Shown here: piece after piece, positions 1 through 64,000 of the stretch
How the letters are laid out: each line of letters starts with the position of its first letter
How positions within the stretch are numbered: position 1 is the stretch's first letter
DNA from: Verrucomicrobiia bacterium
GTDB taxonomy: Bacteria; Verrucomicrobiota; Verrucomicrobiia; Limisphaerales; Fontisphaeraceae
DNA: 64,000 bases
Reading direction: 5' to 3'
Assembly (NCBI GenBank): GCA_026414565.1
Contig: JAOAIT010000015.1
Coordinates: 1 to 64,000 of the forward strand
Program-made: the position numbers and the translations under genes
The notes under the pieces: model-generated
The model's database searches: none
Seen by the model: the letters and a program-made list of their open reading frames with translations, nothing else
Told to the model about the DNA's origin: nothing

Positions 1-431
1 TATTTTTTGGACGATCCGAGGATGCAATCTAAAGTCTTCGTTAACATGATGATCTTTTTGAATTCGCCTGTGGCATTAATTATTTTTTGCAGGTCTTTAA
101 TTTCGTACATTGAAGATAATGTATCTCCGACAAAAAAATTCACTTCCTGATTATTTTTGCTACCCAGCAAGGCATTAACTGCCGTTTGCTCAGGGTATGA
201 TTTGATATTTTCGACTAATCTATTGTAATACTCTTCAACCGCCTCGATCCATAACACTGGCAGGTTATACTGAGCATATAATTTAGCCTCTTGACCAGTA
301 TGTGCACCAATGTGTATTACCCCTTTCGAAAAGCGTAAATAATCGAATGGATCACGCCTCAAGCCGGCAGCTCTCAAAAGGAATCCACCCAAAATGGTAA
401 ATCTCGTGGCAATGTAAACTATTAGATTCAT
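1..431 (-). CDS. FkbM family methyltransferase (partial, 3' end off the left edge)
   Basis: An open frame of 143 codons starts at the ATG at 431-429 and runs off the left edge without a stop. The segment [17 protein letters not shown] followed by a 'VLWIEA' strand is the SAM-binding start of the FkbM methyltransferase family, which O-methylates sugars in cell-surface polysaccharides. The start overlaps the stop of the upstream epimerase as ATGA (428-431), so the two are translationally coupled and this is probably the next gene of the exopolysaccharide operon. The DNA is strikingly AT-rich (21 G/C in bases 1-60) compared with the rest of the window, which suggests recent acquisition. The residues that would set substrate specificity lie outside the window. 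Confidence 0.8.
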
Positions 432-1492
432 TCTACAGCGTATTTTGCACGATGGTTATAACTGTTTGTAATTTCCACAAAAGTTTTCTTCAACCCCTTA
501 TATATCTTCCAGTGCGGATAATCATTGGTCAGTTTGTTTACGTTTGATATATAACAAATATGATCGCCGATTCTGGGCTGGTCGAGGTATTCGTATTGCA
601 TGGGTTTGCCGGAGATGGATTCGATGAGTTTGAAGGCTTCGAGGATGGAGATGCTGTTCTGGCGGCCGCCGCCGATGTTATAAACCTCCGCGCAGCGGGG
701 GGCGGCAATAAAACACTTGATAAAGCTGACGACGTCGTAACTGTGGATGTTGTCGCGCACCTGCTTTCCCTTGTACCCGAAGATGCGATAGACTTTGCCT
801 TCCAGGTTGCATTTGATCAGGTAACTGAGGAAGCCGTGGAGTTCGACTCCGCTGTGGTTGGGGCCGGTGAGGCAGCCGCCCCGGAGGCAACAGGTGGGCA
901 TGTTGAAGTAACGCCCGTATTCCTGCACCAGGATGTCGGCCGCCACCTTGGAGGCGCCGAAAAGGCTGTGCTTGCTCTGGTCAATGGGGAAATCTTCGGC
1001 GATGCCGTCGGCAAAAGCCGGGTCGTCATAATCCCAGCGGGTTTCCAATTCTTTGAGTTTAATGGTGTTGGGGCGGTCGCCATAAACCTTGTTGGTGCTC
1101 ATGTGCACGAAGGGTGATTCGGCACAAAAGCGGCGCGCCGCTTCGAGGAGATTAAGGGTGCCGACGGCGTTAACGTCAAAGTCGTCAAATGGACGGGAAG
1201 CAGCCAAGTCATGGGAGGGCTGGGCCGCCGTGTGGACGATAGCATCGGGGCGCAGTTCCTGGACCAAGTCGAGCACTCCCTGGCGGTTGCGGATGTCCAG
1301 CTCATGGTGATGGAAATGGCGATGTTTGGCGCACAAGCGCTGCTGGTTCCAGCGGGTGTCGCCGGCCGGGCCGAAGAAGTCGGCGCGCATGTTGTTATCC
1401 ACGCCATGCACCTCCCAGCCGTCGGTGCAGAATTGTTCGACCACTTCGGAACCGATCAGACCGGAGGAGCCAGTAACCAGTAATTTTTTCAT
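428..1492 (-). CDS. NAD-dependent nucleotide-sugar epimerase/dehydratase (CDP-paratose 2-epimerase-like)
   Basis: This 354-residue extended short-chain dehydrogenase carries the Rossmann motif TGSSGLIG at residues 7-14 and the sugar-nucleotide half of the family ('[19 protein letters not shown]', then '[10 protein letters not shown]'). It resembles enzymes annotated as CDP-paratose or CDP-tyvelose 2-epimerases, which make dideoxyhexoses for surface glycans. Where the classical catalytic YxxxK is expected, the sequence reads F178-x-x-x-K182, so the usual tyrosine is missing. The gene lies in the exopolysaccharide operon and overlaps the FkbM start by ATGA. Its last ~45 codons (about 428-560) are AT-rich, whereas the body is GC-rich, so a composition break falls inside the gene. 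The family assignment is firm. The exact substrate is not. Confidence 0.85.
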
Positions 1493-1652
1493 TTCCCTTT
1501 TCTTTTTTGCCTGAGAGGAGCCGCCTTGGGAAATTGTTTATTTGGCTGCGGCGCATTCCCGCGGGTGAGAGGGATGTTCCTTCCGACGGGAGCCATGCCG
1601 GCGAAGGCGAGTGCCGGCGGTGCAAGCCGCCGCCCGGCCGGAGCGGTGCCGG

Positions 1653-2309
1653 CTAATACCGCCAGAGGTAGAGGGCATACTTAATCAGCTCATTTTGGAA
1701 GGCGATGATGCCTTCCTCCTTCTGCCACCAGTTGGTGCGCTGGTATTCCCGAGGTTCGATGCCGGTGACGATGACTTCAACATCCGTCCCGCGAAGGCTT
1801 CGCTCGAAAATGAACCTGGCGCGCCGGCTGTGGGCGATGTCGGTGGGTATCAACACCCGTCTGGCCTTGTGACGCAGGGCCCAATCGCGCAGGGCCAGGG
1901 TTTCCTCGACGGTGCTGGTCACGTTGGAGCCAATTTCCTGGATGGCGTTTTGCGGAACGTGTTTGGCCAGCAGGACTTTGCGCATTAGATCTTTCTCCTG
2001 GGTGGTCAGCCCCAGCTCGTCGGTGGGGCTGGGTTTGGCATGGCTGATCAGGATTTGGGGGGCCAAGCCGGCATGGTAGAAATCTGCGGCTACGAAGGGA
2101 CGGTATTGCAGGCCGCCGCCGAGCACGAAAATGGCATCCGCCTTGACCGCCGGTTGATTAACGATCCAGAGGTCGGCATAAGCCAGGCAGAGCGGGGCAC
2201 GGAAGACGTAGGCCAAGGCCAGGCAGCCGGCCAAAATTATCAGGGTAATCCCCCCCCATACCCAACATGAGCGGCGGCATTTGGCTTGATTGGACTGGTT
2301 CAGAGCCAT
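1653..2309 (-). CDS. YdcF/ElyC/SanA-like (DUF218) membrane-anchored protein
   Basis: The 218-residue product has one N-terminal transmembrane helix (about residues 15-37). A DUF218 fold follows, seen as 'ADAIFVLGGGLQYRPFVAAD', then a Ser/Thr-Glu segment 'SNVTSTVEETLALRDWA' and 'RVLIPTDIAHSRRARFIF'. Members of this family (ElyC, SanA, YdcF) sit at the cytoplasmic membrane and affect envelope polysaccharide or lipid-carrier metabolism. Their chemistry is poorly defined. In exopolysaccharide loci of PVC bacteria and others such proteins often accompany Wzc-type genes, which fits its position between an unknown anchored protein and the epimerase. It ends in an aromatic-rich tail, 'YALYLWRY'. Upstream and downstream gaps are 213 and 160 bases. 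Confidence 0.75.
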   Translation of the reverse strand: MALNQSNQAKCRRSCWVWGGITLIILAGCLALAYVFRAPLCLAYADLWIVNQPAVKADAIFVLGGGLQYRPFVAADFYHAGLAPQILISHAKPSPTDELGLTTQEKDLMRKVLLAKHVPQNAIQEIGSNVTSTVEETLALRDWALRHKARRVLIPTDIAHSRRARFIFERSLRGTDVEVIVTGIEPREYQRTNWWQKEEGIIAFQNELIKYALYLWRY

Positions 2310-2522
2310 GTCAAGGACGAGAAGGGCATTTTTTTTGAAGACAAGCTGCCGCCTTTGGATTCAGCGTCGTATGCTGAACCAATATTTCATCGGCCACCAC
2401 ACCCATGATTCACCATCTTCAGGCCCGGATTCAAACTGCGGGCATGGCTATGTCGGTTTTTATTTTATGGCGAAATGCGCCGGGGTTCAAGGGCGCGAGA
2501 GCATTCCGCTGCAGGGCGCGCT

Positions 2523-3425
2523 TCATCGCACCTCCACCCGGCTTTCCGATTCTTTTATATTGCCGCCATGTGCGGCATCCAAGGATACGCCTGAACTTGA
2601 GTGGGAAAGGGACGGCAAGGCGGTGCTGGGCGGCACGCTGCCATTGGTGCAGTTGTCCATCAAGGGCATTTGATTCAATTTTTCCATTCTGGCCCGAGCC
2701 AGTTGTTGGAGACAGGCAAAGGGGTTTTGACTGCCAGGCCCATGGAGGCGAGGGGAATTCTCCGGCTCGGGGTGTGAGGCGGTCCGGCGGCGGGCGGCGG
2801 AGGCCTCAGAGGGGGCAGCAGTATCGAGCAGGCGATCGGCCTCGGCCAGGACCTGTCGTACGTTGAGGGGAAAGTGCGACTGGCGCCTGGCTGCGGTCTC
2901 CAATGCGGAGGCGGCCTCCGGTAGGGCCCTGGCCACCGCCCTAAGGATGGTTTCTGCAGATTCGGGCCGCTGCTCGGCTGCCGCAATGGCCACGACGGGG
3001 AAAGCGTCAGGAAGGCTTCGGACACAATGGGTGATTAAAACCTCCATCTGTTCCGGTACGGCGGCGCTGACGGCCCGGACGCTGGCCACCGTTTGGGCTG
3101 GCTGGGCGGCGATGGCCTCCACCAGGAGCCAGGGGGCAAGCTCGGGAAAGTGCCGGCTAAGAGCCACCAGGAGGTATGGCATGACGGCGGGTTGCGTTTG
3201 GGCCAGCTCCTGCACCATTTGATTGGCCAAGGCAACCCGGCGGCCGGGGGAAACCCCCTGAAGCTGTCGGACGGCAGCGGTGGGGATTTCAGGGAGAGGC
3301 ATGCCGACGAGCAAGGCGGCTTCGGCGCGCCCCTCAGTTGGCGGCTGGCGCACGGCGAGGATGCCGAGGCAACACAAGAAAATGAGCGCCATCAAAGCCC
3401 AGTATTTCAAATCGGGCGCATTCAT
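2523..3425 (-). CDS. hypothetical membrane-anchored protein of the exopolysaccharide operon
   Basis: I do not recognise this 300-residue protein. It has a hydrophobic N-terminal segment (about residues 8-26) that would act as a signal anchor. Residues ~50-190 are Ala/Leu/Val-rich amphipathic helices that look like short repeated units ('LLVALSRHFPELAPWLLVEA', 'VAIAAAEQRPESAETILRAV'), suggesting an alpha-solenoid. The last ~110 residues are low in hydrophobics and rich in Ser, Pro and Asn, so probably disordered. It is read in the same direction as, and 127 bases downstream of, the Wzc-like kinase. Helical adaptor roles in polysaccharide export are plausible but unproven. That gap contains an inverted repeat that may allow separate control. 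Confidence 0.6.
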   Translation of the reverse strand: MNAPDLKYWALMALIFLCCLGILAVRQPPTEGRAEAALLVGMPLPEIPTAAVRQLQGVSPGRRVALANQMVQELAQTQPAVMPYLLVALSRHFPELAPWLLVEAIAAQPAQTVASVRAVSAAVPEQMEVLITHCVRSLPDAFPVVAIAAAEQRPESAETILRAVARALPEAASALETAARRQSHFPLNVRQVLAEADRLLDTAAPSEASAARRRTASHPEPENSPRLHGPGSQNPFACLQQLARARMEKLNQMPLMDNCTNGSVPPSTALPSLSHSSSGVSLDAAHGGNIKESESRVEVR

Positions 3426-3462
3426 GGCATCGGAAACATGGTCCGCACTGGCCGTGGGCGTT

Positions 3463-3482
3463 TGTAGGAATAAAATCCTACA
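3463..3482. repeat. 7-bp inverted repeat upstream of the hypothetical EPS gene
   Basis: TGTAGGA (3463-3469) and TCCTACA (3476-3482) form perfect 7-bp arms around an ATAAAA loop. The element lies between the Wzc-like stop (3553) and the start of the downstream gene (3425). No T-run follows it on the minus strand, so it is not a classical terminator for that operon. It could be an operator or an mRNA hairpin. Confidence 0.5.
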
Positions 3483-3552
3483 TATTTTTCGGACAAAGTC
3501 CTTCTAAACACATCAAAGTTTCCCGTCAACCAGTTATACGAATATATTTCGG

Positions 3553-5793
3553 CTATTTTGCAGGGGAGGACGTGGTTTCCTCCTCAGCTTGTTTGACTGA
3601 GGAAGCGGGCCCCTCGGAGGGCGTGTCAGGGGATCGGGCTTTTTTCTGCTCGTAGTAGTCCGAGTGATAGTAGTAGTAGCTATCGTAATAGTACCCACCC
3701 CCGCGCCGGATGGGCACCAGATTGAGCACCACCCCGCTGGGGTTGCCGCCGGCGTTGCGGATGAGTTGGATGGATCGCAAAACCGGCTTGCGGGGAGTTT
3801 TGGTGCTGTTGACCACCAAGATGGCGGTTTCGGCCAGATTGCAAATCAGCAGGGTGTCGCTGACGGCATGGATGGGCGCAGTGTCCAGTACGATGCGGTC
3901 GTAATGCTTCAGGGCCTGCTTGATCACCTCCTTGAAGGCGGGCTGCGCCAGCAGTTCGGCGGGGTTGGGTGCCGGTTTCCCGCCGGGCAGCCAATGCAGG
4001 TTTTTCACTTTCTCCATGCTTTGAATTACCTCGCTAAAATCCTTGTTGCCCACCAGGACATCAGTCAGCCCGGCCAGCTTGCCGCTCTGGCCGGTGATGT
4101 AATTTTCGACGCTGGGTTTGCGCAAATCGGCGTCAATGAGCAGCACCCGGAGGCCCTGTTGGGCGAGGGAAATGGCGAAATTGATGGAGTTGAAGGTTTT
4201 GCCCTCTCCGGGGAAGGCGCTGGTAAAGAGAAAGACTTTCCGGTCCTCCTGCCGCGCCAACATCAAAACGGAGGTGCGCAACGTGCGGAAGGCCTCCGCG
4301 CCGCGAGAATCCGCGCCTTCGATGGCGACAAAGCGGGTGTCACCAAGGCGCACCTCCTTGAGCTTGGGAATGGCGGTGAACACCGGCAGTTGGAGGTAAG
4401 CCTCGGCCTGCTCCACCGACTTGAAGGAGGTATCCAGGGCGTTGCTGCCGAAGGCGAGGGCCAGCCCGGCGGCCAGGCCAATCAGGAGGGCGAAGCTATA
4501 GGTGCGGCGCACATTGGGCAGAAAAGGCGTAGTAGGGGGAATGGCCGGTTGGATAAAGCGAAGTTTTTCCGGCTGCTGCTCCGCGGCCAGGCTGGTCTCT
4601 TTAAGACGATTCAGCACGGAGTCGAACAAGGCGCGGTCTGCCTCCAATTCCCGGCTGAGGAGGCTGTACTGGATGGCGTGCTGGCTCACCTTCAGGGCAT
4701 CGGCTTCGAGCTGTTTCAACTCCTTTTCCAGTCCCTCCTGATTGATTTTGGCATCCTCGATGTCCACCTTGATGGATTCCAGCAGCCGGGCGAGGGCGTT
4801 GGTGGCGGCCAGGTGCAAATCCCGTTTCATGGCCTCGATTTGGACCGCGGCGTCGATGTATTTGGGATGCTTCTCCTTGTAGCGCAGGGAAAGGATTTTG
4901 AAGTCCTGCTCGCTTTTGCTGAGCGCCGAGCGCAGCGCCTGGACTTCGGGCACGGCGGCAATTTGGGGCAGCAGCAGCAAATCGCTGACATTGGAGGCCT
5001 GCGCCAGCAGGCGTTGGTATTGCCGCTGCAACCGGGCGGTATCGCTGCGCGCCTGGGCCACCTTGGCGGCCAGTTCGCGCAGTTGCGGCGCCAGCACGTC
5101 CTGGCTTTGCTGCAACGAGACAATGCCGGCCTCCTCGCGATACTTCTGGAGATTGCGCTCCGACTCCTCGAGTTTCTTTTTCAAGCGCTCGGTTTCATCG
5201 CGGAGATAGGAATACGCGCCCTTGGTGGTGGCGGAGACGGTTTGGATGTCGTACGCCATGTACTGTTCGGCCATGGCGTTGGCGATGTCGGCCGCGAGTT
5301 TGGGATCGGTGTGCACCGCCAGAATGTCAATCAGCCGGGTGCCGCGGCGCAGCTCGGCCCTGGTCAGGGCGCCGAGCCGGGCAACTACTTCATCGCGGGT
5401 CACCGAGCCGTCTTGCGGGACAAAGGCGGGGTTTTGGGCCAGCCGGTTGGTTTCGACGACGCGCTCCAACAAGGCGCGGCTTTTGAACTTCTGCACAATC
5501 GTATTTAATGTCTCCGAGCTGCGGAGGTCCTCGCGGACGATGGGGTCCACTTTGACCGCCTTTTTTTCCTCCTGCTCCACTTGCACGGTGGCGACGGCCT
5601 GATACAAGCGGGGGGAGTTTTTCAATTGATAGGCGGCCACCACCAGCGCAATGACGACGCACAAAATGATCAGCCACAATTTGTCCACGAGGATGCCGGC
5701 GATCGTCCGCAGCTCACTGGGACTTTCCGGGGCGGTGATGTCCGGCGGCGGCAGGTAGTGGAGGGGCTGGGAGGGTTGGCTGGGCGAAACCAT
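3553..5793 (-). CDS. Wzc-type polysaccharide co-polymerase / tyrosine autokinase
   Basis: The 746-residue protein has the full architecture of a Gram-negative polysaccharide co-polymerase with a fused bacterial tyrosine kinase. It has a Wzz-type N-terminus with TM1 (~38-55), a long periplasmic coiled coil (~195-400), a proline-rich exit and TM2 (~433-450). A cytoplasmic kinase follows, with Walker A SAFPGEGKTF (525-534), Walker A' LLIDADLRKP (551-560) and Walker B RIVLDTAP (633-640). The C-terminus carries nine tyrosines in 14 residues (701-714), the cluster that is autophosphorylated to cycle oligomerisation and polymer export. The adjacent SLBB export protein (gap 9 bases) and outer-membrane barrel are its expected partners. 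A Wzx/Wzy pair is not in the window. Confidence 0.93.
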   Translation of the reverse strand: MVSPSQPSQPLHYLPPPDITAPESPSELRTIAGILVDKLWLIILCVVIALVVAAYQLKNSPRLYQAVATVQVEQEEKKAVKVDPIVREDLRSSETLNTIVQKFKSRALLERVVETNRLAQNPAFVPQDGSVTRDEVVARLGALTRAELRRGTRLIDILAVHTDPKLAADIANAMAEQYMAYDIQTVSATTKGAYSYLRDETERLKKKLEESERNLQKYREEAGIVSLQQSQDVLAPQLRELAAKVAQARSDTARLQRQYQRLLAQASNVSDLLLLPQIAAVPEVQALRSALSKSEQDFKILSLRYKEKHPKYIDAAVQIEAMKRDLHLAATNALARLLESIKVDIEDAKINQEGLEKELKQLEADALKVSQHAIQYSLLSRELEADRALFDSVLNRLKETSLAAEQQPEKLRFIQPAIPPTTPFLPNVRRTYSFALLIGLAAGLALAFGSNALDTSFKSVEQAEAYLQLPVFTAIPKLKEVRLGDTRFVAIEGADSRGAEAFRTLRTSVLMLARQEDRKVFLFTSAFPGEGKTFNSINFAISLAQQGLRVLLIDADLRKPSVENYITGQSGKLAGLTDVLVGNKDFSEVIQSMEKVKNLHWLPGGKPAPNPAELLAQPAFKEVIKQALKHYDRIVLDTAPIHAVSDTLLICNLAETAILVVNSTKTPRKPVLRSIQLIRNAGGNPSGVVLNLVPIRRGGGYYYDSYYYYHSDYYEQKKARSPDTPSEGPASSVKQAEEETTSSPAK

Positions 5794-5802
5794 ACAAATC
5801 AG

Positions 5803-6489
5803 CTAAAAGATTTTCTCGCCGACGGTGATGATGTCGTCGGGTTTGATTTCAAACGGTTTGGAGCTGCGATCCCGCAACATTTTGTCGGCGTCGAGCTTGA
5901 TGACGTTGGGCTTGCCGTCCTCAAGCCGCGTCACGGTGATTTTGCTGGGGTTGCCAAGGCGGGTGTAGCCGCCGGCGATGGCAATGGCCTGCAACAAATT
6001 GACGGTCTCACCCTCGCGCAGTTCATAGGTGCCCGGCTTGTTGACCTGCCCGAGGACGATGTAGTGATTGACCTGGTTGGTGATGGCACTTTCGGGCAGG
6101 CGGTTGGTTTCCACGATGTCCACCACCACATGGGGATTGACCAGAAAGTCTTTGGCGTACAAATCGCGGACCACCTGGTTGACATCGAGCAGGGTCATGC
6201 CCGCCACTTTGATGGGGCCGATCAACTGGAGGTTGATCATGCCGTCTGGATTGACCATGACCTGGGCGGACAAATCCTCCTCGCGGTACACTTTGACTGA
6301 GAGGATGTCGCCGATGCCCAGCCGGTACAGGTCATTGGTTCCCTGGGCGGCCTTGCCGCCGGGCGGCGCGTTGGTGCGGCTGCCGGTGGTGCCCTGCCCA
6401 AAAACCCAGAACATGGCCAAGCCCAATAAAATCAGGGCTGCCAACCCGTGCGGCCGCCAGGCACCTTTTGCGCTGAGTGAATTCGTCAT
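5803..6489 (-). CDS. SLBB-domain polysaccharide export protein (Wza-like)
   Basis: A 228-residue periplasmic/outer-membrane export protein. A hydrophobic N-terminal segment (~15-32) is followed by a Poly_export domain ('DLYRLGIGDILSVKVYREED') and an SLBB domain ('VLGQVNKPGTYELREGET', 'LLQAIAIAGGYTRLGNPSKI'). Wza homologues form the periplasmic tunnel for the polysaccharide and contact the Wzc-type kinase encoded 9 bases downstream. I chose the ATG at 6489 because a longer frame to 6738 would overlap the end of the upstream barrel gene and adds residues without a signal. There is no lipobox cysteine after the hydrophobic stretch, so unlike E. coli Wza it is probably not a lipoprotein. It is also shorter than Wza. 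Confidence 0.88.
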   Translation of the reverse strand: MTNSLSAKGAWRPHGLAALILLGLAMFWVFGQGTTGSRTNAPPGGKAAQGTNDLYRLGIGDILSVKVYREEDLSAQVMVNPDGMINLQLIGPIKVAGMTLLDVNQVVRDLYAKDFLVNPHVVVDIVETNRLPESAITNQVNHYIVLGQVNKPGTYELREGETVNLLQAIAIAGGYTRLGNPSKITVTRLEDGKPNVIKLDADKMLRDRSSKPFEIKPDDIITVGEKIF

Positions 6490-6502
6490 GCGATTTTTCC
6501 GC

Positions 6503-7720
6503 CTAATACCGCCAGGTGAGGTTAAAGCCCGCGCGGTTGTTGCTGAAAGCATAGCTCGAAGCGTTGTCCGAAAGACTTTCGCGACGCTCATAATGCACGC
6601 CAAAAGACCAGTTGCGGGCGAGAGCCAGGCTGAAGCCAATCCGTCCAAAAATATAATCATCATCGCGATTGGTGCTCGTGCCTGGCGCGCTTCTGCCCGA
6701 GCTAACGTTACTATAGCCAATGCTGGCGCTGGCTCCAATGCGGTTGAAAAGCTGCTGACTCACCCCGAGACTGACGGAGGTACTGACATAATTTTCGCCC
6801 CCCACGATTGGCGAGGGGGTTTGGGAGCGGCTGGCGCTGAGGCTCAAGCCGGTGCGGTCAGTGGGCCGCCATGAGCCGGTGGCGTTGAACACCACCCCCA
6901 TGGAGTTGGCGGTATTGCCTGAGTACTGGCGGAACTCCGGCCCCACGGCCAGGGTGGCACTGATTTTTTCGGTGACGCTGTAATCCACACTGGCCATGAC
7001 CCGCTCATAGACGGAGTCGGTGCCGGAATGCTGCGCATTTTGCTGTCCCACCGAGACCCCCAGACTGAAGCCGGTTTTTTCCGAGTACCGATACCGTGCC
7101 CAATGATCCGTGCCCCAGTCCATGTAGCCAATCAGTCCTCCTGAGGGAATGCCGGCGGTGCCGTAATAATTTCCGTAGTCCTGAAAAGAAAAGCGCACAT
7201 TGTGCGCGGAGCTGATTTTCTCACTCCAGGGGTAACTCGCCCCGGCGGTGAGGGACAAACTGCGGTTTTGCGCCATGCTGCCCACCACGACGTCGGCGCT
7301 CAGGGTGTCGCTGTAAGTGGCCCCGAAGTTGAGCGACAACTTGGACATGGGCCAGGCCAGACCAAGGGAGGCGCCATGATTCAGGCGCGTATAATCACTG
7401 TTGCGGGTGTAAAATTGGGCGCTGGGGGAGTAGGTCAACGTCAGCCGTTTGGCAGTCCCCGCCACCGCAGTGATGCTGGGTGAAAGGGACCAGACGAAAT
7501 CACTGCTTCCCCCCGAGCGGAGGTAGGTGATGTTATCGTTGTACTCCCCCCCGGCCGAGACGCTGGGATACAAATCGAATTTCCAGAGGCGGATGCCGCC
7601 CTCGGGGCGCGATGGGTCAAGCAACTCCAACGGTAAATATTCGGCCCGCTGAGCCAACGCCGCTCCACCGCCAGCCAGCAAAGCCAAACCGGCCATGATC
7701 CCCCGCCAATGCAACGTCAT
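6503..7720 (-). CDS. outer-membrane beta-barrel protein of the exopolysaccharide operon
   Basis: The product (405 residues from the ATG at 7720) has a signal peptide (residues ~8-23, cleavage after an Ala-Leu-Ala). It then shows alternating polar/aromatic strands such as 'FDLYPSVSAGGEYNDNIT' and 'TLTYSPSAQFYTRNSDYTRL', ending in the aromatic C-terminus 'NLTWRY' expected of a BAM-folded barrel. Putative exopolysaccharide barrels of this size lie next to SLBB and Wzc genes in many Verrucomicrobia and Proteobacteria. They are thought to form or assist the outer-membrane exit. It is the first gene of the leftward operon, 13 bases before the SLBB gene. A frame extending to 7945 lacks a signal-peptide-like start, so it was not used. 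Confidence 0.82.
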   Translation of the reverse strand: MTLHWRGIMAGLALLAGGGAALAQRAEYLPLELLDPSRPEGGIRLWKFDLYPSVSAGGEYNDNITYLRSGGSSDFVWSLSPSITAVAGTAKRLTLTYSPSAQFYTRNSDYTRLNHGASLGLAWPMSKLSLNFGATYSDTLSADVVVGSMAQNRSLSLTAGASYPWSEKISSAHNVRFSFQDYGNYYGTAGIPSGGLIGYMDWGTDHWARYRYSEKTGFSLGVSVGQQNAQHSGTDSVYERVMASVDYSVTEKISATLAVGPEFRQYSGNTANSMGVVFNATGSWRPTDRTGLSLSASRSQTPSPIVGGENYVSTSVSLGVSQQLFNRIGASASIGYSNVSSGRSAPGTSTNRDDDYIFGRIGFSLALARNWSFGVHYERRESLSDNASSYAFSNNRAGFNLTWRY

Positions 7721-8025
7721 AGCGTGATATTTCTGGTTCCCTGCGCTGCCATGGGCCGTTTCCCCGGCAAGCCTGCCACACACGCCGGCTGAGGAAGGCC
7801 CATTGGCAAAATGCTGCTTAATTAAAGCAAAATAGGCCCCGGCCCGCAATCTTATTATGCGGTTAATTCGGCCGTCGTTCTCACAACTGAAAGAGCAAAT
7901 GCGATGCCAGCCGGGCCATAGCAAGTTTTCGGTCCCGCCAAACAACCGCCAACCCGCGCAGGGTGACGGGGTCCGATCCAGCGCCGGCTTGACACCGGCG
8001 AGCGATTCCTTTTCCCTCTCGCCGT
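7721..8025. promoter_or_regulatory. divergent intergenic region between the EPS operon and the yqaA-like gene
   Basis: This 305-base gap separates two divergent genes and must hold the promoter of the exopolysaccharide operon. It contains an inverted repeat TGCTT-AATTA-AAGCA (7815-7829) in an AT-rich patch, which is a candidate operator. A GC-rich hairpin, CGCCGG (7982-7987) and CCGGCG (7995-8000), precedes the yqaA-like start. I see no convincing -35/-10 pair and no coding frame with a recognisable product. Confidence 0.4.
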
Positions 8026-8664
8026 GTGAGCGAATCTCAACACGCTGCGAAACCTCAAGCAGTGGCCGCCCGCCGGCCGCATATCATTCGGCGCCTCTAT
8101 GACTGGACCATCGGTTGGGCGGAGCGTCCGCAGGGGCAGCTTGCATTGTTCCTGCTGGCCTTTGCGGAGTCGTCGTTTTTCCCGATTCCGCCGGATGTGC
8201 TGCTGATCGCCCTTTGCGTGGGGGCAGCCAGAAAGTCCTTTCGATTTGCGCTGATCTGCACGGTGGGATCGGTGCTGGGGGGGCTGGCGGGCTATGGGAT
8301 TGGCCTGTGGGGTTACGACTTGATCGGGCAGCCGATCGTGAGGGCCTATCATGGGGAAGCCGTGATGGCGAAGATCAAGACGTGGTATGATGAATATGGC
8401 TTTTGGGGCAATCTCGCTGCGGCCATTACGCCCATTCCCTACAAGGTGTTTACCATTGCCTCCGGGGTGTTCAAATTCGATGTGATGCAATTCCTGCTGG
8501 CGTCGGTCATTGGGCGGGGGTTGCGCTTCTTTGCGGTGGGGGGACTGCTTTATTGGTTTGGGCCGCGGATGAAGGAATTCATTGAGAAATACTTTGACCG
8601 GCTGGCCATCGTGTTCATGGTGCTGCTGATCGGCGGATTTGTCCTGTTAAAATACCTAAAATAA
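8026..8664 (+). CDS. YqaA/DedA-family (SNARE-associated, VTT) membrane protein
   Basis: This 212-residue integral membrane protein starts at a GTG (8026). It has the VTT/DedA core: 'LLAFAESSFFPIPPDVLLIA' early, a glycine-rich re-entrant region 'GSVLGGLAGYGIGLWGYD', then 'NLAAAITPIPYKVFTIASGV' and a last TM helix near the C-terminus. Family members act in lipid-carrier or phospholipid translocation across the inner membrane. The YqaA branch is not characterised in detail. It is a single gene with divergent and convergent neighbours. The Pro-Ile-Pro-Pro and Pro-Ile-Pro motifs in the two half-helices are the diagnostic residues seen. Confidence 0.85.
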   Translation: MSESQHAAKPQAVAARRPHIIRRLYDWTIGWAERPQGQLALFLLAFAESSFFPIPPDVLLIALCVGAARKSFRFALICTVGSVLGGLAGYGIGLWGYDLIGQPIVRAYHGEAVMAKIKTWYDEYGFWGNLAAAITPIPYKVFTIASGVFKFDVMQFLLASVIGRGLRFFAVGGLLYWFGPRMKEFIEKYFDRLAIVFMVLLIGGFVLLKYLK

Positions 8665-8669
8665 CCCGC

Positions 8670-10553
8670 CTACCATTGGCTGAGCGGCATCAGGGCCGGC
8701 ATCACCAGGGGTTCGGGGGTGCCGCGGGAGGGAGTCAGCAACACGGCCAAACGCAAATCGGTGACTTCTTTGAGATGGATGGCCAGCTTGCGCACGCCGG
8801 TATTTTTTCGCTGGCCCTCGGGGTTGGGGGAGGTGGGAAGGGGCACGGCGTCCATGACGATGAATTGCGCGGCCGCTGGGGACAGCAGGGTGGCCCGCAG
8901 CTCGGCCTGGCCCTGGGTCAGGTGCGCCGTCCGGCCGTCTTTTTCGATGCGAATCTGAGCCGGGGTGGTCATAAACCACCAGACGACTGCCGGTTGGGCG
9001 GTTTTCACCTCGTCCTGAATGAGGACCCGCCGCCGCTCGAGCATGGCCAGGCCGCGCTGCACGCTTTGCGCGGCCTCGGCATAGGCCGGGGTTAAGTCAG
9101 CCACAGCCACGGCACGGTTGGGAGTGGACTGGAATTTGATGATTTTCGTGGCGGCGGTGGGTATTTGGTCCGGCCCTTCGCCCGGATTGATGACCAGGGT
9201 GTTGTGCGACTCCGCCCGCATCCGGTAGTAAGTCCAGCGCTGTTTGCCGAAGTAACCCGGCAAATTGTAGTTGTCCGCCCCCAAATCCACGGCCCAGCGG
9301 TAGCCCAGGGCCTCGAGCACGAAACTGCCCAAATCGAGATTGCTGTGATTGGCCTTGTTGTCGCCCGCTTTGAAGCCCACCCACAGGGCCTCGCGTCCCT
9401 CCCAGTCGCTGCGCAGGGTGACCACCTCGGCGTTGCGGAAGTACTTGTCGAGCGGAAGGCTCGCCGCAGTGGGCTTCTGACCCCGGCCATCGTACCACAA
9501 TAAATCCTGGGCACTGCCGTAGGCCACCTGCCGCTGATGCCACGCGTACTCGGGGCGGTTGAACTTCCGGGCCAGCCAGAAGAGGGAAGGTGAACGGATG
9601 CCACCGTCGCCGGCATCGGCGTAATTGAAGGTGCGTCCCGTTGGCCCTGTGGCATAGATGGGGAAGGTGCCCGCCTCGGAAAAACCGGGGATTTTCGACA
9701 GGCCAAAATCTGTGCCCAAAGCCGTTTCCAGCGCGGCCAGAAACACCACGTTGTAGGAGGTGGCATAATTCCAATAGCCGGGCCCCTCGGCCCAGGCGCC
9801 GTCTGGACCGTATTCGGCCATGGGCAACTGAATGGATTTCAGGGCGGCCGCCAAAATCTCGCCCGCCTCGGCGGGGAGGACATCGGCCAGGGCCAAGGCC
9901 CCCATGCCGATGCCGCCGTTGCACACCTGATTCCAATTATGGCGCGCCCGCGTCCAGCCGGTGTTTTTGCGGTAGATTTCCAGGGCGGGCTTGAAACCCA
10001 GCTCGTTCACCGCTTTGACCAACACCTGGCGCCGTTCCGGCGTCCAGTAGTCGTAGAGCCAGTCGTAGCCGATGGCAAAGGCATGGGTCATTTCCGCCGT
10101 ATCGAGAAAATGCCGCGGGTTCCAATCCTTGAAACCGGCGGCCGCCTCCAACTCCTGCCAGGCACGTTCGGCATAGGCTTTGTCCCCCTGGAGGCGATAC
10201 ATCATGGCCAGGGCGTACACCCGATTCATTACCCTGCGGCTGGTATCGAGCAAACGCAGTCCATCGGGGATGACATACTGCGAGGGCGGCTGAGACAACA
10301 TGCCCCGGGCATCGTCCTGCACCCGGTTGAAATAACGCTGGAGGTCCGGGTTCTGCGGGATTTGCTGCTTGAGCCGCTCAAACCCGGCGGCATCGGTGAG
10401 GAGGCGAGGATGCCCCGCCTTGAGCCGGGCCAGGATTTCCTGGGCGGGAGGGGTGGGGACAGGCTCCGCCGCGCGGGCGGGCGATGCCGTGAGGAGACAA
10501 AACACGGCCGCTCCGGCGGCCAGGCCAGAAATGAACATTTGCATGGGGTTCAT
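8670..10553 (-). CDS. secreted heparinase II/III-like polysaccharide lyase
   Basis: The 627-residue protein has a signal peptide (residues ~1-28, ending ARA-AE). An alpha/alpha-toroid follows ('GHPRLLTDAAGFERLKQQI', 'HAFAIGYDWLYDYWTPERR', 'RHNWNQVCNGGIGMGALALA'). A C-terminal beta-sheet heparinase II/III domain contains 'KANHSNLDLGSFVLEALGYR' and 'AESHNTLVINPG'. Conserved Asn/His/Tyr residues in 'RHNWNQV' and 'NHSNLDLG' match lyase active-site segments that beta-eliminate uronate-containing polysaccharides. It is followed in the same direction by nothing, and lies 12 bases downstream of a second heparinase-like gene, so the two are probably co-transcribed. The exact substrate (alginate, heparin-like or ulvan-like) cannot be told from the sequence. 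Confidence 0.82.
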   Translation of the reverse strand: MNPMQMFISGLAAGAAVFCLLTASPARAAEPVPTPPAQEILARLKAGHPRLLTDAAGFERLKQQIPQNPDLQRYFNRVQDDARGMLSQPPSQYVIPDGLRLLDTSRRVMNRVYALAMMYRLQGDKAYAERAWQELEAAAGFKDWNPRHFLDTAEMTHAFAIGYDWLYDYWTPERRQVLVKAVNELGFKPALEIYRKNTGWTRARHNWNQVCNGGIGMGALALADVLPAEAGEILAAALKSIQLPMAEYGPDGAWAEGPGYWNYATSYNVVFLAALETALGTDFGLSKIPGFSEAGTFPIYATGPTGRTFNYADAGDGGIRSPSLFWLARKFNRPEYAWHQRQVAYGSAQDLLWYDGRGQKPTAASLPLDKYFRNAEVVTLRSDWEGREALWVGFKAGDNKANHSNLDLGSFVLEALGYRWAVDLGADNYNLPGYFGKQRWTYYRMRAESHNTLVINPGEGPDQIPTAATKIIKFQSTPNRAVAVADLTPAYAEAAQSVQRGLAMLERRRVLIQDEVKTAQPAVVWWFMTTPAQIRIEKDGRTAHLTQGQAELRATLLSPAAAQFIVMDAVPLPTSPNPEGQRKNTGVRKLAIHLKEVTDLRLAVLLTPSRGTPEPLVMPALMPLSQW

Positions 10554-10565
10554 GGAAAGGCTGCG

Positions 10566-12974
10566 TCAGTTTTCTTGCCGGATTAAAACCGGTTCCTCGA
10601 ATTGGACGTTGTCCAGAGCGGCGACATTCGGGACACCGGCCTTACGAAAGCCAATCAAGTATCGTTGACCTTCCAAGGTTACCCGCGCCCCCACCGCGGT
10701 GGGGGATTCCAGCCGCTCCGCTGTCCACGCCGGCATCTGGCCGGCGCGGTAGGGGATGATTACCGTCAACATTGCCAGCGCCGGCAAAGGTGACTGCGTG
10801 CCCGCCTCCACGTGCCATTGATTGGGGAAATTTTGGGAAGGCGGGGGATGGTAACCATCCCATTGGCGGAAAGCCAGGGGGGTGGGCGAGAGGTACTTCA
10901 CCACCACCCCGGCCCGGGCACGATCCACCCGCAAGGTGTTTTGTGCTGCATCCACGTCGAACTGCCGGCCGGCATGCAGCATGAACTGATAGGTGGCAGG
11001 TTTGGGGGCCGCCAGGTCATCCCACAGGACGATGAGGCCCCGCTTCAAAAAGGCCACGTGCCGATGGGCGCGGGTCAACCTGCCGCCATAGGCCGGGGTG
11101 GCATCGCCCATGACATAATCCCATTGGGGTGTCAGTTTCTCCGCGGCGATGCGGCCATGGGGCGCCGGGGTGTGGGGAATCTGTCCCTCGCCATCCACCA
11201 GGACGCCATTGTGGGCGCGCGTGCTATGGACGTATTGATAATGGAAGCGGCTGCCATGCAGATCGCGGTACACGCAGGTCATCAGCAGCTCCTCGCCAAA
11301 GGCGTTAAGTTGAAAGGTATTATGGGGGTTGTGCCCGTGGCTTTGGGTGCCAAAGGGACTGGATTTGAACAAGAAATGAATGTCCTCGCGGCTGTCCAAG
11401 AGGGTGGTGTGCAGGCTGGCCACGCCAATGCCATGAAAGATTTTGGAGGTGGGCAGATTCGTGGGAGGCCGCGGCTCCGGCAGCGGCGGCAGATTGGCGC
11501 GGTAGAGAAAGCCCAGGATCCCTGCCTGCCGGCCCATCATGTGCTGTTCGGTCCACCAGCGCCAGTAAGCGGCATTCCGGCCTTCCGGCCGTGCCGCCTG
11601 GGCACGGATGAAATACTCCATCATGCCGCCCACCCCGCTGGAGGGGGGACGGTAGGCTAAATCGCCAAACCCGCTGTTGGGTGTGAAGGGGGGGGCGACA
11701 TACAAGGCAAAATCGCCCACCTGATCGAAGAAGGGCTTCTGCAGGCCATCAATCTTCAGGGCGGATTGGGCCACTTGCAGCCACCAGACCGCCTTGTCCA
11801 TGTAACCGCTCCAGTAACTCAGGCCCTCATGCCAGCCGCCGTCGTCGTCGGCCCACACCGGATAGCAGGCGAAGAATTTGTTGACCGCATAATCCAGCCA
11901 CATTTCGGCCTCGGGCAGCTCGCCCAGCATGGCAATGGCACATTCGCCAATCTTGTGCCAGGTGCGGTTGCCGTGGCTGTTGAAGGGCCGGTTCAAGTGG
12001 CCGGTCCCCCGCCCCACTTCGCCGCTGTTCCAGGCATCCGTGACGCGTCGCAGCATGACTTTGCGCACGGTGTCCCGATCGGCCGGAGACAAGGCGTCAT
12101 AGGCCCAGTCATAGGCGCGAGGGAGGCGATAGAGGAGGGGTTTGGCGGCTTCGCAATTGGTGCGGAAATTGGTTGGCCCATCAGGATTCCATGCGGCCAG
12201 GTGCAAAATCCAGCGCCGCGCCGCCTCGGCGTATTTCTTTTCCTGGGTCAGCAGGTAAACAAACGCGATGGTTTCCGCCTCCTGACAGGCACGCAAGGTT
12301 TGCTCGCGATTGGGCCACCAATACTTCACCAGTTCGGCGTTGTCCTTGTCCAGGATGGAGCCCATGCGCTCCGGCTCCGGGGTAGGCCCGGCCGCGATGA
12401 ACTTGTCGGCCGTGGCGCGCAGGCGGGCGAATTCCTCGGCCTCCGGCGGCATCCGGCCCTGGGCATCCTTGCCGGCCAGCGCCAGTTGGCGGAGACGCGG
12501 CAGGTCTTCCGGGCGCAGGAACAAACGCGGGTGAGCCTGGGGCACGCGCTCCCGTTGCTGGGCGCGGGTGGGCATGGGAAAGGCCCGGGCTTCGGGAGAG
12601 ATGGTTACGGTGCGCACGACACTCCAGGAGGAGGTCTGGCCGCTTTTGTCCACAAAGGCATAGCGCCAGTAATAGCGGCCGGGCGGCCAGGGGGTGTGAT
12701 GGGTGTAGGTGTTCCAGATAAAACCGGCGACAGTCTCGGCGCGCTGGAAATCCTCCTGCAAGGACCATTGCACGAGATAGGTGGAGGCTGCCGGTTCGTG
12801 CAACCAGATCAGGGAGGGTGGATTGAGGCGCGCCACACTGCCGTTTTCCGGCCGATAGCCGATTTCCCCCGGAGCGGGTTCTCGATTGGCGACCTTTAAT
12901 TCCGCGCCCCCAACGCAAGCCCCCCAGCAGCATGCAGCGACAACCAGACTGAGACTCAAGCGGGCGTATGGCAT
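10566..12974 (-). CDS. DUF4962/heparinase II/III-like secreted protein
   Basis: This 802-residue protein has a signal peptide (~1-23). An N-terminal fibronectin/DUF4962-like beta domain follows ('PPSLIWLHEPAASTYLVQWS', 'PPGRYYWRYAFVDKSGQTSS'), then 'HPRLFLRPEDLPRLRQLAL' and an alpha toroid ('PRAYDWAYDALSPADRDTVR', 'NSHGNRTWHKIGECAIAMLG'). The C-terminal heparinase II/III-type beta domain contains 'SHGHNPHNTFQLNAFGEELL'. DUF4962 proteins with this layout are oligo-alginate or glycosaminoglycan-type lyases found in polysaccharide-degrading Bacteroidota and Verrucomicrobiota. It is the first gene of a two-gene unit with the lyase ending at 8670. Activity is inferred from fold only. Confidence 0.78.
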   Translation of the reverse strand: MPYARLSLSLVVAACCWGACVGGAELKVANREPAPGEIGYRPENGSVARLNPPSLIWLHEPAASTYLVQWSLQEDFQRAETVAGFIWNTYTHHTPWPPGRYYWRYAFVDKSGQTSSWSVVRTVTISPEARAFPMPTRAQQRERVPQAHPRLFLRPEDLPRLRQLALAGKDAQGRMPPEAEEFARLRATADKFIAAGPTPEPERMGSILDKDNAELVKYWWPNREQTLRACQEAETIAFVYLLTQEKKYAEAARRWILHLAAWNPDGPTNFRTNCEAAKPLLYRLPRAYDWAYDALSPADRDTVRKVMLRRVTDAWNSGEVGRGTGHLNRPFNSHGNRTWHKIGECAIAMLGELPEAEMWLDYAVNKFFACYPVWADDDGGWHEGLSYWSGYMDKAVWWLQVAQSALKIDGLQKPFFDQVGDFALYVAPPFTPNSGFGDLAYRPPSSGVGGMMEYFIRAQAARPEGRNAAYWRWWTEQHMMGRQAGILGFLYRANLPPLPEPRPPTNLPTSKIFHGIGVASLHTTLLDSREDIHFLFKSSPFGTQSHGHNPHNTFQLNAFGEELLMTCVYRDLHGSRFHYQYVHSTRAHNGVLVDGEGQIPHTPAPHGRIAAEKLTPQWDYVMGDATPAYGGRLTRAHRHVAFLKRGLIVLWDDLAAPKPATYQFMLHAGRQFDVDAAQNTLRVDRARAGVVVKYLSPTPLAFRQWDGYHPPPSQNFPNQWHVEAGTQSPLPALAMLTVIIPYRAGQMPAWTAERLESPTAVGARVTLEGQRYLIGFRKAGVPNVAALDNVQFEEPVLIRQEN

Positions 12975-13165
12975 GCCCGCACTATGCCAACCGGCTCCCC
13001 CTTTGACAATGCCAACCGCCGGGAGAGTCCGTGCCTGCCCCCTGGCGACGGCCTGCCTTCAGCTCCGGGCTGGCCGCCATGGGCATAAATCAAGGGGAGG
13101 ATTTGGTGGTGCGCCGGCTGCCGATAAAATCCGAACATGAGCAACTGGCAGGCAGAAAGCGTTGC

Positions 13166-14353
13166 TTACCGCAGTCCTGCCAGCTCCTTGACGGCGGCAA
13201 ATTGTTCCAGGGCAAAGGTCAAATCCTCGCGCGTGTGCGCCGCCGAGACTTGGGTGCGGATGCGGGCTTTGCCCTGCGGCACCACGGGATAAGAGAATCC
13301 CACCACATACACGCGCCGCTCCAGCAGGGCCTCGGCCATTTGCACGGCGCGGCGGGCATCGCCCAGCATGATGGGGCAGATGGGGTGCGTGCCTGGAATG
13401 ACCTCATAACCCAGCCGTTGCAGGCCCGCGCGGAAGAAGCGGGTGTTTTGTTCCAACCGGTCCCGCAGGTCGGTGGACTGGGACAACAAATCCAGCGCCT
13501 TCAAGGCGCCCGCCACCACCACCGGGGCCAGCGTGTTGGAGAACAGGTAAGGCCGTGAACGCTGGCGAAGATAGGCAATGATCTCCCGGCGGCCGCTGGT
13601 GTAACCGCCGCTGGCCCCGCCGAGCGCCTTGCCCAGCGTGCCGGTGAGGATGTCCACCCGTCCCATGACGCCGCAATGCTCCGGCGTGCCGCGTCCGTGG
13701 GCCCCGAGGCAACCCACCGCATGCGAATCGTCCACCATGACCAGTGCGCGGTAGCGGGCGGCCAGGTCGCAGATGGCCGGGAGGTTGGCGATGGTGCCGT
13801 CCATCGAGAAAACGCCGTCGGTGGCGATCCACCGGAAGCGGGCGTCTTGGGCCTCCTGCAGGCGGGCCTCCAGGTCGGCCATGTCATTATTTTTATAACG
13901 GTAGCGCCGGGCTTTGCAGAGGCGGATGCCGTCAATGATGCTGGCGTGGTTCAACTCATCGGAGATGACGGCATCCGCCTCGCCCAGCAGCGTCTCAAAC
14001 AACCCCCCATTGGCGTCGAAACAGGACGAATAAAGGATGGTGTCCTCGGTGCCCAAAAAAGCGGAGAGTCGCTGCTCCAGCTCGCGATGGGGCGCCTGGG
14101 TGCCGCAGATGAAGCGGACGCTGGCCAGGCCGTAGCCCCAACGCTCCAATCCGGCCCGGGCCGCGGCGAGCACTTCGGGATGCTGGGCCAGCCCCAGGTA
14201 ATTATTGGCGCACAGGTTGAGCACCGGCGGCCCGTCGTCCACCCGGATCCAGGTGCCCTGGGCGGTGGTGATGCGGCGCTCGCGTTTGGTCAGGCCGGCG
14301 GCATCCACCTGGGCCAGTTGCGCCTGCAAATAGGTTTGGAATGCGGTGTCCAT
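13166..14353 (-). CDS. kbl: glycine C-acetyltransferase (2-amino-3-ketobutyrate CoA ligase)
   Basis: A 395-residue alpha-oxoamine synthase. The PLP lysine is K242 in [12 protein letters not shown], essentially the same place as in E. coli Kbl. Other hallmarks are '[16 protein letters not shown]', the Asp-Asp-Ser-His of '[18 protein letters not shown]' and '[10 protein letters not shown]'. It converts 2-amino-3-ketobutyrate plus CoA to glycine plus acetyl-CoA in the cytoplasm. The gene starts two bases after the stop of tdh (reading leftwards), so the pair forms the threonine-to-glycine operon, with an XRE-cupin regulator divergently upstream. Length and motifs match kbl rather than bioF or hemA, and the tdh linkage settles the choice. 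Confidence 0.94.
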
Positions 14354-14355
14354 GC

Positions 14356-15384
14356 TCAGTCCCTCCAGGACAAGACCACCTTGCCGGACTGGCCGGACAT
14401 CATCACCTCAAAGCCGCGCTCGAATTCGGTGAAGTGGAAGCGATGGGTGATGACGGGCTTGATGTTCAGCCCGCTTTCCAGCATCACGGTCATCTTGTAC
14501 CAGGTCTCGTACATTTCGCGTCCGTAGATGCCCTTGATGGTCAGCATGTTGAAGACCACCTTGTTCCAGTCAATGGCCATTTCGGCGGGGGGAATGCCCA
14601 GCATGGCGATTTTGCCGCCGTGGCACATGTTGTCAATCATCTCGCGGAAGGCGGCGGGGCTGCCCGACATCTCCAGGCCCACATCGAAGCCTTCTTTCAT
14701 GCCCAGCCGGCGCTGGACGTCGGCCAGCCGCTCCTTTTGCGGGTTCACGGCCAGGGTGGCGCCCATCTGGCGGGCGAGGTTCAGGCGGTACTCATTCAAA
14801 TCCGTGATTACCACATATCGCGCGCCTGCGTGGCGCACAACCGCCGCGGCCATGATGCCAATCGGTCCGGCGCCGGTGATGAGCACATCCTCCCCCAGGA
14901 CATCGAAGGAGAGGGCGGTGTGCACGGCATTGCCGAAGGGATCGAAGATGGCCGCGACCTCCCGGTCCATGCCCGGGGTATGGTGCCACACGTTGGTCAT
15001 GGGCACGGCGATGTACTCGGCGAAGGCGCCGGTGCGATTGACGCCGATGCCGCGGGTGTCCTTGCACAGGTGGCGGCGGCCGGCCAGGCAGTTGCGGCAG
15101 CGCCCGCAGACCACGTGGCCCTCGGCGCTGACGACATCGCCGGGGCGGAAGTCGGCCACGTTGGCCCCCACGGCGACCACCTCGCCCACGAATTCGTGGC
15201 CCACGACCATGGGCACCGGGATGGTGCGGCGGGCCCAGTCATCCCACTTGTAGATGTGGAGGTCCGTCCCGCAGATGCCGGTGCGGTCCACGCGGATGAG
15301 GACGTCATTCAATCCGACCTCCGGCTCGGGCACTTCGGTGAGCCAGAGGCCCGGCTGGTCAAATTGTTTTACCAAGGCTTTCAT
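14356..15384 (-). CDS. tdh: L-threonine 3-dehydrogenase
   Basis: A zinc-dependent medium-chain dehydrogenase, 342 residues from the ATG at 15384, which matches the MKAL start of E. coli Tdh. An in-frame ATG four codons upstream (15396) is the alternative. It shows the catalytic zinc site '[17 protein letters not shown]' and '[14 protein letters not shown]', and the structural zinc cysteines in '[19 protein letters not shown]'. The nucleotide fold appears as '[14 protein letters not shown]', and the diagnostic '[16 protein letters not shown]' and '[11 protein letters not shown]' are present. It oxidises L-threonine to 2-amino-3-ketobutyrate with NAD+, and the product goes to Kbl encoded immediately downstream. 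Expression is probably controlled from the repeat-rich region shared with the divergent XRE-cupin gene. Confidence 0.95.
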
Positions 15385-15449
15385 GGCATGAGGCACGGGT
15401 TGGGCGGGGCGGCAAAAAGCCTTGCCGCCGGCCGACGTTCAGGGCACAG

Positions 15450-15499
15450 TGTCCATTATGTCGGACATGGTGTACAATATATGGGATAATCATGTACAC
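15450..15499. promoter_or_regulatory. inverted repeats in the tdh / XRE-cupin intergenic region (candidate operators)
   Basis: The divergent intergenic region contains GTGTAC (15470-15475) and GTACAC (15494-15499), perfect 6-bp arms 18 bases apart. TGTCC (15450-15454) and GGACA (15463-15467) form a second inverted repeat. The string GTCGGAC recurs near 15460 and again near 15533, just before the regulator's start. This layout is what an autoregulating XRE-type dimer controlling tdh-kbl would need. Binding is inferred. Confidence 0.5.
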
Positions 15500-15540
15500 T
15501 ATGCAAGAATAATTTCCACTATATTGAACATGGTCGGACT

Positions 15541-16158
15541 ATGAAAAAAACCACCAGCCCGGCCGGGCGGCCGGCCGCCCCCGCCCCTGCCCCCTCCGCT
15601 CCGGAAGCGATTTCCGGCCATCTGGGCCGCCGGGTCCGGCAGTTGCGCGCCGCGCGCGGGTGGTCCCTTGACGCCCTGGCCGGGGCGAGCGGGGTGAGCC
15701 GCTCGATGCTCAGCCAGATTGAGCGGGAGCGGGCCAATCCCACGCTGGCGGTGACGTTGCGCATTGCACGCGCCTTTGGCATGTCGCTGGGGGATCTGCT
15801 GGAGACGCCGGAGGCCAGCTCGTCGGTTTCCGTCATCCGGGCCGAGGATCGCGCCTATCATTATCGCTCGGACAAGCTGTGCCGGCTGCGGACGCTCAGC
15901 CCCCTGAATCTGGAGAAGGACGTGGAGTTTTATGAGCTGGTATTGCAGCCGGGGGGCGCCCTGCGCAGCGCGCCGCATTTCGAGGGCACGCGGGAATTTT
16001 TAACCGTGGTGCGGGGCGAGGTGCGGGCCGAATCGGGCAAGGATGCCGAGGTGCTGCATCCCGGGGATTCGGCGAGCTACCGCGCCGATGTGCCCCACGC
16101 GATTGTCAACGTGGGCCGGAGTGAGGCGCAGATGTACCTGGTGGTGGTCTATCAATGA
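15541..16158 (+). CDS. XRE-family transcriptional regulator with C-terminal cupin domain
   Basis: The 205-residue protein has an N-terminal disordered Pro/Ala stretch and a helix-turn-helix of the XRE type (~28-80; 'VRQLRAARGWSLDALAGASG', 'SRSMLSQIERERANPTLAV'). A C-terminal cupin (~115-203) follows ('FYELVLQPGGALRSAPHFEG', 'PGDSASYRADVPHAIVNVG'). HTH-cupin regulators typically sense small metabolites of amino-acid or aldehyde catabolism. It is divergent from tdh-kbl with 156 bases between the starts, so threonine or glycine metabolism is the likely target. The metal-binding cupin histidines are only partly kept (His in 'SAPHFEG' and 'VPHAIVN'), so metal-free ligand binding is possible. Confidence 0.88.
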   Translation: MKKTTSPAGRPAAPAPAPSAPEAISGHLGRRVRQLRAARGWSLDALAGASGVSRSMLSQIERERANPTLAVTLRIARAFGMSLGDLLETPEASSSVSVIRAEDRAYHYRSDKLCRLRTLSPLNLEKDVEFYELVLQPGGALRSAPHFEGTREFLTVVRGEVRAESGKDAEVLHPGDSASYRADVPHAIVNVGRSEAQMYLVVVYQ

Positions 16159-16161
16159 GGG

Positions 16162-17145
16162 TCAGGCGGAGGGGCGGTTTAGAAGCTCCTGCTTTACATC
16201 CTGGATGGCCTGCTCGAGGGGTAGGCGGGGACGAAAGCCGGTCAGCCGGACGAGCCGGCGGATGAGCGGGCGGCGCCGCTGCATGTCCTCAAAGCCGGGC
16301 GCATAGGCGGCCGCGTAGGGGACGCGCACCACGGGCGAGGGGGACTGGCAGATTTTTTTGACGAGGCGGGCGAGGTCGAGGATGCGGATTTCGCGGGTGT
16401 TGCCCACGTTGATTACCTGGCCATAAGCCGCGGGGGATTGGGCGAGCCGCCACAGGGCCTCGACGGTATCGCGCACATGGCAGAAGCAGCGGGTCTGGCG
16501 TCCGGTGCCATAGACCTGGAGGGGTTCGCCGGCGAGGGCGGCGCGGACCAGGCGCGGCAAAACCATGCCGTAGCGGCCGGTCTGGCGCGGCCCCACGGTG
16601 TTGAACAGGCGGGCGATGATGACTGGCAGGTGGTGTTGGCGCGCATGAGCCAGGGCCAGGAATTCGTCCATGAGCTTGGAGCAGGCGTAGGCCCAACGCC
16701 CCAGATGGGGCGGGCCGATGCAGAGATCATCCGTTTCGGCAAAGGCGGCCTTGCGGCTTTTGCCATAGACCTCGGAGGTGGAGGCCAGGAGCACGGGCGC
16801 GCCGCCGGGGCTGGCGGCGCGGAGGAGGGCCTCGGTTTCGTGGACATTGGTTTCGATGGTGCGCACCGGTTCACGCACCACCAACTCCACCCCCACCGCC
16901 GCGGCCAGATGAAAGATGAGGCGGGCCTCCCGCGCGAGTAGCGGGAGGGGGCGACAGGCGGAGACGCGGCGGGTGATGACCTCCAGGCGGGGCTCACGGC
17001 GGTGGGCGGCCAGATTATGGAGGCTGCCGGTGGAGAGATCGTCCACCACCACCACGCGGTGGCCCTCCGCCAGGAGACGGTCCACCAGATGGGAGCCGAT
17101 GAATCCCGCCCCGCCGGTGACGACGATGTGCCGTCCCGTCCTCAC
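16162..17145 (-). CDS. NAD-dependent nucleotide-sugar epimerase/decarboxylase-like protein
   Basis: A 327-residue extended SDR starting at a GTG (17145). That start overlaps the stop of the upstream oxidoreductase as GTGA (17142-17145), so the frame extension further upstream is rejected. The Rossmann motif VTGGAGFIGSHLVD is at residues ~8-21, the catalytic tyrosine/lysine is YACSK, and substrate segments include 'ARLFNTVGPRQTGRYGMVLP' and 'YGTGRQTRCFCHVRDTVEAL'. The pattern is that of UDP-glucose 4-epimerases and UDP-glucuronate decarboxylases. 'NTVGPRQTGRYGMV' is closest to the latter type. It would act in nucleotide-sugar supply in the cytoplasm. Coupling to a disulfide reductase is odd and may be incidental. 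Confidence 0.85.
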   Translation of the reverse strand: MRTGRHIVVTGGAGFIGSHLVDRLLAEGHRVVVVDDLSTGSLHNLAAHRREPRLEVITRRVSACRPLPLLAREARLIFHLAAAVGVELVVREPVRTIETNVHETEALLRAASPGGAPVLLASTSEVYGKSRKAAFAETDDLCIGPPHLGRWAYACSKLMDEFLALAHARQHHLPVIIARLFNTVGPRQTGRYGMVLPRLVRAALAGEPLQVYGTGRQTRCFCHVRDTVEALWRLAQSPAAYGQVINVGNTREIRILDLARLVKKICQSPSPVVRVPYAAAYAPGFEDMQRRRPLIRRLVRLTGFRPRLPLEQAIQDVKQELLNRPSA

Positions 17146-18827
17146 GAACGTGCGGCGCCGCCGCGGACGGCGGCATCCCAGGTGCGATAGGAGCCGGTGA
17201 GATTGCGCACCTGAAAACCATTTTGGAGCAGCAGGCGGCAGGCGAAATAGGAGCGCTGGCCGCTCTGGCAGTGGACCAGGATCTCGCGGTCGCGGGGCAG
17301 CTCGCCCAGCCGGCGCCGCAACTGCGGCAGGGGAATGTTGACGGCTCCGGGGATCATGCCGCGGGCGCATTCCTCCGGGGAGCGCACGTCGAGGAGGAAA
17401 GAGCGGGCCGGGTCCAACTGAAGCGCGTCGGTCCACTGGGCAAGGTGCACCAGACCGCGCCGCACATTTTGGGCGGCCATGCCCGCCAGGTTCACGGGGT
17501 CCTTGGCGGAGCCGAAGGGGGGCGCGTAAGCAAGCTCCAGCTCGGCCAGGTCATCCACGGTCAGGCGGGCCTTGAGGGCGGTGGCCAGGACATCGAGGCG
17601 CTTGTCCACGCCGTCCGTGCCCACCACCTGGGCGCCCAGCAACCGGCCGGTGTGGGGATCAAACAGGAGTTTGATGGAGAGGGGCTGGGCGCCGGGGTAG
17701 TAACCGGCATGGGAGGCGGGATGCAGATGGACGGCCTGGCAGGCCATGCCCGCCTGGCGCAAGGTTTTTTCGTTGGCGCCGGTGCAACCCGCCACCAACC
17801 GGAACAAACGCAGGATGGCGGTGCCCAAGGTGCCTTCATAGCGGGCGGGCAGGCCGAAAATATGATCGGCGGCGACACGCCCCTGCCGGTTGGCCGGGCC
17901 GGCCAGGGGGATCAGGGCCGGGGCGCCCGTGATCCAATCGCGGACTTCGATGGCATCGCCGACGGCGTAAATGGCGGGATCGTTGGTCTGCAAATGTTCG
18001 TTGACGCGGATGCCGCCCCGCGGGCCGATTTCCAGGCCGGCGGCACGGGCGAGGGCCGTTTCTGGTTTGACGCCCAGCCCCAGGATCACCACATCGGCCG
18101 GGAGCCGGGCCCCGCTTTTCAAGACCACCACCGAGGCGCGGGCAGTTTCGCCTGCGCGGGGCGGCTCGAAGGCCGCGACGGGATCATGGAGGCGGAGCTC
18201 GACGCCGTTGGCCTGAAGCTCGAGGTGGAGCCAGGCGGCCATTTCGGGGTCGAGCGGGGCCATCACCTGGGGGAGCGCCTCCACGACGGTGACGTGCAAC
18301 TGCCGCCGGCGCAATTGTTCGGCCATTTCCAGGCCGATGTAGCCGCCGCCGACGACAACGGCGCGCTCGGCCACGCCCGGCCGCAGCCAGGCCTGGATGG
18401 CGTCCACGTCGGGGAGGTTGCGCACCACGAAATGGCCGGGGCGGTCAATGCCCGGGATGGGGGGGCGCAACGGGGCGGCGCCGGGGGATAAAATCAGGGC
18501 GTCGTAAGGCTCCTCGTATTCGCGGCCATCGCTCAAATCGCGCACTTGGATCTTGCGGGCAACGCGGTCAATGGCCAACACCTCCGACTGGACGCGCACG
18601 TCGAGGTTGAAGCGGGCCTTGAGGCTGGCGGGGGTTTGCAGGAGCAAATCATCGCGCGCGGGGATTTCTCCGCCGACGTGATACGGCAGGCCGCAGTTGG
18701 CAAAGGAGACGTAAGGCCCGCGTTCGAAGACAATGATTTCAGCCTTTTCCGACAACCGCCGGGCGCGGGTGGCGGCGCTGGCGCCGCCGGCCACGCCACC
18801 GACAATCAGCAAACGTTGGATTGCCAT
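17142..18827 (-). CDS. CoA-disulfide-reductase-like FAD oxidoreductase fused to a rhodanese domain
   Basis: A 561-residue fusion. Residues 1-~450 are a pyridine-nucleotide disulfide oxidoreductase of the single-cysteine class: FAD motif 'IVGGVAGGASAATRARRL', redox Cys45 in SFANCGLPYHVGG, NAD(P)H motif 'VVVGGGYIGLEMAEQL', and 'TNDPAIYAVGDAIEV'. Residues ~465-561 form a rhodanese module with the active-site loop HCQSGQRS (Cys520). CoA disulfide reductase-rhodanese proteins reduce CoA disulfides, persulfides or polysulfide. The fused rhodanese supplies or accepts sulfane sulfur. It is downstream of the small-barrel-repeat gene (81-base gap) and translationally coupled to the following epimerase. 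Function in redox or sulfur homeostasis is inferred from domains. The choice between CoA and polysulfide as substrate is open. Confidence 0.88.
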   Translation of the reverse strand: MAIQRLLIVGGVAGGASAATRARRLSEKAEIIVFERGPYVSFANCGLPYHVGGEIPARDDLLLQTPASLKARFNLDVRVQSEVLAIDRVARKIQVRDLSDGREYEEPYDALILSPGAAPLRPPIPGIDRPGHFVVRNLPDVDAIQAWLRPGVAERAVVVGGGYIGLEMAEQLRRRQLHVTVVEALPQVMAPLDPEMAAWLHLELQANGVELRLHDPVAAFEPPRAGETARASVVVLKSGARLPADVVILGLGVKPETALARAAGLEIGPRGGIRVNEHLQTNDPAIYAVGDAIEVRDWITGAPALIPLAGPANRQGRVAADHIFGLPARYEGTLGTAILRLFRLVAGCTGANEKTLRQAGMACQAVHLHPASHAGYYPGAQPLSIKLLFDPHTGRLLGAQVVGTDGVDKRLDVLATALKARLTVDDLAELELAYAPPFGSAKDPVNLAGMAAQNVRRGLVHLAQWTDALQLDPARSFLLDVRSPEECARGMIPGAVNIPLPQLRRRLGELPRDREILVHCQSGQRSYFACRLLLQNGFQVRNLTGSYRTWDAAVRGGAARS

Positions 18828-18908
18828 AAAAGCACTTTCACGGCCGTTCCGGCCCGGACAGGGATGAAAGGGAGGGCCTGCGGCACCTCCACCGCGCCGC
18901 GGGCCGGA

Positions 18909-20384
18909 TTACTCCGGCACCTCGCCGTCGTCGCTGCCCGTCATCATGTTGGGGCCTCTGGCCTCTTCCTTTTGCTGCTCCCAGTTGAAATAAAGCTGAT
19001 GAAAGGCGGTGGTTTTGAAACGGGCCTCGCCGAAGTTGGAGCTTTTGGCGGCCAGTTGCAGGCCATCCCAGCGTTCGACGGTGAAGGTGACCACGCCGCG
19101 CTCGGCGAAGACCGCCCGCACCTCGGCGGGGTTTTTGGGGGGCCGTTCGAGTTTTTCGGAGGCAAACTCCACGTAGTTGACCCGGTCCATGGGGATGTCC
19201 ATTTTGGCAAAGGCGGTCTCAAAGGTGGCGACGCCGTCCTTGAGGGAGAGGAGGGTGCCGGAGATTTTGTCCTTGTTGGAAAGCTCGAGGGCATCGCGCT
19301 GGGTTTTGGCGGGGGTGGTGCTTTGCTCCTGGATGGTGCCGTCCCATTCGGTGACCCGGATGTTGCTGATGCGGATGGTGCCGATGTTTTGATTGGCGAA
19401 GATGACCCCGGTGCCACTGCCGCCCCAGTCCAGGTTGTCCTTCCATTGCTTGACGAGGGCGCCGTCCAGCAGGAGAGCGATGGTGCGGGCCTCCTTGTTG
19501 ACGAGGATTTCGACGCGGACTTTGGATTTTTGATGGAGGCCGGGGTACTCCGCCTGCCCCATGTGGCTGCTGCCGCCGTTGCGGCGCATGCGCTGGAGGT
19601 AAATGTAGCCGGGTTGCATTTGCAGGAGGTAGGCATTGCTGGCGTATTCCTCGGTGGAGTCGGTGTAGAGGCCGATGAGGAATTGCAACTGTCCGCGCCA
19701 GGCGAGGTCAAACTCCAGGCGGGCCATGGGGGGCAGCTTGATGTCGCGGCCGATGGAGCCGTTGCCGGAGGCGATGAGGCTGTTGTCCTGGAAGCGCCAG
19801 TTATTGCGGGTGTTGCGCGAGCGCCAGCCTTCCATGCCGGTGGGGCCCTCGAAAATGGCTCCGGTGGACCCTTTGAGCATGCGGAAAGCGGCCACGCGGT
19901 TGCGGGGGAAGGTGAGCAGGCCGGCGTAATCGGTCTGCAACTGCAGCCGCTCGGAGTCCACCATGACGAGGCCGCCGAGGAGCTCGTCCCCGTTGCTGAG
20001 GGAGACCACGCATTGGTTGCTGGAGACGGCGGAGGGCGCATTTTTGCGGGGGAGCACGATGCGGGCGACGCGCTCGGGTTTGAAGGCAATCTCGCCCTGG
20101 GCATCGGGCGTGCGCCAGCGCACGCCGCGCTGGGGGTCAATGCTGAGGAGGTTGCCGTGGAGGGTGTCGCCGTTCATCAGGCGGATGACATCGGAGTAGG
20201 CCGGGTCGCCGCCTGGTTTTTCCTCGGCTTCATTGGCCGGCTTGGGGGTCACCGGGCGGACGCCGGTGGCCGATTCGATTTGCTGGGCGGCCTTGATGCC
20301 TTCCAACACAATGGCCGCCTGGGTCGCTGCCGCCAGCGCGCATCCCAACGCCGCCACTGACCACCATCGCACGAACTTTCTCAT
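18909..20384 (-). CDS. secreted protein with three small-barrel (NGD-type) repeats and a LamG-like domain
   Basis: I recognise no characterised homologue of this 491-residue protein. It has a signal peptide (~1-23). Three copies of a ~45-residue unit sit at 66-110, 126-170 and 364-408, each opening like 'VIRLMNGDTLHGNLLSID' and ending in a 'RVARIVL'-type strand. Their pattern resembles small Sm-like beta barrels. Between the second and third lies a jelly-roll region (~175-350) with strands such as 'LEFDLAWRGQLQFLIGLY' and 'VRVEILVNKEARTIALLLDG', similar to LamG/concanavalin-like folds. It is the last clear member of the MoxR/VWA operon, 33 bases after the prenyltransferase-like gene, and so probably acts extracytoplasmically with those proteins. 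Confidence 0.65.
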   Translation of the reverse strand: MRKFVRWWSVAALGCALAAATQAAIVLEGIKAAQQIESATGVRPVTPKPANEAEEKPGGDPAYSDVIRLMNGDTLHGNLLSIDPQRGVRWRTPDAQGEIAFKPERVARIVLPRKNAPSAVSSNQCVVSLSNGDELLGGLVMVDSERLQLQTDYAGLLTFPRNRVAAFRMLKGSTGAIFEGPTGMEGWRSRNTRNNWRFQDNSLIASGNGSIGRDIKLPPMARLEFDLAWRGQLQFLIGLYTDSTEEYASNAYLLQMQPGYIYLQRMRRNGGSSHMGQAEYPGLHQKSKVRVEILVNKEARTIALLLDGALVKQWKDNLDWGGSGTGVIFANQNIGTIRISNIRVTEWDGTIQEQSTTPAKTQRDALELSNKDKISGTLLSLKDGVATFETAFAKMDIPMDRVNYVEFASEKLERPPKNPAEVRAVFAERGVVTFTVERWDGLQLAAKSSNFGEARFKTTAFHQLYFNWEQQKEEARGPNMMTGSDDGEVPE

Positions 20385-20417
20385 AAATCCTTTCCCCGTC
20401 CGCCGTCGCGGACAGGC

Positions 20418-21428
20418 TCAACGCTCGTAAATTGGCAAGAAACGGTAATTGAGGGCCAGGGACAACAAACTGGCCGCCGTGGTGAAACTGGCCCCGAAAC
20501 TTCCCTCCCAGTTGCCGTCGGGCGACTGGGTTTGGGAGAGCAGTTTGATGTTGATGACATTCCACTCGCGCCAGGCCTTGGGGGAGGTGTGAAAATAGGC
20601 CTGCGCCGCATAATAGAGGTAATAGTGAAAGTAATGCTGCTCGGCGGGGGCGGAGGCGAGGAAGCGGCTGGCGGCCAGGAAGGCCTTGGAGTTCTTCTGT
20701 TTGGCCAGCGCCAGCACGAGGGCGAAAATGGCGGTGCGCGGCGCATTGCCGGCATCCGGCCCGGTGTAGCCGACGCCGCCATCGGCGCCCTGGCAGAGGA
20801 GGAAGAAGCGGATGCCCTTGTTGATGGCCTCCTCCGGGACGCCCAGGCCGGCGTTGCGGGCCGCAAAAAGGGCCACCATTTGGGCGCCGCTGACGGTGGT
20901 ATCGGCGTCGCTGGTTTCGGGCGAGTAGCGCCAGCCGCCGTAGGCATTGCGGGACTGGGCGGTGAGGATCAAATCCACGGCCTTTTGCAGGGCGGGGCCG
21001 AGGCGGGCATCATGCACATGGCCGTAGCTTTCGGCCAGGGCGAGGGTGGCAAAACCGTGGTTGTACATGGAGTTGCCGATGTAGCCGTTGCGGTCGTTTT
21101 GCTGGCTGAGGATGAAATTCAACCCGCGCTTGATGTTGACGGCGTAAGGCCCGACATTGGGATCATCGCCGTGGGCGAGCATGGCGGTAATCGCCAGCCC
21201 CACCACCGCCGGTTGCTGGCCGTAGGAATCCTTCCAGGTGCCCTGCTCTGTCTGGGTCCGCGCCAGCCAGTCCAGGCCGCGTTTGTACATGCGCTCCAGT
21301 TGCGGGGGCACGGCTTCGAGGAATTCCTCGCCCTGCGCGCAAAGCGATGAGGGCAGCCCGGCCAGCGAGGCCATCAGGAGGGCCAGCCAGGCTCCGCGCC
21401 GCCGAAGGATGAAGGTTCTGCTGATCAT
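20418..21428 (-). CDS. prenyltransferase/squalene-cyclase-fold secreted protein
   Basis: The 336-residue product has a signal peptide (~10-32) and an alpha/alpha-barrel of the prenyltransferase/terpene-cyclase type. The evidence is QW-like repeats ('GLDWLARTQTEQGTWKDSYG', 'FILSQQNDRNGYIGNSMYNH', 'SRNAYGGWRYSPETSDADTT', 'FLLCQGADGGVGYTGPDAGN'). 'SDADTTVSGAQMVAL' lies where class II cyclases have their acidic motif. Secreted versions are frequent in Planctomycetes and Verrucomicrobia beside MoxR/VWA genes. No enzyme activity is known for them. The start overlaps the stop of the DUF4175-like gene as ATGA (21425-21428), so the two are translationally coupled. Confidence 0.8.
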   Translation of the reverse strand: MISRTFILRRRGAWLALLMASLAGLPSSLCAQGEEFLEAVPPQLERMYKRGLDWLARTQTEQGTWKDSYGQQPAVVGLAITAMLAHGDDPNVGPYAVNIKRGLNFILSQQNDRNGYIGNSMYNHGFATLALAESYGHVHDARLGPALQKAVDLILTAQSRNAYGGWRYSPETSDADTTVSGAQMVALFAARNAGLGVPEEAINKGIRFFLLCQGADGGVGYTGPDAGNAPRTAIFALVLALAKQKNSKAFLAASRFLASAPAEQHYFHYYLYYAAQAYFHTSPKAWREWNVINIKLLSQTQSPDGNWEGSFGASFTTAASLLSLALNYRFLPIYER

Positions 21429-24400
21429 GGATTGGCCTGCTCCACTGCGTTAAAGTAATGCTGCAACGCCTCGCGAAACTCGGCGGGCATCTGGCGGGTG
21501 CTGCTGCCGGCCACCCGTTCCACGGTGCGCGACGGCCCCACCCGTCCCCGCACATCCCCGACAAAGGGCGCATTGGGGCGGTCGGAGGGCCCGCCAAAGT
21601 TGTTGCCGCCCGGCTGCTGGCCGCCCTGGTTTTCGCCCTGCTGGGGCTGCATGAGGCCCATGGCCATCATTTGCATCATCTGCATCATGGCCATCTGCCC
21701 CTGGCTCTGGCCCTGGCCGGATTGCTGGCTGGGCATGAGGGAGCGGATGGCTTCGTCGAGCAGGTTCATGGCGTCCGTCTGCGCATTATAAGTTGGCTCG
21801 TCGGTGCGGGGCCGCTTCAAATGCGCCTCGGCATCGTCCATGGCCTCGTTGGCATGGTCCATCATGGGGCGGGCTTTCTGGAAAATCCGGTCTTTTTTGA
21901 GCTGGCCCAATTCGCGGCTCAATTCGCGTTGTTTGCCGGACAGTTTCTGGGTGTCCTCCGGATAGGACTCGGTGCCCTTGCGGAAACGGTCCACCAGGCG
22001 GGTGTGTTCGCGAAGATTCTCCTGGGTCTCCCGGATGCGGAGCAGGGCCAGCATTTTTTCGAGGTCCTCCTCCGACATCTGCTGTCCGCCGCCGCCGCCA
22101 CCGCCGCCGCCGCCGGAGTCGGCCGTTTTATCCCCCTCGAGCTTTTTGGCCCAATCGAAGAACTTTTCGGCGATTTCCTGGCTTTGGGCCATGGCCATGG
22201 AGCTGACATTTTCGCGGATCAACTCCCCGATCTGGGCGACGGTCTCCGCGGCCTTGGCTTCGTTCATTTGCTGATCCACCTCTTCATGCCGCTCGGAGCC
22301 GGTGCGCTGGGCGAAGCGCTGGATTTCCTCGCGCAATTTGATCACCTGTTTGCTCGTCCGGGCCTGCTCGTCGTGCATGCGGAGGAAATCCCGGCGAATT
22401 TCCGGCGGCAACTGGTCGCGGGACAAGCCGATGGTTTTGGGCAGGGATTTTTTAAGCTCCTCGGCGGTGGTTTTCTCGTACTGGCCGATGGCCCGCAGAC
22501 GGTCGGCCAGGCTTTTGGCCTGCATTTTGTCCTGGGTGGCGGCCATTTTTTTCTGGAGATCCTGGAGGTTCTCCAGGGCCTGCTGCTCCTGCTGCTCGCC
22601 CTGCTGGACCTGCTGGCTGCGCTGCGGCTGGCTCTGGCTCTGCTGGGCCTGGGCGAGGCTCTGGCTGGCCGGGGACATATTTTGCCGGCTGATTTGCTGC
22701 ATGATTTCGGTGTTTTCCAGCATTTCCTTGATGCTCTCCTCGCTGATGGATTTGTTGCGCATCGCCTCGCGGGCGGTCTTGAGGTTCTCCTGGGCCAGGC
22801 GCTCCAGTTGGCGGGCGTATTCCGCCTGCTCGGCCGCCTGCTCGGCCAGTTGTTTGGCGGTTTCCTCGCGCATCATTTGCTCGGGCTTCATGTCCTTGAC
22901 GAGGCGGGTGTCGGAGAGGAGGTTTTCCTGGCGCCGGGTTAATTCCTCGATGGCGGCGCGCAGTTTTTCAAGCTCTTCGAGGATCAGTTTGGCATGCTCC
23001 TCCTTGCTCATTACAAAGATGCGGTGTTGCACGCTCTCGGCGGGGGCGCGGCCGGGGTAATAATCCAGGGAGGTGGCCTTGAGGGCGATCATGGAGCCGG
23101 CGGGGGCGCGGAGCAATTCGGGCGCCAACTGGTAGGTGCCTTCGAGGCGCTTTTCCTGGTGGCCGCCGGTGCGCACCTCGGCCTTCCTGGCCTGGGGCGC
23201 CTCCGGCTTTTGGGGGAGGGTAATTTCCATGGAAACGCCGACATTTTTGACGCCGTAATCGTCCGTGCTGCTGATGCGCACCGCGAGGATTTCATCCTCC
23301 AGCACGGCCACCGCCCGGCCCAGCTCGGGCATTTCCACCACCGGGGGGTTGTCGCGCACGGCGCCCAGGCTGACGGTGGCGGGCACGCGGTTGGACAGGC
23401 CATGCTGGTCTTCCCAGACGAAAACCAGCTTGTTTTCGCCGGTCACCGTGAGCGGCTCGGTGATGAAATCCTCGCCCTGGACTTTGAGCGGGCGCCATTG
23501 GCCGGCGAATTGATGGGCTTTGGCAATGGCGCGGCTGGTCTTGCCGGTTAGGACGACGAGACTGCCCTCGACGGCGGTGAGCCGTCCGTTGCGGACCTCC
23601 TGGACGAGATCGGGGTATTGGAGATAGTCGGGCCGCTTGACGAGGGCGGTCATTTGCTTGAGCGCCGGGCGGTGGGTTGGCTCCACCCATACGATGCGGG
23701 TTTCGTCGCCGACCCGCAGGCGCAAGCGGCCGGGTTGCGTTTGGGCGGGGACGTTGAAGGTGACTTTGCGGTCCACCACCGGGGCCTGCACGACGGGCTG
23801 GCGGTCATATTGGAAGCTGGCCGTGGTGGGGGTGACCAGATCGGAACGGACCCGAATTCCGCAGCGGATGGAGAAAGGCTCGCCATGGGGAACGACGAGT
23901 TTTTCGGGCACATCCTCCAACGCGATGAAGGTGAAACGCTCGGCCGGGGCCAACGGCAGGAGCCAGCGCAGAAAGGCATTGGCGCTGGCCTCGGGCACCA
24001 GGAGGCAGGGGGCGGCGACCAGCAGGAAGAGCACCACCGCGAGCAAGGAGTAGATGCGCGGTTTGCGGGTGGCGACGGCCTGGCGGAACTCGTAATTCAT
24101 GGCCTCGGCGGAGACCTGTTGGATGGCGGCCTGACACAGGGCCGGGGAGAAATTAGCGGGGCGCTTGTCCTGATCGGCCAGCTCGACGATGCCCAGGAGG
24201 CGGTCGCCCAGGCGGCGGTAGCGTTGCTGGACGATTTTGGCCAAGGCCCGCGTGTCGCGCCGCTGCCAGACCCACAACCGCAGCCAGCCAAAAGTGAAAT
24301 ACACCAGCACGGCCACGCCCAGGGCGGTGAACAACAAGCGGAGCCAGACGGGGGTATCCCAGAACCGGTCGGAGATGAAGAGCAGCGTGTAGGAAACGAG

Positions 24401-24526
24401 CAGCCCGCTGAGGGCGCCGGTCACGGCCAGCAGGGTGTCCAGCCGCCAGAGGCGGCGCTCCAGCTCATCAAACTTGCTGCGCAACTGCGGGGGCAGTTGC
24501 ACCAGATGATCGGCCTGGTATTGCAT
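21425..24526 (-). CDS. large DUF4175-like membrane protein with Gln/Met-rich coiled coils
   Basis: A 1033-residue protein with three TM helices (~33-56, 62-82, 157-178), then a periplasmic beta-rich region (~190-480) and long charged coiled coils (~500-900; 'ILEELEKLRAAIEELTRRQE', 'QQVQQGEQQEQQALENLQDL'). A ten-glycine linker precedes 'QQMSEEDLEKMLALLRIRET'. Near the C-terminus is a Met/Gln-rich tract (a run starting 'QGQMAMMQMMQMM'). This matches the DUF4175 family found beside MoxR/VWA operons in PVC bacteria and Alphaproteobacteria. Its role is unknown, perhaps as an envelope scaffold. It follows the second VWA gene after a 210-base gap with no other gene, and overlaps the prenyltransferase-like gene by four bases. 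Confidence 0.72.
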   Translation of the reverse strand: MQYQADHLVQLPPQLRSKFDELERRLWRLDTLLAVTGALSGLLVSYTLLFISDRFWDTPVWLRLLFTALGVAVLVYFTFGWLRLWVWQRRDTRALAKIVQQRYRRLGDRLLGIVELADQDKRPANFSPALCQAAIQQVSAEAMNYEFRQAVATRKPRIYSLLAVVLFLLVAAPCLLVPEASANAFLRWLLPLAPAERFTFIALEDVPEKLVVPHGEPFSIRCGIRVRSDLVTPTTASFQYDRQPVVQAPVVDRKVTFNVPAQTQPGRLRLRVGDETRIVWVEPTHRPALKQMTALVKRPDYLQYPDLVQEVRNGRLTAVEGSLVVLTGKTSRAIAKAHQFAGQWRPLKVQGEDFITEPLTVTGENKLVFVWEDQHGLSNRVPATVSLGAVRDNPPVVEMPELGRAVAVLEDEILAVRISSTDDYGVKNVGVSMEITLPQKPEAPQARKAEVRTGGHQEKRLEGTYQLAPELLRAPAGSMIALKATSLDYYPGRAPAESVQHRIFVMSKEEHAKLILEELEKLRAAIEELTRRQENLLSDTRLVKDMKPEQMMREETAKQLAEQAAEQAEYARQLERLAQENLKTAREAMRNKSISEESIKEMLENTEIMQQISRQNMSPASQSLAQAQQSQSQPQRSQQVQQGEQQEQQALENLQDLQKKMAATQDKMQAKSLADRLRAIGQYEKTTAEELKKSLPKTIGLSRDQLPPEIRRDFLRMHDEQARTSKQVIKLREEIQRFAQRTGSERHEEVDQQMNEAKAAETVAQIGELIRENVSSMAMAQSQEIAEKFFDWAKKLEGDKTADSGGGGGGGGGGQQMSEEDLEKMLALLRIRETQENLREHTRLVDRFRKGTESYPEDTQKLSGKQRELSRELGQLKKDRIFQKARPMMDHANEAMDDAEAHLKRPRTDEPTYNAQTDAMNLLDEAIRSLMPSQQSGQGQSQGQMAMMQMMQMMAMGLMQPQQGENQGGQQPGGNNFGGPSDRPNAPFVGDVRGRVGPSRTVERVAGSSTRQMPAEFREALQHYFNAVEQANP

Positions 24527-24736
24527 GAAAAGTTTTAATTTAACGCGGTCCGCACGGGGCCCACAACCCCTGCTCCGGCCGCCAGACCGGAAGTTCGGCC
24601 CTACGGCCCCGCGAGGGCTGCGCCATTCGCGTTTGTCTGCTCACTGCTTCAACCATCTGTCAGTTAGACGGTTTCCGATATTTTATGCCCGCCCCGGTTG
24701 CCCTGCCCGCCCCGGCCTGCCCTTCCCCCCATTAAC

Positions 24737-26935
24737 TCATATCATACCGGCGATTTTGCGTCCCGTCCAATAGATTCCCAGGAGCAGGATTATGCCGCCC
24801 GCCCACCAGGGATTGGACCACAAGCGGATGCGCAGGGGGGCGGGTTTGACCTCGGGGAGGGCGTTGATTTGGGCCACCAATTCTTCGAATTGATGCACGC
24901 TGCCCGCGCGGCCGCCGGTCAAATCTGCCAGTTCGCGGAGGATGCCCATGTTGATTGGCTGGCCCACCACCTCGCGGCGCACGCGGGCCACGTTGATTTC
25001 GGTTTCCAGGCCGCGGGCGGCGCGCTCGCTGGTGATGGCAATTTTGTAACGCCCGCCCTGGCGGGCCACGAAACTGCCTTTGAACACCCCCCAGCCGCCG
25101 CCCAGCGGGGCCAGCTCGAGGCGTTCGGTCTGGCCGTTGGGTGCCACCACCGTCGCAAACACTGTCCCGCGCTCCAAGGGGAAGCCGCTGGCGTCCAGGA
25201 CGGTGGCGTTGAGATAAACGACATCGCCGGCGTGGGGGTTTTCGGGGCTGTACACCAGCCGCACCCCCTTGCCCGCCGCCAGATGGCGTTTGTGGGACAT
25301 CCAGCGCACGACCTGCCCCCAGAAGCGGTAGTGGTACAGGTCTTCGACTCCCTTGCGCCAGCGCCAGGCGCCATCGGTGCCCATGAAGAGCGTTTCGCCG
25401 CCACCGAAGGGGCGGGTGACGAGCAAGGGCAGGCTGCCGCTGGCGTTGCGCAGGGAGGGATGGACGGCCAGGACCTCGGAGCCGGGCCGGCTCTTGAGCA
25501 CGCCCGCACACCAGAAAAAGCCGGGCAGGCCGCGCCAGACTTCTTCATTGGCCAGCTCGTCATTGGCCAGCATGGTGAGGAAATGCCGCCGTCCGTTGAG
25601 GGTGAGCTTGAGCGGGGATTCATTGGGCAGCGTTGTGCCGTTGGGCTTGCTTTCGTCAAAGACAACGGGCAGCAAATCGCCCACGGGACTGTTGACGAGG
25701 GTCAACTGGCGTCCGCGCGGGCCGGGCAGGAAGACCAGGCCACTGCCCTGGTATTCGACCAGGCCGCGGATGAGGGCGAGTTGATTGGTGGTCAATTCAT
25801 TGTCGCCGACGCCGATGTCGCCCAAAAAGACCACGTCATACTGGCTGATTTGTTCGCGGCTTTCCGGGAAGCTCTTCAAGTAATTGGTGCCGTCTCCCAT
25901 GGCCATGCCGGGGTGATACAGCAGGGTGTGCACCTCGACGCCGGGGTCGCGGAAGAGGGCGTTGCGCAAATAGCGGTACTCCCAGCGGGGCAGGCTTTCG
26001 ATGACCAGCACCTTGAGTTTCTCGGCGCGCACGCCGATGCGAAACTCGAAGGCGTTGTTGTCGTCCAGTGTCTCGCCCTCGACGACGGGAAAGGCCAGGC
26101 GGAGGGTGCGCTCGCCGAGCTCGCGCGGGGACCAGATCATGGTGTCTTGATAGAGGCCGAAGGCCGGGATGGTGATCTCGCGCCGGGCCTCCTCGCCTTC
26201 GGCGCCGCTCAGCACCACGGTAGTTTTGACCTCGCGGGGCAGATGGCTCTGGATTTTGAAGGGAATGGAAACCTGCTCGCCCAGCAAGCCATAGGCGGGG
26301 GCCTGCACCTGCACCAGATTCAGGTCGGGCAGATAGGTTTCTGAACCGACGCCCACCGCGTAAATGGGCACGCCCCGGGCCCGGTAGCGGGTGGCCGCGC
26401 TGACGGGTGACACCCCGAGGTTCCAGTCGCCATCGCTCAGGAGCAAGACACCCTTGAGGCGTTTGTAGCGCTGCAGCACGGCGTCCAGGGCCGCGTTCAA
26501 ATCCGTGCCTTCCTCCACGCCCGCGGCGAGATTGGTTTCGGCCGGTGGGGCGGCGAACTCCTCCAACACCACTTTGGCGGTGGCCTGCCAGGGTTTGTAG
26601 AACTGGTTGGTGCGCTGATGATGCACCCATTGGTGGCGGGTCCAGACGGTCCGCTCATCCAGCGCCACGTCGCGGGTGCTCATGCTGCCGGAGGCATCCA
26701 GCAGGACGGCCACTTCCGGCGGCTCCGTCTCGATGATTTCTTTGACAAACTCCGGTTTGAGCAGGGTGAAGCCAATGAGGGTGAGCACCACGAAACGCAG
26801 CCCCTCGAGCCATCCCACGCCGCGGGCGGTGCCACGGCGCCGCCAGTTTTGCCAGCACAACCAGCCGGCGCCCACCCACAAGACCAGCGCCAGGAGGACC
26901 ACCGGCCAGGGCCGCTCCAATTCCAGATGGATCAT
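24737..26935 (-). CDS. membrane VWA-domain protein (BatA/GATase-like, large)
   Basis: The 732-residue protein has two N-terminal TM helices (~11-30, 46-62) and a von Willebrand A domain whose MIDAS begins at D80 (LLDASGSMSTRD). A middle region resembles a class I glutamine-amidotransferase-like fold ('YDVVFLGDIGVGDNELTTNQ', 'GLVEYQGSGLVFLPGPRG'). A beta-rich segment and a C-terminal TM helix ('WWAGGIILLLGIYW') follow. Such proteins are partners of MoxR ATPases in metal-dependent assembly or stress functions at the membrane. The start overlaps the upstream BatA-like gene by four bases. It lies upstream of the DUF4175-like gene in the same direction. The amidotransferase-like domain lacks an obvious catalytic Cys, so it is probably structural. 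Confidence 0.8.
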   Translation of the reverse strand: MIHLELERPWPVVLLALVLWVGAGWLCWQNWRRRGTARGVGWLEGLRFVVLTLIGFTLLKPEFVKEIIETEPPEVAVLLDASGSMSTRDVALDERTVWTRHQWVHHQRTNQFYKPWQATAKVVLEEFAAPPAETNLAAGVEEGTDLNAALDAVLQRYKRLKGVLLLSDGDWNLGVSPVSAATRYRARGVPIYAVGVGSETYLPDLNLVQVQAPAYGLLGEQVSIPFKIQSHLPREVKTTVVLSGAEGEEARREITIPAFGLYQDTMIWSPRELGERTLRLAFPVVEGETLDDNNAFEFRIGVRAEKLKVLVIESLPRWEYRYLRNALFRDPGVEVHTLLYHPGMAMGDGTNYLKSFPESREQISQYDVVFLGDIGVGDNELTTNQLALIRGLVEYQGSGLVFLPGPRGRQLTLVNSPVGDLLPVVFDESKPNGTTLPNESPLKLTLNGRRHFLTMLANDELANEEVWRGLPGFFWCAGVLKSRPGSEVLAVHPSLRNASGSLPLLVTRPFGGGETLFMGTDGAWRWRKGVEDLYHYRFWGQVVRWMSHKRHLAAGKGVRLVYSPENPHAGDVVYLNATVLDASGFPLERGTVFATVVAPNGQTERLELAPLGGGWGVFKGSFVARQGGRYKIAITSERAARGLETEINVARVRREVVGQPINMGILRELADLTGGRAGSVHQFEELVAQINALPEVKPAPLRIRLWSNPWWAGGIILLLGIYWTGRKIAGMI

Positions 26936-28917
26936 GGGGTGCCTCCTTTCATCTGGAACTTGACGGCCGGCGCCGTTTCAGGGCGGGGCGGGAGGATGAG
27001 GAGGGCCTCACCCAGCAGGAAAATCAACATGGCAAAGAGAAACAGGCGCCACAATTCGGCCTGGAGGCGTCCTTCACCCTGCTTGCGCTCGCCGAGCATG
27101 TGCACGGAAACCGGCCCGAAGAGGGCGCGGGCCTTGGCCGGCTCCAGGGTTTCCACCTCGCCCTCGGCGGGGGGTCGGTTCACGGCGACCATGCGCAAAC
27201 CCGAGCGATAGACTCCGGCATGGAGGCGGATGTCCTTGGGCCCTTCGAGGCTGGACCAGACTTCGCCGGCGCCGGTGGGCACGATTTGGCCGCAACTGAC
27301 CATGCCGGCCTGGGTAAAGCGCCGCCCGCCGGCCTGCAGCAGGCGTTGCACTGCGGGGACCAAGACCCAGCCTTCGCGCAAGTTGCTCCATTCGGGCCAC
27401 AATCCCACACTGCAGGCCACCAGTTCGCCGCGGCCCACGACCCGGCGCGCCAGGAAGGGCACGCGGTCTTCAAAGCTGGCCAGGGCGATGGCATTGCCGC
27501 CCAGCGGTTGGCGGCGGCGCACCTCCAAATCGTTCAGAGGCAACACCAGGTTTTCCTCGGTGTTGGCGAGGAGTCCCTCCTGGCGCTGCCATTGGGTAAT
27601 TGGCCAGCTTTTGCCCTCCTCGGCCTCCTGGGGTTCACCCCACGTCAGGCCCTCGAATTGCCCGGGCTGGCCGTGGGCAAACAGCCAGAGCGCTCCGCCC
27701 TGCTCCAGGTACTGACGCAGTTGGGCCGCCACGGGGCCGGCGGGCGGGGCGGCGTGCCACAAGACCAGCGCATAATCATTCCACACCACGCCGGCGGTGC
27801 GGTCGGGGTGGATGGTTTCAGCGACGATATTGGTGTCCTGGGCAAAGGGCGCCGCCGCCAGTTGCAGGATGCGGCCCACCGCCGGGTCATCGGTGACCAC
27901 CAAGGCGCGCAACGCCACCGGGGGGCCATAGACGAAGTAAGCGACGTTGTCGCGGGGATTGTCATCGGCGGGCAGCTCCACCTTGCCCCAGCCGCTGGCG
28001 GTGGCGCTTTCCACGGGCAGTTTGTGGCGGTAACGGTAGCTTGGCCCGCTGATCTCCAGATCCACCTGCGCCCGCGTGCCTTCGCCCCCCAGGCTGAGGG
28101 GCAGGACGGCCGGGGCGGGGTTGTTGCGCTCAATCAACATGACCACCTCGACTTCCGGAGGCTCGACGCGGGGGCGGCGGAGGACTTCGGTGATTTGCAC
28201 GGACCAGGACTCTGCCACCGGCGGTTGATCGAATGCCAGGAGGCGCACCCGGACGGTCTGCGGAAGGGCGGCGATTTGGGCCGTCAGGATTTTCCATTGC
28301 TCGCTGTCGGGCTGCCAGTTGCTGGCCTGCAGATCGCTGGCCAGCCAGATTTCGAAGTGACCCACCTTGTTGCGCTGGGCCCACTCCACCACGGCTTCGA
28401 GGGTGGCGGGGATGTCGGCGGCGGTGTCGGTGGGGCCGGCGGTGGAAAGCTGGGGCAGGGCCTGGGGATCTCCCACCTCGGTGGGGGCGCGGAGGGCGGT
28501 GTCAAACAACACAAAGCGGCTGGTCTCCTTGTAGCTCTGCGCGGCTTCGGCCAGCACGCGGGCGGCCTCGGCGCGCTTGCTGACATTGCCGCCGGGCATG
28601 CGGGCCTCCATGCTGGCGGAGCGATCGAGGACGATGACGATGACGTCCGGGGCGGCTTGAAACATCCAGCCCAGCCAGCCGCCGGCCAGGGGCCGCGCGA
28701 CGGCGAGGATCAAGCCAACCAGGGCCAGGACGCGGAGCAGCAGGATGAGCCATTGGCGGAGCCGCGCATAGCGGGTGGACTTGCGGGTGGCGGAGAGCAG
28801 AAACATCATGGCGCCCCAGTCCATGGAGCGGTGGCGCAGCCGGTTGAAGAGGTGAATGATCACCGGCAGCAGCGCCAGCGGCAGGCCCCACAACAGTAAT
28901 GGCTCCAGGAAGGTCAT
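26932..28917 (-). CDS. BatA-domain VWA membrane protein
   Basis: A 661-residue protein opening with the BatA N-terminal region: 'LEPLLLWGLPLALLPVIIHL' and 'NRLRHRSMDWGAMMFLLSAT' with two TM helices (~5-24, 56-76). A VWA domain follows with MIDAS D98 in VLDRSASMEARM, then long beta-rich stretches and a last TM ('LFLFAMLIFLLGEALLILPP'). BatA-type proteins work with MoxR ATPases in the aerotolerance (Bat) operons. The operon here is the PVC-type expansion. It overlaps DUF58 upstream (28914-28917) and the next VWA gene downstream (26932-26935) by four bases each, so all three are translationally coupled. Confidence 0.88.
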   Translation of the reverse strand: MTFLEPLLLWGLPLALLPVIIHLFNRLRHRSMDWGAMMFLLSATRKSTRYARLRQWLILLLRVLALVGLILAVARPLAGGWLGWMFQAAPDVIVIVLDRSASMEARMPGGNVSKRAEAARVLAEAAQSYKETSRFVLFDTALRAPTEVGDPQALPQLSTAGPTDTAADIPATLEAVVEWAQRNKVGHFEIWLASDLQASNWQPDSEQWKILTAQIAALPQTVRVRLLAFDQPPVAESWSVQITEVLRRPRVEPPEVEVVMLIERNNPAPAVLPLSLGGEGTRAQVDLEISGPSYRYRHKLPVESATASGWGKVELPADDNPRDNVAYFVYGPPVALRALVVTDDPAVGRILQLAAAPFAQDTNIVAETIHPDRTAGVVWNDYALVLWHAAPPAGPVAAQLRQYLEQGGALWLFAHGQPGQFEGLTWGEPQEAEEGKSWPITQWQRQEGLLANTEENLVLPLNDLEVRRRQPLGGNAIALASFEDRVPFLARRVVGRGELVACSVGLWPEWSNLREGWVLVPAVQRLLQAGGRRFTQAGMVSCGQIVPTGAGEVWSSLEGPKDIRLHAGVYRSGLRMVAVNRPPAEGEVETLEPAKARALFGPVSVHMLGERKQGEGRLQAELWRLFLFAMLIFLLGEALLILPPRPETAPAVKFQMKGGTP

Positions 28918-29819
28918 CGAATCTTCAACGCCCGTCCCCGCAGGAAAGCGCGCAACACCGTTTCATAATCCTGGTCGGTGGCCACGGACTGCAGCTCGAT
29001 GGAGAACCGGTTGCAGCCCTCGCGCAAGGCTTCCAGGTGTGCGCGGACGGCCTTCAAGTATTGGTCCCGGATGACCGCCGGCTCGGACAGGAGCGTCTCC
29101 GGCGATTCCAGGTCCACAAAGCGCATGGGGCGGTCAAAGGGAAACTCCAATTCCAGGCGGTCCATGAGATGAAAGGCCACCACGTCATGCTTTTGAAAGC
29201 GCAAGTGTTGGAAACACTCGAGCAGCGGCTCCACCGGACAAAAGAAATCACTGAAGACCATGACCAGGGCCCGCTGCCGCACTTTTTCGGCCACCTCGTG
29301 CAGGCAGCGAATGAGGGCGGTCTCTCCCCGGGCCTCCACCTCCTCCAAAACATCAAACACGGCCTGGAGATGGCGCGGATTGCGTTTGGGCGGGATGTCC
29401 CAGAGCATGCGGTCGCTCAAACAGACCAGGCCGGCGGCATCCCCCTGATGAATGAGGAGATAGGCGAGGGTGGCGATGAGGCGGCGGGCATAATCGAGTT
29501 TGGATTCGGTGCGCTCGCCGCGGAAGGCCATCGAGCCGCTGCAGTCCAGGACCAGGTAACAGCGCAGGTTGGTGTCGGCCTCGAATTCCTTGACGTAGAA
29601 GCGATCGGTGCGGGCGTACACGCGCCAGTCCACCCGGCGGATGTCGTCGCCGGGGGCGTATTTGCGGTATTCGGCGAACTCGACGCTGGAGCCGCGATGG
29701 GGGCTGCGGTGGAGGCCCGCGACGGAGCCGATCATGGGCAGACGGGTGCCCATGGGCTGCTGCACCAGGCGCGCGACAACCTTGGGGTCGAGAAACTTTC
29801 TGCTGCCGCGCTCAGCCAC
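28914..29819 (-). CDS. DUF58 domain-containing protein
   Basis: A 301-residue cytoplasmic protein with the diagnostic DUF58 motif 'YAPGDDIRRVDWRVYARTDR', followed by a VWA-like core ('LVLDCSGSMAFRGERTESKL'). DUF58 proteins are standard partners of MoxR AAA ATPases and link them to the membrane VWA proteins. The start at 29819 overlaps the end of the MoxR gene by eight bases and its stop overlaps the BatA-like start, so it lies in the middle of the coupled operon. Length and motif are normal for the family. Confidence 0.92.
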   Translation of the reverse strand: MAERGSRKFLDPKVVARLVQQPMGTRLPMIGSVAGLHRSPHRGSSVEFAEYRKYAPGDDIRRVDWRVYARTDRFYVKEFEADTNLRCYLVLDCSGSMAFRGERTESKLDYARRLIATLAYLLIHQGDAAGLVCLSDRMLWDIPPKRNPRHLQAVFDVLEEVEARGETALIRCLHEVAEKVRQRALVMVFSDFFCPVEPLLECFQHLRFQKHDVVAFHLMDRLELEFPFDRPMRFVDLESPETLLSEPAVIRDQYLKAVRAHLEALREGCNRFSIELQSVATDQDYETVLRAFLRGRALKIR

Positions 29820-30876
29820 GCTGCTCAGCTCCTTGCACTTCGGCCCAGAGACGGTTGATGATTTCCTCGCTGGTGACCCCTTCCGACTGGGCCTGGAAAT
29901 TGGTCAGAATGCGGTGGGTCAGAACCGGCTGCAAGACGGCCTCCACATCCTCCATGCGCACCAGGTAGCTGCCATTGAGGACGGCGCGGGCCTTGGCCCC
30001 CTTGACGAGGTATTGCACCGCCCGCGGTCCGGCGCCCCAGGTCACGTATTTTTTAATCCACTCCGGGGCGTTTGGTTCGGTGGGCCGGGACATGCGCACC
30101 ACGTCCACCACGGTGTCGTAGATGTGGTCCGGGACAGGGACGCGCTGCACCAGCTCCTGGTAGGCCATGACCTGCTCGCCGTTGACCAGTTTGTTGAGGT
30201 TCACGGTCATGCTGCCGGTGGTCTCGCGCGCGATGCGCCGCTCCTCCTCCAGGGTGGGATATTTTACGGTGATGAAAAACATGAAGCGGTCCAACTGGGC
30301 CTCCGGCAGCGGATAGGTGCCTTCCTGCTCAATGGGGTTTTGCGTGGCCAGCACAAAGAAGGGCAGCGGCAGTTTGAAGTTCTGCCCGGCCGCCGTGACC
30401 TTGTACTCCTGCATGGCCTCCAGCAGGGCCGACTGGGTCTTGGGCGGGGTGCGGTTGATTTCGTCGGCCAGGATGATGTTGGCGAAGATGGGGCCTTTGA
30501 CGAACTCGAAGGCGCGGCGGCCCGGCTGATCGGTTTCCTGCAAAATGTCCGTCCCGGTGATGTCGGAGGGCATCAAGTCGGGGGTGAATTGGATGCGGCT
30601 GAATTGCAGGGACATTACATTGGCGATGGAATGCACCATGAGCGTCTTGGCCAGGCCGGGCACGCCCATTAAGAGGCCGTGGCCGCGGGACAGGATGCAG
30701 ATCAGCAATTTCTCAATGACGGCATCCTGACCGATGATCACCTTGGCAATTTCAGCCCGGATTTTCTGATACAACTCCCGCATTTGATCCACCGCCGCGA
30801 CATCGTTGTCCGACAACGGCTGCAACACGGACGGCGGGGCAGCGGGTTTCAGCGCTGTGGCATTTGAATCATCCAT
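29812..30876 (-). CDS. MoxR-family AAA+ ATPase
   Basis: 354 residues from the ATG at 30876. A longer frame to 30933 adds residues unlike the family. Walker A is GVPGLAKT (71-78), Walker B is IILADEINR (134-142), and the sensor region reads 'VLATQNPIEQEGTYPLPEAQ', all diagnostic of MoxR. These ATPases act as chaperones that insert metals or remodel VWA-domain partners. The partners are encoded immediately downstream (DUF58 and two VWA proteins). It is the first gene of a leftward operon with a 140-base divergent spacer to the GH67-like gene, so the main promoter of the whole 30.9-18.9 kb cluster is expected in 30877-31016. Confidence 0.95.
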   Translation of the reverse strand: MDDSNATALKPAAPPSVLQPLSDNDVAAVDQMRELYQKIRAEIAKVIIGQDAVIEKLLICILSRGHGLLMGVPGLAKTLMVHSIANVMSLQFSRIQFTPDLMPSDITGTDILQETDQPGRRAFEFVKGPIFANIILADEINRTPPKTQSALLEAMQEYKVTAAGQNFKLPLPFFVLATQNPIEQEGTYPLPEAQLDRFMFFITVKYPTLEEERRIARETTGSMTVNLNKLVNGEQVMAYQELVQRVPVPDHIYDTVVDVVRMSRPTEPNAPEWIKKYVTWGAGPRAVQYLVKGAKARAVLNGSYLVRMEDVEAVLQPVLTHRILTNFQAQSEGVTSEEIINRLWAEVQGAEQRG

Positions 30877-31016
30877 AAACGTCGTATAGGGCAATTTAAC
30901 TTGTGCGCAAGCTATCCCCTGCGGCCAGCTCACGCAAGCGGAAACCCAGTAAAAGGGGGTGTGTGCTGTTGATACTTCGACTCGCCAAGGCGGAGTGGGT
31001 TTTGCATGATGGCCGC

Positions 31017-33215
31017 ATGCAACACGTCTTGCATTTTGCGGTCTTGAGCCTGACGGGCGCCTGGTTGGGCGGTGTCTTGCCGGGCAGGGCGGCAGCGCCG
31101 GTGGAAATTACGCTATTCCCCACCAACAGTCCCCCGCTGGCTTTTGCGGCGGGCGAGATTCAGCGGGCCGTGCTGGCCCAACCGCAAACCCAGCTCAAGC
31201 GGATCACTCTTAAAGTGACTGGACAGGGGGCCGCCCAGAGTTTTCAGCTCCAACGGGCCGGCCCCGAAGCGGTGGAAGTCACGGGGGCGGATCCTGCCGG
31301 GGCGATGTATGGGGGGCTGGAGATTGCCGAGGCAATCCGGCTCGGTCTGGTGGCGCAGTTGCGGCCGGGCGAGCATCGGCCGTACATCGAGCAACGGGGC
31401 ATCAAGTTCAACGTGCCGCTGGATGTGCGCACGCCCAGTTATTCCGACAACAGTGACGCGGCCCAGCTTAATCTGCCGGAGATGTGGAGCATGGATTTCT
31501 GGCGCACGATGCTCGATGAGATGGCGCGGCATCGTTACAATGTTTTGACCCTGTGGAATCTGCATCCCTTCCCATCCATCGTCAAAGTGCCGGAGTACCC
31601 GGAGGTGGCGCTGAATGATGTGCTGCGCGCCCGGCGGGAGCATTTCGATGAAAAGTTCAGTCATCTGGGGGTGGACATGTTCCGGCCCGCGATGTTGAAG
31701 GAGGCGGAAGTGGTCAAGAGGATGAGCATGGAGGAGAAGATTGCCTTCTGGCGCGGGGTGATGCAGCACGCGCAGGACCGGGGCATTGCGGTGTATTGGT
31801 TCACCTGGAATACGTTTCTTTTTGGGGCGGAGGGCAAGCACGGCCTGAGCCGGGAAAAACTTGACGATAACCTGATCCGCTATTTTCGGGCCAGTGTGCG
31901 CGAGACGGTGCGCACTTATCCGCTGCTGGCGGGTTTGGGCATTACAGCCGGCGAACACATGAGCAATGACATGGGGGGCCGCGATAAGGAAAGCTGGCTG
32001 TGGGAGACGTATGGCGAGGGCATACGAGACGCGCTGAAAGATGAGCCGCAGCGGAGCTTTCGTTTAATTCACCGCCTGCACATGACGCGCCCGGAGGCCA
32101 TCTTCAAGCGGTGGCAGGATTACCCCGGGCCCTTTGAGCTGAGTTACAAGTATGCGGTGGCCCACATGTACTCGATCACCAACCCGCCCTTTATTGGGGA
32201 GGTGCTCAACAGCCTGGGCAACGGCCGCCGCACCTGGTTGACCGTCCGCAATGATGACATTTACAGCTTTCGCTGGGGGGATCCTGAGTTTGCCCGGCAC
32301 TTTATTCTGGCCATGCCGCCGGCCGACAAGCTGGCCGGCTTTTACATGGGGCCGGATGGTTATATCTGGGGCCGGGACTTTTTGAGCCGGCTGCCGGAGG
32401 GCGCCCCCCGCCCCACGGTGATCGAGAAACAATGGTATTCTTTCATGCTGTGGGGGCGGCTGGCTTATGATCCCACGCTGCCGGACGATTTTTTCCGGCG
32501 GGTGCTGGCGGCGCGTTTTGGCGGGATGGACGCGGACAAACTCGACACCGCCTGGCGGGCCGCCTCGCGCATTTTTCCGCAGATCACCCGCCTGGTGTGG
32601 GGCAGCATTGACGTGCGGTGGTTTCCGGAGGCGTGCCTGAGCCATCCCAGTTATCGGGGATTTTACACCGTGCGCGAGTTTATGGAGCGGGATCCGATGC
32701 CGGGCAGCGGGGTGGTGGGCATCAAAGCGTGGCGCAAAGCCGTGCTGGCAGGCCAGCCTCCGCAGGGCATCACCCCGCTGCAAATTGCCGATGCGCTGGC
32801 GGCCGATGCCCGCACGGTGCATCAGTTGCTGCCCGAATTGCGCGCCCGGCAGGGGTTTAATCTTGAGGCCCGGGCCACGCTGAATGATTTGGAAATGTTT
32901 GCGCTGCTGGGCGATTATTACGCCGCGAAAATCCGGGCCGCCTGCGCATTGGCCCTGTTTGATCGCACGCAGGAGGAAGCGCGGCGCGAGGAGGCGGTGC
33001 GCCAGTTGCAATCCGCCGTGGTCTATTGGCACGCCTACGCGCAAAATTATGCGCGTCAATACACCAATCGGGTGCTTTACAACCGGGTGGGATGGGTGGA
33101 CCGGCTGGCGCTGCTGGAAAAAGTGCGCGAGGAGGTAAAGATGGCCCAGGAATGGAAGCCGGGCACGGTGCCTTCGGACGAGCCGGCCCAACGGGCCAAT
33201 GCGCGCGCAGATTAA
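31017..33215 (+). CDS. secreted GH67-like (alpha-glucuronidase-fold) glycoside hydrolase
   Basis: The product (732 residues from the ATG at 31017) has a signal peptide (~1-26). An N-terminal GH67N-like domain runs from 'VEITLFPTNSPPLAFAAGEI' to 'AMYGGLEIAEAIRLG'. A large TIM-barrel follows with 'YIEQRGIKFNVPLDVRTPSY', 'MARHRYNVLTLWNLHPFPSI', 'LGITAGEHMSND' and 'FYMGPDGYIWGRDF'. The C-terminus is helical. The acidic residues in 'GITAGEHM' and 'MGPDGYIWGRD' could be catalytic. Family 67-like exo-acting enzymes release uronic acids from plant or algal polysaccharides, and uncharacterised relatives are frequent in Verrucomicrobiota. It stands alone, divergent from the MoxR operon. The substrate is a guess, and the fold call is moderately firm. 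Confidence 0.68.
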   Translation: MQHVLHFAVLSLTGAWLGGVLPGRAAAPVEITLFPTNSPPLAFAAGEIQRAVLAQPQTQLKRITLKVTGQGAAQSFQLQRAGPEAVEVTGADPAGAMYGGLEIAEAIRLGLVAQLRPGEHRPYIEQRGIKFNVPLDVRTPSYSDNSDAAQLNLPEMWSMDFWRTMLDEMARHRYNVLTLWNLHPFPSIVKVPEYPEVALNDVLRARREHFDEKFSHLGVDMFRPAMLKEAEVVKRMSMEEKIAFWRGVMQHAQDRGIAVYWFTWNTFLFGAEGKHGLSREKLDDNLIRYFRASVRETVRTYPLLAGLGITAGEHMSNDMGGRDKESWLWETYGEGIRDALKDEPQRSFRLIHRLHMTRPEAIFKRWQDYPGPFELSYKYAVAHMYSITNPPFIGEVLNSLGNGRRTWLTVRNDDIYSFRWGDPEFARHFILAMPPADKLAGFYMGPDGYIWGRDFLSRLPEGAPRPTVIEKQWYSFMLWGRLAYDPTLPDDFFRRVLAARFGGMDADKLDTAWRAASRIFPQITRLVWGSIDVRWFPEACLSHPSYRGFYTVREFMERDPMPGSGVVGIKAWRKAVLAGQPPQGITPLQIADALAADARTVHQLLPELRARQGFNLEARATLNDLEMFALLGDYYAAKIRAACALALFDRTQEEARREEAVRQLQSAVVYWHAYAQNYARQYTNRVLYNRVGWVDRLALLEKVREEVKMAQEWKPGTVPSDEPAQRANARAD

Positions 33216-33234
33216 ATTGCAGGGCGGGCCGGGT

Positions 33235-33825
33235 TTAGAGGCGGTGATCGGGAAAACTCAGCGGGCTCTGGCTGAGCTGCTTAACGCCATCCCGAATATA
33301 TTGCACACCGGAGATGCCGGTAAGGATGGCGGTCAGGAGGGACAAATGCCACACCACCGGCTGCCATTGGAGCAGGACGAGGACCACCAAAATGAACTGC
33401 AGGGCGGTGGCCACCTTGCCGGTCAGCCGCGGGACGATCTTGACCCGCCCGCAGGTGTAATAGACGACGGCCATGCCGACGAGCAGGATGGCGTCCTTGC
33501 TCAACACCACGGCCGTGACCCAGGTGGGGATCCACGCCGGCATGCGGTCGCTCCAATCCGCCTTGATGAGGCTTAACAAGCAGATGCCCGAAAGCAGCAG
33601 CATTTTGTCGGCCAGGGGGTCGAGCACGGTTCCCAACTGGCTTTTTTGGTTGTACCGGCGCGCGATGTAGCCGTCCACGCCGTCCAGGATTGCCGCGACG
33701 GCGAAAAAGATCAGAGCCAAAATGCGATCCCGCGGGTTGCCGCTTTCGTAGTAGTACAACAGTTGCACGACAAACGCCGGCACCAGCAGGATGCGAAAGA
33801 TGGTGACTTTGTTGGCTGTGGTCAT
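33235..33825 (-). CDS. pgsA: CDP-diacylglycerol-glycerol-3-phosphate 3-phosphatidyltransferase
   Basis: A 196-residue integral membrane protein from the ATG at 33825 ('MTTANKVTIFRILLVPAFVV'). It carries the CDP-alcohol phosphotransferase signature, D-G-x-x-A-R then G-x-x-x-D-x-x-x-D, in 'DGVDGYIARRYNQKSQLG' plus 'TVLDPLADK'. It makes phosphatidylglycerol phosphate from CDP-diacylglycerol and sn-glycerol-3-phosphate. 'NKVTIFRI' at the start is typical of PgsA rather than of phosphatidylserine or cardiolipin synthases. It converges with the GH67-like gene (19-base gap). The head-group specificity call rests on the overall pattern. Confidence 0.85.
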   Translation of the reverse strand: MTTANKVTIFRILLVPAFVVQLLYYYESGNPRDRILALIFFAVAAILDGVDGYIARRYNQKSQLGTVLDPLADKMLLLSGICLLSLIKADWSDRMPAWIPTWVTAVVLSKDAILLVGMAVVYYTCGRVKIVPRLTGKVATALQFILVVLVLLQWQPVVWHLSLLTAILTGISGVQYIRDGVKQLSQSPLSFPDHRL

Positions 33826-33979
33826 CGCATCAACACCGGCCGCAGTTTGAAGCCGCCCGCCGTCCGGCGTCAATGCTTTGTTGGCCGTTTCTCCTCACGC
33901 CTGGTGACAGGCCGAGGCGCCGGGGTTGCCGGCGCCGGGAGAGGGGTTTGCCATCAGCCGTTTGCGGCGGGGCAGTGGC

Positions 33980-34993
33980 TCACTCCAGCCCCAGATGTTG
34001 TTTTATGGGGGGCGGAGGGTTCAATTCACGGAGGGGTGTTTTTTCCGGGGCGCCGGTGGCAATCCACCATTCCAGCAGCGCCAGGTCGGCGGGTTTGGGC
34101 TGGGGTTTGCCCGGGGGCGGCATGTGGTCTTCGTCCTTCAAGGGCAGGAGGAGCCGCTTGAGCAATTCGCTTTCCCGCGGTTGGCCGGCTTTTACGGCTT
34201 CCATGGTTTCAGCATAAGTTTCCAGACGCAGGCCGCCCTTGGCCTTTTGTTCGTTGTGACATTCCACGCAGTATTGGCGGAGGACTGGCGCGATGACGGC
34301 CGGATAGATGGGCTGGCCGGACAAGTCCGCGCGCGGGGCTGGCGGACTCGGGGGAGGCTGGCCGGCCAGCGGGCGCAGCCAGGCGGGGGCCGCTTCCCAT
34401 AAATACTTCTCGCCGTGGGTGAGGATACCTCCCCAATGCCCCGCCAGAATCACCAATGCGTTGGTGATGAGCAGGGAGGCCACCATGGCGCGGTATCTTA
34501 GCGCAGACTCCGGCCGGTTCGCCCAGGCTTGGGCCAGCGCCCAGGCCACCAGCGCGGCCGCGGCGCAAGCGAGGCCCGCATAGAGATGGCGTTGCACCGC
34601 CGGCCCGGCGTAATCGCCGCTGTGGGCCAGCAGCCAGCCCAGCACCGCCGCCAGCCAGGCGCTCAAGGCCCCTGCGCCGCCAAGCCAGGTCACCACCGGC
34701 GGGGGCGTGGCCGGCAAAAGCTGCGCCAGAGGCCGCCAATGGCCCAGACTCAACATGGCCGCGACGGTGAGCAGGCCGATGGGAAAGTGCAGCACCAGGA
34801 CGTGGAAGCGTCCAGCGAAGCGGGCTAGTTCAGGGAGCGCGTCGGGGCGGGGCTGGTAAGCGAGCAAGAAACCCAGGCTGGCCAGCAGGAGCAGCACCAT
34901 GAATGGCCCCAGCCGGCAGGCGCAACAAGGTCCGTTGGCCGTCGTGCCTGTCTTGGCATGGGTGTTGGAATTGGCGGTCACGTTGCATAACAT
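33980..34993 (-). CDS. DUF2231 membrane protein with C-terminal planctomycete-type cytochrome c domain
   Basis: A 337-residue protein with about four to five TM helices in residues 30-190 (including 'RFHVLVLHFPIGLLTVAAML', the DUF2231 signature). A periplasmic tail has one haem-binding CVECH (242-246) and the downstream 'DEDHMPPPGKPQPKPADLAL', whose Met is the likely axial ligand. Cytochromes of this kind are abundant in Planctomycetes and Verrucomicrobia as sensors or electron carriers fused to other domains. It is a single gene, 154 bases from the divergent S2P protease. The N-terminal Cys-rich residues 'GPCCACRLGP' are odd and may bind metal. Electron partners are not evident nearby. Confidence 0.8.
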   Translation of the reverse strand: MLCNVTANSNTHAKTGTTANGPCCACRLGPFMVLLLLASLGFLLAYQPRPDALPELARFAGRFHVLVLHFPIGLLTVAAMLSLGHWRPLAQLLPATPPPVVTWLGGAGALSAWLAAVLGWLLAHSGDYAGPAVQRHLYAGLACAAAALVAWALAQAWANRPESALRYRAMVASLLITNALVILAGHWGGILTHGEKYLWEAAPAWLRPLAGQPPPSPPAPRADLSGQPIYPAVIAPVLRQYCVECHNEQKAKGGLRLETYAETMEAVKAGQPRESELLKRLLLPLKDEDHMPPPGKPQPKPADLALLEWWIATGAPEKTPLRELNPPPPIKQHLGLE

Positions 34994-35147
34994 AGCCTTG
35001 GTGGGCGGGAGCGTCCAAGTCGTTGTTGGGAGGGCGCGGGGTTTGTCGGGGTCAGGCGGTTGTTGGCGCTGGCAGCCCGTGTCTGCGTCGGGCCGGGGCT
35101 AACGCGCACTTGTGGGGAGCGGGCATCAATGTTAGGTTGGGCCATAA

Positions 35148-36074
35148 ATGTTGCCTTCGCAGCAAGGTTCGTTCAAATTGTTTCGACTGGCGGGCATTCA
35201 GGTGTACCTCCATTGGACGTGGTTTCTGGTGGCGGCTTACATGATTTATTCCCGCCTGGGAGAATACTCATCGCCCCTCTTCAACGTGCTGGAGTACGTC
35301 TCGCTGTTTGGCATCGTGCTGATGCATGAGTTTGGCCATGCTTTGGCCTGCCGGCAGACGGGGGGGTATGCGGAGCAAATCGTGTTGTGGCCCCTGGGCG
35401 GGGTGGCGTTTGTGGATCCTCCCCGGAGGCCGGGGGCGACGTTGTGGAGCATAGCGGCCGGGCCGCTGGTCAACGTGGTTTTATTTCCCCTATTGGGCGG
35501 ATTGGTATGGCTGGCGAAAGCCGCCGGTTACGACTATGAGACCTCCGATGTGGGGCGTTATCTGCTGGTGCTGTTTGTGATCAACGGCATCATGCTTGGG
35601 TTCAACCTGCTGCCGGTTTATCCCTTGGACGGCGGGCAGATTGTGTGGTCGTTGCTCTGGTTCATCATTGGCCGGGCCAAGGCGCTGCTGGTGGCCAGCA
35701 CCATCGGGATCATCGGGGTGATTGGGCTGTTTATCGTGGCGCTGCTGCAAGGTTCCGCCATGTTGTTCATCATGAGCATCTTTATCCTCATGAACTGCTG
35801 GCGCGCCCTGCTGCATGCCCGGCATCTGGCGAGGCTTGAGGACGCCGCCCGCCACCATGAGTTTATCTGTCCTGATTGCGGGGCGGTGCCGCCGGCCGGC
35901 CCGTATTGGATTTGCGCGCGATGTGGCCGCCCGTTTGACACCTTTGCCACGGGAGGGACCTGTCCGTATTGCCTGTCGGCCTATGACTCGGCCACCTGCC
36001 CCAACTGCCACCATTTGCTGCCGATTTCACTTTGGCGGCAGCCGCCGCCCCTGATCCCTCCGCGCATCTCATAA
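35148..36074 (+). CDS. site-2 protease family (M50) zinc metalloprotease with zinc-ribbon tail
   Basis: A 308-residue membrane protease. The catalytic HEFGH is at 60-64 and the third zinc ligand is D161 in LLPVYPLDGGQ, both within TM segments of the S2P/SpoIVFB class. After the sixth TM region, residues ~240-300 carry four Cys-x-x-Cys pairs (CPDC, CARC, CPYC, CPNC) forming two treble or ribbon zinc sites. The tail is unusual for rhomboid- or S2P-type sheddases and could be a substrate or nucleic-acid adaptor. It is a single gene, between a cytochrome-domain gene and a Tat-exported beta-helix gene. Substrates cannot be inferred. Confidence 0.85.
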   Translation: MLPSQQGSFKLFRLAGIQVYLHWTWFLVAAYMIYSRLGEYSSPLFNVLEYVSLFGIVLMHEFGHALACRQTGGYAEQIVLWPLGGVAFVDPPRRPGATLWSIAAGPLVNVVLFPLLGGLVWLAKAAGYDYETSDVGRYLLVLFVINGIMLGFNLLPVYPLDGGQIVWSLLWFIIGRAKALLVASTIGIIGVIGLFIVALLQGSAMLFIMSIFILMNCWRALLHARHLARLEDAARHHEFICPDCGAVPPAGPYWICARCGRPFDTFATGGTCPYCLSAYDSATCPNCHHLLPISLWRQPPPLIPPRIS

Positions 36075-36116
36075 CATCCCTTGTTACGGGGGGTGGTTTT
36101 GTTGCACACTGGGGGC

Positions 36117-37697
36117 ATGCAAACCACCCGACGCCATTTTATTCAGCTCCTTGGTGTGGGCGCCACCAGCGCACTGGCTTGGCGCAGTTGGGCCGCGCCG
36201 CCAAGGGATAATCCGCTGGCCGCATTGAATCTGGCTTGGACGGCCAAACTGCCGTGGGATCGTGTGCTGGACATCACCACCCTTCCCGGGGAGGGGGAGT
36301 TTTGGGATGCCCGCCTTGAAGCGGCGCAGGCGCGGCTGGCTCCGCAAGGGGGCGGGGTGATTTTCTTCCCCGCCGGCGAGTATCGGTTTGCGTCAGATAT
36401 CCGCCTCCGCAGTGGCATCGTTTTGCGCGGCGCGCCGCCGGAGGGCGCCACGCGCGCGCACGAGGAGAAATTTGCGCCGCCCGCCCGGCTGGAGTTTCCG
36501 CGGTATCAGCCGGTATTTACCGGCTCCGGCACGCCGATTGCCACGGCCTTCAAGGGGATTGTGTTGGAGGATCCCGCCACGGCGGCCAACTGCGGGGTGG
36601 TTCACCTCAGCATCAACCGGGGTTATATCAATCTGGCGGAGGCTGAAAACCATCGCTGTGGCGGTCAGCGGTTGGTGTTCGGCTGCCTGATCCGCAATGC
36701 CGCCGGCGTGGAGCCGGGGATACCTGTGGCCGATGGTTCGCAGCCGGGCTGGCTGCGGTACACGGCCAAATTCCGCTCTGCGATCCGCGTGCATGCCGCG
36801 GAGAATGCGCTGGTGGCCAACAACCGCATTCCCAAGAGCGGAGACGATAATTTTTTGATGGAGGAATATCCCCTGCTGGACCGCCAGAAAAAAGTGGTGA
36901 GGTTTGCGGTGCTGTTTGATTACGACAACCGCCCCGGGATTTATGTGAACCATCATTGCATCGGCGGGGCGGGTGGGTCGGGCAATGATGGCACGCCGGA
37001 GAGCCATCCGTGGGGCTTCCGCCAAGGCAGTGTCATTTGTGATAATTATGTTTATAACACCGGGCGCTGCGCCATTGGCTTCAGCGGGGATGGCGTGCTG
37101 TGCGCGCGGAATGTCATCCGATTTGCGCGGGATGAGTTTCGGCCCACGGTGACGGGGATTCATGCCAGTTACGGCTCGGCCACCAATGACAATCGCGCGC
37201 TGGAGATGCGGGGGTGGCGCTGGGTGGTGGAGGGCAACGATTACGAGGTGTACAGCAACTGGTGTTCCGATAAGAAATATCGCATCAATGACGGGGAGGG
37301 GTTGATGCACGAGGATCATTGCAACTCCATCATCCGCGACAGCCGGCTGGTCAACAACCGGGGCAACAGTTATCTGTCGCTGTTCCATGTGGGCGCCGTG
37401 GAGGGCCTGCATATTGAGGGGAATGACATCTCCACCCCCGGCAACATTGCGGACATTTACGTCACGGCGCCGCGCCACAAGCAGGCGGGGGAATTTCCCG
37501 CGCGGCGGGTGGTCATCGTCAACAACATCACGCGCGCCAACGGCATCCGGCTCATGGGGGCGCCGGCCGCGGAGAATGTCATCAAAGGCAACCGGCATTT
37601 GGGGCCCAAACCTGGGGTCATCCTGAATCAGGCCAATGCCGTGGTGGAGGGCAACGAGAATTACGAGGTGAAAAGCCAGGCCGGGGCCGCCGGCTGA
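36117..37697 (+). CDS. Tat-exported right-handed beta-helix (pectate-lyase-3-like) protein
   Basis: 526 residues from the ATG at 36117. The N-terminus is a twin-arginine signal (TTRRHFIQLLGVG...), followed by a Pectate_lyase_3-type opening ('GEFWDARLEAAQARLAPQGG', 'VIFFPAGEYRFASDIRLRSG') and many short beta-helix coils ('NNRIPKSGDDNFLMEEYPLL', 'VVEGNDYEVYSNWCSDKKYR'). Such proteins act on, or bind, acidic polysaccharides outside the cytoplasm. Export folded by Tat suggests a cofactor or metal, or at least cytoplasmic folding. It is convergent with the DeoR gene 6 bases downstream. Catalytic residues are not identifiable by eye. Confidence 0.8.
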   Translation: MQTTRRHFIQLLGVGATSALAWRSWAAPPRDNPLAALNLAWTAKLPWDRVLDITTLPGEGEFWDARLEAAQARLAPQGGGVIFFPAGEYRFASDIRLRSGIVLRGAPPEGATRAHEEKFAPPARLEFPRYQPVFTGSGTPIATAFKGIVLEDPATAANCGVVHLSINRGYINLAEAENHRCGGQRLVFGCLIRNAAGVEPGIPVADGSQPGWLRYTAKFRSAIRVHAAENALVANNRIPKSGDDNFLMEEYPLLDRQKKVVRFAVLFDYDNRPGIYVNHHCIGGAGGSGNDGTPESHPWGFRQGSVICDNYVYNTGRCAIGFSGDGVLCARNVIRFARDEFRPTVTGIHASYGSATNDNRALEMRGWRWVVEGNDYEVYSNWCSDKKYRINDGEGLMHEDHCNSIIRDSRLVNNRGNSYLSLFHVGAVEGLHIEGNDISTPGNIADIYVTAPRHKQAGEFPARRVVIVNNITRANGIRLMGAPAAENVIKGNRHLGPKPGVILNQANAVVEGNENYEVKSQAGAAG

Positions 37698-37702
37698 TTC
37701 GG

Positions 37703-38530
37703 TCAATGACCGGCGGCCACGGGGCCTTTCAGTTCGGGGTGGTGGCCGTTGTTTTCCATGGCCAGCGGGGCGAGGATCACTTCCACGCCGCGGGCACGGA
37801 TGGCGTCCACCATATCGGGGGGCGCGGCGGCATCGGTGACCACCGTATCAATCTCCTCCAAGCCACAGAGGAAGGACATGGAGCGGCGGCCGAATTTGGT
37901 ATGGTCGAGGCAGAAGATGACGCGCTGGGCCGCCTTGATCATGGCAAGCTGGATTTCAATGAGCAGGGCATGGGAGTTGGTGATGCCCTCCAGCGTCAGG
38001 CCGCCGGCGCCCATGATGGCCACGTCCACATGCAAATCGCTGAAGGTTTTGACCGCCAGCGGCCCCACCAAAACCCCCATGCGCGGGTATAGCACGCCGC
38101 CGGAAAGCATGACCTCCACCTGATTGGAGCTCATGAAGAGCTGCGCCACGGGCAGGGAGTTGGTCACGATTTGGGGGGTTTTGCTCTCCAGGTGCCGCGC
38201 CACGTGAAACACCGTGGTGCCGGCGTCCATGATGAGACTTTGATTGGGCCGGATGAGTTCCGCGCAGGCGCGGCCGATGGCCTCCTTTTCCGCCAGCTCG
38301 TGGGTATCCCGCTGCGAAAAGACAAATTCATCCGAGCGGGGATTGATGATGCGCCCGCCGCCGTGGGTGCGGCGGACGGTGCCCTGGGCCTGCAGGGCGG
38401 TCAGATCCCGCCGGACGGTGGAAATGGAAACGCCCACCTGCTGCGCCAGCTCGTCCAGGGAGGCAAACTCGACCCGTGCGAGGTATTCTTCGATGCGGCG
38501 CTGACGTTCTTCTGGCGGCAAATGAGCCAT
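37703..38530 (-). CDS. DeoR/GlpR-family transcriptional regulator of the microcompartment locus
   Basis: A 275-residue DeoR-type repressor: winged helix at the N-terminus (~19-41, 'SLDELAQQVGVSISTVRRDL') and a sugar-phosphate-sensing DeoR C-terminal domain ('GRACAELIRPNQSLIMDAGT', 'VDVAIMGAGGLTLEGITNSH', 'FCLDHTKFGRRSMSFLCGLE'). DeoR regulators accompany the PVM-type microcompartment loci described in Planctomycetes and Verrucomicrobia, and usually respond to phosphorylated sugars such as fuculose- or rhamnulose-1-phosphate. It is divergent from the PduL gene with 107 AT-rich bases containing direct repeats. It therefore most likely represses the BMC operon. The ligand is inferred. Confidence 0.92.
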   Translation of the reverse strand: MAHLPPEERQRRIEEYLARVEFASLDELAQQVGVSISTVRRDLTALQAQGTVRRTHGGGRIINPRSDEFVFSQRDTHELAEKEAIGRACAELIRPNQSLIMDAGTTVFHVARHLESKTPQIVTNSLPVAQLFMSSNQVEVMLSGGVLYPRMGVLVGPLAVKTFSDLHVDVAIMGAGGLTLEGITNSHALLIEIQLAMIKAAQRVIFCLDHTKFGRRSMSFLCGLEEIDTVVTDAAAPPDMVDAIRARGVEVILAPLAMENNGHHPELKGPVAAGH

Positions 38531-38637
38531 AGTTTTGGCAGATTTTGATAGATATTGATAGAACTCGATTTTATTTGCAAGATTTTATTTGACATTTTTG
38601 CCAGTTTTTGGTTTTTTCGACTCAAACATTTGTTTTT
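38531..38637. promoter_or_regulatory. divergent deoR / BMC promoter with direct repeats
   Basis: This 107-base AT-rich spacer holds two tandem 10-bp units, GATTTTGATA and GATATTGATA (38541-38560). It also holds two copies of GATTTTATTTG (38567-38577 and 38581-38591) with a 14-base period. A TTGACA (38589-38594) could be a -35 element for the BMC operon, although no clean -10 is seen at the expected distance. The repeats are candidate DeoR operators. The assignment is inference. Confidence 0.55.
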
Positions 38638-39315
38638 ATGGCTGTTACCGCACCCGGAGTTCATCGGGCCGAAGTCGAACATTTGGTTCGGCAGGCGGTG
38701 TATCAACGCTTGGGGTTGCCCCTGCCCAAGGCGGCGCGGGCGCCCAATCCGCTGGTGGTGAATGTGAGTGCGCGGCATTGTCATTTGACGCAGGAGGCGG
38801 TGGAGGCGTTGTTTGGGAAAGGCCACAAGCTGCAGGTGTACAAGTGGCTGTATCAGGAGGGACAATTTGCGGCGAAGGAGACGGTGACGTTGATTGGGCC
38901 GCGGAGCCGGGTGATATCCAACCTGCGGATCCTGGGGCCGTGCCGGAATTTGAATCAGGTGGAGCTGGCGTACACGGACGGGATTGCGCTGGGGTTTGAT
39001 CTGCCCTTGCGGCTGTCGGGGGACATCAAAGGCACGCCGGGGGCGATGCTGATGGGGCCGGCCGGATTTTTTGAGATGAAGGAGGGGGTAATCCGGGCCT
39101 TGCGGCATGTGCACATGCATCCGGATGACGCGGCGTTTTATGGGGTGAAACAGGGCGACTGGATGAAGTTGCGGATAGGGGGGCCGTGCGCGGTGACGCT
39201 GGAGAAGCTGCTGTGCCGGGTGGATCCGAGCTTCAAACTGGAGGTGCACATTGACACCGATGAAGGCAACGCCTGCGATTTGCAGGCGGACACCCCGTGC
39301 GAGCTCATCAAATGA
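38638..39315 (+). CDS. pduL: PduL-type phosphotransacylase of the microcompartment
   Basis: 225 residues from the ATG at 38638. It has the PduL core: the zinc-ligand segments 'VVNVSARHCHLTQEAVEALF' and 'ALRHVHMHPDDAAFYGVKQG', and between them 'GQFAAKETVTLIGPRSRV', 'ILGPCRNLNQVELAYTDGIA' and 'LSGDIKGTPGAMLMGPAG'. PduL converts acyl-CoA to acyl phosphate, here probably lactyl-CoA to lactyl-phosphate, and recycles CoA inside the shell. Residues ~8-24 ('RAEVEHLVRQAVYQRLG') are an amphipathic helix linked by a Pro-rich spacer, the pattern of a BMC encapsulation peptide. It is the first gene of the BMC operon, divergent from deoR. Confidence 0.93.
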   Translation: MAVTAPGVHRAEVEHLVRQAVYQRLGLPLPKAARAPNPLVVNVSARHCHLTQEAVEALFGKGHKLQVYKWLYQEGQFAAKETVTLIGPRSRVISNLRILGPCRNLNQVELAYTDGIALGFDLPLRLSGDIKGTPGAMLMGPAGFFEMKEGVIRALRHVHMHPDDAAFYGVKQGDWMKLRIGGPCAVTLEKLLCRVDPSFKLEVHIDTDEGNACDLQADTPCELIK

Positions 39316-39376
39316 TTGGCAACGAGGCGCGGGACAGGATTTTTAACCCAATTCAAAAGCAACCCAAAGGAAACCT

Positions 39377-39667
39377 ATGAGTGAAGCACTCGGCATGATC
39401 GAAACCAAGGGCTACGTGGGCGCGGTGGAGGCCAGCGATGCGATGGTCAAGGCCGCCAATGTGACCCTGGTCAAAACCATCCCCATCGGCGGCGGCATGA
39501 TCACGGTGTTGTGCCGCGGCGATGTGGGCAGTGTCAAAGCCGCCGTGGACGCCGGCGCGAAGGCCGCGGGGAAGGTGGGGGAGCTGATCAGCTCCCACAT
39601 TCTGGCGCGGCCGCACGAGGATTTGGTGAAAACCTTCATTGGCGAACCGGCCAAAGGCGGCAAATAA
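39377..39667 (+). CDS. BMC-H microcompartment shell protein 1
   Basis: A 96-residue single BMC domain: '[20 protein letters not shown]', '[20 protein letters not shown]', '[20 protein letters not shown]' and '[12 protein letters not shown]'. These proteins form cyclic hexamers that tile the flat shell facets, with the central pore lined by the loop IGGGM. A good AAAGGA ribosome-binding site precedes the ATG. It has a Cys next to the RGDV segment. It is one of three BMC-H genes in this operon, and differs from the other two mainly in the pore loop and C-terminus. Confidence 0.95.
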
Positions 39668-39703
39668 CCCTGAAGCGAGAACCTTTTTTACCTGAATTGA
39701 GTT

Positions 39704-39982
39704 ATGGCACAACAAGCGATTGGCATGATTGAAACCAAGGGGCTGTGCGCCCTGTTGGAAGCCTGCGACGCCGGCCTGAAGGCCGCCAACGTGCAGTTGG
39801 TGGGCTGGGAAAAGATCGGCAGCGGATATGTGACCGGCTTTTTCCGCGGGGATGTGGCGGCGGTGAAAGCGGCCACGGATGCCGGCGCGGCGGCGGCGGC
39901 CCAGGTGGGCCAGGTGATTGCCGTGCAGGTGATTCCGCGTCCGCACGAGGGGCTGTCCGGGCTGGGCAAATGGCTCCAGTAA
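39704..39982 (+). CDS. BMC-H microcompartment shell protein 2
   Basis: A 92-residue BMC-H protein with the canonical pore sequence KIGSGYVT and the signature '[20 protein letters not shown]', closest of the three to PduA/EutM. It lies 36 bases after BMC-H 1. The C-terminus is short ('[14 protein letters not shown]'). Cysteines in '[11 protein letters not shown]' are not conserved in the neighbours. Its hexamer presumably provides the small-molecule pore for the sugar-phosphate substrate or lactate product. That role is inferred from PduA. Confidence 0.95.
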
Positions 39983-40039
39983 AGTAATTGCGTGGTGCAG
40001 GCGCCCCTGCCCTGCCGGGCCGGGGTGCGTGGAGAGGCC

Positions 40040-41230
40040 ATGAAAATCCTGGTTGCCAATATCGGCTCCACGTCGCTCAAGTGGCGGTTGTATTACTTTG
40101 CCGGGGAGCAGGAGCAGATGTTGCACAAGGGCGGGCTGGAGCGGGTGACGGATTATCCGCAGGCCATCCGCACGTGTTTGGAGCAGCTCCGGGAGGCCGG
40201 GCACATTCAGCAGGCATCGGACCTGGCGGCGGTGGGGTTCAAGACGGTGATGGCGCGGGGCATTACCGGCTGCGTGCGGCTGGAGGAGCGGGTGCTGGCG
40301 GCGATGGAGGCGTTCAACGGCCTTGCGCCGGCGCATAATCCGCCCTACATCACGGGCATCCGGCTGTTTGCGCAGGAAATGCCCGGGGTGCCGCTGGTGG
40401 GGCTGTTTGAGACGGCGTTCTACCAATGGGCGTCGCCGGCCGCGCAGCGGTATGCGGTGCCGGAATCGTGGTATGAGCTGGGGGTGCGGCGCTACGGTTT
40501 TCATGGGGCGAGCCACAAATACATTGCGGAGCGGTCGGCGGAATTGTTGGGACGGGAGGACGTGGCGCGGCGGGTGCGGCAGCTTTATGTGGATGGCGGC
40601 ACGACGCCGGTGCGGGCGCCGGCGCTGCGGGTGATTTCGTGTCATTTGGGCGGCAGCTCCTCCATTACGGGCCTGCGGGACGGGGTGGCGGTGGGCAACA
40701 GCCTGGGGATGAGTCCGCAGTCGGGTCTGCCGCACAACAACCGGGTGGGGGATTTGGACGCCTTTGCGCTGCCGTATGTGCTGCGGCAGACGGGGATGAC
40801 GCTAGAGGAGGCGGAGCGCCAGCTTTGCAAGGAATCCGGGCTGAAGGCCCTGTCCGGAGGTTACAATGACATGCGGGACATCACGGCGCGGGCGCAGCAG
40901 GGGGAGGCGCGGGCGCAGTTGGCGCTGGATCATTTTGTGCATGCGATCCGGCACTGGATAGGGGCGTTTCTGGTGGAGCTGAACGGGGCCGAGGCGCTGG
41001 TGTTCACCGCCGGGATTGGGGAGAACGACTTTGGGTTGCGGGCGGCGGTGTGCCGGGGGCTGGAGGGTTTGGGGTTGGAGCTGGATGCGGCGCTGAACCG
41101 GGAGACGCGGGGGCGGGAGGCGGTGATCAGCACGGCGTCTTCGCGGGTGAAGGTGATGGTGATTCCCACGAATGAGGAGCTGGTGGTGGCGCGGGAAACG
41201 CGGCGGCTGCTGGAGGCGGAGAAGATTTGA
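40040..41230 (+). CDS. ackA: divergent acetate kinase-like acyl kinase of the microcompartment operon
   Basis: 396 residues from the ATG at 40040. It has the acetokinase fold and motifs: 'KILVANIGSTSLKWRLYY', 'LAPAHNPPYITGI', 'YGFHGASHKYIAERSAELLG' (His155, the active-site His180 of Methanosarcina AckA) and 'VFTAGIGENDFGLRAAV'. Two catalytic positions differ: the Arg91 equivalent is K68 (VGFKTVMARG instead of the usual VGHRVVHGG), and the Asp148 equivalent is E124 (LFETAFYQ instead of VFDTAFHQ). Here it would turn acyl phosphate (acetyl- or lactyl-phosphate) into the acid plus ATP, completing the PduL pathway. The stop codon's last base is the first base of the terminal inverted repeat of the downstream cassette. 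Confidence 0.88.
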   Translation: MKILVANIGSTSLKWRLYYFAGEQEQMLHKGGLERVTDYPQAIRTCLEQLREAGHIQQASDLAAVGFKTVMARGITGCVRLEERVLAAMEAFNGLAPAHNPPYITGIRLFAQEMPGVPLVGLFETAFYQWASPAAQRYAVPESWYELGVRRYGFHGASHKYIAERSAELLGREDVARRVRQLYVDGGTTPVRAPALRVISCHLGGSSSITGLRDGVAVGNSLGMSPQSGLPHNNRVGDLDAFALPYVLRQTGMTLEEAERQLCKESGLKALSGGYNDMRDITARAQQGEARAQLALDHFVHAIRHWIGAFLVELNGAEALVFTAGIGENDFGLRAAVCRGLEGLGLELDAALNRETRGREAVISTASSRVKVMVIPTNEELVVARETRRLLEAEKI

Positions 41231-41258
41231 ACCACGAATAGACACGAAGAAACACGAA
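41230..41258. repeat. left terminal inverted repeat of the GxxExxY cassette
   Basis: Starts AACCACGAAT at the third base of the ackA stop codon and continues with further CACGAA units. Twenty-four of 29 bases match the reverse complement of 41685-41713. Confidence 0.7.
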
Positions 41259-41279
41259 TCAACCCCATCATTGATCAAC

Positions 41280-41657
41280 ATGAACGCCCCTGCCATCGCA
41301 CTGAAAGAAGAAGTCTTCCACATTGTGGGAGCGGCGATGGAGGTGTTGAATTCACTGGGACATGGTTTTGCCGAGAAACTTTACGAGAATGCTCTGGTGG
41401 TGGAATTCCAGCTCCGTGGGATTCCGCATCAACAACAACCGCGGTTTGAACTGTTTCACAAGGGCGTTTTGATTGGTCAGTTCATTCCCGATTTAGTTGC
41501 CTACTCGCAGATTGTGGTGGAAATCAAAGTGGTGGATCAAATCACCGATCACGAGCGTGGCCAGTTGCTCAACTACCTCAAAATCACCCGGTGCAAAGTG
41601 GGCGTGCTGCTCAATTTCAAGCGCGCCAAACTGGAATGGGAAAGGCTGGTCCTGTGA
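41280..41657 (+). CDS. GxxExxY family protein
   Basis: 125 residues from the ATG at 41280, with the family signature GFAEKLYENAL (G-x-x-E-x-x-Y) early and 'LVAYSQIVVEIKVVDQITDH' followed by 'QLLNYLKITRCKVGVLLNF', a PD-(D/E)xK nuclease-like core (E in VVEIKVV). The family is widespread and often present in many copies per genome. Its function is unknown, with a nuclease or mobile-element role suspected. The gene is flanked by inverted repeats inside the microcompartment operon. Base composition is visibly more AT-rich than in the BMC genes on either side, which supports insertion. Confidence 0.88.
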   Translation: MNAPAIALKEEVFHIVGAAMEVLNSLGHGFAEKLYENALVVEFQLRGIPHQQQPRFELFHKGVLIGQFIPDLVAYSQIVVEIKVVDQITDHERGQLLNYLKITRCKVGVLLNFKRAKLEWERLVL

Positions 41658-41684
41658 ACCCAAGACATCTTCCCCATGCAAGCT

Positions 41685-41713
41685 TTCGTGTTCATTGGTG
41701 TGCATTCGTGGTT
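41685..41713. repeat. right terminal inverted repeat of the GxxExxY cassette
   Basis: Ends CATTCGTGGTT, the reverse complement of the left arm start. The next BMC-H gene begins 23 bases beyond it. Confidence 0.7.
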
Positions 41714-41735
41714 AACCTAAAAACTCATTAAATCT

Positions 41736-42020
41736 ATGCCTCAAGCGATTGGAATGATTGAGACGCGCGGCCTGGTCGCCCTGGTGGAAGGGACCGACGC
41801 CATGCTGAAGGCCGCCAACGTGGAACTCGCCGGCCCGATGACCCAGGTGGGCAACGCGCTGGTGACCGCCGTGGTGGTGGGCGATGTGGCCGCCGTCAAG
41901 GCGGCAACCGACGCCGGCGCGCAGGCCATCAAGGCGATCAAGGGCGAGCTGGTGAGCGTGCATGTGATCGCCCGGCCGCATCCGGATGTGGAGGCGGTGC
42001 TGCCCAAGAAGGCCAAGTAA
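41736..42020 (+). CDS. BMC-H microcompartment shell protein 3
   Basis: A 94-residue BMC-H protein ('IGMIETRGLVALVEGTDAML', '[20 protein letters not shown]', 'VHVIARPHPDVEAV'). The pore loop reads QVGNALVT rather than the KIGSG(L/Y) of the other canonical copy, so the tight second glycine is lost, and the Arg before GDV is Val. It starts 23 bases after the right end of the GxxExxY cassette. The altered pore suggests selectivity different from BMC-H 1 and 2. That is inference from sequence only. Confidence 0.95.
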   Translation: MPQAIGMIETRGLVALVEGTDAMLKAANVELAGPMTQVGNALVTAVVVGDVAAVKAATDAGAQAIKAIKGELVSVHVIARPHPDVEAVLPKKAK

Positions 42021-42107
42021 CCCGCGCCGGGCCGGGCCGTGCGGGCGTCTCCGGGGACGGAGCACGCCGGGTGCGGTTTTGGCCCGCCGCCAGCCCGGAG
42101 GTCAACC

Positions 42108-42428
42108 ATGTTTCTGGCACGGGTGGAAGGTGCGGTGGTGTCCACCAAAAAGGATCCCAGCATGAGCGGGCGGAAGCTGCTGCTGCTGCGGCCGCAGTTG
42201 GTGGACGAGAAGGATCCCACCAAATTCCGCAACGGCGCCAACACCATTGTGGCGGTGGACAGCGTGGGGGCGGGCGAGGGTGAGCTGGTGCTGTTCTGCC
42301 AGGGGAGCTCGGCCCGGCTGGCGCCCAACCTGAAGGATGCGCCGGTGGATGCGGTGGTGATTGGGATTGTGGACACGGTGGATGTCTTCGGCAAACAGAT
42401 CTACAACGCGCGCAACGCGGGCAGCTAA
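42108..42428 (+). CDS. BMC-P (EutN/CcmL) pentameric shell protein 1
   Basis: A 106-residue EutN/CcmL-fold protein, from the ATG at 42108: 'MFLARVEGAVVSTKKDPSMS', 'GRKLLLLRPQLVDE', 'VAVDSVGAGEGELVLFCQGS' and the C-terminal 'VIGIVDTVDV'. Pentamers of these proteins cap the vertices of the icosahedral shell. It is the longest of the three BMC-P proteins and the most canonical, with the G-A-G-x-G-E loop typical of CcmL. Confidence 0.94.
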   Translation: MFLARVEGAVVSTKKDPSMSGRKLLLLRPQLVDEKDPTKFRNGANTIVAVDSVGAGEGELVLFCQGSSARLAPNLKDAPVDAVVIGIVDTVDVFGKQIYNARNAGS

Positions 42429-42481
42429 GGAGGGACGAGTCGGCCCCTCCCCTGCCCGGCTGCACAACCTAACGAAGCCTT

Positions 42482-44008
42482 ATGAGTGCGCCAGTGAATG
42501 AAGCCTTGATTCGCGAGGTGGTGGCCGAAGTGCTCGGCCGTCTGAATCGGACCGCAACGCCGGCGCCGCCGGCACCGGCCGCGCCGGCGGGCGCGTCCGC
42601 AGCAGCCGCGCCATCCGCCAGCAGCGCCGGGGCGGTCAATCTGGTCATCAAGACGGCGGAGCGGACCCCTTTGCGGGGGACGTTTGGCGTGTTTCAGGAT
42701 GCCCGGCAGGCCTGCGAGGCGGCCCACGAGGCCTATCTGCAGCTCAGCGCCAAGGGGGTGGCGGGCCGGCAGAAGGTGGTGCAACTGGTCAAGGATATAT
42801 GCAATCAGAACGCGGCCGAGTGGGGGTTTATCGAGCTGCAGGAGACGAAGATTGGGCGGCTGGATCACAAGATCGAGAAGCTCAAGGGGCTGCGCGCCGT
42901 GCCGGGGGTGGAGTTTCTCGCGCCGCTGGGTTTCAGCGGGGATCACGGCATTTCGTTGGAGGAATACGCGCCGTTTGGCGTGATTGGGGCGGTGACGCCG
43001 TCCACGCACAGCATTCCCACGATGGCCTGCAACGTCATCAGCATGGCGGCGGCGGGCAATGCGGCGGTGTTTAACGCGCATCCCAGCGCGGTCAAATGCG
43101 CGGTGATGGCGGCGCGGGTGTTGAACGAGGCGATTTATCGCGAGCTGGGCATAGAAAACCTGGCGTGCATCGTGGAGAAGCCCACGCTGGAGTCCTTCCA
43201 GGCCATTGCGTCGCATGAGCTGGTGAAGCTGTTGTGTGTCACCGGCGGGCCGGGCGTGGTCAAAGCGGCGATGCAGACGGGCAAACGGGCGATTTGCGCC
43301 GGGCCGGGCAATCCGCCGGTGCTGGTGGACGGGACGTCCTGTCTGGAGCGGGCCGCGCAGCATGTGGTCTATGGGGCCGCGTATGACAACAATCTGCTGT
43401 GCATCGGGGAGAAGGAGGTATTCGTGCTGGCGCCGTTCTTTGACCGGTTCATGGCGGCGCTGGAGAAGGCCGGGGCGGTGCGTTTGAATGAGGCGCAGGT
43501 GGAGCGGCTGACGAAGGCGGCGTTCACCCTTCCCGGACAGGGGGCGGGCTGCGGGCATCCGGTGTTGAGCCGCGAGCTGGTGGGCAAGGATCCCGAGGTG
43601 CTGGCGCAGGTGGCCGGGGTGAGCATTCCCAAGGGCACGCAACTTTTGTTTGCCGAGACGGCGCCGGATCATCTGTTTGTGATAGAGGAGCAGATGATGC
43701 CGTTTCTGCCGGTGGTGCGGGTCAACACGGTGGAGGAAGGGATCGAGCTATCCAAGAAAGCGGAGCGGGGTTACAAGCACTCGGCGATGATTCATTCGCA
43801 TGATGTGGCGCACATGACGGCCATGGCGCGGGCGCTGGAGACGACGTTGTTTGTGAAGAACGGCTCCTGTCTGGCCGGGTTGGGGGCGGGCGGCGAGGGT
43901 TATCCCAACTTCAGCATTGCCACCACCACCGGGGAGGGCATCTGCAATCCGCGCACCTTCACGCGGGTGCGGCGATGCGTGATGGTGGACAAGCTGCGGA
44001 TTTTCTGA
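42482..44008 (+). CDS. CoA-acylating aldehyde dehydrogenase of the microcompartment (PduP/EutE-like)
   Basis: A 508-residue enzyme. The catalytic cysteine is C307 in YDNNLLCIGEKEVF, preceded by 'KRAICAGPGNPPVLVDG' and 'GVIGAVTPSTHSIPTMACN', which are diagnostic of CoA-acylating aldehyde dehydrogenases in BMCs. It oxidises an aldehyde (lactaldehyde in PVM-type BMCs) to acyl-CoA with NAD+. Residues 4-21 (VNEALIREVVAEVLGRLN) are an amphipathic helix followed by an Ala/Pro linker to ~50, the encapsulation-peptide pattern that targets enzymes to the shell lumen. It is flanked by BMC-P genes. Confidence 0.94.
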   Translation: MSAPVNEALIREVVAEVLGRLNRTATPAPPAPAAPAGASAAAAPSASSAGAVNLVIKTAERTPLRGTFGVFQDARQACEAAHEAYLQLSAKGVAGRQKVVQLVKDICNQNAAEWGFIELQETKIGRLDHKIEKLKGLRAVPGVEFLAPLGFSGDHGISLEEYAPFGVIGAVTPSTHSIPTMACNVISMAAAGNAAVFNAHPSAVKCAVMAARVLNEAIYRELGIENLACIVEKPTLESFQAIASHELVKLLCVTGGPGVVKAAMQTGKRAICAGPGNPPVLVDGTSCLERAAQHVVYGAAYDNNLLCIGEKEVFVLAPFFDRFMAALEKAGAVRLNEAQVERLTKAAFTLPGQGAGCGHPVLSRELVGKDPEVLAQVAGVSIPKGTQLLFAETAPDHLFVIEEQMMPFLPVVRVNTVEEGIELSKKAERGYKHSAMIHSHDVAHMTAMARALETTLFVKNGSCLAGLGAGGEGYPNFSIATTTGEGICNPRTFTRVRRCVMVDKLRIF

Positions 44009-44142
44009 AGAACCATGCCCAGAAAGCCCATGAGCGAGACACCCCCAAAATATGCCAACCGGCGCGGCCCCGTCCCGGCGGGCGGCGCCGGCCGCGCGGG
44101 CGGGGTGGGAGCGGGGGCCGGCCCGGTTTGGGGAATTGTGCC

Positions 44143-44421
44143 ATGCTGCTAGCCCGCATTGAAGGCAGTGTGATTGCCGTGCGCAAGCACCCCAGTTTTG
44201 AGGGGTGGCGGCTGCTGATTTGCCAGCCGATCAATGAGCGGGGGGAGCCGGAGGGGGTGCCGCAAATTGCGCTGGATCCGTGGGGGGCGGGCATGCACCA
44301 GCGCGTGATCATCTCCTCCGATGGCGCCGCCGCCCGGGTGGCGGTGGGGGACGAGAACAGCCCCGCCCGCTGGATGATTGTGGGCATTGTGGATGAGCCG
44401 GAAAGGACGGGCCACGCATGA
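44143..44421 (+). CDS. BMC-P (EutN/CcmL) pentameric shell protein 2
   Basis: A 92-residue EutN-type protein from the ATG at 44143: 'MLLARIEGSVIAVRKHPSFE', 'GWRLLICQPINERGEPEG', 'LDPWGAGMHQRVIISSDGAA' and 'MIVGIVDEPER'. It follows the aldehyde dehydrogenase after a 134-base GC-rich spacer and overlaps the next BMC-P start as ATGA (44418-44421). A longer frame from 43975 has no shell homology in its extension and was not used. Vertex-capping is the expected role. Confidence 0.93.
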   Translation: MLLARIEGSVIAVRKHPSFEGWRLLICQPINERGEPEGVPQIALDPWGAGMHQRVIISSDGAAARVAVGDENSPARWMIVGIVDEPERTGHA

Positions 44422-44741
44422 GACTGGGACGAGTCATTGGACGGGTCACGTTGAGCCAGGCGGTGCCCAGCCTCACCGGTGCGCGCTGGCTGATTGTAAG
44501 TCCGCTGGGGCGCGAGCAGTACCGGCAGGGCCTCGAAGGGGAGGCGACATTGAGCCGGGAGCCCAGCCTGGTGGCGTATGATGCGCTGGGGGGCGGCGTG
44601 GGACAGGTCATCGGGTTTGTGGAGGGCCGGGAGGCGGCAGTGCCTTTTGAGCAACCCACGCCCATTGACGCGATCTGCACCGCGCTGGTGGATCAGATGT
44701 TTTATCACCCGGCCGAAACGCCGGCCCAACCCAAAGCCTGA
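44418..44741 (+). CDS. BMC-P (EutN/CcmL) pentameric shell protein 3
   Basis: A 107-residue, more divergent EutN-fold protein: 'MRLGRVIGRVTLSQAVPSLT', 'GARWLIVSPLGREQYRQGLE', 'LVAYDALGGGVGQVIGFVEG' and a C-terminal extension 'AICTALVDQMFYHPAETPAQ'. The extension beyond the usual fold is particular to this copy and could mediate contacts at vertices. It is coupled upstream by ATGA overlap, and its stop TGA shares bases with a possible aldolase ATG at 44741. Confidence 0.9.
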   Translation: MRLGRVIGRVTLSQAVPSLTGARWLIVSPLGREQYRQGLEGEATLSREPSLVAYDALGGGVGQVIGFVEGREAAVPFEQPTPIDAICTALVDQMFYHPAETPAQPKA

Positions 44742-44758
44742 TGCAAAGGCAGGATTTT

Positions 44759-45820
44759 ATGAAAAATGTAATCAGCGTCCGTGATTTGGAAGAGATGCTG
44801 CGGCGCGGGCAGGATGTCACCCAACTGCCCGCCGACGCCATTTTGACGCCTTCGGCGCGGGATTTTCTGCGCGATTTGGAGGACAACGGCGGCCTGCGGA
44901 AGGCGGCCGCCAGCAGCAGCGGCGGCAGCGCGCGGGCGGCGGCCCCGGCCAAACCGCCCACGTCCAAAAGCCCCAAGGCCGAGCTGGAGGCCTTTTTCAA
45001 CTCGCCCGCCATTCACGAGTTGAAGGAGAAAATCTGTGACATTGGCCGGCGCATGTGGCAGCGGAATTACGTAGATGGCAACGGGGGCAACATTGCCATC
45101 CGCGTGGGCGAGGACATTGTGCTGTGCACGCCCACCCTTGTTTCCAAGGGGTTTATGAAGCCCGCGGACATTTGTCTGGTGGATTTGGAGGGCCATCAAC
45201 TGCTGGGGGAGAAGAAGCGGACGAGCGAGATTTTGATGCACCTGCAAATCATGAAACGGCAGCCGCGGGCGGTGGCCACGGTGCATTGCCATCCGCCCGC
45301 CGCCACGGCATTTGCCGTGGCCAACCTGTCGCCGCCCACGTGCATGATTCCGGAAATCGAGGTGATGATCGGGACGGTGCCGGTGGCGGAATACCGCACG
45401 CCGGGCACGCCGGAGATGGGCAAGCTGGTGGCGGATCTGGTGGAGCAGCACAACACCATATTGATGGGCAACCATGGGGCGGTATCCTGGAGCCATGTGG
45501 ATGTGGAGGACGCGTATTTCAAGATGGAAATCCTGGAGGCCTATTGCAACACCATCGTGATTGGCACGCATCTGGGGGTGCCGCTGAAGACGTTTGAGCC
45601 GAAGTACCTGCAGGACATTTTGAAGATCAAGTCCACCCTGGGGATCCCGGATGCGCGCGCGGGGCTGAAGGAGTGCGAGTTGTGCGACAACAGCGAGTGG
45701 CGGCCGGGGGTGACCTGCATGGTGCCGCCCAAGGCGGCCGCGGCGGGCCCCGCGCCGGATCCGCAGGCCGAGGCGCTGGTGCAGGCCATCACGGATCAAA
45801 TCATGAGCCAGTTGCAATGA
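44759..45820 (+). CDS. class II aldolase of the microcompartment (fuculose/rhamnulose-1-phosphate aldolase-like)
   Basis: 353 residues from the ATG at 44759, which has a spaced AGGA upstream. The ATG at 44741 is the alternative. The aldolase core lies in residues ~75-325 with the class II active site: E157 in TSEILMHLQ (FucA Glu73), zinc histidines H176 and H178 in VATVHCHPPAA, and H239 in LMGNHGAVSW. Residues 1-45 ('MKNVISVRDLEEMLRRGQDV', then 'LPADAILTPSARDFLRDL') form a BMC-type targeting segment followed by a linker. The C-terminal helix 'DPQAEALVQAITDQIMSQLQ' also looks like one. It would split a 6-deoxyketose-1-phosphate into DHAP and L-lactaldehyde. Confidence 0.92.
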   Translation: MKNVISVRDLEEMLRRGQDVTQLPADAILTPSARDFLRDLEDNGGLRKAAASSSGGSARAAAPAKPPTSKSPKAELEAFFNSPAIHELKEKICDIGRRMWQRNYVDGNGGNIAIRVGEDIVLCTPTLVSKGFMKPADICLVDLEGHQLLGEKKRTSEILMHLQIMKRQPRAVATVHCHPPAATAFAVANLSPPTCMIPEIEVMIGTVPVAEYRTPGTPEMGKLVADLVEQHNTILMGNHGAVSWSHVDVEDAYFKMEILEAYCNTIVIGTHLGVPLKTFEPKYLQDILKIKSTLGIPDARAGLKECELCDNSEWRPGVTCMVPPKAAAAGPAPDPQAEALVQAITDQIMSQLQ

Positions 45821-47097
45821 TGCGCTCGCTCGACGCCAAACTGGCAGAGATCAAGGCCAACCCGCGCTCGCGGGCGTTCATTTTGGCGGACGCCAAGGAT
45901 GCCGACATGGCCTTTGGGGTGCGCGCGCCGGGGCCGCGGTATTATTTGTCGGCGCGCGGGGAGCGGCCGGCGCGCTTCTCGCCGGAGGTGTGGACGCGGG
46001 AGGAGTTTGGGTATCGGAATCTGCCCGAGTTTCTGGATGTCATCCGCGAGGTGGTGGCGCAGGGGGTGGTGGACATCATGTTGATGAGCGCCTATGTGAA
46101 CGAGCAGCTCACGATCAAGGAGGGACTTTTCAAAGACTCGAGCGTGACGCCCGCGGCGCGGGCCAACGACACCACGGACATCTGGGTGGTGCGGCACGGT
46201 TGTTACACGCGGGAGCCGGCCCAGCCGTTTCGCAGCGCCACCATTGATCATATCCAGTGCGGCCGGATTGAGTGCGCGCGGGACGGGACGGCGGAGTTTC
46301 CCGGCGCCAATCTGGGGTTGTATTCGCTGACGTTTGTGAACCAGTTGGAGCAGGATCGGGAAACGCTGATGTGCTTCAAGGCCTTTCGCGAGGAAGCCGA
46401 GCGCAAAAAGTTTCGCTATTTTCTGGAGGTCTTTGATCCCAACGTGCCCAGCGGGATTCCGCCGGAAAAGCTGGGCGAATTTATCAATGACCAGATTTTA
46501 CGGACGCTGGCGGGGGTGACGGAGGCGGGGCGGCCGCTGTTCCTGAAAATTGTGTATCACGGGCCGCGGGCTTTGGAGGAGCTGGCGCAGTATGATCCCA
46601 ATCTGGTGATCGGCATCCTGGGCGGCGGCGCGGGGACCACCTACGACGCCTTCAAGCTGATCCACGACGCCCAGAAATACGGGGCGCGCGTGGCGTTGTT
46701 CGGGCGCAAAATCAACCATGCCGAGCATCAACTGGCCTTCATTGAGATGCTGCGGTTGATTACCGACGGGCGGATTTCGCCGGAGGAGGCGGTGCGCGCC
46801 TATCACGGCGTGTTGCAGGCCAAGGGCATCAAGCCGCGGCTGCCGCTGGAGAAAGATTTGGAGCTGACGGATCAAAGCATGCAGTACGACGGGACCGCCG
46901 CCCGGCGGGCCACCGTCCACGTGCAGAACAATCCGCTGGCCGGAGGCAGCACGGCGGCGGCCCCGCCTGCGCCGGTCTCCGGGGAGAAGGCCGCGGCGTG
47001 GCCCACCTTCCCCAACGGCGCGCCGAACTTTGAAGCGATGACGGCGGCGCAACGGCGGGCGTATCATCAATGGCGGCTGACGCGGCGGTTTGGCTGA
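45817..47097 (+). CDS. uncharacterised TIM-barrel-like protein of the microcompartment operon
   Basis: A 426-residue protein coupled to the aldolase by an ATGA overlap (ATG at 45817; a second ATG at 45820 is equally possible). Residues ~15-350 alternate beta and alpha segments. They end in 'PNLVIGILGGGAGTTYDAFK' and 'LIHDAQKYGARVALFGRKI', a glycine-rich phosphate-binding pattern like that of LacD/DhnA-type barrel aldolases. K244 in RPLFLKIVYHG is a candidate Schiff-base lysine. Residues 367-393 are an Ala/Pro/Gly-rich linker, then a basic amphipathic tail (394-426) that could be an encapsulation peptide. I know of no assigned activity. It is the last gene of the operon, three bases from a convergent gene. 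Confidence 0.7.
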   Translation: MMRSLDAKLAEIKANPRSRAFILADAKDADMAFGVRAPGPRYYLSARGERPARFSPEVWTREEFGYRNLPEFLDVIREVVAQGVVDIMLMSAYVNEQLTIKEGLFKDSSVTPAARANDTTDIWVVRHGCYTREPAQPFRSATIDHIQCGRIECARDGTAEFPGANLGLYSLTFVNQLEQDRETLMCFKAFREEAERKKFRYFLEVFDPNVPSGIPPEKLGEFINDQILRTLAGVTEAGRPLFLKIVYHGPRALEELAQYDPNLVIGILGGGAGTTYDAFKLIHDAQKYGARVALFGRKINHAEHQLAFIEMLRLITDGRISPEEAVRAYHGVLQAKGIKPRLPLEKDLELTDQSMQYDGTAARRATVHVQNNPLAGGSTAAAPPAPVSGEKAAAWPTFPNGAPNFEAMTAAQRRAYHQWRLTRRFG

Positions 47098-47100
47098 GGC

Positions 47101-47805
47101 TCAGTCGGGCGCCAGCTTCCGCATGCGGCCCTCCAGCAGTTGCCGCAGCTCCTCACGCTGCTGGTCGCTGGCGTCCTCCGGCACGCGGAGCGGCTCGCCG
47201 AGGCGGACGTGGCAGGGGGAAAAGGGCAGCGGCACCTGAAAACGGTCCCAACTGTTCACGCGCCATTTCCAGGCCAGGAGCACATTCACGGGGATGATCG
47301 GCAGGCCGGTAATCTGGCCCAGGGCCACCACCCCATCCTGCACCACACAGCAGGGGCCACGGGGGCCGTCGGGCGTGATGGCCAGGTCATACCCCCGCTC
47401 GGCCCAGGTTTTCAATTCCAGCATGGCCTGGGGGCCGCGGCGGCTGCTGGAGCCGCGCACGGGCTGAATGTCGGCCAGCTCGAGGACGCGCGCGAGCAGA
47501 CCGCCATCCTTGCTGGCGCTTACCATTGCCGCCATGGGCCGGGCCAGGCCCCGCAGTTCCAACAATGCCCGGCGCAAAGGCAGGGCCACTGCCAAACGGT
47601 TGTGCCAGAGGCAGAAGATGACCGGCCGGCGCTCGTGGGCCGGAACGTTGAGCAGGCCCGAAGCGTCGTCCACCGTCAGGCGCAGGGAGGCCCCGCATCC
47701 CTGCACCAGCCAGAACAAGAGGCGCGCCGCCAGGCGGCCGTGCCATTGGACGGTGTGGGGCACCACCACTCCTGAACGCAGGGGACGTTGTCGAAAAGTG
47801 GCCAA
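47101..47805 (-). CDS. DUF374 lysophospholipid acyltransferase-family protein
   Basis: A 234-residue protein with a TTG start (47805). It has the DUF374 acyltransferase motifs: 'IFCLWHNRLAVALPLRRALL', 'AAMVSASKDGGLLARVLELA', 'PVRGSSSRRGPQAMLELKTW' and 'ITPDGPRGPCCVVQDGVVAL'. DUF374 proteins transfer acyl chains to lipid A-like or phospholipid acceptors at the inner membrane. It is downstream of ruvA by six bases, so it is probably read with ruvCA, and it converges three bases from the end of the BMC operon. The acceptor lipid is unknown. Confidence 0.85.
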   Translation of the reverse strand: MATFRQRPLRSGVVVPHTVQWHGRLAARLLFWLVQGCGASLRLTVDDASGLLNVPAHERRPVIFCLWHNRLAVALPLRRALLELRGLARPMAAMVSASKDGGLLARVLELADIQPVRGSSSRRGPQAMLELKTWAERGYDLAITPDGPRGPCCVVQDGVVALGQITGLPIIPVNVLLAWKWRVNSWDRFQVPLPFSPCHVRLGEPLRVPEDASDQQREELRQLLEGRMRKLAPD

Positions 47806-47811
47806 GCGGCT

Positions 47812-48414
47812 TCAACCTTTTTTCAAGCAGGCGCGGACCAGCTCCTCGACGGTGGCCGAGGCCCCCAACATGGCCTGCGCGGCGCGGACGGCCTCGTGGG
47901 CCTCAACCTGTTTGAAGCCCAGGGCGAGGAGCGCCAGCACGGCGTCGTTGACGCGCTGATCCTCGGGAGAGAGTCCCCGGGCCTCGCTGCTGGCCTCCCA
48001 GGCGCCGGCGGCGCCAATTTTGTCGCGCAGCTCCACCACCATGCGCTCGGCGGTTTTTCTGCCCACACCGCTGATTTGGGCCAGGGCCTTGACATCGCCG
48101 TTGGCGACGGCGCCGCGAAAGGCGGTCACACTCATGCCGCTGAGGACATTCAAGGCGGTCTTGGGGCCGATGCCGCTGACGGTGTCAATGAGGAGGCGAA
48201 ACAGCTCGCGCTCGGCCGCGGTCATGAAGCCATAGAGCACGTGGGCATCCTCGCGCACGAGGAGGTGGGTCAGCAGCTTCACCTCCCTGCCCGGGGGCGG
48301 CAGCTTGTCATAGGAGGAAAGGGGGATGAGCACTTCGTAGCCCACGCCGTTGACTTCGACGATGGCCTGGGTGGGCAGGGATTCCAGCAGAGTACCGCGT
48401 AAAAAGGTAATCAT
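47812..48414 (-). CDS. ruvA: Holliday junction DNA helicase RuvA
   Basis: A 200-residue RuvA from the ATG at 48414 ('MITFLRGTLLESLPTQAIVE'). It has the N-terminal OB fold, the paired helix-hairpin-helix motifs 'SGIGPKTALNVLSGM' and 'SGVGRKTAERMVVELRDKIG', and a C-terminal UBA-like domain ('DAVLALLALGFKQVEAHEAV'). RuvA binds four-way junctions and loads RuvB for branch migration. Its gene follows ruvC by two bases, which is a normal arrangement. A TTG two codons upstream is less likely as the start. Confidence 0.96.
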   Translation of the reverse strand: MITFLRGTLLESLPTQAIVEVNGVGYEVLIPLSSYDKLPPPGREVKLLTHLLVREDAHVLYGFMTAAERELFRLLIDTVSGIGPKTALNVLSGMSVTAFRGAVANGDVKALAQISGVGRKTAERMVVELRDKIGAAGAWEASSEARGLSPEDQRVNDAVLALLALGFKQVEAHEAVRAAQAMLGASATVEELVRACLKKG

Positions 48415-48416
48415 AC

Positions 48417-48998
48417 TCAAATCTTTTTCGGGCCGGCGATGAGGTAGCGGCTGGTCTCCTGCAGATAAGCCAGGGCCAGGGCCAGGGCATCGGCGGCGTC
48501 GGGGGCGGGCAGTTCGGCGAGGTGCAACATGCGCTGGACCATGCGGGCGACGGCCTCTTTTTGCGCGGCTCCGTAGCCAACGATGGCCTGTTTCACCTTG
48601 CGAGGGGCCAGCTCATAGACCTCGAGGCCGGCCTCGGCCACGACGGCCAGGCTGGCGCCGCGCGCCTGGCCCATGACGATGGCCGTGCGAAGATTTTGCG
48701 CATAGAAAAGCCCCTCCACCACGCACACGGACGGATGCGCGTTGGCCACCACCTCCCGCAACGTCCGGGCAATGTGGCCCAGGCAGCGGCTGACGGGCCA
48801 GGTGGCGCCGCAGGCAATGGTGCCGTGGGTAATCATGGCGGGGCCATTTCTGGCCTGCCGCACCACGCCATAGCCCGTGCCCCGCAGCGAAGGGTCCACC
48901 CCCAGCACCACCAGGCCGTCGCGGGTGCGCGGGGCCGCCGCGGTGGGGGCCACGGCCGGCTCGGGGGTTTTCCGCGGCCGCTGGAGGCGCTCCATCAT
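48417..48998 (-). CDS. ruvC: crossover junction endodeoxyribonuclease RuvC
   Basis: 193 residues from the ATG at 48998. A frame reaching 49283 adds unlikely Pro/His-rich sequence. The RNase-H-like catalytic residues are seen in 'LVVLGVDPSLRGTGYG' (first Asp), 'SVCVVEGLFYAQNLRTAIVM' (Glu) and 'AELPAPDAADALALALAY' (Asp pair). RuvC resolves Holliday junctions. The extra ~30-residue N-terminal segment before the first strand is Pro/Ala-rich and not typical. It leads a ruvC-ruvA-DUF374 unit. Confidence 0.93.
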   Translation of the reverse strand: MMERLQRPRKTPEPAVAPTAAAPRTRDGLVVLGVDPSLRGTGYGVVRQARNGPAMITHGTIACGATWPVSRCLGHIARTLREVVANAHPSVCVVEGLFYAQNLRTAIVMGQARGASLAVVAEAGLEVYELAPRKVKQAIVGYGAAQKEAVARMVQRMLHLAELPAPDAADALALALAYLQETSRYLIAGPKKI

Positions 48999-49428
48999 GC
49001 GGGAAAGCTGTTCGGGTTTGATGCCCACAGGGCCGGAGTCTGCCAAAAACCCTCCCCCGGCAAAATAGAAAATATCAGCCCTTATACCGGTCCCGTGGGA
49101 GGCGCCATGAGGTTGCTGTGGGGTCTGGGTTGCGTGCCGGCAAGGCCGGGCTGGGGGATGGTTCCGCGGATGAGGCAAGGAATGGCGGAGCTTTAAGCTT
49201 GGTTGTGGTGGATTCCGGAAAAGTGGGGTGAAGAGGGGATGTCGGGCCGGGAAAAGACGGATCTCCCCCGGCACGTCCGCCATTGGGCAACCCCTAGGCC
49301 ATGGGAATGATCAAGGGAATGATTGACCTGGGGCAAAAGTTGATGATGTCGGAGTGGCATGGCGTCTAATGTGCTGGTAATTTGTAGAGATATTAAAGTA
49401 AACTAGCGCCGGTGCTGTGAGAAGCCAT
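48999..49428. other. 430-base intergenic region between ruvC and the redox operon
   Basis: Divergent promoters for ruvC and the five-gene redox operon are expected here. I see a tandem repeat of GGGAATGAT (49303-49311 and 49315-49323, 12-base period), followed by ATTGACC and an AT-rich stretch before the GTG/ATG starts. No open frame with a recognisable product and no structured RNA was evident. Confidence 0.4.
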
Positions 49429-49650
49429 ATGCGCGAAGCGGGCAAACAGACCCTGGATCGCCGGCAGTTTCTGCGCCGCTGGGTGCGGCGCGGGATGCTG
49501 GGAGCGTTGACGGCGGTGGGGGTGACGCTCGTGGTGCGGGGGCAGGCCTGTAGCCGGGGAGGGGTGTGCGGGGGGTGTTCCTTGCTGGCCCGCTGCGATT
49601 TGCCGCCCGCCCTGGATTACCGGCGCCAATCCACCATACGGCTCCCATGA
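49429..49650 (+). CDS. small Tat-signal, cysteine-rich protein
   Basis: 73 residues from the ATG at 49429; a GTG at 49417 is an alternative. It has a twin-arginine signal (LDRRQFLRRWVRRG) and a hydrophobic stretch, then a short mature part with five cysteines: 'ACSRGGVCGGCSLLARC'. The spacing C-x5-C-x2-C-x5-C could bind an Fe-S cluster or zinc. I recognise no named family. It opens the redox operon, and its stop overlaps the next start as ATGA (49647-49650), so it is likely a small accessory subunit of that complex. Confidence 0.7.
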   Translation: MREAGKQTLDRRQFLRRWVRRGMLGALTAVGVTLVVRGQACSRGGVCGGCSLLARCDLPPALDYRRQSTIRLP

Positions 49651-50696
49651 AGAAGCCCAATCCACCAGCCCAGGAAACGCCCATCTCCCTGACCCGCCGC
49701 GGGTTTTTGGGTACGCTGGCCGGGGGTGCCGCCACGGCGGCGGCCGGGGCGGCTCCAGCGCCGCCCCCGTCCAAGGCGAATCCGTACGAGTACAAGGTGG
49801 AGCATCTGTTCAAAACCGATCCCAAACATTTAATTTACGAGATGCAAAGCACTTTCCGCCTGCCAGTGGCCGAGGGGCGCCGGGTGGCGGTGGGGCCGGA
49901 GGATCAGATTTGGGTGAGCGCGGGCAAAACGTTGCTGGTGTTTTCCGCGCGGCTGGAAAAGTTGCGGGAGATTCAGGCCCTGGATGTCATTCGTGCTGTG
50001 GCCGTGGAAGGGGACGGCACGGCGTATGTGGCGGTGAAGGATCATGTGGAAGTCTTTGATCCCCAAGGCCGCCGGCGGGAGCCATGGAACATACCCGGAC
50101 CCAACGCCTGGTTCACCGGCATCGCGGTGGCGGCAAAGGATGTGTTTGCCGCCGATGCGCGCAACCGGGTGGTGCTGCGATATGACAAGTCCGGCCGGCT
50201 GGTTGGGCGATTGGGCGAGAAGGACGCGAGCCGCAAGATTCCGGGGCTGGTAGTGCCGAGTCCTTTCCTGGATGTGGAGGTGGGGCCGGACGGCTTGTTG
50301 CGCGTGACCAATCCGGGGCGGCATTTGGTGGAGACGTACACTTTCGACGGCAACCTGGTGAATTCGTGGGGAAAAACCAGCATGGGGGTGGAAGGTTTTT
50401 GCGGTTGCTGCAATCCCATCAACATTGCGTTGCTGCCCGATGGGCGGTATATCACCTGCGAGAAAGGGATTCCGCGGGTGAAACGGTACAGCGCCAAAGG
50501 TGAATTTGAGGGTGTGGTGGTGGGACCGGAGGCCTTTCCGGAGAGTCTGCGGACGGGCGCGGCCTTGAACAAGTGGGATGGCTCGATGGCCGGGCTGGAT
50601 GCGGCGGCCGATGGGCAGGGGCGGGTGCTGGTGTTGGATCAGGTCAGCAACACGTTAAGAATTATGACGCCCAAAAAGGCGGGGGCAACCTCCTGA
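49647..50696 (+). CDS. Tat-exported NHL-type beta-propeller with CGCC motif
   Basis: A 349-residue protein with a Tat signal (LTRRGFLGTLAGG). Six-bladed propeller repeats follow, such as 'RRVAVGPEDQIWVSAGKTLL', 'AVAVEGDGTAYVAVKDHVEV' and 'IAVAAKDVFAADARNRVVLR'. A CGCC in 'GVEGFCGCCNPINIALLPDG' is a likely metal or Fe-S site, because NHL propellers normally have no cysteine cluster there. Folded export by Tat fits a cofactor-bearing redox protein. It is the second gene of the coupled operon, with the ferredoxin gene 6 bases downstream. Confidence 0.78.
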   Translation: MKKPNPPAQETPISLTRRGFLGTLAGGAATAAAGAAPAPPPSKANPYEYKVEHLFKTDPKHLIYEMQSTFRLPVAEGRRVAVGPEDQIWVSAGKTLLVFSARLEKLREIQALDVIRAVAVEGDGTAYVAVKDHVEVFDPQGRRREPWNIPGPNAWFTGIAVAAKDVFAADARNRVVLRYDKSGRLVGRLGEKDASRKIPGLVVPSPFLDVEVGPDGLLRVTNPGRHLVETYTFDGNLVNSWGKTSMGVEGFCGCCNPINIALLPDGRYITCEKGIPRVKRYSAKGEFEGVVVGPEAFPESLRTGAALNKWDGSMAGLDAAADGQGRVLVLDQVSNTLRIMTPKKAGATS

Positions 50697-50702
50697 AGTC
50701 GT

Positions 50703-51296
50703 ATGAGCTGTCCAGTTAAAATGCCGCAAACGCCAGGGTCGCCGGGAGTGGCCCGGCGGCAATTTTTGCGGGAGACGGTGCGGACGGCGGCGATGACCGG
50801 GCTGGGGGTGCTGGTGGGGGGGATGGCCTTGAAAACCAGCGCCGCGAACACGGTTTGGCAGATTGATCCTTATAAATGCACATGGTGCGGCCAGTGTGCC
50901 ACCGCCTGCGTGCTGCAACCTTCCGCGGTGAAGTGTGTGCAGATCTATCCGATGTGCGGCTATTGCAAGCTGTGCACGGGCTATTTCGAGCCGGAACCCA
51001 ACGCGCTGAACACGGCGGCGGAAAACCAGCTTTGCCCCACAGGCGCCATCAAGCGGCGGGCGCTGGAGGATCCGTATTTTGAATATTCGATAGACGAGCC
51101 GCTGTGCATTGGGTGCGCCAAGTGTGTCAAGGGCTGCACGCTGTTTGGGAATGGCTCGTTCCATTTGCAAATCCGGCATGACCGGTGTGTGAATTGCAAC
51201 GAGTGCTCGATTGCGGTGGTGTGTCCCGCCCAGGCCATTTCCCGGGTGTCGGCGGACCAGCCATACAAGTTCAAATCCAGGGAACATCACGCATGA
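50703..51296 (+). CDS. Tat-exported multi-4Fe-4S ferredoxin (NapG/NrfC-like)
   Basis: A 197-residue protein with a Tat signal (VARRQFLRETV) and at least three 4Fe-4S motifs: 'YKCTWCGQCATACVLQP' (C-x2-C-x2-C-x3-C), 'PLCIGCAKCVKGCTLF', and 'DRCVNCNECSIAVVCPAQAI', with further cysteines in 'YPMCGYCKLCTGYF' and 'LCPTGAIKR'. It resembles periplasmic electron-transfer ferredoxins that pair with NapH-type membrane polyferredoxins. The gene overlaps the polyferredoxin start as ATGA (51293-51296), strong evidence that the two products work together. Confidence 0.85.
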   Translation: MSCPVKMPQTPGSPGVARRQFLRETVRTAAMTGLGVLVGGMALKTSAANTVWQIDPYKCTWCGQCATACVLQPSAVKCVQIYPMCGYCKLCTGYFEPEPNALNTAAENQLCPTGAIKRRALEDPYFEYSIDEPLCIGCAKCVKGCTLFGNGSFHLQIRHDRCVNCNECSIAVVCPAQAISRVSADQPYKFKSREHHA

Positions 51297-52672
51297 AGGA
51301 TTGGGGTGCAAGGGTCTGGGCAAGGGCGGGACGGTGGGCAAAAATCCTGGCAGTGCTGGCCGGGCTGCTGTGGGCGGCCCATGCGTTGCGGGGCGTGGAG
51401 CGATTTCCTCCGCCTGATTTTGAATCCGGTTATACGTTTCCCGCCACCACGGCGCCGCCGCCCCGGGCGGACTTCATGCAGTATGTGGATGTGGCGGTGT
51501 TGCTGGGGGCGCTGTCGCTGGCGGCGTACTTTGTGCTCAAACTGCGCTCCCGCAAGCATGTGTTCTGGCTGACGGTTTTTTCGATGGTGTATTTCGGCTT
51601 CTACCGGAAGGGTTGCGTGTGCAGTGTGGGTTCGACGCAGGACGTGGCCCTGGCCCTGTTTAACGCGCATTACGCGCTGCCATGGGCCGTGCTGGCGTTT
51701 TTCCTGCTGCCGCTGATCTTTGCGCTGTTTTTTGGGCGGGTATTTTGCGCGGCGGTCTGTCCGCTGGGCGCCATTCAAGAATTGGTGGTGGTGAAGCCCA
51801 AGACTTTGCCGCCCTGGCTGGAGCACGGTTTGAGCGTGCTGCCGTTCCTTTACCTGGGGGCCGGCATTCTTTTTGCGGCCACCGGCAGCGCGTTTCTTTT
51901 CTGCCAGTATGATCCCTTTGTTTCGTTGTACCGGCGGAGCGGGGCTTTTTCCATGTTGGCACTGGGAGGCGCCTTTTTGTTGTTGGGCACCATGGTGGGG
52001 CGGCCGTATTGCCGGTTTCTGTGCCCTTACGGGGCCTTGCTCAGCCTCTGCAGCCGTTTTTCCCGGCACAACGTCACCCTGCTGCCGGAGGATTGTGTGC
52101 ATTGCCAGTTGTGCGATGTGGCGTGCCCCTACGGCGCCATTCGCGAGCCCACGGGCCTGCTGCCCGCGCCCACGCCGCAACAGCTTTGGCGGCGGCGCCT
52201 GGCCATGGGCGGGTTGGCGGTGCTGCTGGTGGCGGCCGGTGGCTGGCTGGGACGGCAGTTGGCGGTGCCGTTTTCCAAGATGAACGCCACGGTGGCGCTG
52301 GCCGAGCAAGTGGCGGCGGAGGCCACGGGACGGGCGGCGCAAATGACCGACGCCAGCAAGGCGTTTCACGACACGGGCAAGCCGGTGGAGGAATTGTATG
52401 CGACGGCGATGAAGATTCGCGGGCGGTTTGCGGTGGGCGGCATGATTTGGGGCGCCTTTGCGGGGCTGGTCCTGGGGTTGAAGCTGCTGAGCCTGGCCCA
52501 ATTTGATCAACGCCGGTGCGCGTTTGAGCCGGATCCGGGGCAATGCGTCGCCTGCGCCCGATGTTACACGCATTGTCCGAATGAACAGGCCCGCATCAAA
52601 CGGGAACAGCGGGCGAGAACCATTCCCTTGAGCGCGGCTCCGGCGGGCGCTTCCGTGAATAAAAATGCCTGA
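51293..52672 (+). CDS. NapH/NosR-like membrane polyferredoxin
   Basis: A 459-residue protein with about six TM helices. Its CxxxCP pairs near the membrane ('VFCAAVCPLGAIQELVVV', 'YCRFLCPYGALLSLCSRF') and ferredoxin clusters ('CVHCQLCDVACPYGAI', 'QCVACARCYTHCPNEQ') are those of NapH/NosR C-terminal regions. Such proteins pass electrons from the quinol pool, or feed them, across the membrane to periplasmic partners, here the ferredoxin upstream. A periplasmic-looking stretch with 'KGCVCSVGSTQDVALAL' adds further cysteines. It overlaps the propeller gene downstream by eight bases (52665-52672). Confidence 0.85.
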   Translation: MKDWGARVWARAGRWAKILAVLAGLLWAAHALRGVERFPPPDFESGYTFPATTAPPPRADFMQYVDVAVLLGALSLAAYFVLKLRSRKHVFWLTVFSMVYFGFYRKGCVCSVGSTQDVALALFNAHYALPWAVLAFFLLPLIFALFFGRVFCAAVCPLGAIQELVVVKPKTLPPWLEHGLSVLPFLYLGAGILFAATGSAFLFCQYDPFVSLYRRSGAFSMLALGGAFLLLGTMVGRPYCRFLCPYGALLSLCSRFSRHNVTLLPEDCVHCQLCDVACPYGAIREPTGLLPAPTPQQLWRRRLAMGGLAVLLVAAGGWLGRQLAVPFSKMNATVALAEQVAAEATGRAAQMTDASKAFHDTGKPVEELYATAMKIRGRFAVGGMIWGAFAGLVLGLKLLSLAQFDQRRCAFEPDPGQCVACARCYTHCPNEQARIKREQRARTIPLSAAPAGASVNKNA

Positions 52673-54455
52673 CCAACCTGCCAACCCCTCCCCTGCCCCG
52701 GCGCCCAAACCTCCGGCGCCTGGCGACGAGCATCCATGGAAAGAACCAGCGCGGCGGGTGGCCTGGGTGGCGGGGATTTACTGCGCGATTTTGTCCGTGG
52801 CACTCGTGGTGAGTTATTTCCAGAGCCGGCGGGTCAATCCGGTGGATCATCCGCAGTTGGCGCAATGGAAGGCTGCGCTGGTGCAACAACCGGCCAACGA
52901 GAAGCTGAAGCAGCAGATACGGGAGCTGGATCTGGAATTGCGGGCCGCGTATTTTCGTTATGTCACGCGAGTGCAACGCAGCGGCTGGCTGCTGCTGGGG
53001 GGTGCGCTGGTGCTGTTGCCGGCCTTGTATTTTGCCACGTGGCGCCGGCGGCTGCCGCGGCCGGGGAAGTATGTGGCGCGTCCTGATTTATACGAGCGCG
53101 ATGCCCGGCTATCCCGCCTGGCCGTGGGTGCCGTAACCGTCGTGGGCCTTGGCGCAGCCCTGTGGGCGGTGAAATCATCCCAGAGCGATTTGGAGGTGGT
53201 GCTGGCGAAGAAGCCGGCCCCCGCCTCGCCGGAAAGCCGCGGGGCGCCGTCGCTGGATACGTCCTTCCCCACGCGGGAGGAAATGGCGCGGCAGTGGCCG
53301 CGTTTTCGTGGCCCCGAGGGGGCGGGGGTGTCTGTGTTCACCAACCTGCCGGTCAAGTGGGATGGGGAAAGCGGCGAGGGGATTGTGTGGAAAACGCCGC
53401 TACCCTATGGCAGTCCCAATTCGCCGGTGGTCTGGAGCAATCGCATTTTTATGACCGGCGGCAATTCCGGCACGCGCGAGGTGTTTTGTGTGGACGCGGA
53501 TACCGGAAAACTGCTGTGGCAGCAGCCCGTGGGCAAACCGGGCAAACGCCTTCCGCCCGAGGATGAGGAGGGCCGATTCTACGCGACCTCCACCTGCGCC
53601 ACGGATGGGCGGCGCGTGTACGCGATATTTGAAACCGGCGATTTGGCGGCGTTTGACTTTCAGGGCAACAGCGTGTGGCAAAAAAGTCTGGGCAAACCCG
53701 ACAATCAATATGGGCATTCGGCCTCGCTGGAGGTGTATAAGAACTTGCTGATCGTGCAGTGGGATCAGGGGGATGAGGAGGCGAAGAAATCGGTGATTTA
53801 CGCCTTCAACACCGCCACCGGGGCCGAGGTTTGGAAGACGGCCCCGCGGCCGGTCGGGGCGAGCTGGAGCACGCCGATTGTGGCGCAGGCCGGCCAGCGC
53901 CTGCTGCTGGTGGCCAATGCCAATCCATGGCTGATGGCTTATGATCCCGACACGGGCGCGGAGCTGTGGCGGGCGCAGGTTTGTCATGGTGAGGTGGCGC
54001 CTTCGCCGATTGTTGCGGGGGGACTCGTTTTAACGGCCAACGAGGAGCTGGTGGCCACGAAACCCGATGGTTCGGGCGATGTCACCAAGACTCATGTTCT
54101 GTGGAAACAACTGGACGGGATTCCGGACATTTGCAGCCCGGTGAGCGACGGGCAGTATGTTTATTTGCTGACCAGCTCGGGCATCCTGACGGTGTACGAG
54201 GTGGCCACCGGCAAGCGACAATACGAGCATGAGCTGGAGATCAATTTCAAGGCTTCGCCCTGCGTGGCGGGCGGGCGGCTGTATTTGTGGGGTGAAGAAG
54301 GCGTCACCATCCTGGCGGCAGCGGGGCCGAAGTTTCAGGAATTGGGCCGCAACAAACTGCCCGACATGGTGTTTGCCACACCGGCCTTTGTGAACGGCCG
54401 CATCTACGTGCGCGGCAAGACGCACCTATACTGCCTGGGCAGCAAATCCCCTTGA
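52665..54455 (+). CDS. membrane-anchored PQQ-type beta-propeller protein
   Basis: A 596-residue protein. The N-terminus has a Pro-rich tail then three TM helices (~33-52, ~104-123, ~145-166). From ~residue 205 it is a WD/PQQ-like eight-bladed propeller ('RGPEGAGVSVFTNLPVKWDG', 'VVWSNRIFMTGGNSGTREVF', 'DADTGKLLWQQPVGKPGKRL', 'YAFNTATGAEVWKTAPRPV'). There is no obvious PQQ-binding Cys-Cys pair or catalytic Asp, so it is probably a scaffold or substrate-binding partner. It ends the five-gene coupled operon. Confidence 0.78.
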   Translation: MPDQPANPSPAPAPKPPAPGDEHPWKEPARRVAWVAGIYCAILSVALVVSYFQSRRVNPVDHPQLAQWKAALVQQPANEKLKQQIRELDLELRAAYFRYVTRVQRSGWLLLGGALVLLPALYFATWRRRLPRPGKYVARPDLYERDARLSRLAVGAVTVVGLGAALWAVKSSQSDLEVVLAKKPAPASPESRGAPSLDTSFPTREEMARQWPRFRGPEGAGVSVFTNLPVKWDGESGEGIVWKTPLPYGSPNSPVVWSNRIFMTGGNSGTREVFCVDADTGKLLWQQPVGKPGKRLPPEDEEGRFYATSTCATDGRRVYAIFETGDLAAFDFQGNSVWQKSLGKPDNQYGHSASLEVYKNLLIVQWDQGDEEAKKSVIYAFNTATGAEVWKTAPRPVGASWSTPIVAQAGQRLLLVANANPWLMAYDPDTGAELWRAQVCHGEVAPSPIVAGGLVLTANEELVATKPDGSGDVTKTHVLWKQLDGIPDICSPVSDGQYVYLLTSSGILTVYEVATGKRQYEHELEINFKASPCVAGGRLYLWGEEGVTILAAAGPKFQELGRNKLPDMVFATPAFVNGRIYVRGKTHLYCLGSKSP

Positions 54456-54480
54456 ACCGGGCTGTCCGGGGTCATGAACC

Positions 54481-55659
54481 ATGGCCCAGCTCCCACTTTC
54501 AGAACGGCTTTGGCGCCGGCTGGCGCTGCTGCTGGCGCTGGGGGCGGCACTGGCGCTGGGGGCGGCAGATTATTTTCCGCCACCGGAATCTCAGGGGGGC
54601 TGGCGGGTTTTAGGCAGTGATGAGGAGCTCCGGCGGCTGGGGGGCATGGATCCTGAGGCGTTGCGGGCCTTGAGCGCGTGGCTGCTGCTGAGTGATCAAC
54701 GCCATTTTGCGGCGGTGGTGGTGCGGCATGGCTACGTGGTGCTGGAGGTGGAGCGCGGCCCGGGGGTCAGAACCAACACCTCGCGGGTGGCGTCCCTTTC
54801 GAAGGCCATTTGCGCCACGGTGCTGGCCATCGCATCCGAACAAAGCCAGCAAGGGTTGACACCGCGGCGGATGCGCTTTGGGGATGCCGCGTTTGAATTT
54901 ATTCCCTGGGCCCAGCCTTTGAGCGACCCGCGCAAGGGACGGATTACGGTGCAACAACTGCTGAATCATACTTCAGGCATCTGCCCCGAGGCCACCGGCG
55001 CTCCGAATGATGGGCGATGGGAATACATCCTGGGCCACAGCGGTGATCCCCGTACCGAGCGGCTGGCGTTTGATCCCGGCACGGGTTGCGGCTACTCGAC
55101 GCATGCCTTTGCCCATGCGGCGCTGGTCTGCGAGACGGTGACCGGCAAGCCCTATGACCAGTTTGCCGTGGAAGCCTTGTTCAAACCGCTGGGGATTGAG
55201 CACTGGTGGTTTCAGTATTACGAGGGCGATGAACGACACGGACGGCATCCGTCGCACGGGGTGGGACTATCAGCGCGCGATTTGGCCCGGATCGGCTACT
55301 GTTTATTAAGGCAGGGGCGTTGGCAGGAGCGCCAGGTGATACCCGCCTGGTTCATCAAGGAAACGGCCGCCGCCACCCACCAGGTGGAAAGTCTGGAAAT
55401 GCGCTGGAAATTGCATCCGCGCATTTTCTCCCATGGTTGGGAGCTGCCGGCCCTGCTCAATCCGGAATCGGGCCGCAGCGGGGCGGGCATTCCGCTGGAT
55501 GCCCGCTCCAAACCCGGCTCCGGGGGGCAGTTGCTGGCGTTTGTGCCCAGCCTGGATTTGGTGGTGGTGCGCCAAACGGGCAGCAGCGGGGAATGGGAGT
55601 TCGAGGAATACCTGCGGCGGGCCTGCGCGGCGGTGCGGGCGTCCCCCACCCCGCCTTGA
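54481..55659 (+). CDS. serine hydrolase (beta-lactamase/esterase fold)
   Basis: A 392-residue protein with a hydrophobic N-terminal segment (~13-28). The class C-type S-x-x-K is S105-L-S-K108 in RVASLSKAICATVL. The second motif, usually Y-x-N, reads Y206-S-T208 in GCGYSTHAFAH. A Gly-rich strand 'SKPGSGGQLLAFVPSLDLVV' stands where H/K-x-G lies. It fits the serine beta-lactamase-like/esterase family (EstB, D-aminopeptidases) rather than a true resistance enzyme. It follows the redox operon by 25 bases in the same direction and might be co-read. The altered YxN suggests unusual chemistry or reduced activity. Confidence 0.8.
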   Translation: MAQLPLSERLWRRLALLLALGAALALGAADYFPPPESQGGWRVLGSDEELRRLGGMDPEALRALSAWLLLSDQRHFAAVVVRHGYVVLEVERGPGVRTNTSRVASLSKAICATVLAIASEQSQQGLTPRRMRFGDAAFEFIPWAQPLSDPRKGRITVQQLLNHTSGICPEATGAPNDGRWEYILGHSGDPRTERLAFDPGTGCGYSTHAFAHAALVCETVTGKPYDQFAVEALFKPLGIEHWWFQYYEGDERHGRHPSHGVGLSARDLARIGYCLLRQGRWQERQVIPAWFIKETAAATHQVESLEMRWKLHPRIFSHGWELPALLNPESGRSGAGIPLDARSKPGSGGQLLAFVPSLDLVVVRQTGSSGEWEFEEYLRRACAAVRASPTPP

Positions 55660-55730
55660 GGCGGTGAGGATATGGCGGTGCCGCTTGCCTGCCTGCGCGA
55701 AATCCAGTAGGGTAAAGGGCATCCTGCAGC

Positions 55731-55807
55731 GCGCCCGTAGCTCAGTTGGACAGAGCAGCTGCCTTCTAAGCAGCGGGTCCCGCGTTCGAATCGCGGCGGG
55801 CGTGCCA
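55731..55807 (+). tRNA. tRNA-Arg (anticodon UCU)
   Basis: A 77-base cloverleaf including encoded CCA. The acceptor stem GCGCCCG pairs with CGGGCGT (one G-T wobble). The anticodon stem GCTGC/GCAGC encloses the loop CTTCTAA with TCT at positions 34-36, and the T-arm has TTCGAAT. The D-loop reads GCTCAGTTGGACAGAGC. It lies between the serine hydrolase and the M42 peptidase genes. Confidence 0.96.
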
Positions 55808-55875
55808 ATTTTTTCCACCCGCAGAAAACCCGGCAGGCGGGTTGCGGGGCGGAAGGCGGGAGGGACAAGGGAATT

Positions 55876-56952
55876 ATGATGCGTAAGGAATCGTTGGAAT
55901 TTTTGCAAACGCTGGTCAATACGCCCAGCCCCAGCGGCCAGGAGCGGCGGGGTCAGCGGGTATGGTTGAACTACGTCCGGGCGTATGCGGAAGAAACGTT
56001 CAGTGATGCTTACGGCAACTGCGTGGCCGTGTTGAACAAGGGGGGCAGTCCCCGGCTGATGCTGGCGGCGCATGCGGATGAGATTGCGATGTCGGTCAAT
56101 TACATTGATGAGCAGGGGTTTATTTATGTGCGGAAGGTGGGGGGCGTGGATGCCGCGATCATCCGGGCGCAGCGGGTGGTGATCCACACCCGCCAGGGGC
56201 CGGTGAAGGGCGTGGTGGGCAACGTGGCGCCGCATCTGACCAAAAAAGATGGCGAGCGAAAACTGCCGAAGATCGAGGATTTGTTCATTGACATCGGGGT
56301 GAGCAAGCGCAAGGAGGCGGAGGCGCTGGTGCGGATTGGCGATCCCATCACGCTGGTGGATGAATTTGAGGTGTTGCGCGGGGACATCGCGGTGGCGCGG
56401 GCTTTTGACAACCGCATCGGCACCTGGGCGGTGGCGGAAACGCTGCGGCTGCTGGCGGCGGAGAAAAAGAAGCTCAAGGCGGAGGTGTGCGCCGTCTCCA
56501 ACATCATGGAGGAGGTGGGCCTGTTTGGCGCCCGGCAGATTGCTTATGCGTTGAAGCCGGACGCCGCCCTGGTGGTGGATGTGACGCACGCTACGGATTA
56601 TCCGACGGTGAGCAAACAGCAGCATGGCGACATCAAGCTGGGCGCCGGGCCGGCGCTGACGCATGGGGGATGCAATCATGCCGCGATGGTGGAGCGGCTG
56701 GAGGAAGTGGCCCAAAAGCACAAGATTCCGCTGCAACACGAGGCCATCTCCTCCACCAGCGGCACGGATACGGATGTCATTTTCTGGACGCGCGGGGGCA
56801 TACCCTCGGCGTTGATCAGCCTGCCCAACCGGTACATGCACTCGCCGGTGGAGGTGGTGAGCCTCAAAGATTTGCAATACATTCCGCAGTTGATGGCGGC
56901 CTTTGCGCTGTCGCTGAAGGCCGGTGAACAGTTCAAAATCAGCATCGAATAG
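55876..56952 (+). CDS. M42-family metallopeptidase
   Basis: A 358-residue cytoplasmic co-catalytic aminopeptidase of the M42 (tetrahedral aminopeptidase/FrvX) family. Metal ligands and catalytic segments are visible: 'LMLAAHADEIAMSVNYIDE' (His-x-Asp), 'VARAFDNRIGTWAV' (bridging Asp), 'NIMEEVGLFGARQIA' (Glu-Glu), 'VVDVTHATDYPTVS' and 'PNRYMHSPVEVVSL' (final His). These enzymes remove N-terminal residues from short peptides as 12-mers. The gene is 68 bases after tRNA-Arg and 10 bases before the nucleoside hydrolase gene. Two Met codons start it, and either may be used. Confidence 0.9.
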   Translation: MMRKESLEFLQTLVNTPSPSGQERRGQRVWLNYVRAYAEETFSDAYGNCVAVLNKGGSPRLMLAAHADEIAMSVNYIDEQGFIYVRKVGGVDAAIIRAQRVVIHTRQGPVKGVVGNVAPHLTKKDGERKLPKIEDLFIDIGVSKRKEAEALVRIGDPITLVDEFEVLRGDIAVARAFDNRIGTWAVAETLRLLAAEKKKLKAEVCAVSNIMEEVGLFGARQIAYALKPDAALVVDVTHATDYPTVSKQQHGDIKLGAGPALTHGGCNHAAMVERLEEVAQKHKIPLQHEAISSTSGTDTDVIFWTRGGIPSALISLPNRYMHSPVEVVSLKDLQYIPQLMAAFALSLKAGEQFKISIE

Positions 56953-56962
56953 TTCCTACCAC

Positions 56963-57952
56963 ATGAAAATGCTCGTCAGCACGCTGGCCACCCTGGTGGT
57001 TGTGGGAATGGCATGTTGCCTGCCGCTGAATGCTCAGGCAGCGCAAAAACGGATCCCGGTCATCCTGGACACGGACATTGGGGATGACATTGACGACACG
57101 TGGGCGCTGGGGATGGTATTGCTCAGCCCGGAGCTGGACTTGAAGCTGGTGGTCACGGACTACGGCAAGGTGAATTATCGTCCGCTGATTGTGGCCAAGT
57201 TTCTGGAGGCGGTGGGGCGGACGGACATTCCGATCGGGATTGGCGTGGACGCCAAGGCGCACGGCAGCGGGCCGCAGGCGGCGTGGATCAAGGGCTACAA
57301 CCTGCACCAATACCCCGGGAAGGTGTACTCGGACGGGGTGCAGGCCATGATTGATTTGATCATGCAATCGCCGGAGCCGATCACCCTGATTTGCATCGGC
57401 CCGCTGCCCAACATTGCCGAGGCGCTGAAGCGCGAGCCGCGGATTGCGCAGAAAGCGCGGTTTGTGGGGATGCACGGCAGCCTGCGCGTGGGTTATGGGG
57501 GCAACAAACAGAAGGTGGACGCCGAATGGAATGTGCGCGCGGACGTCAAGTCCTGCCAGGAGACGTTTGCGGCGCCGTGGGAGATGACGATCACGCCGCT
57601 GGACACCTGCGGGTTGATTGTGCTGCGCGGCGAGCGGTATGCCAGGGTGCGCCAATCGCAACATCCGGTGGCCCGGGCGATCATCGAGAACTACCGGGCC
57701 TGGGAGGCGGATCGGACGAAGGGGGACACGTCGGCGGTGGAATCGCGCAGCAGCACGTTGTTTGACTGCGTGGCCATCTACCTGGCCTTTGCGCAGGACT
57801 TGTGCAAGATGGAGCGGCTGGGGGTGAAGATCACCGAGGACGGTTTCACCCGCCTTGATCCACAAGGCAAAATGGTCAATGCCGCCACGGAATGGAAGGA
57901 CCAGGGAGCCTTTGAGGATTTGCTGGTTCAGCGCGTGACCGGCGGGAAATAA
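56963..57952 (+). CDS. secreted nucleoside hydrolase-like protein
   Basis: 329 residues from the ATG at 56963. It has a signal peptide (~1-27, ending AQA-AQ) and the inosine-uridine nucleoside N-ribohydrolase metal site DTDIGDDIDD (36-45). The second part contains 'LICIGPLPNIAEALKREPRI' and 'FVGMHGSLRVGYGGNKQKVD', as in the family, and 'EWNVRADVKSCQETFAAPWE'. Nucleoside hydrolases split N-ribosyl bonds. Here the protein is extracytoplasmic, so it would release bases and ribose from environmental nucleosides. It converges with a NupG-like transporter gene, which could import the products or nucleosides. Confidence 0.86.
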   Translation: MKMLVSTLATLVVVGMACCLPLNAQAAQKRIPVILDTDIGDDIDDTWALGMVLLSPELDLKLVVTDYGKVNYRPLIVAKFLEAVGRTDIPIGIGVDAKAHGSGPQAAWIKGYNLHQYPGKVYSDGVQAMIDLIMQSPEPITLICIGPLPNIAEALKREPRIAQKARFVGMHGSLRVGYGGNKQKVDAEWNVRADVKSCQETFAAPWEMTITPLDTCGLIVLRGERYARVRQSQHPVARAIIENYRAWEADRTKGDTSAVESRSSTLFDCVAIYLAFAQDLCKMERLGVKITEDGFTRLDPQGKMVNAATEWKDQGAFEDLLVQRVTGGK

Positions 57953-57975
57953 GCCGGTGATGACAGCCTCAGGGC

Positions 57976-58010
57976 AAGGGCCGGCAGGGAAGCCGGCCCT
58001 TTTCTTTCCC
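57976..58010. terminator. bidirectional Rho-independent terminator between convergent genes
   Basis: A perfect 10-bp stem, AAGGGCCGGC (57976-57985) and GCCGGCCCTT (57992-58001), has a 6-base loop and is followed by TTCTTTCCC. It sits between the stop of the nucleoside hydrolase (57952) and the stop of the transporter (58016). The T-run is better on the plus strand. Confidence 0.85.
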
Positions 58011-58015
58011 CGCCG

Positions 58016-59638
58016 TCATGCCTGTTTGGCGGTTCGGGAAGCAGGCTGTTCCTTGAAGAGCAGCAGGAACAAAGCCAGAATCACCAGCGAGCCGTAGGCC
58101 GGCAGGAGCCAGATGTCCCGCCAGTTGCTCATCGGTTTGGTAAGGGCCGCGGGCGGGACGGCGACAAAGTTATTGGCCGGCTTGTAGCTGGACGGTGTTG
58201 GGGGCTTGGCGGCGGGGTCCATGACCGGCTCAAAGACCTGCAAGACGGCGACGGGTTTCTCCATGCCCCGGGTCACGGTGGTGATCTCCACGGATACAGC
58301 TTCCACAGCGGCCGGTTGCTCCGGCGACACCTTCAGCTCGCCGCCGGGGCGAGCCACGTAAAGATTGGCCGGGGCGCCATTGGTGACGACGGCAATGATC
58401 TGGCCAAACATCTGCCGGCCTTGCGCCTCCCAGCGGGCGAAGTTGCCGGTGCCCCAGCTTTCGGCGGGGACGGCCTTATGGCGGGTGGGATGCACCTGGG
58501 GGAAGGAGTAACGGTCCACCACCCAGCCGGAGAGGTTGGAGCCGACAAACATGCCGGCGCCGAGCGTGACCAGGGCGATGAAACCCTGGGCCTTGGCCCG
58601 GATGGCTTCGTGGGCTTTTTGATCCACGTAGATGTAGGCCGTGACGAAGAAGAAGTCATAGCAGATGCCGTGCAAAATGATGCCCAGGTACAACATGCCC
58701 GCCAGCCCCAGGAGGCCCACCAGTTGATCGGCATGCAGACCGCCGGCCGGGATGGCGGCGTTGTCGCCCAAGGCAAACAGGAAGTAGCGCGCCGCCCAGG
58801 CCAGCATGCCGACGGCCAGCATCCACTTGACGCCGAGCCGCACGAAGAAGAAGGGCATGACCAGCAGGAAGAAGATTTCCGACATCTGGCCCATGGTCAT
58901 CTTGCGGGGGATTTGGGAGATGTCCAGATCCGCCAGATAAGCCGGCACGAAAGCGAAGTAGAAAGTGAGGGGGATGCAGAAGAGAAACGCGCCGAGGACA
59001 AAAACCAGAAAGGAGCGCTCCTTCAGGAGGCTGAGGGCATCCAGGCCGAGGATGTCGCGCACCGTGACGCGCTGGCCGAGTTTGGCGGGCGGCGTGTGGG
59101 GGAGGCTGAGGCTGTAGAGGCCCATCAGCACCGAGACGCCGGCGCCGATGACAAACGGCCAGGGGGTGGTGTTGGCTTTGGCGCCGAGCATGCCAACGGC
59201 GAAACCGGCGGTGATCCAGCTAATGGTGCCCAGCACGCGGATGCCGGGGAATTGCTTGCCGGGATCGGTGAGGTGATGAAAGGCCAGGGAGTTGGTGAGC
59301 GCGAGGGTGGGCATGTAACACAAGGTATGGGCCATCAAGAGCGGATAAAACGTCGCGAAGGTGGTGGCCTTGGAAGCGCCAAACAAGCACGCGCCGCCCA
59401 GGAGATGGAGCGCCGCCAGCACCTTTTCGGTGGCGAAGAACCGATCCGCCACCATGCCGACGAAGAAGGGCGAGATCATGGCCGCCAGGGCGGTGGTGCT
59501 GAAGGCCAGGCCGATTTGCTGCCCGCTGAATTGGAGGGTGTCCTTGAGGTACGGCCCCATCGTGACATACCAGCTCCCCCAGATGAAGTACTGGAGAAAC
59601 ATCATCCCCGAAAGTTGCAAGCGCAGTTTGGTGTTCAT
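58016..59638 (-). CDS. NupG-like MFS nucleoside transporter with a large C-terminal insert
   Basis: A 540-residue MFS protein. The first half ('LSGMMFLQYFIWGSWYVTMG', 'AAMISPFFVGMVADRFFATE', 'LAFHHLTDPGKQFPGIRVLG') matches NupG/XapB nucleoside:H+ symporters. Between the penultimate and last TM helices lies an extra ~120-residue segment (~385-505; 'HPTRHKAVPAESWGTGNFAR' through 'PSSYKPANNFVAVPPAALTK'), where ordinary NupG of ~420 residues has only a loop. The insert is soluble-looking and, by topology, probably periplasmic. It converges with the secreted nucleoside hydrolase, suggesting a scavenging pair. Confidence 0.85.
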   Translation of the reverse strand: MNTKLRLQLSGMMFLQYFIWGSWYVTMGPYLKDTLQFSGQQIGLAFSTTALAAMISPFFVGMVADRFFATEKVLAALHLLGGACLFGASKATTFATFYPLLMAHTLCYMPTLALTNSLAFHHLTDPGKQFPGIRVLGTISWITAGFAVGMLGAKANTTPWPFVIGAGVSVLMGLYSLSLPHTPPAKLGQRVTVRDILGLDALSLLKERSFLVFVLGAFLFCIPLTFYFAFVPAYLADLDISQIPRKMTMGQMSEIFFLLVMPFFFVRLGVKWMLAVGMLAWAARYFLFALGDNAAIPAGGLHADQLVGLLGLAGMLYLGIILHGICYDFFFVTAYIYVDQKAHEAIRAKAQGFIALVTLGAGMFVGSNLSGWVVDRYSFPQVHPTRHKAVPAESWGTGNFARWEAQGRQMFGQIIAVVTNGAPANLYVARPGGELKVSPEQPAAVEAVSVEITTVTRGMEKPVAVLQVFEPVMDPAAKPPTPSSYKPANNFVAVPPAALTKPMSNWRDIWLLPAYGSLVILALFLLLFKEQPASRTAKQA

Positions 59639-59705
59639 GTGTGGCCGCAGGTTAAACGGCGGGCAAAGTCAACGCAAGCCTTGAGGCGGCCGACGGAGCT
59701 GCCTC

Positions 59706-59746
59706 ATCAAAAAACAACCGGGGGGCCGTCATGCAGCCCCCCGGTT
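59706..59746 (-). terminator. Rho-independent terminator of the thioredoxin-like gene
   Basis: An 11-bp stem, AACCGGGGGGC (59716-59726) with GCCCCCCGGTT (59736-59746), has a 9-base loop. Read on the minus strand the stem is followed by GTTTTTTG. It lies 34 bases past the stop of the TlpA-like gene (59780). Confidence 0.85.
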
Positions 59747-59779
59747 TTGCCGCCCGGCATGACGCCGGGCGCGGAAACC

Positions 59780-60985
59780 TTATTTCTCAAAGTTCTTGAG
59801 GTTCTCCTCGAACATCTCGCGTTCCTGGTCCGATTTGGCATGTTTGATGGCCAGCTTCTGCTGTTTGATGGCCTCCTCTTTTTTGCCGGAGTCAAACAGC
59901 GCCCGGGCATAGGTGTCGAGCACGCTGGCGTTGGTGCCGCCGCTGAATTTTACGGCTTTCTCGGCCATCATCAGCGCCAGGGGGATGTCCCGTTCCTTGA
60001 CGTTGCGATCGGTCAGGATGGCCCAGGAGAAATCATTGAGCAGGCCGGCATTTTTGGAGGGGCTTTCGGCCAGTTTGGTGCGCAAGGAGGCCGCTTTGAG
60101 TTTGTCCGGCCGGCGGCCCACCGCCGCGTAGTACTCCGTAAAATCCTTGCGGAATTGGGCATCCGTCTTGTGCTCCTCGAGCGACCAATCCTTGGGCGCC
60201 AGTTTGACCAGCTCGGCCTCCATCTTTTTGGCGGAAGCGGGATTTTCCTCCAGGGCCTCATCGTATTTCTCGAGCAACATCTGGAATTGAATGATGCGCG
60301 TCACCTCGGCTGCTTTGAACTGGGTGCCATCGGGCATGACGCCGCCCAGTTCCTTGTCCAGGGACTCCAATTCCGCGCCGAGTTTGTCAATTTTCTCCTT
60401 TTCCTCGCCTTCGGCCACGGCCTGGACAAATTGCTCGAAAAGTTTCTCGGCTTTGATGCGTTTGCGGGCCTTTTCCAAATCATATTTGCCGTCCACCATG
60501 GCCTGGAGGGTTTTCTCCAAATCGGCCATCGGATGGCCGTGCCAGACGATGCGCCCGGCCTTGTCCACGATGAAGGCGTGCGGGATGCCATTGATGCCAA
60601 AGGCGGCCATGTAGGCCTTGCTGGTTTTGTCATCGTCATCAATGGCTACGCGGTAATCCATCTGGTCGCCCATCTTGGTGACGAACGGTTTGACGGTACC
60701 CTCCTCTTCATCACTGATGCCCACAAACACCACGCCCTTGTCGGCAAATTTTTTCTGGAGCTTGGTCAGATGCGGAATGCTGGCCCGGCAGGGGGGGCAC
60801 CATGTGGCCCAAAACTCCACCACGTAGATGTTTTTGCCATCCGTGACATCCACGGATTCGCCCTTAATCCATTTGGCGATGGACAATTTGGCGGCCTTAT
60901 CGCCCAGTTCGGCGGCGGAAAGGGAGGCCAGCCCGCCAGCCAGGGCCAGGGCAAAAGTGAAGGAGAGGAGCAGCTTTCTTTTCAT
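59780..60985 (-). CDS. secreted TlpA-like thioredoxin with C-terminal TPR-like helices
   Basis: A 401-residue protein with a signal peptide (~1-24) and a TlpA/ResA thioredoxin fold (~30-150) whose active site is W62-C63-P-P-C66. 'AAFGINGIPHAFIVDKAGRI' contains the cis-Pro loop. Residues ~165-395 are helical with repeated pairs ('VRDIPLALMMAEKAVKF'-like and 'LDTYARALFDSGKKEEAIKQ'), typical of TPRs. WCPPC is characteristic of reductants of cytochrome c or other extracytoplasmic cysteines. It is a lone gene with its own terminator. Which substrate it reduces is unknown. Confidence 0.88.
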   Translation of the reverse strand: MKRKLLLSFTFALALAGGLASLSAAELGDKAAKLSIAKWIKGESVDVTDGKNIYVVEFWATWCPPCRASIPHLTKLQKKFADKGVVFVGISDEEEGTVKPFVTKMGDQMDYRVAIDDDDKTSKAYMAAFGINGIPHAFIVDKAGRIVWHGHPMADLEKTLQAMVDGKYDLEKARKRIKAEKLFEQFVQAVAEGEEKEKIDKLGAELESLDKELGGVMPDGTQFKAAEVTRIIQFQMLLEKYDEALEENPASAKKMEAELVKLAPKDWSLEEHKTDAQFRKDFTEYYAAVGRRPDKLKAASLRTKLAESPSKNAGLLNDFSWAILTDRNVKERDIPLALMMAEKAVKFSGGTNASVLDTYARALFDSGKKEEAIKQQKLAIKHAKSDQEREMFEENLKNFEK

Positions 60986-61116
60986 GTGTTTGAAACATCC
61001 CGGAGGGATGGAAGGTTTATGTGGCCAATATATTGCAAATACAGGGACAGCTTACCATGCCCCGCCTGCTTGTCAAAGCGGTTTCTTGCACGGCACGTGA
61101 GGGAAGTCCCCGCCGA

Positions 61117-61611
61117 TCAGCCTTGGCGCCCAAAGTGGAAGGCTTTTTCGTTGCCTTCGTGCAAATCGGGCGGGAAATTGCGTCGCAGGGCCTGCAGCCA
61201 GTTTTCCAGGGGGATCATGTCCAGGTGCCGGCTCAAGCGGCCCAACAGGGCCACGTTGAGGGCCTTTTTATTGGGCAGGCGGTTGACGTCCACACTGTCG
61301 GGGGTGATGAGCACGCCATCGGGCTTGAGGAGATGGCGGTTGACCTCCACCTGATCCGGGGCCAGCACCAGCAGATAATCCGCCTCTCCGGGGGCGACCA
61401 TGGGGCTGAAGACTTCGCGTCCGAAGCGGACATCGCTATGCACCGAGCCTCCCCGCTGGCTCATGCCATGCACTTCGCTCTTTTTGACATCCAAGCCAGT
61501 GGGGAAGACGGCGTCCACGAGGATGTCGGATGCCTTGAGGACGCCCTGGCCGCCCAAGCCAGCGATGACGATGTTGATGACCGCCTGGTCAGAGATTACA
61601 GGAGCATTCAC
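61117..61611 (-). CDS. iorB: indolepyruvate ferredoxin oxidoreductase, beta subunit
   Basis: A 164-residue pyruvate/2-oxoacid oxidoreductase gamma-type domain: 'NIVIAGLGGQGVLKASDILV', 'KKSEVHGMSQRGGSVHSDVR' and 'EADYLLVLAPDQVEVNRHLL' are diagnostic of IorB. It forms the oxidoreductase with IorA, decarboxylating aromatic 2-oxoacids (indolepyruvate, phenylpyruvate) to aryl-acetyl-CoA with ferredoxin. Its start overlaps the end of iorA (61589-61611). It is shorter than the usual ~190 residues but keeps all key motifs. Confidence 0.9.
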   Translation of the reverse strand: MNAPVISDQAVINIVIAGLGGQGVLKASDILVDAVFPTGLDVKKSEVHGMSQRGGSVHSDVRFGREVFSPMVAPGEADYLLVLAPDQVEVNRHLLKPDGVLITPDSVDVNRLPNKKALNVALLGRLSRHLDMIPLENWLQALRRNFPPDLHEGNEKAFHFGRQG

Positions 61612-63220
61612 AAGCAGCTTGCGGTTGAGACTGGGGTTGGTTCAGGGTTTCAAATTTTTTCAGATCTTTGAGCAGCAAAATGCACGGGCGCCGCGCCACA
61701 ATGACGGCGGTCTGGCCGCTGTCCAGGCAATCGCGCAACAAGGTCTCGAATTCGTCCGAGCCGGCCCGTGGCTCCACGACATGGACGCGATCCACGCCCG
61801 AGGCCCGGCAGATGTCTTCAATCACCAATTTGCGGGCCGGTTCATGGTTTAGCAGGCGCCCGGTGCCGGGATGCTCCTGGCGGCCGGTCATGGCGGTGGT
61901 GTAATTGTCGAGAATCACCACGACATGGCCGGTGGGCGGGCGGTTGTAGGCCATGTCCACCACGCCCGTGATGCCGCTGTGCACGAAGGTGCTGTCCCCG
62001 ATGACACTGATCACGCGCCGGGCCTGCTCGGGCGGCAGCACTTTACGCAAGCCCAGCCCCACGGTGATGGCCGCTCCCATGCAAACGCAGGTGTCCATGG
62101 CTTCAAAGGGCGAGAGCACGCCGAGGGTGTAGCAGCCGATGTCGCCTGCCACGATTAAATCCATCTTGCGAATCACCTGAAAGACCAGGCGGTAGGGACA
62201 GGCATCGCAAAGTTGCGGCGGCTTGCCGGGGGGCTTGGGAGGCTCCGGTGAGGTGTCCCCCGCCAAGATGCGCCGGACGCGAGCCACATTCAGCTCGCCG
62301 AAGCGGTACATTTCGGGCTTGCCCTCCACCGGCACGCCGGCGGCGCGCAGGGCATCCACGAGATAGGGGTCGCCCTCCTCCACCACCAGGCACCGCTTGA
62401 CCGAGCGCGCAAAGGCGGCAATGCGCTGCATCGGCAGGGGGTAGGTGGTGGACAGTTTCAAAAAGGATGCACCGGGCGCCGCCTCGCGGGCATGCATGTA
62501 ACTAATGCCGGAGGTGATGATGCCCAAATCGGGGCTGGCTTTGATTTCGTAGTTCAACGGGCTGCTTTCAAAGTGCTGCTCGATTTCCTTGAGCCTGGCC
62601 CGCAGGCGCACATGGGCGGGGCGCGCATAGGCCGGGATCATCACGCGGCTTTTAATGTCGCGCACGAATTGCGGTTGGGAGGGCGGCACCGGCGGCCGCG
62701 GCGTCACGGGCGTCTTGCTGTGGCACACGCGCGTGGTGACGCGCAGCAGGACCGGGGTATGAAAACGTTCCGAGAGCTCATACGCCGCGCGCGTAAAATC
62801 GTAGGCCTCCTGCGAGTCGCTGGGTTCCAACATGGGCACGCCGGCGGCCACGGCATAATGCCGGTTGTCCTGCTCATTCTGGCTGGAGGCCATGCCGGGA
62901 TCATCGGCGGAAATGATGACCAGCCCGCCGGTGACGCCGGTATAGGCGGCGGTGAAGAGGGGATCAGCCGCCACGTTCAAGCCCACGTGCTTCATGGTGG
63001 CCAGGGCGCGCCCGCCGCCGAAGGCCGCGCCGATGGCCACTTCCAGGGCCACCTTTTCGTTGGGCGACCATTGGGCGTTGCCGCCCAGCTCGCTGAAATA
63101 TTCCAGAATTTCGGTGGAGGGTGTGCCCGGATAACCGGCGCCCAACTGAACGCCGCAATGCAGGGCGCCCAGCGCGATGGCTTCATCGCCACTTAACAAT
63201 AAACGCTGTGCATTATTCAT
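61589..63220 (-). CDS. iorA: indolepyruvate ferredoxin oxidoreductase, alpha subunit (no C-terminal ferredoxin domain)
   Basis: 543 residues from the ATG at 63220. A longer frame to 63556 is Arg/Pro-rich and rejected. It has the pyrimidine-binding half at the N-terminus ('GALHCGVQLGAGYPGTPSTE', 'NVAADPLFTAAYTGVTGGLV', 'SADDPGMASSQNEQDNRHYA') and the TPP-binding half at the C-terminus ('VAGDIGCYTLGVLSPFEAMD', 'GDSTFVHSGITGVVDMAYN'). IorA normally ends in two 4Fe-4S ferredoxin motifs. Here it ends at 'VARRPCILLLKDLK' plus a short tail with only scattered cysteines, so that module is missing. Electron transfer to ferredoxin would need another subunit. Confidence 0.88.
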   Translation of the reverse strand: MNNAQRLLLSGDEAIALGALHCGVQLGAGYPGTPSTEILEYFSELGGNAQWSPNEKVALEVAIGAAFGGGRALATMKHVGLNVAADPLFTAAYTGVTGGLVIISADDPGMASSQNEQDNRHYAVAAGVPMLEPSDSQEAYDFTRAAYELSERFHTPVLLRVTTRVCHSKTPVTPRPPVPPSQPQFVRDIKSRVMIPAYARPAHVRLRARLKEIEQHFESSPLNYEIKASPDLGIITSGISYMHAREAAPGASFLKLSTTYPLPMQRIAAFARSVKRCLVVEEGDPYLVDALRAAGVPVEGKPEMYRFGELNVARVRRILAGDTSPEPPKPPGKPPQLCDACPYRLVFQVIRKMDLIVAGDIGCYTLGVLSPFEAMDTCVCMGAAITVGLGLRKVLPPEQARRVISVIGDSTFVHSGITGVVDMAYNRPPTGHVVVILDNYTTAMTGRQEHPGTGRLLNHEPARKLVIEDICRASGVDRVHVVEPRAGSDEFETLLRDCLDSGQTAVIVARRPCILLLKDLKKFETLNQPQSQPQAACECSCNL

Positions 63221-63294
63221 GTCGCAACAAGACGGCAGGCAAGGTAGGGAGGGAACCCCTCGAGCGCCAGAAAAAAAGTGTGCCAAACGGTAAA

Positions 63295-63996
63295 TTACCG
63301 GGTTTTTGCCCTGTTCAATCGCGGGTATCGCTCGTACTGCCCCAACCGAATGGTGGCCGGCGCGGCGGGAACGGCATGGGTGGGCAGGCGCACGATGGCT
63401 TCCTCGGCCTGCCGGGCCAGGGCCGAATCGGGATACAATTCGATAATCCGGCGCAGCGCCGCCTGGGCCGCTGCGGTGTCGTGCGCCAGGCGCAGGTGGA
63501 AATCTGCCATCATTTGCAGCCAATGGGCGACCTGCTTGGGCGGCACGTGCGGACAATTCACCAACTGCTCGAGTTGCCCGACCGCCAGGTCCAGCCGCCC
63601 CAGTTCAAGGCCATAGACCTGGGCCAGCCGCTCCCGCGCCGCCAAATCCAGCGGATGCTGCTCCAACTGGCGCACCAGTTCCTCGGCCTCCTCTTCCGGG
63701 GATTTGCTCGGGATGCGCTCCTCGGGCCGGAGGGGCCGCAGTCCCAGGTCGCGCCGGGCGTGGGGCACTTTGATGACGCGCCGCTGCTCGGGCTCCAGGA
63801 GCACGGAGGCGGGTTGCAGATGGGCAAGCCGTTGGGCGGCCTGCAGGGCGTATTCAGTGTTAGGCAGCAGCTCGGGCACCAGCTCGAGCACCCGCCGCGC
63901 ATCGTCGTGGTTTTTCTGCACTGAAAGGTACCAATCGGCGAGGGAAAACAACGCAAAGGCCCGGGCGGATGGGGGTTGCTGGGGGTGATGCGCCAT
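63295..63996 (-). CDS. TPR-repeat protein at the right edge (possibly 5'-partial)
   Basis: A 233-residue helical protein with TPR-like pairs ('RAFALFSLADWYLSVQKNHD', 'RRVLELVPELLPNTEYALQA', 'DLAVGQLEQLVNCPHVPPKQ', 'DTAAAQAALRRIIELYPDSA') and a linker with 'EERIPSKSPEEEAEELVRQL'. No signal peptide is visible at the ATG near 63996, and the frame remains open to the window edge, so the true start may lie further right. TPR proteins mediate protein-protein contacts. The partner is unknown. It ends 74 bases from the iorA start. Confidence 0.6.
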   Translation of the reverse strand: MAHHPQQPPSARAFALFSLADWYLSVQKNHDDARRVLELVPELLPNTEYALQAAQRLAHLQPASVLLEPEQRRVIKVPHARRDLGLRPLRPEERIPSKSPEEEAEELVRQLEQHPLDLAARERLAQVYGLELGRLDLAVGQLEQLVNCPHVPPKQVAHWLQMMADFHLRLAHDTAAAQAALRRIIELYPDSALARQAEEAIVRLPTHAVPAAPATIRLGQYERYPRLNRAKTR

Positions 63997-64000
63997 TTTC

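Follow-up and report, generated by a model that had tools for sequence, protein, structure and literature searches.

Background

How does a small gene enclosed by inverted repeats come to lie in the middle of a metabolic operon, and does the gene have a part in its own placement? This question is raised by a stretch of 64,000 nucleotides from a Verrucomicrobiia bacterium (contig JAOAIT010000015.1; hereafter the window), in which a unit of ~480 bases occupies the spacer between ackA and the gene of the shell protein BMC-H3 in a microcompartment operon. The gene in the unit belongs to the GxxExxY family, for which we know of no established function; in the literature searched, from which subscription papers were mostly missing, neither a mobile-element role nor flanking repeats were found described for it. 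As the family is widespread and often multicopy in the phylum, tying it to arrays of its own would give it a job that can be tested. In this paper, we describe the unit in the window, survey its counterparts in related genomes, and weigh the explanations that have been considered for its presence.

The cassette and its place in the host operon

The host microcompartment operon (38608..47097, + strand) encodes PduL, three BMC-H proteins, ackA, EutN, ALDH, EutN2/3, an aldolase and one further gene. Its named relatives are mostly from Verrucomicrobiota (Limisphaera, Pedosphaera and others), which makes it very probable that the window comes from that phylum too. The acetate kinase gene ackA (39992..41230, + strand; PF00871) is the upstream neighbour of the cassette, and the BMC-H3 gene (41736..42020, + strand; PF00936) is the downstream one. 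Between them are found a left terminal array of three ~10-bp CACGAA units (41230..41258, + strand), the GxxExxY gene of 125 aa (41280..41657, + strand), and a right terminal array that is an inverted copy of the left one (41685..41713, - strand). The two 29-nt arms are 83% complementary (24/29) and stand 426 nt apart; each is built of three roughly 10-bp direct units (ACCACGAATNN), which are inverted between the two ends, and the outer end of the arms extends as TT(T/G)A(A/G)CC. An earlier note on this DNA had described such imperfect arms around one GxxExxY gene, with the first base of the left repeat coinciding with the final base of the ackA stop codon and BMC-H3 starting 23 bases past the right repeat. 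Its coordinates hold: the first base of the left arm is the A of the ackA TGA, the start of BMC-H3 is the 23rd base past the right arm, and the gene is matched by TIGR04256 and PF13366. GxxExxY is the sole gene within the cassette, and there is no transposase gene there. A consensus scan found neither a promoter nor a terminator inside the cassette, and a search of Rfam with the cassette and with four array loci gave no matches up to an E-value of 0.1.

The cassette is a genuine insertion that broke no gene, as the note had also claimed. The C-terminus of ackA appears intact when aligned with those of relatives, and the ackA-BMC-H3 spacer measures 30-272 bp in 73 of the 74 named relatives in which ackA is followed by BMC-H3; the one exception (L218:4458-5150, G048) holds a carbonic-anhydrase-like open frame and no cassette. 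A GxxExxY gene is absent from this spacer in every other genome examined, so that it is not fixed there in distant operons. In G001, a genome of the same genus, the spacer instead carries a TIGR02436 four-helix-bundle gene (S23/IVS-like, a relative of PDB 2rld) between inverted CAAAATNNN-type arrays of its own, and in G148 CACGAA units without a gene stand immediately 3' of ackA. Across genomes, at least six spacers of the microcompartment operon are occupied by GxxExxY or four-helix-bundle cassettes, with three cassettes in a single operon at L219, and four CACGAAT cassettes of this operon begin exactly at a natural TGA. We do not claim the operon as a favoured target, since several of the loci had been fetched by way of it.

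Arrays of the same kind are also found elsewhere in the source genome, where the two-unit pattern CACGAANNNNCACGAA has 17 copies versus none for the reversed control pattern. As that genome contains only one GxxExxY gene, its remaining arrays are gene-less. All 17 matches are on the + strand of the contig concerned (C7, C15, C28, C37, C48 and C51 of G000), the gene-less ones are unpaired, and contig C48 has an array cluster spanning ~230 bp.

The GxxExxY protein

The product of the cassette gene is a full-length member of its family, scoring 126.5 bits against TIGR04256 (cut-off 35) over profile positions 3-116 of 116, and 121.8 bits against PF13366 (PDDEXK_3). Its AlphaFold2 model has a pLDDT of 91.7, and the best Foldseek matches of the model are SSO0001 of Sulfolobus, which we take to be the Cas4 of that organism, and lambda exonuclease (E-values of 4.8e-4 for 4ic1 and 7.4e-4 for the exonuclease). 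The putative active site (E30, Y33, D69, K81 and Q93xxxY97) is kept in 53-61 of 61 proteins, and dN/dS values of 0.05-0.12, where dS is not saturated, indicate purifying selection. The protein therefore models as an active-looking PD-(D/E)XK nuclease of the Cas4/lambda-exonuclease type, which agrees with the nuclease-like core that the earlier note had given for GxxExxY proteins. Profile matches to Cas4 and RecE are weak; membership in a known defence system was considered and dropped, as there were just the weak Cas4 matches, and so was carriage by phages, for which there was one viral match.

Generality of the layout

A survey of the order, covering 58 genomes, yielded 78 GxxExxY genes and 70 four-helix-bundle genes, whose flanks were scored for inverted similarity with a threshold of 14, using 438 ORFs away from cassettes as controls. 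The threshold was reached by 61 of the 78 GxxExxY genes (78%) and 48 of the 70 four-helix-bundle genes, versus 12 of the 438 control ORFs (2.7%), the median scores being 20.2 and 17.9 for the two families and 8.8 for shuffled pairings. The 95% null level for inverted flanks was also exceeded at 19 of 29 loci sampled across the phylum, and GxxExxY is carried by 69 of 145 genomes of the phylum, in at most 12 copies each. The suggestion of the earlier note that the CACGAA units represent a recognised sequence rather than chance is borne out by these counts together with those of the source genome, in which the arms do recur.

The design of the arms depends on the gene family. GxxExxY arms show their repeat period as a peak at lags 8-11, and their outer ends read TT(T/G)A(A/G)CC(A/G)C on both sides; four-helix-bundle arms have a 7-bp period, with an identity of 0.60 at lag 7 (0.55 at lag 14). 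No direct repeat that could represent a target-site duplication clearly exceeded shuffled pairing in 34 cassettes. The candidate TGA...TGA, promising in three cassettes of the microcompartment operon, was gone over the 34, and we rejected it because the shared letters are part of the symmetric outer end.

With neighbour strands assigned from the longest ORF, the upstream neighbour is co-oriented with the cassette gene at a ratio of 44:15 for GxxExxY (p 2e-4) and 39:8 for the four-helix-bundle family (p 6e-6), and the distances from stop codon to arm peak at zero. Short spacers together with selection could yield part of this pattern, and the exact abutment on stop codons may in part reflect short spacers, such as the ~5 bp between cimA and valS in G012, rather than a choice of target. 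That similar units occur throughout the phylum, repeatedly just 3' of gene ends, suggests, as far as sequence comparison goes, an undescribed low-copy mobile element.

Several further arrangements were seen. GxxExxY cassettes occur in tandem or partial tandem at L089 (G001), L096 (G053) and L097 (G030), a 562-bp period being present three times in G001. In the same complete genome, the CACGAAT arrays at L307-L314 form one end of a ~356-bp unit that is both tandem and dispersed. CACGAAT arrays are abundant in G018, yet none of its examined GxxExxY cassettes has CACGAAT arms, which counts against the mechanism proposed below.

Arms and gene as one unit

Cassettes with more similar proteins tend to have more similar arms (Mantel rho 0.17 and 0.23, both p 0.001), with a mean arm similarity of 0.52 above 60% protein identity versus 0.23 at low identity. 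Where alike cassettes occupy unlike sites, the homology of the clearest pairs ends within ~10 nt of the arm ends: at 0/1 and 1/0 nt in L146/L140, and at -5/-9 and 5/9 in L048/L170. In other alike pairs it breaks off inside the arms, and many alike pairs share one site in both genomes. By these comparisons, mobility as a unit is well supported.

As for the tempo of this mobility, pairs above 60% protein identity make up 2.7% of those within a genome versus 2.9% of those between genomes; copies in one genome are no more alike than copies in different ones, and we accordingly rejected multiplication within genomes. In most GxxExxY pairs, substitutions at synonymous sites have reached or nearly reached saturation, which, together with the lack of a within-genome excess, indicates that movement is rare or old. 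For the same reason, recent horizontal transfer, which high protein identity had seemed to imply, was dropped. That arms remain alike despite such saturation suggests that the arms are themselves under selection.

Turnover at one site is best seen in the cimA-valS spacer of genus g43. Depending on the genome, the occupant belongs to one of at least three unrelated GxxExxY lineages or is a gene-less hairpin of the same design, and the two arms match in each. A single lineage with CGCGAATT arms is present in G187, G254, G270 and G260, another with CACGAATTT arms in G043, and a third, ~30% identical to the others, in G264 and, decayed, in G266. The GxxExxY protein of G043 is nearer to that of G019, a genome from a different family (0.75), than to that of G187 (0.68), although the cimA genes of G043 and G187 are 92% identical. 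In further species of the genus the spacer is filled by gene-less CACAGAT, CACAGAG or GCAAAG hairpins, the folding z-scores of which range from -4.8 to -11.6. To account for these differences at a single spot, insertion or exchange must have happened more than once, or the two arms must have changed in concert.

Gene-less pairs were also found in G018, G004, G034 and G022, as triple-decamer ends around 20-180 bp of unrelated sequence; as a master-copy MITE would have a common interior, these pairs are unlike one. At L300 (G018:C168), an inverted array pair of the CGCGAATT type is nested within a pair of the CACGAAT type.

Proposed mechanism and alternative explanations

Overall, the interpretation of the earlier note is supported, and on balance we consider it somewhat probable that we are dealing with a compact mobile cassette of one gene that resembles REPIN/RAYT, with an unrelated nuclease in the place of the RAYT. 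We infer GxxExxY to be the mover of the cassette. The nuclease would recognise its own arrays by the hairpin or duplex that they form in single-stranded or cruciform DNA, and would cut at the outer TTDA/RCC edge; by copying or exchange, the unit might then reach short operon spacers, at a low rate, and gene-less array pairs could be moved in trans. The correlation between arms and protein and the family-specific period both favour the view, put forward in the note, that GxxExxY may move or maintain its own repeats. On the other hand, cassettes of the four-helix-bundle family have this layout with no nuclease gene, hence the architecture does not require one; together with the absence of any recent multiplication, this tempers the case for GxxExxY as its own mover. 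Either each protein acts on its own array type through a separate mechanism, or both kinds of cassette are moved by a step that they have in common and that the host provides. The absence of bursts within genomes and of a target-site duplication argues against a fast transposon.

An alternative is that the unit is an RNA element like the intervening sequences (IVS) of 23S rRNA, whose arms pair as RNA into a stem that RNase III excises or processes, so that insertion does no harm; a host or trans factor would spread it, and the gene would be a passenger comparable to the S23 gene. The model for this is the Coxiella IVS, a 428-nt element with an S23 gene and a 28-bp terminal stem that is cut by RNase III (PMC4990558). 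The four-helix-bundle cassettes, with their TIGR02436 relatives of 2rld, have the same layout, RNA folding predicts that ~23 of the 29 arm pairs form in the window cassette, and all 14 of the counted cassettes in the microcompartment operon are in sense. However, selection for an RNA stem should leave an excess of G-U among arm mismatches, and we rejected it because none was found for GxxExxY (G-U 61 vs A-C 52, p 0.45). The arms of the 70 four-helix-bundle cassettes, read in sense orientation, show the reverse of an RNA stem (A-C 83 vs G-U 40). The missing G-U signature argues against a pure RNA element; moreover, a passenger gene does not explain why the repeat period varies with the gene family, and the nuclease site is conserved. 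We therefore regard this explanation as unlikely.

It is also conceivable, though in our view doubtful, that resident array pairs serve as landing sites where homologous or host recombination trades one cassette for another, as in integron or defence-gene hotspots, while GxxExxY has a role in the cell, for instance in DNA repair or defence. The repeated re-occupation of one site, the gene-less arrays at that same cimA-valS site, the purifying selection, the lack of bursts and the weak Cas4 and RecE matches would all fit such an exchange, but the arms of successive occupants differ, leaving little homology for recombination, and new sites become occupied as well. An ancient resident inherited with the operon is very improbable: some cassettes are old at their site, such as the four-helix-bundle one found between ALDH and EutN2 in several genomes, but the GxxExxY gene between ackA and BMC-H3 is in no other examined genome, and the same-genus genome holds a different cassette. 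That dispersed repeats merely fell on either side of an ordinary small gene, for which one might cite the common gene-less copies in several genomes, is the least credible explanation, being already refuted by the control counts (78% vs 2.7%) and by the match of arms to protein lineage.

Returning to the mobile-cassette reading, its widest form is offered only tentatively. The units might represent a new class of element, in which a lone Cas4-like nuclease, unaided by a transposase or recombinase, would recognise periodic terminal arrays, place the unit behind operon stop codons and mobilise gene-less pairs in trans; the four-helix-bundle family with its 7-bp arrays would do likewise, and the rRNA intervening sequences would be relatives dwelling in rRNA.

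Comparison with known systems

The cassettes share inverted ends, a small unit and gene-less derivatives with insertion sequences and MITEs, but have neither a transposase nor a target-site duplication. The TAACTGA heptamers of Beggiatoaceae and Cyanobacteria are, like the four-helix-bundle arms, intergenic 7-bp direct repeats; they have been put forward as candidate regulatory sequences, nearly always in direct orientation and with no linked gene family (PMC4679880). The link to cassettes may point to one origin of the ~10-bp and 7-bp repeats that abound between genes in the genomes studied here.

The 23S rRNA IVS, whose origin is described as unclear (PMC4990558), resemble the cassettes in their length of 400-500 nt, their one small gene and their terminal inverted repeats of ~28 bp, and are the closest analogue of the sister family with its S23-like four-helix-bundle gene. 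The window cassette differs from them in lying in an mRNA operon spacer (ackA/BMC-H3), in carrying a nuclease gene and in lacking a G-U signature. The same layout around an S23-like gene would tie the rRNA intervening sequences to a wider group of cassettes found in ordinary operons.

The closest analogue of the window cassette is REPIN/RAYT. Such systems consist of REP doublets that form hairpins and of a REP-associated tyrosine transposase (PMC3116915). In both these systems and the cassettes, a gene lies between inverted copies of an extragenic repeat, the repeat type is matched to the protein lineage, and gene-less inverted doublets with predicted hairpins occur at extragenic sites. However, the cassette gene is a PDDEXK_3 member, i.e. 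a PD-(D/E)XK nuclease, and no RAYT (HUH/TnpA-REP); its repeats are direct arrays of ~10-bp units, whereas REPs are palindromes; and the gene-less cassette forms have unrelated interiors, with no proliferation of near-identical copies seen. As the layout is common to both but the defining protein differs, the cassette appears to work like a REPIN/RAYT system without being a member of that group.
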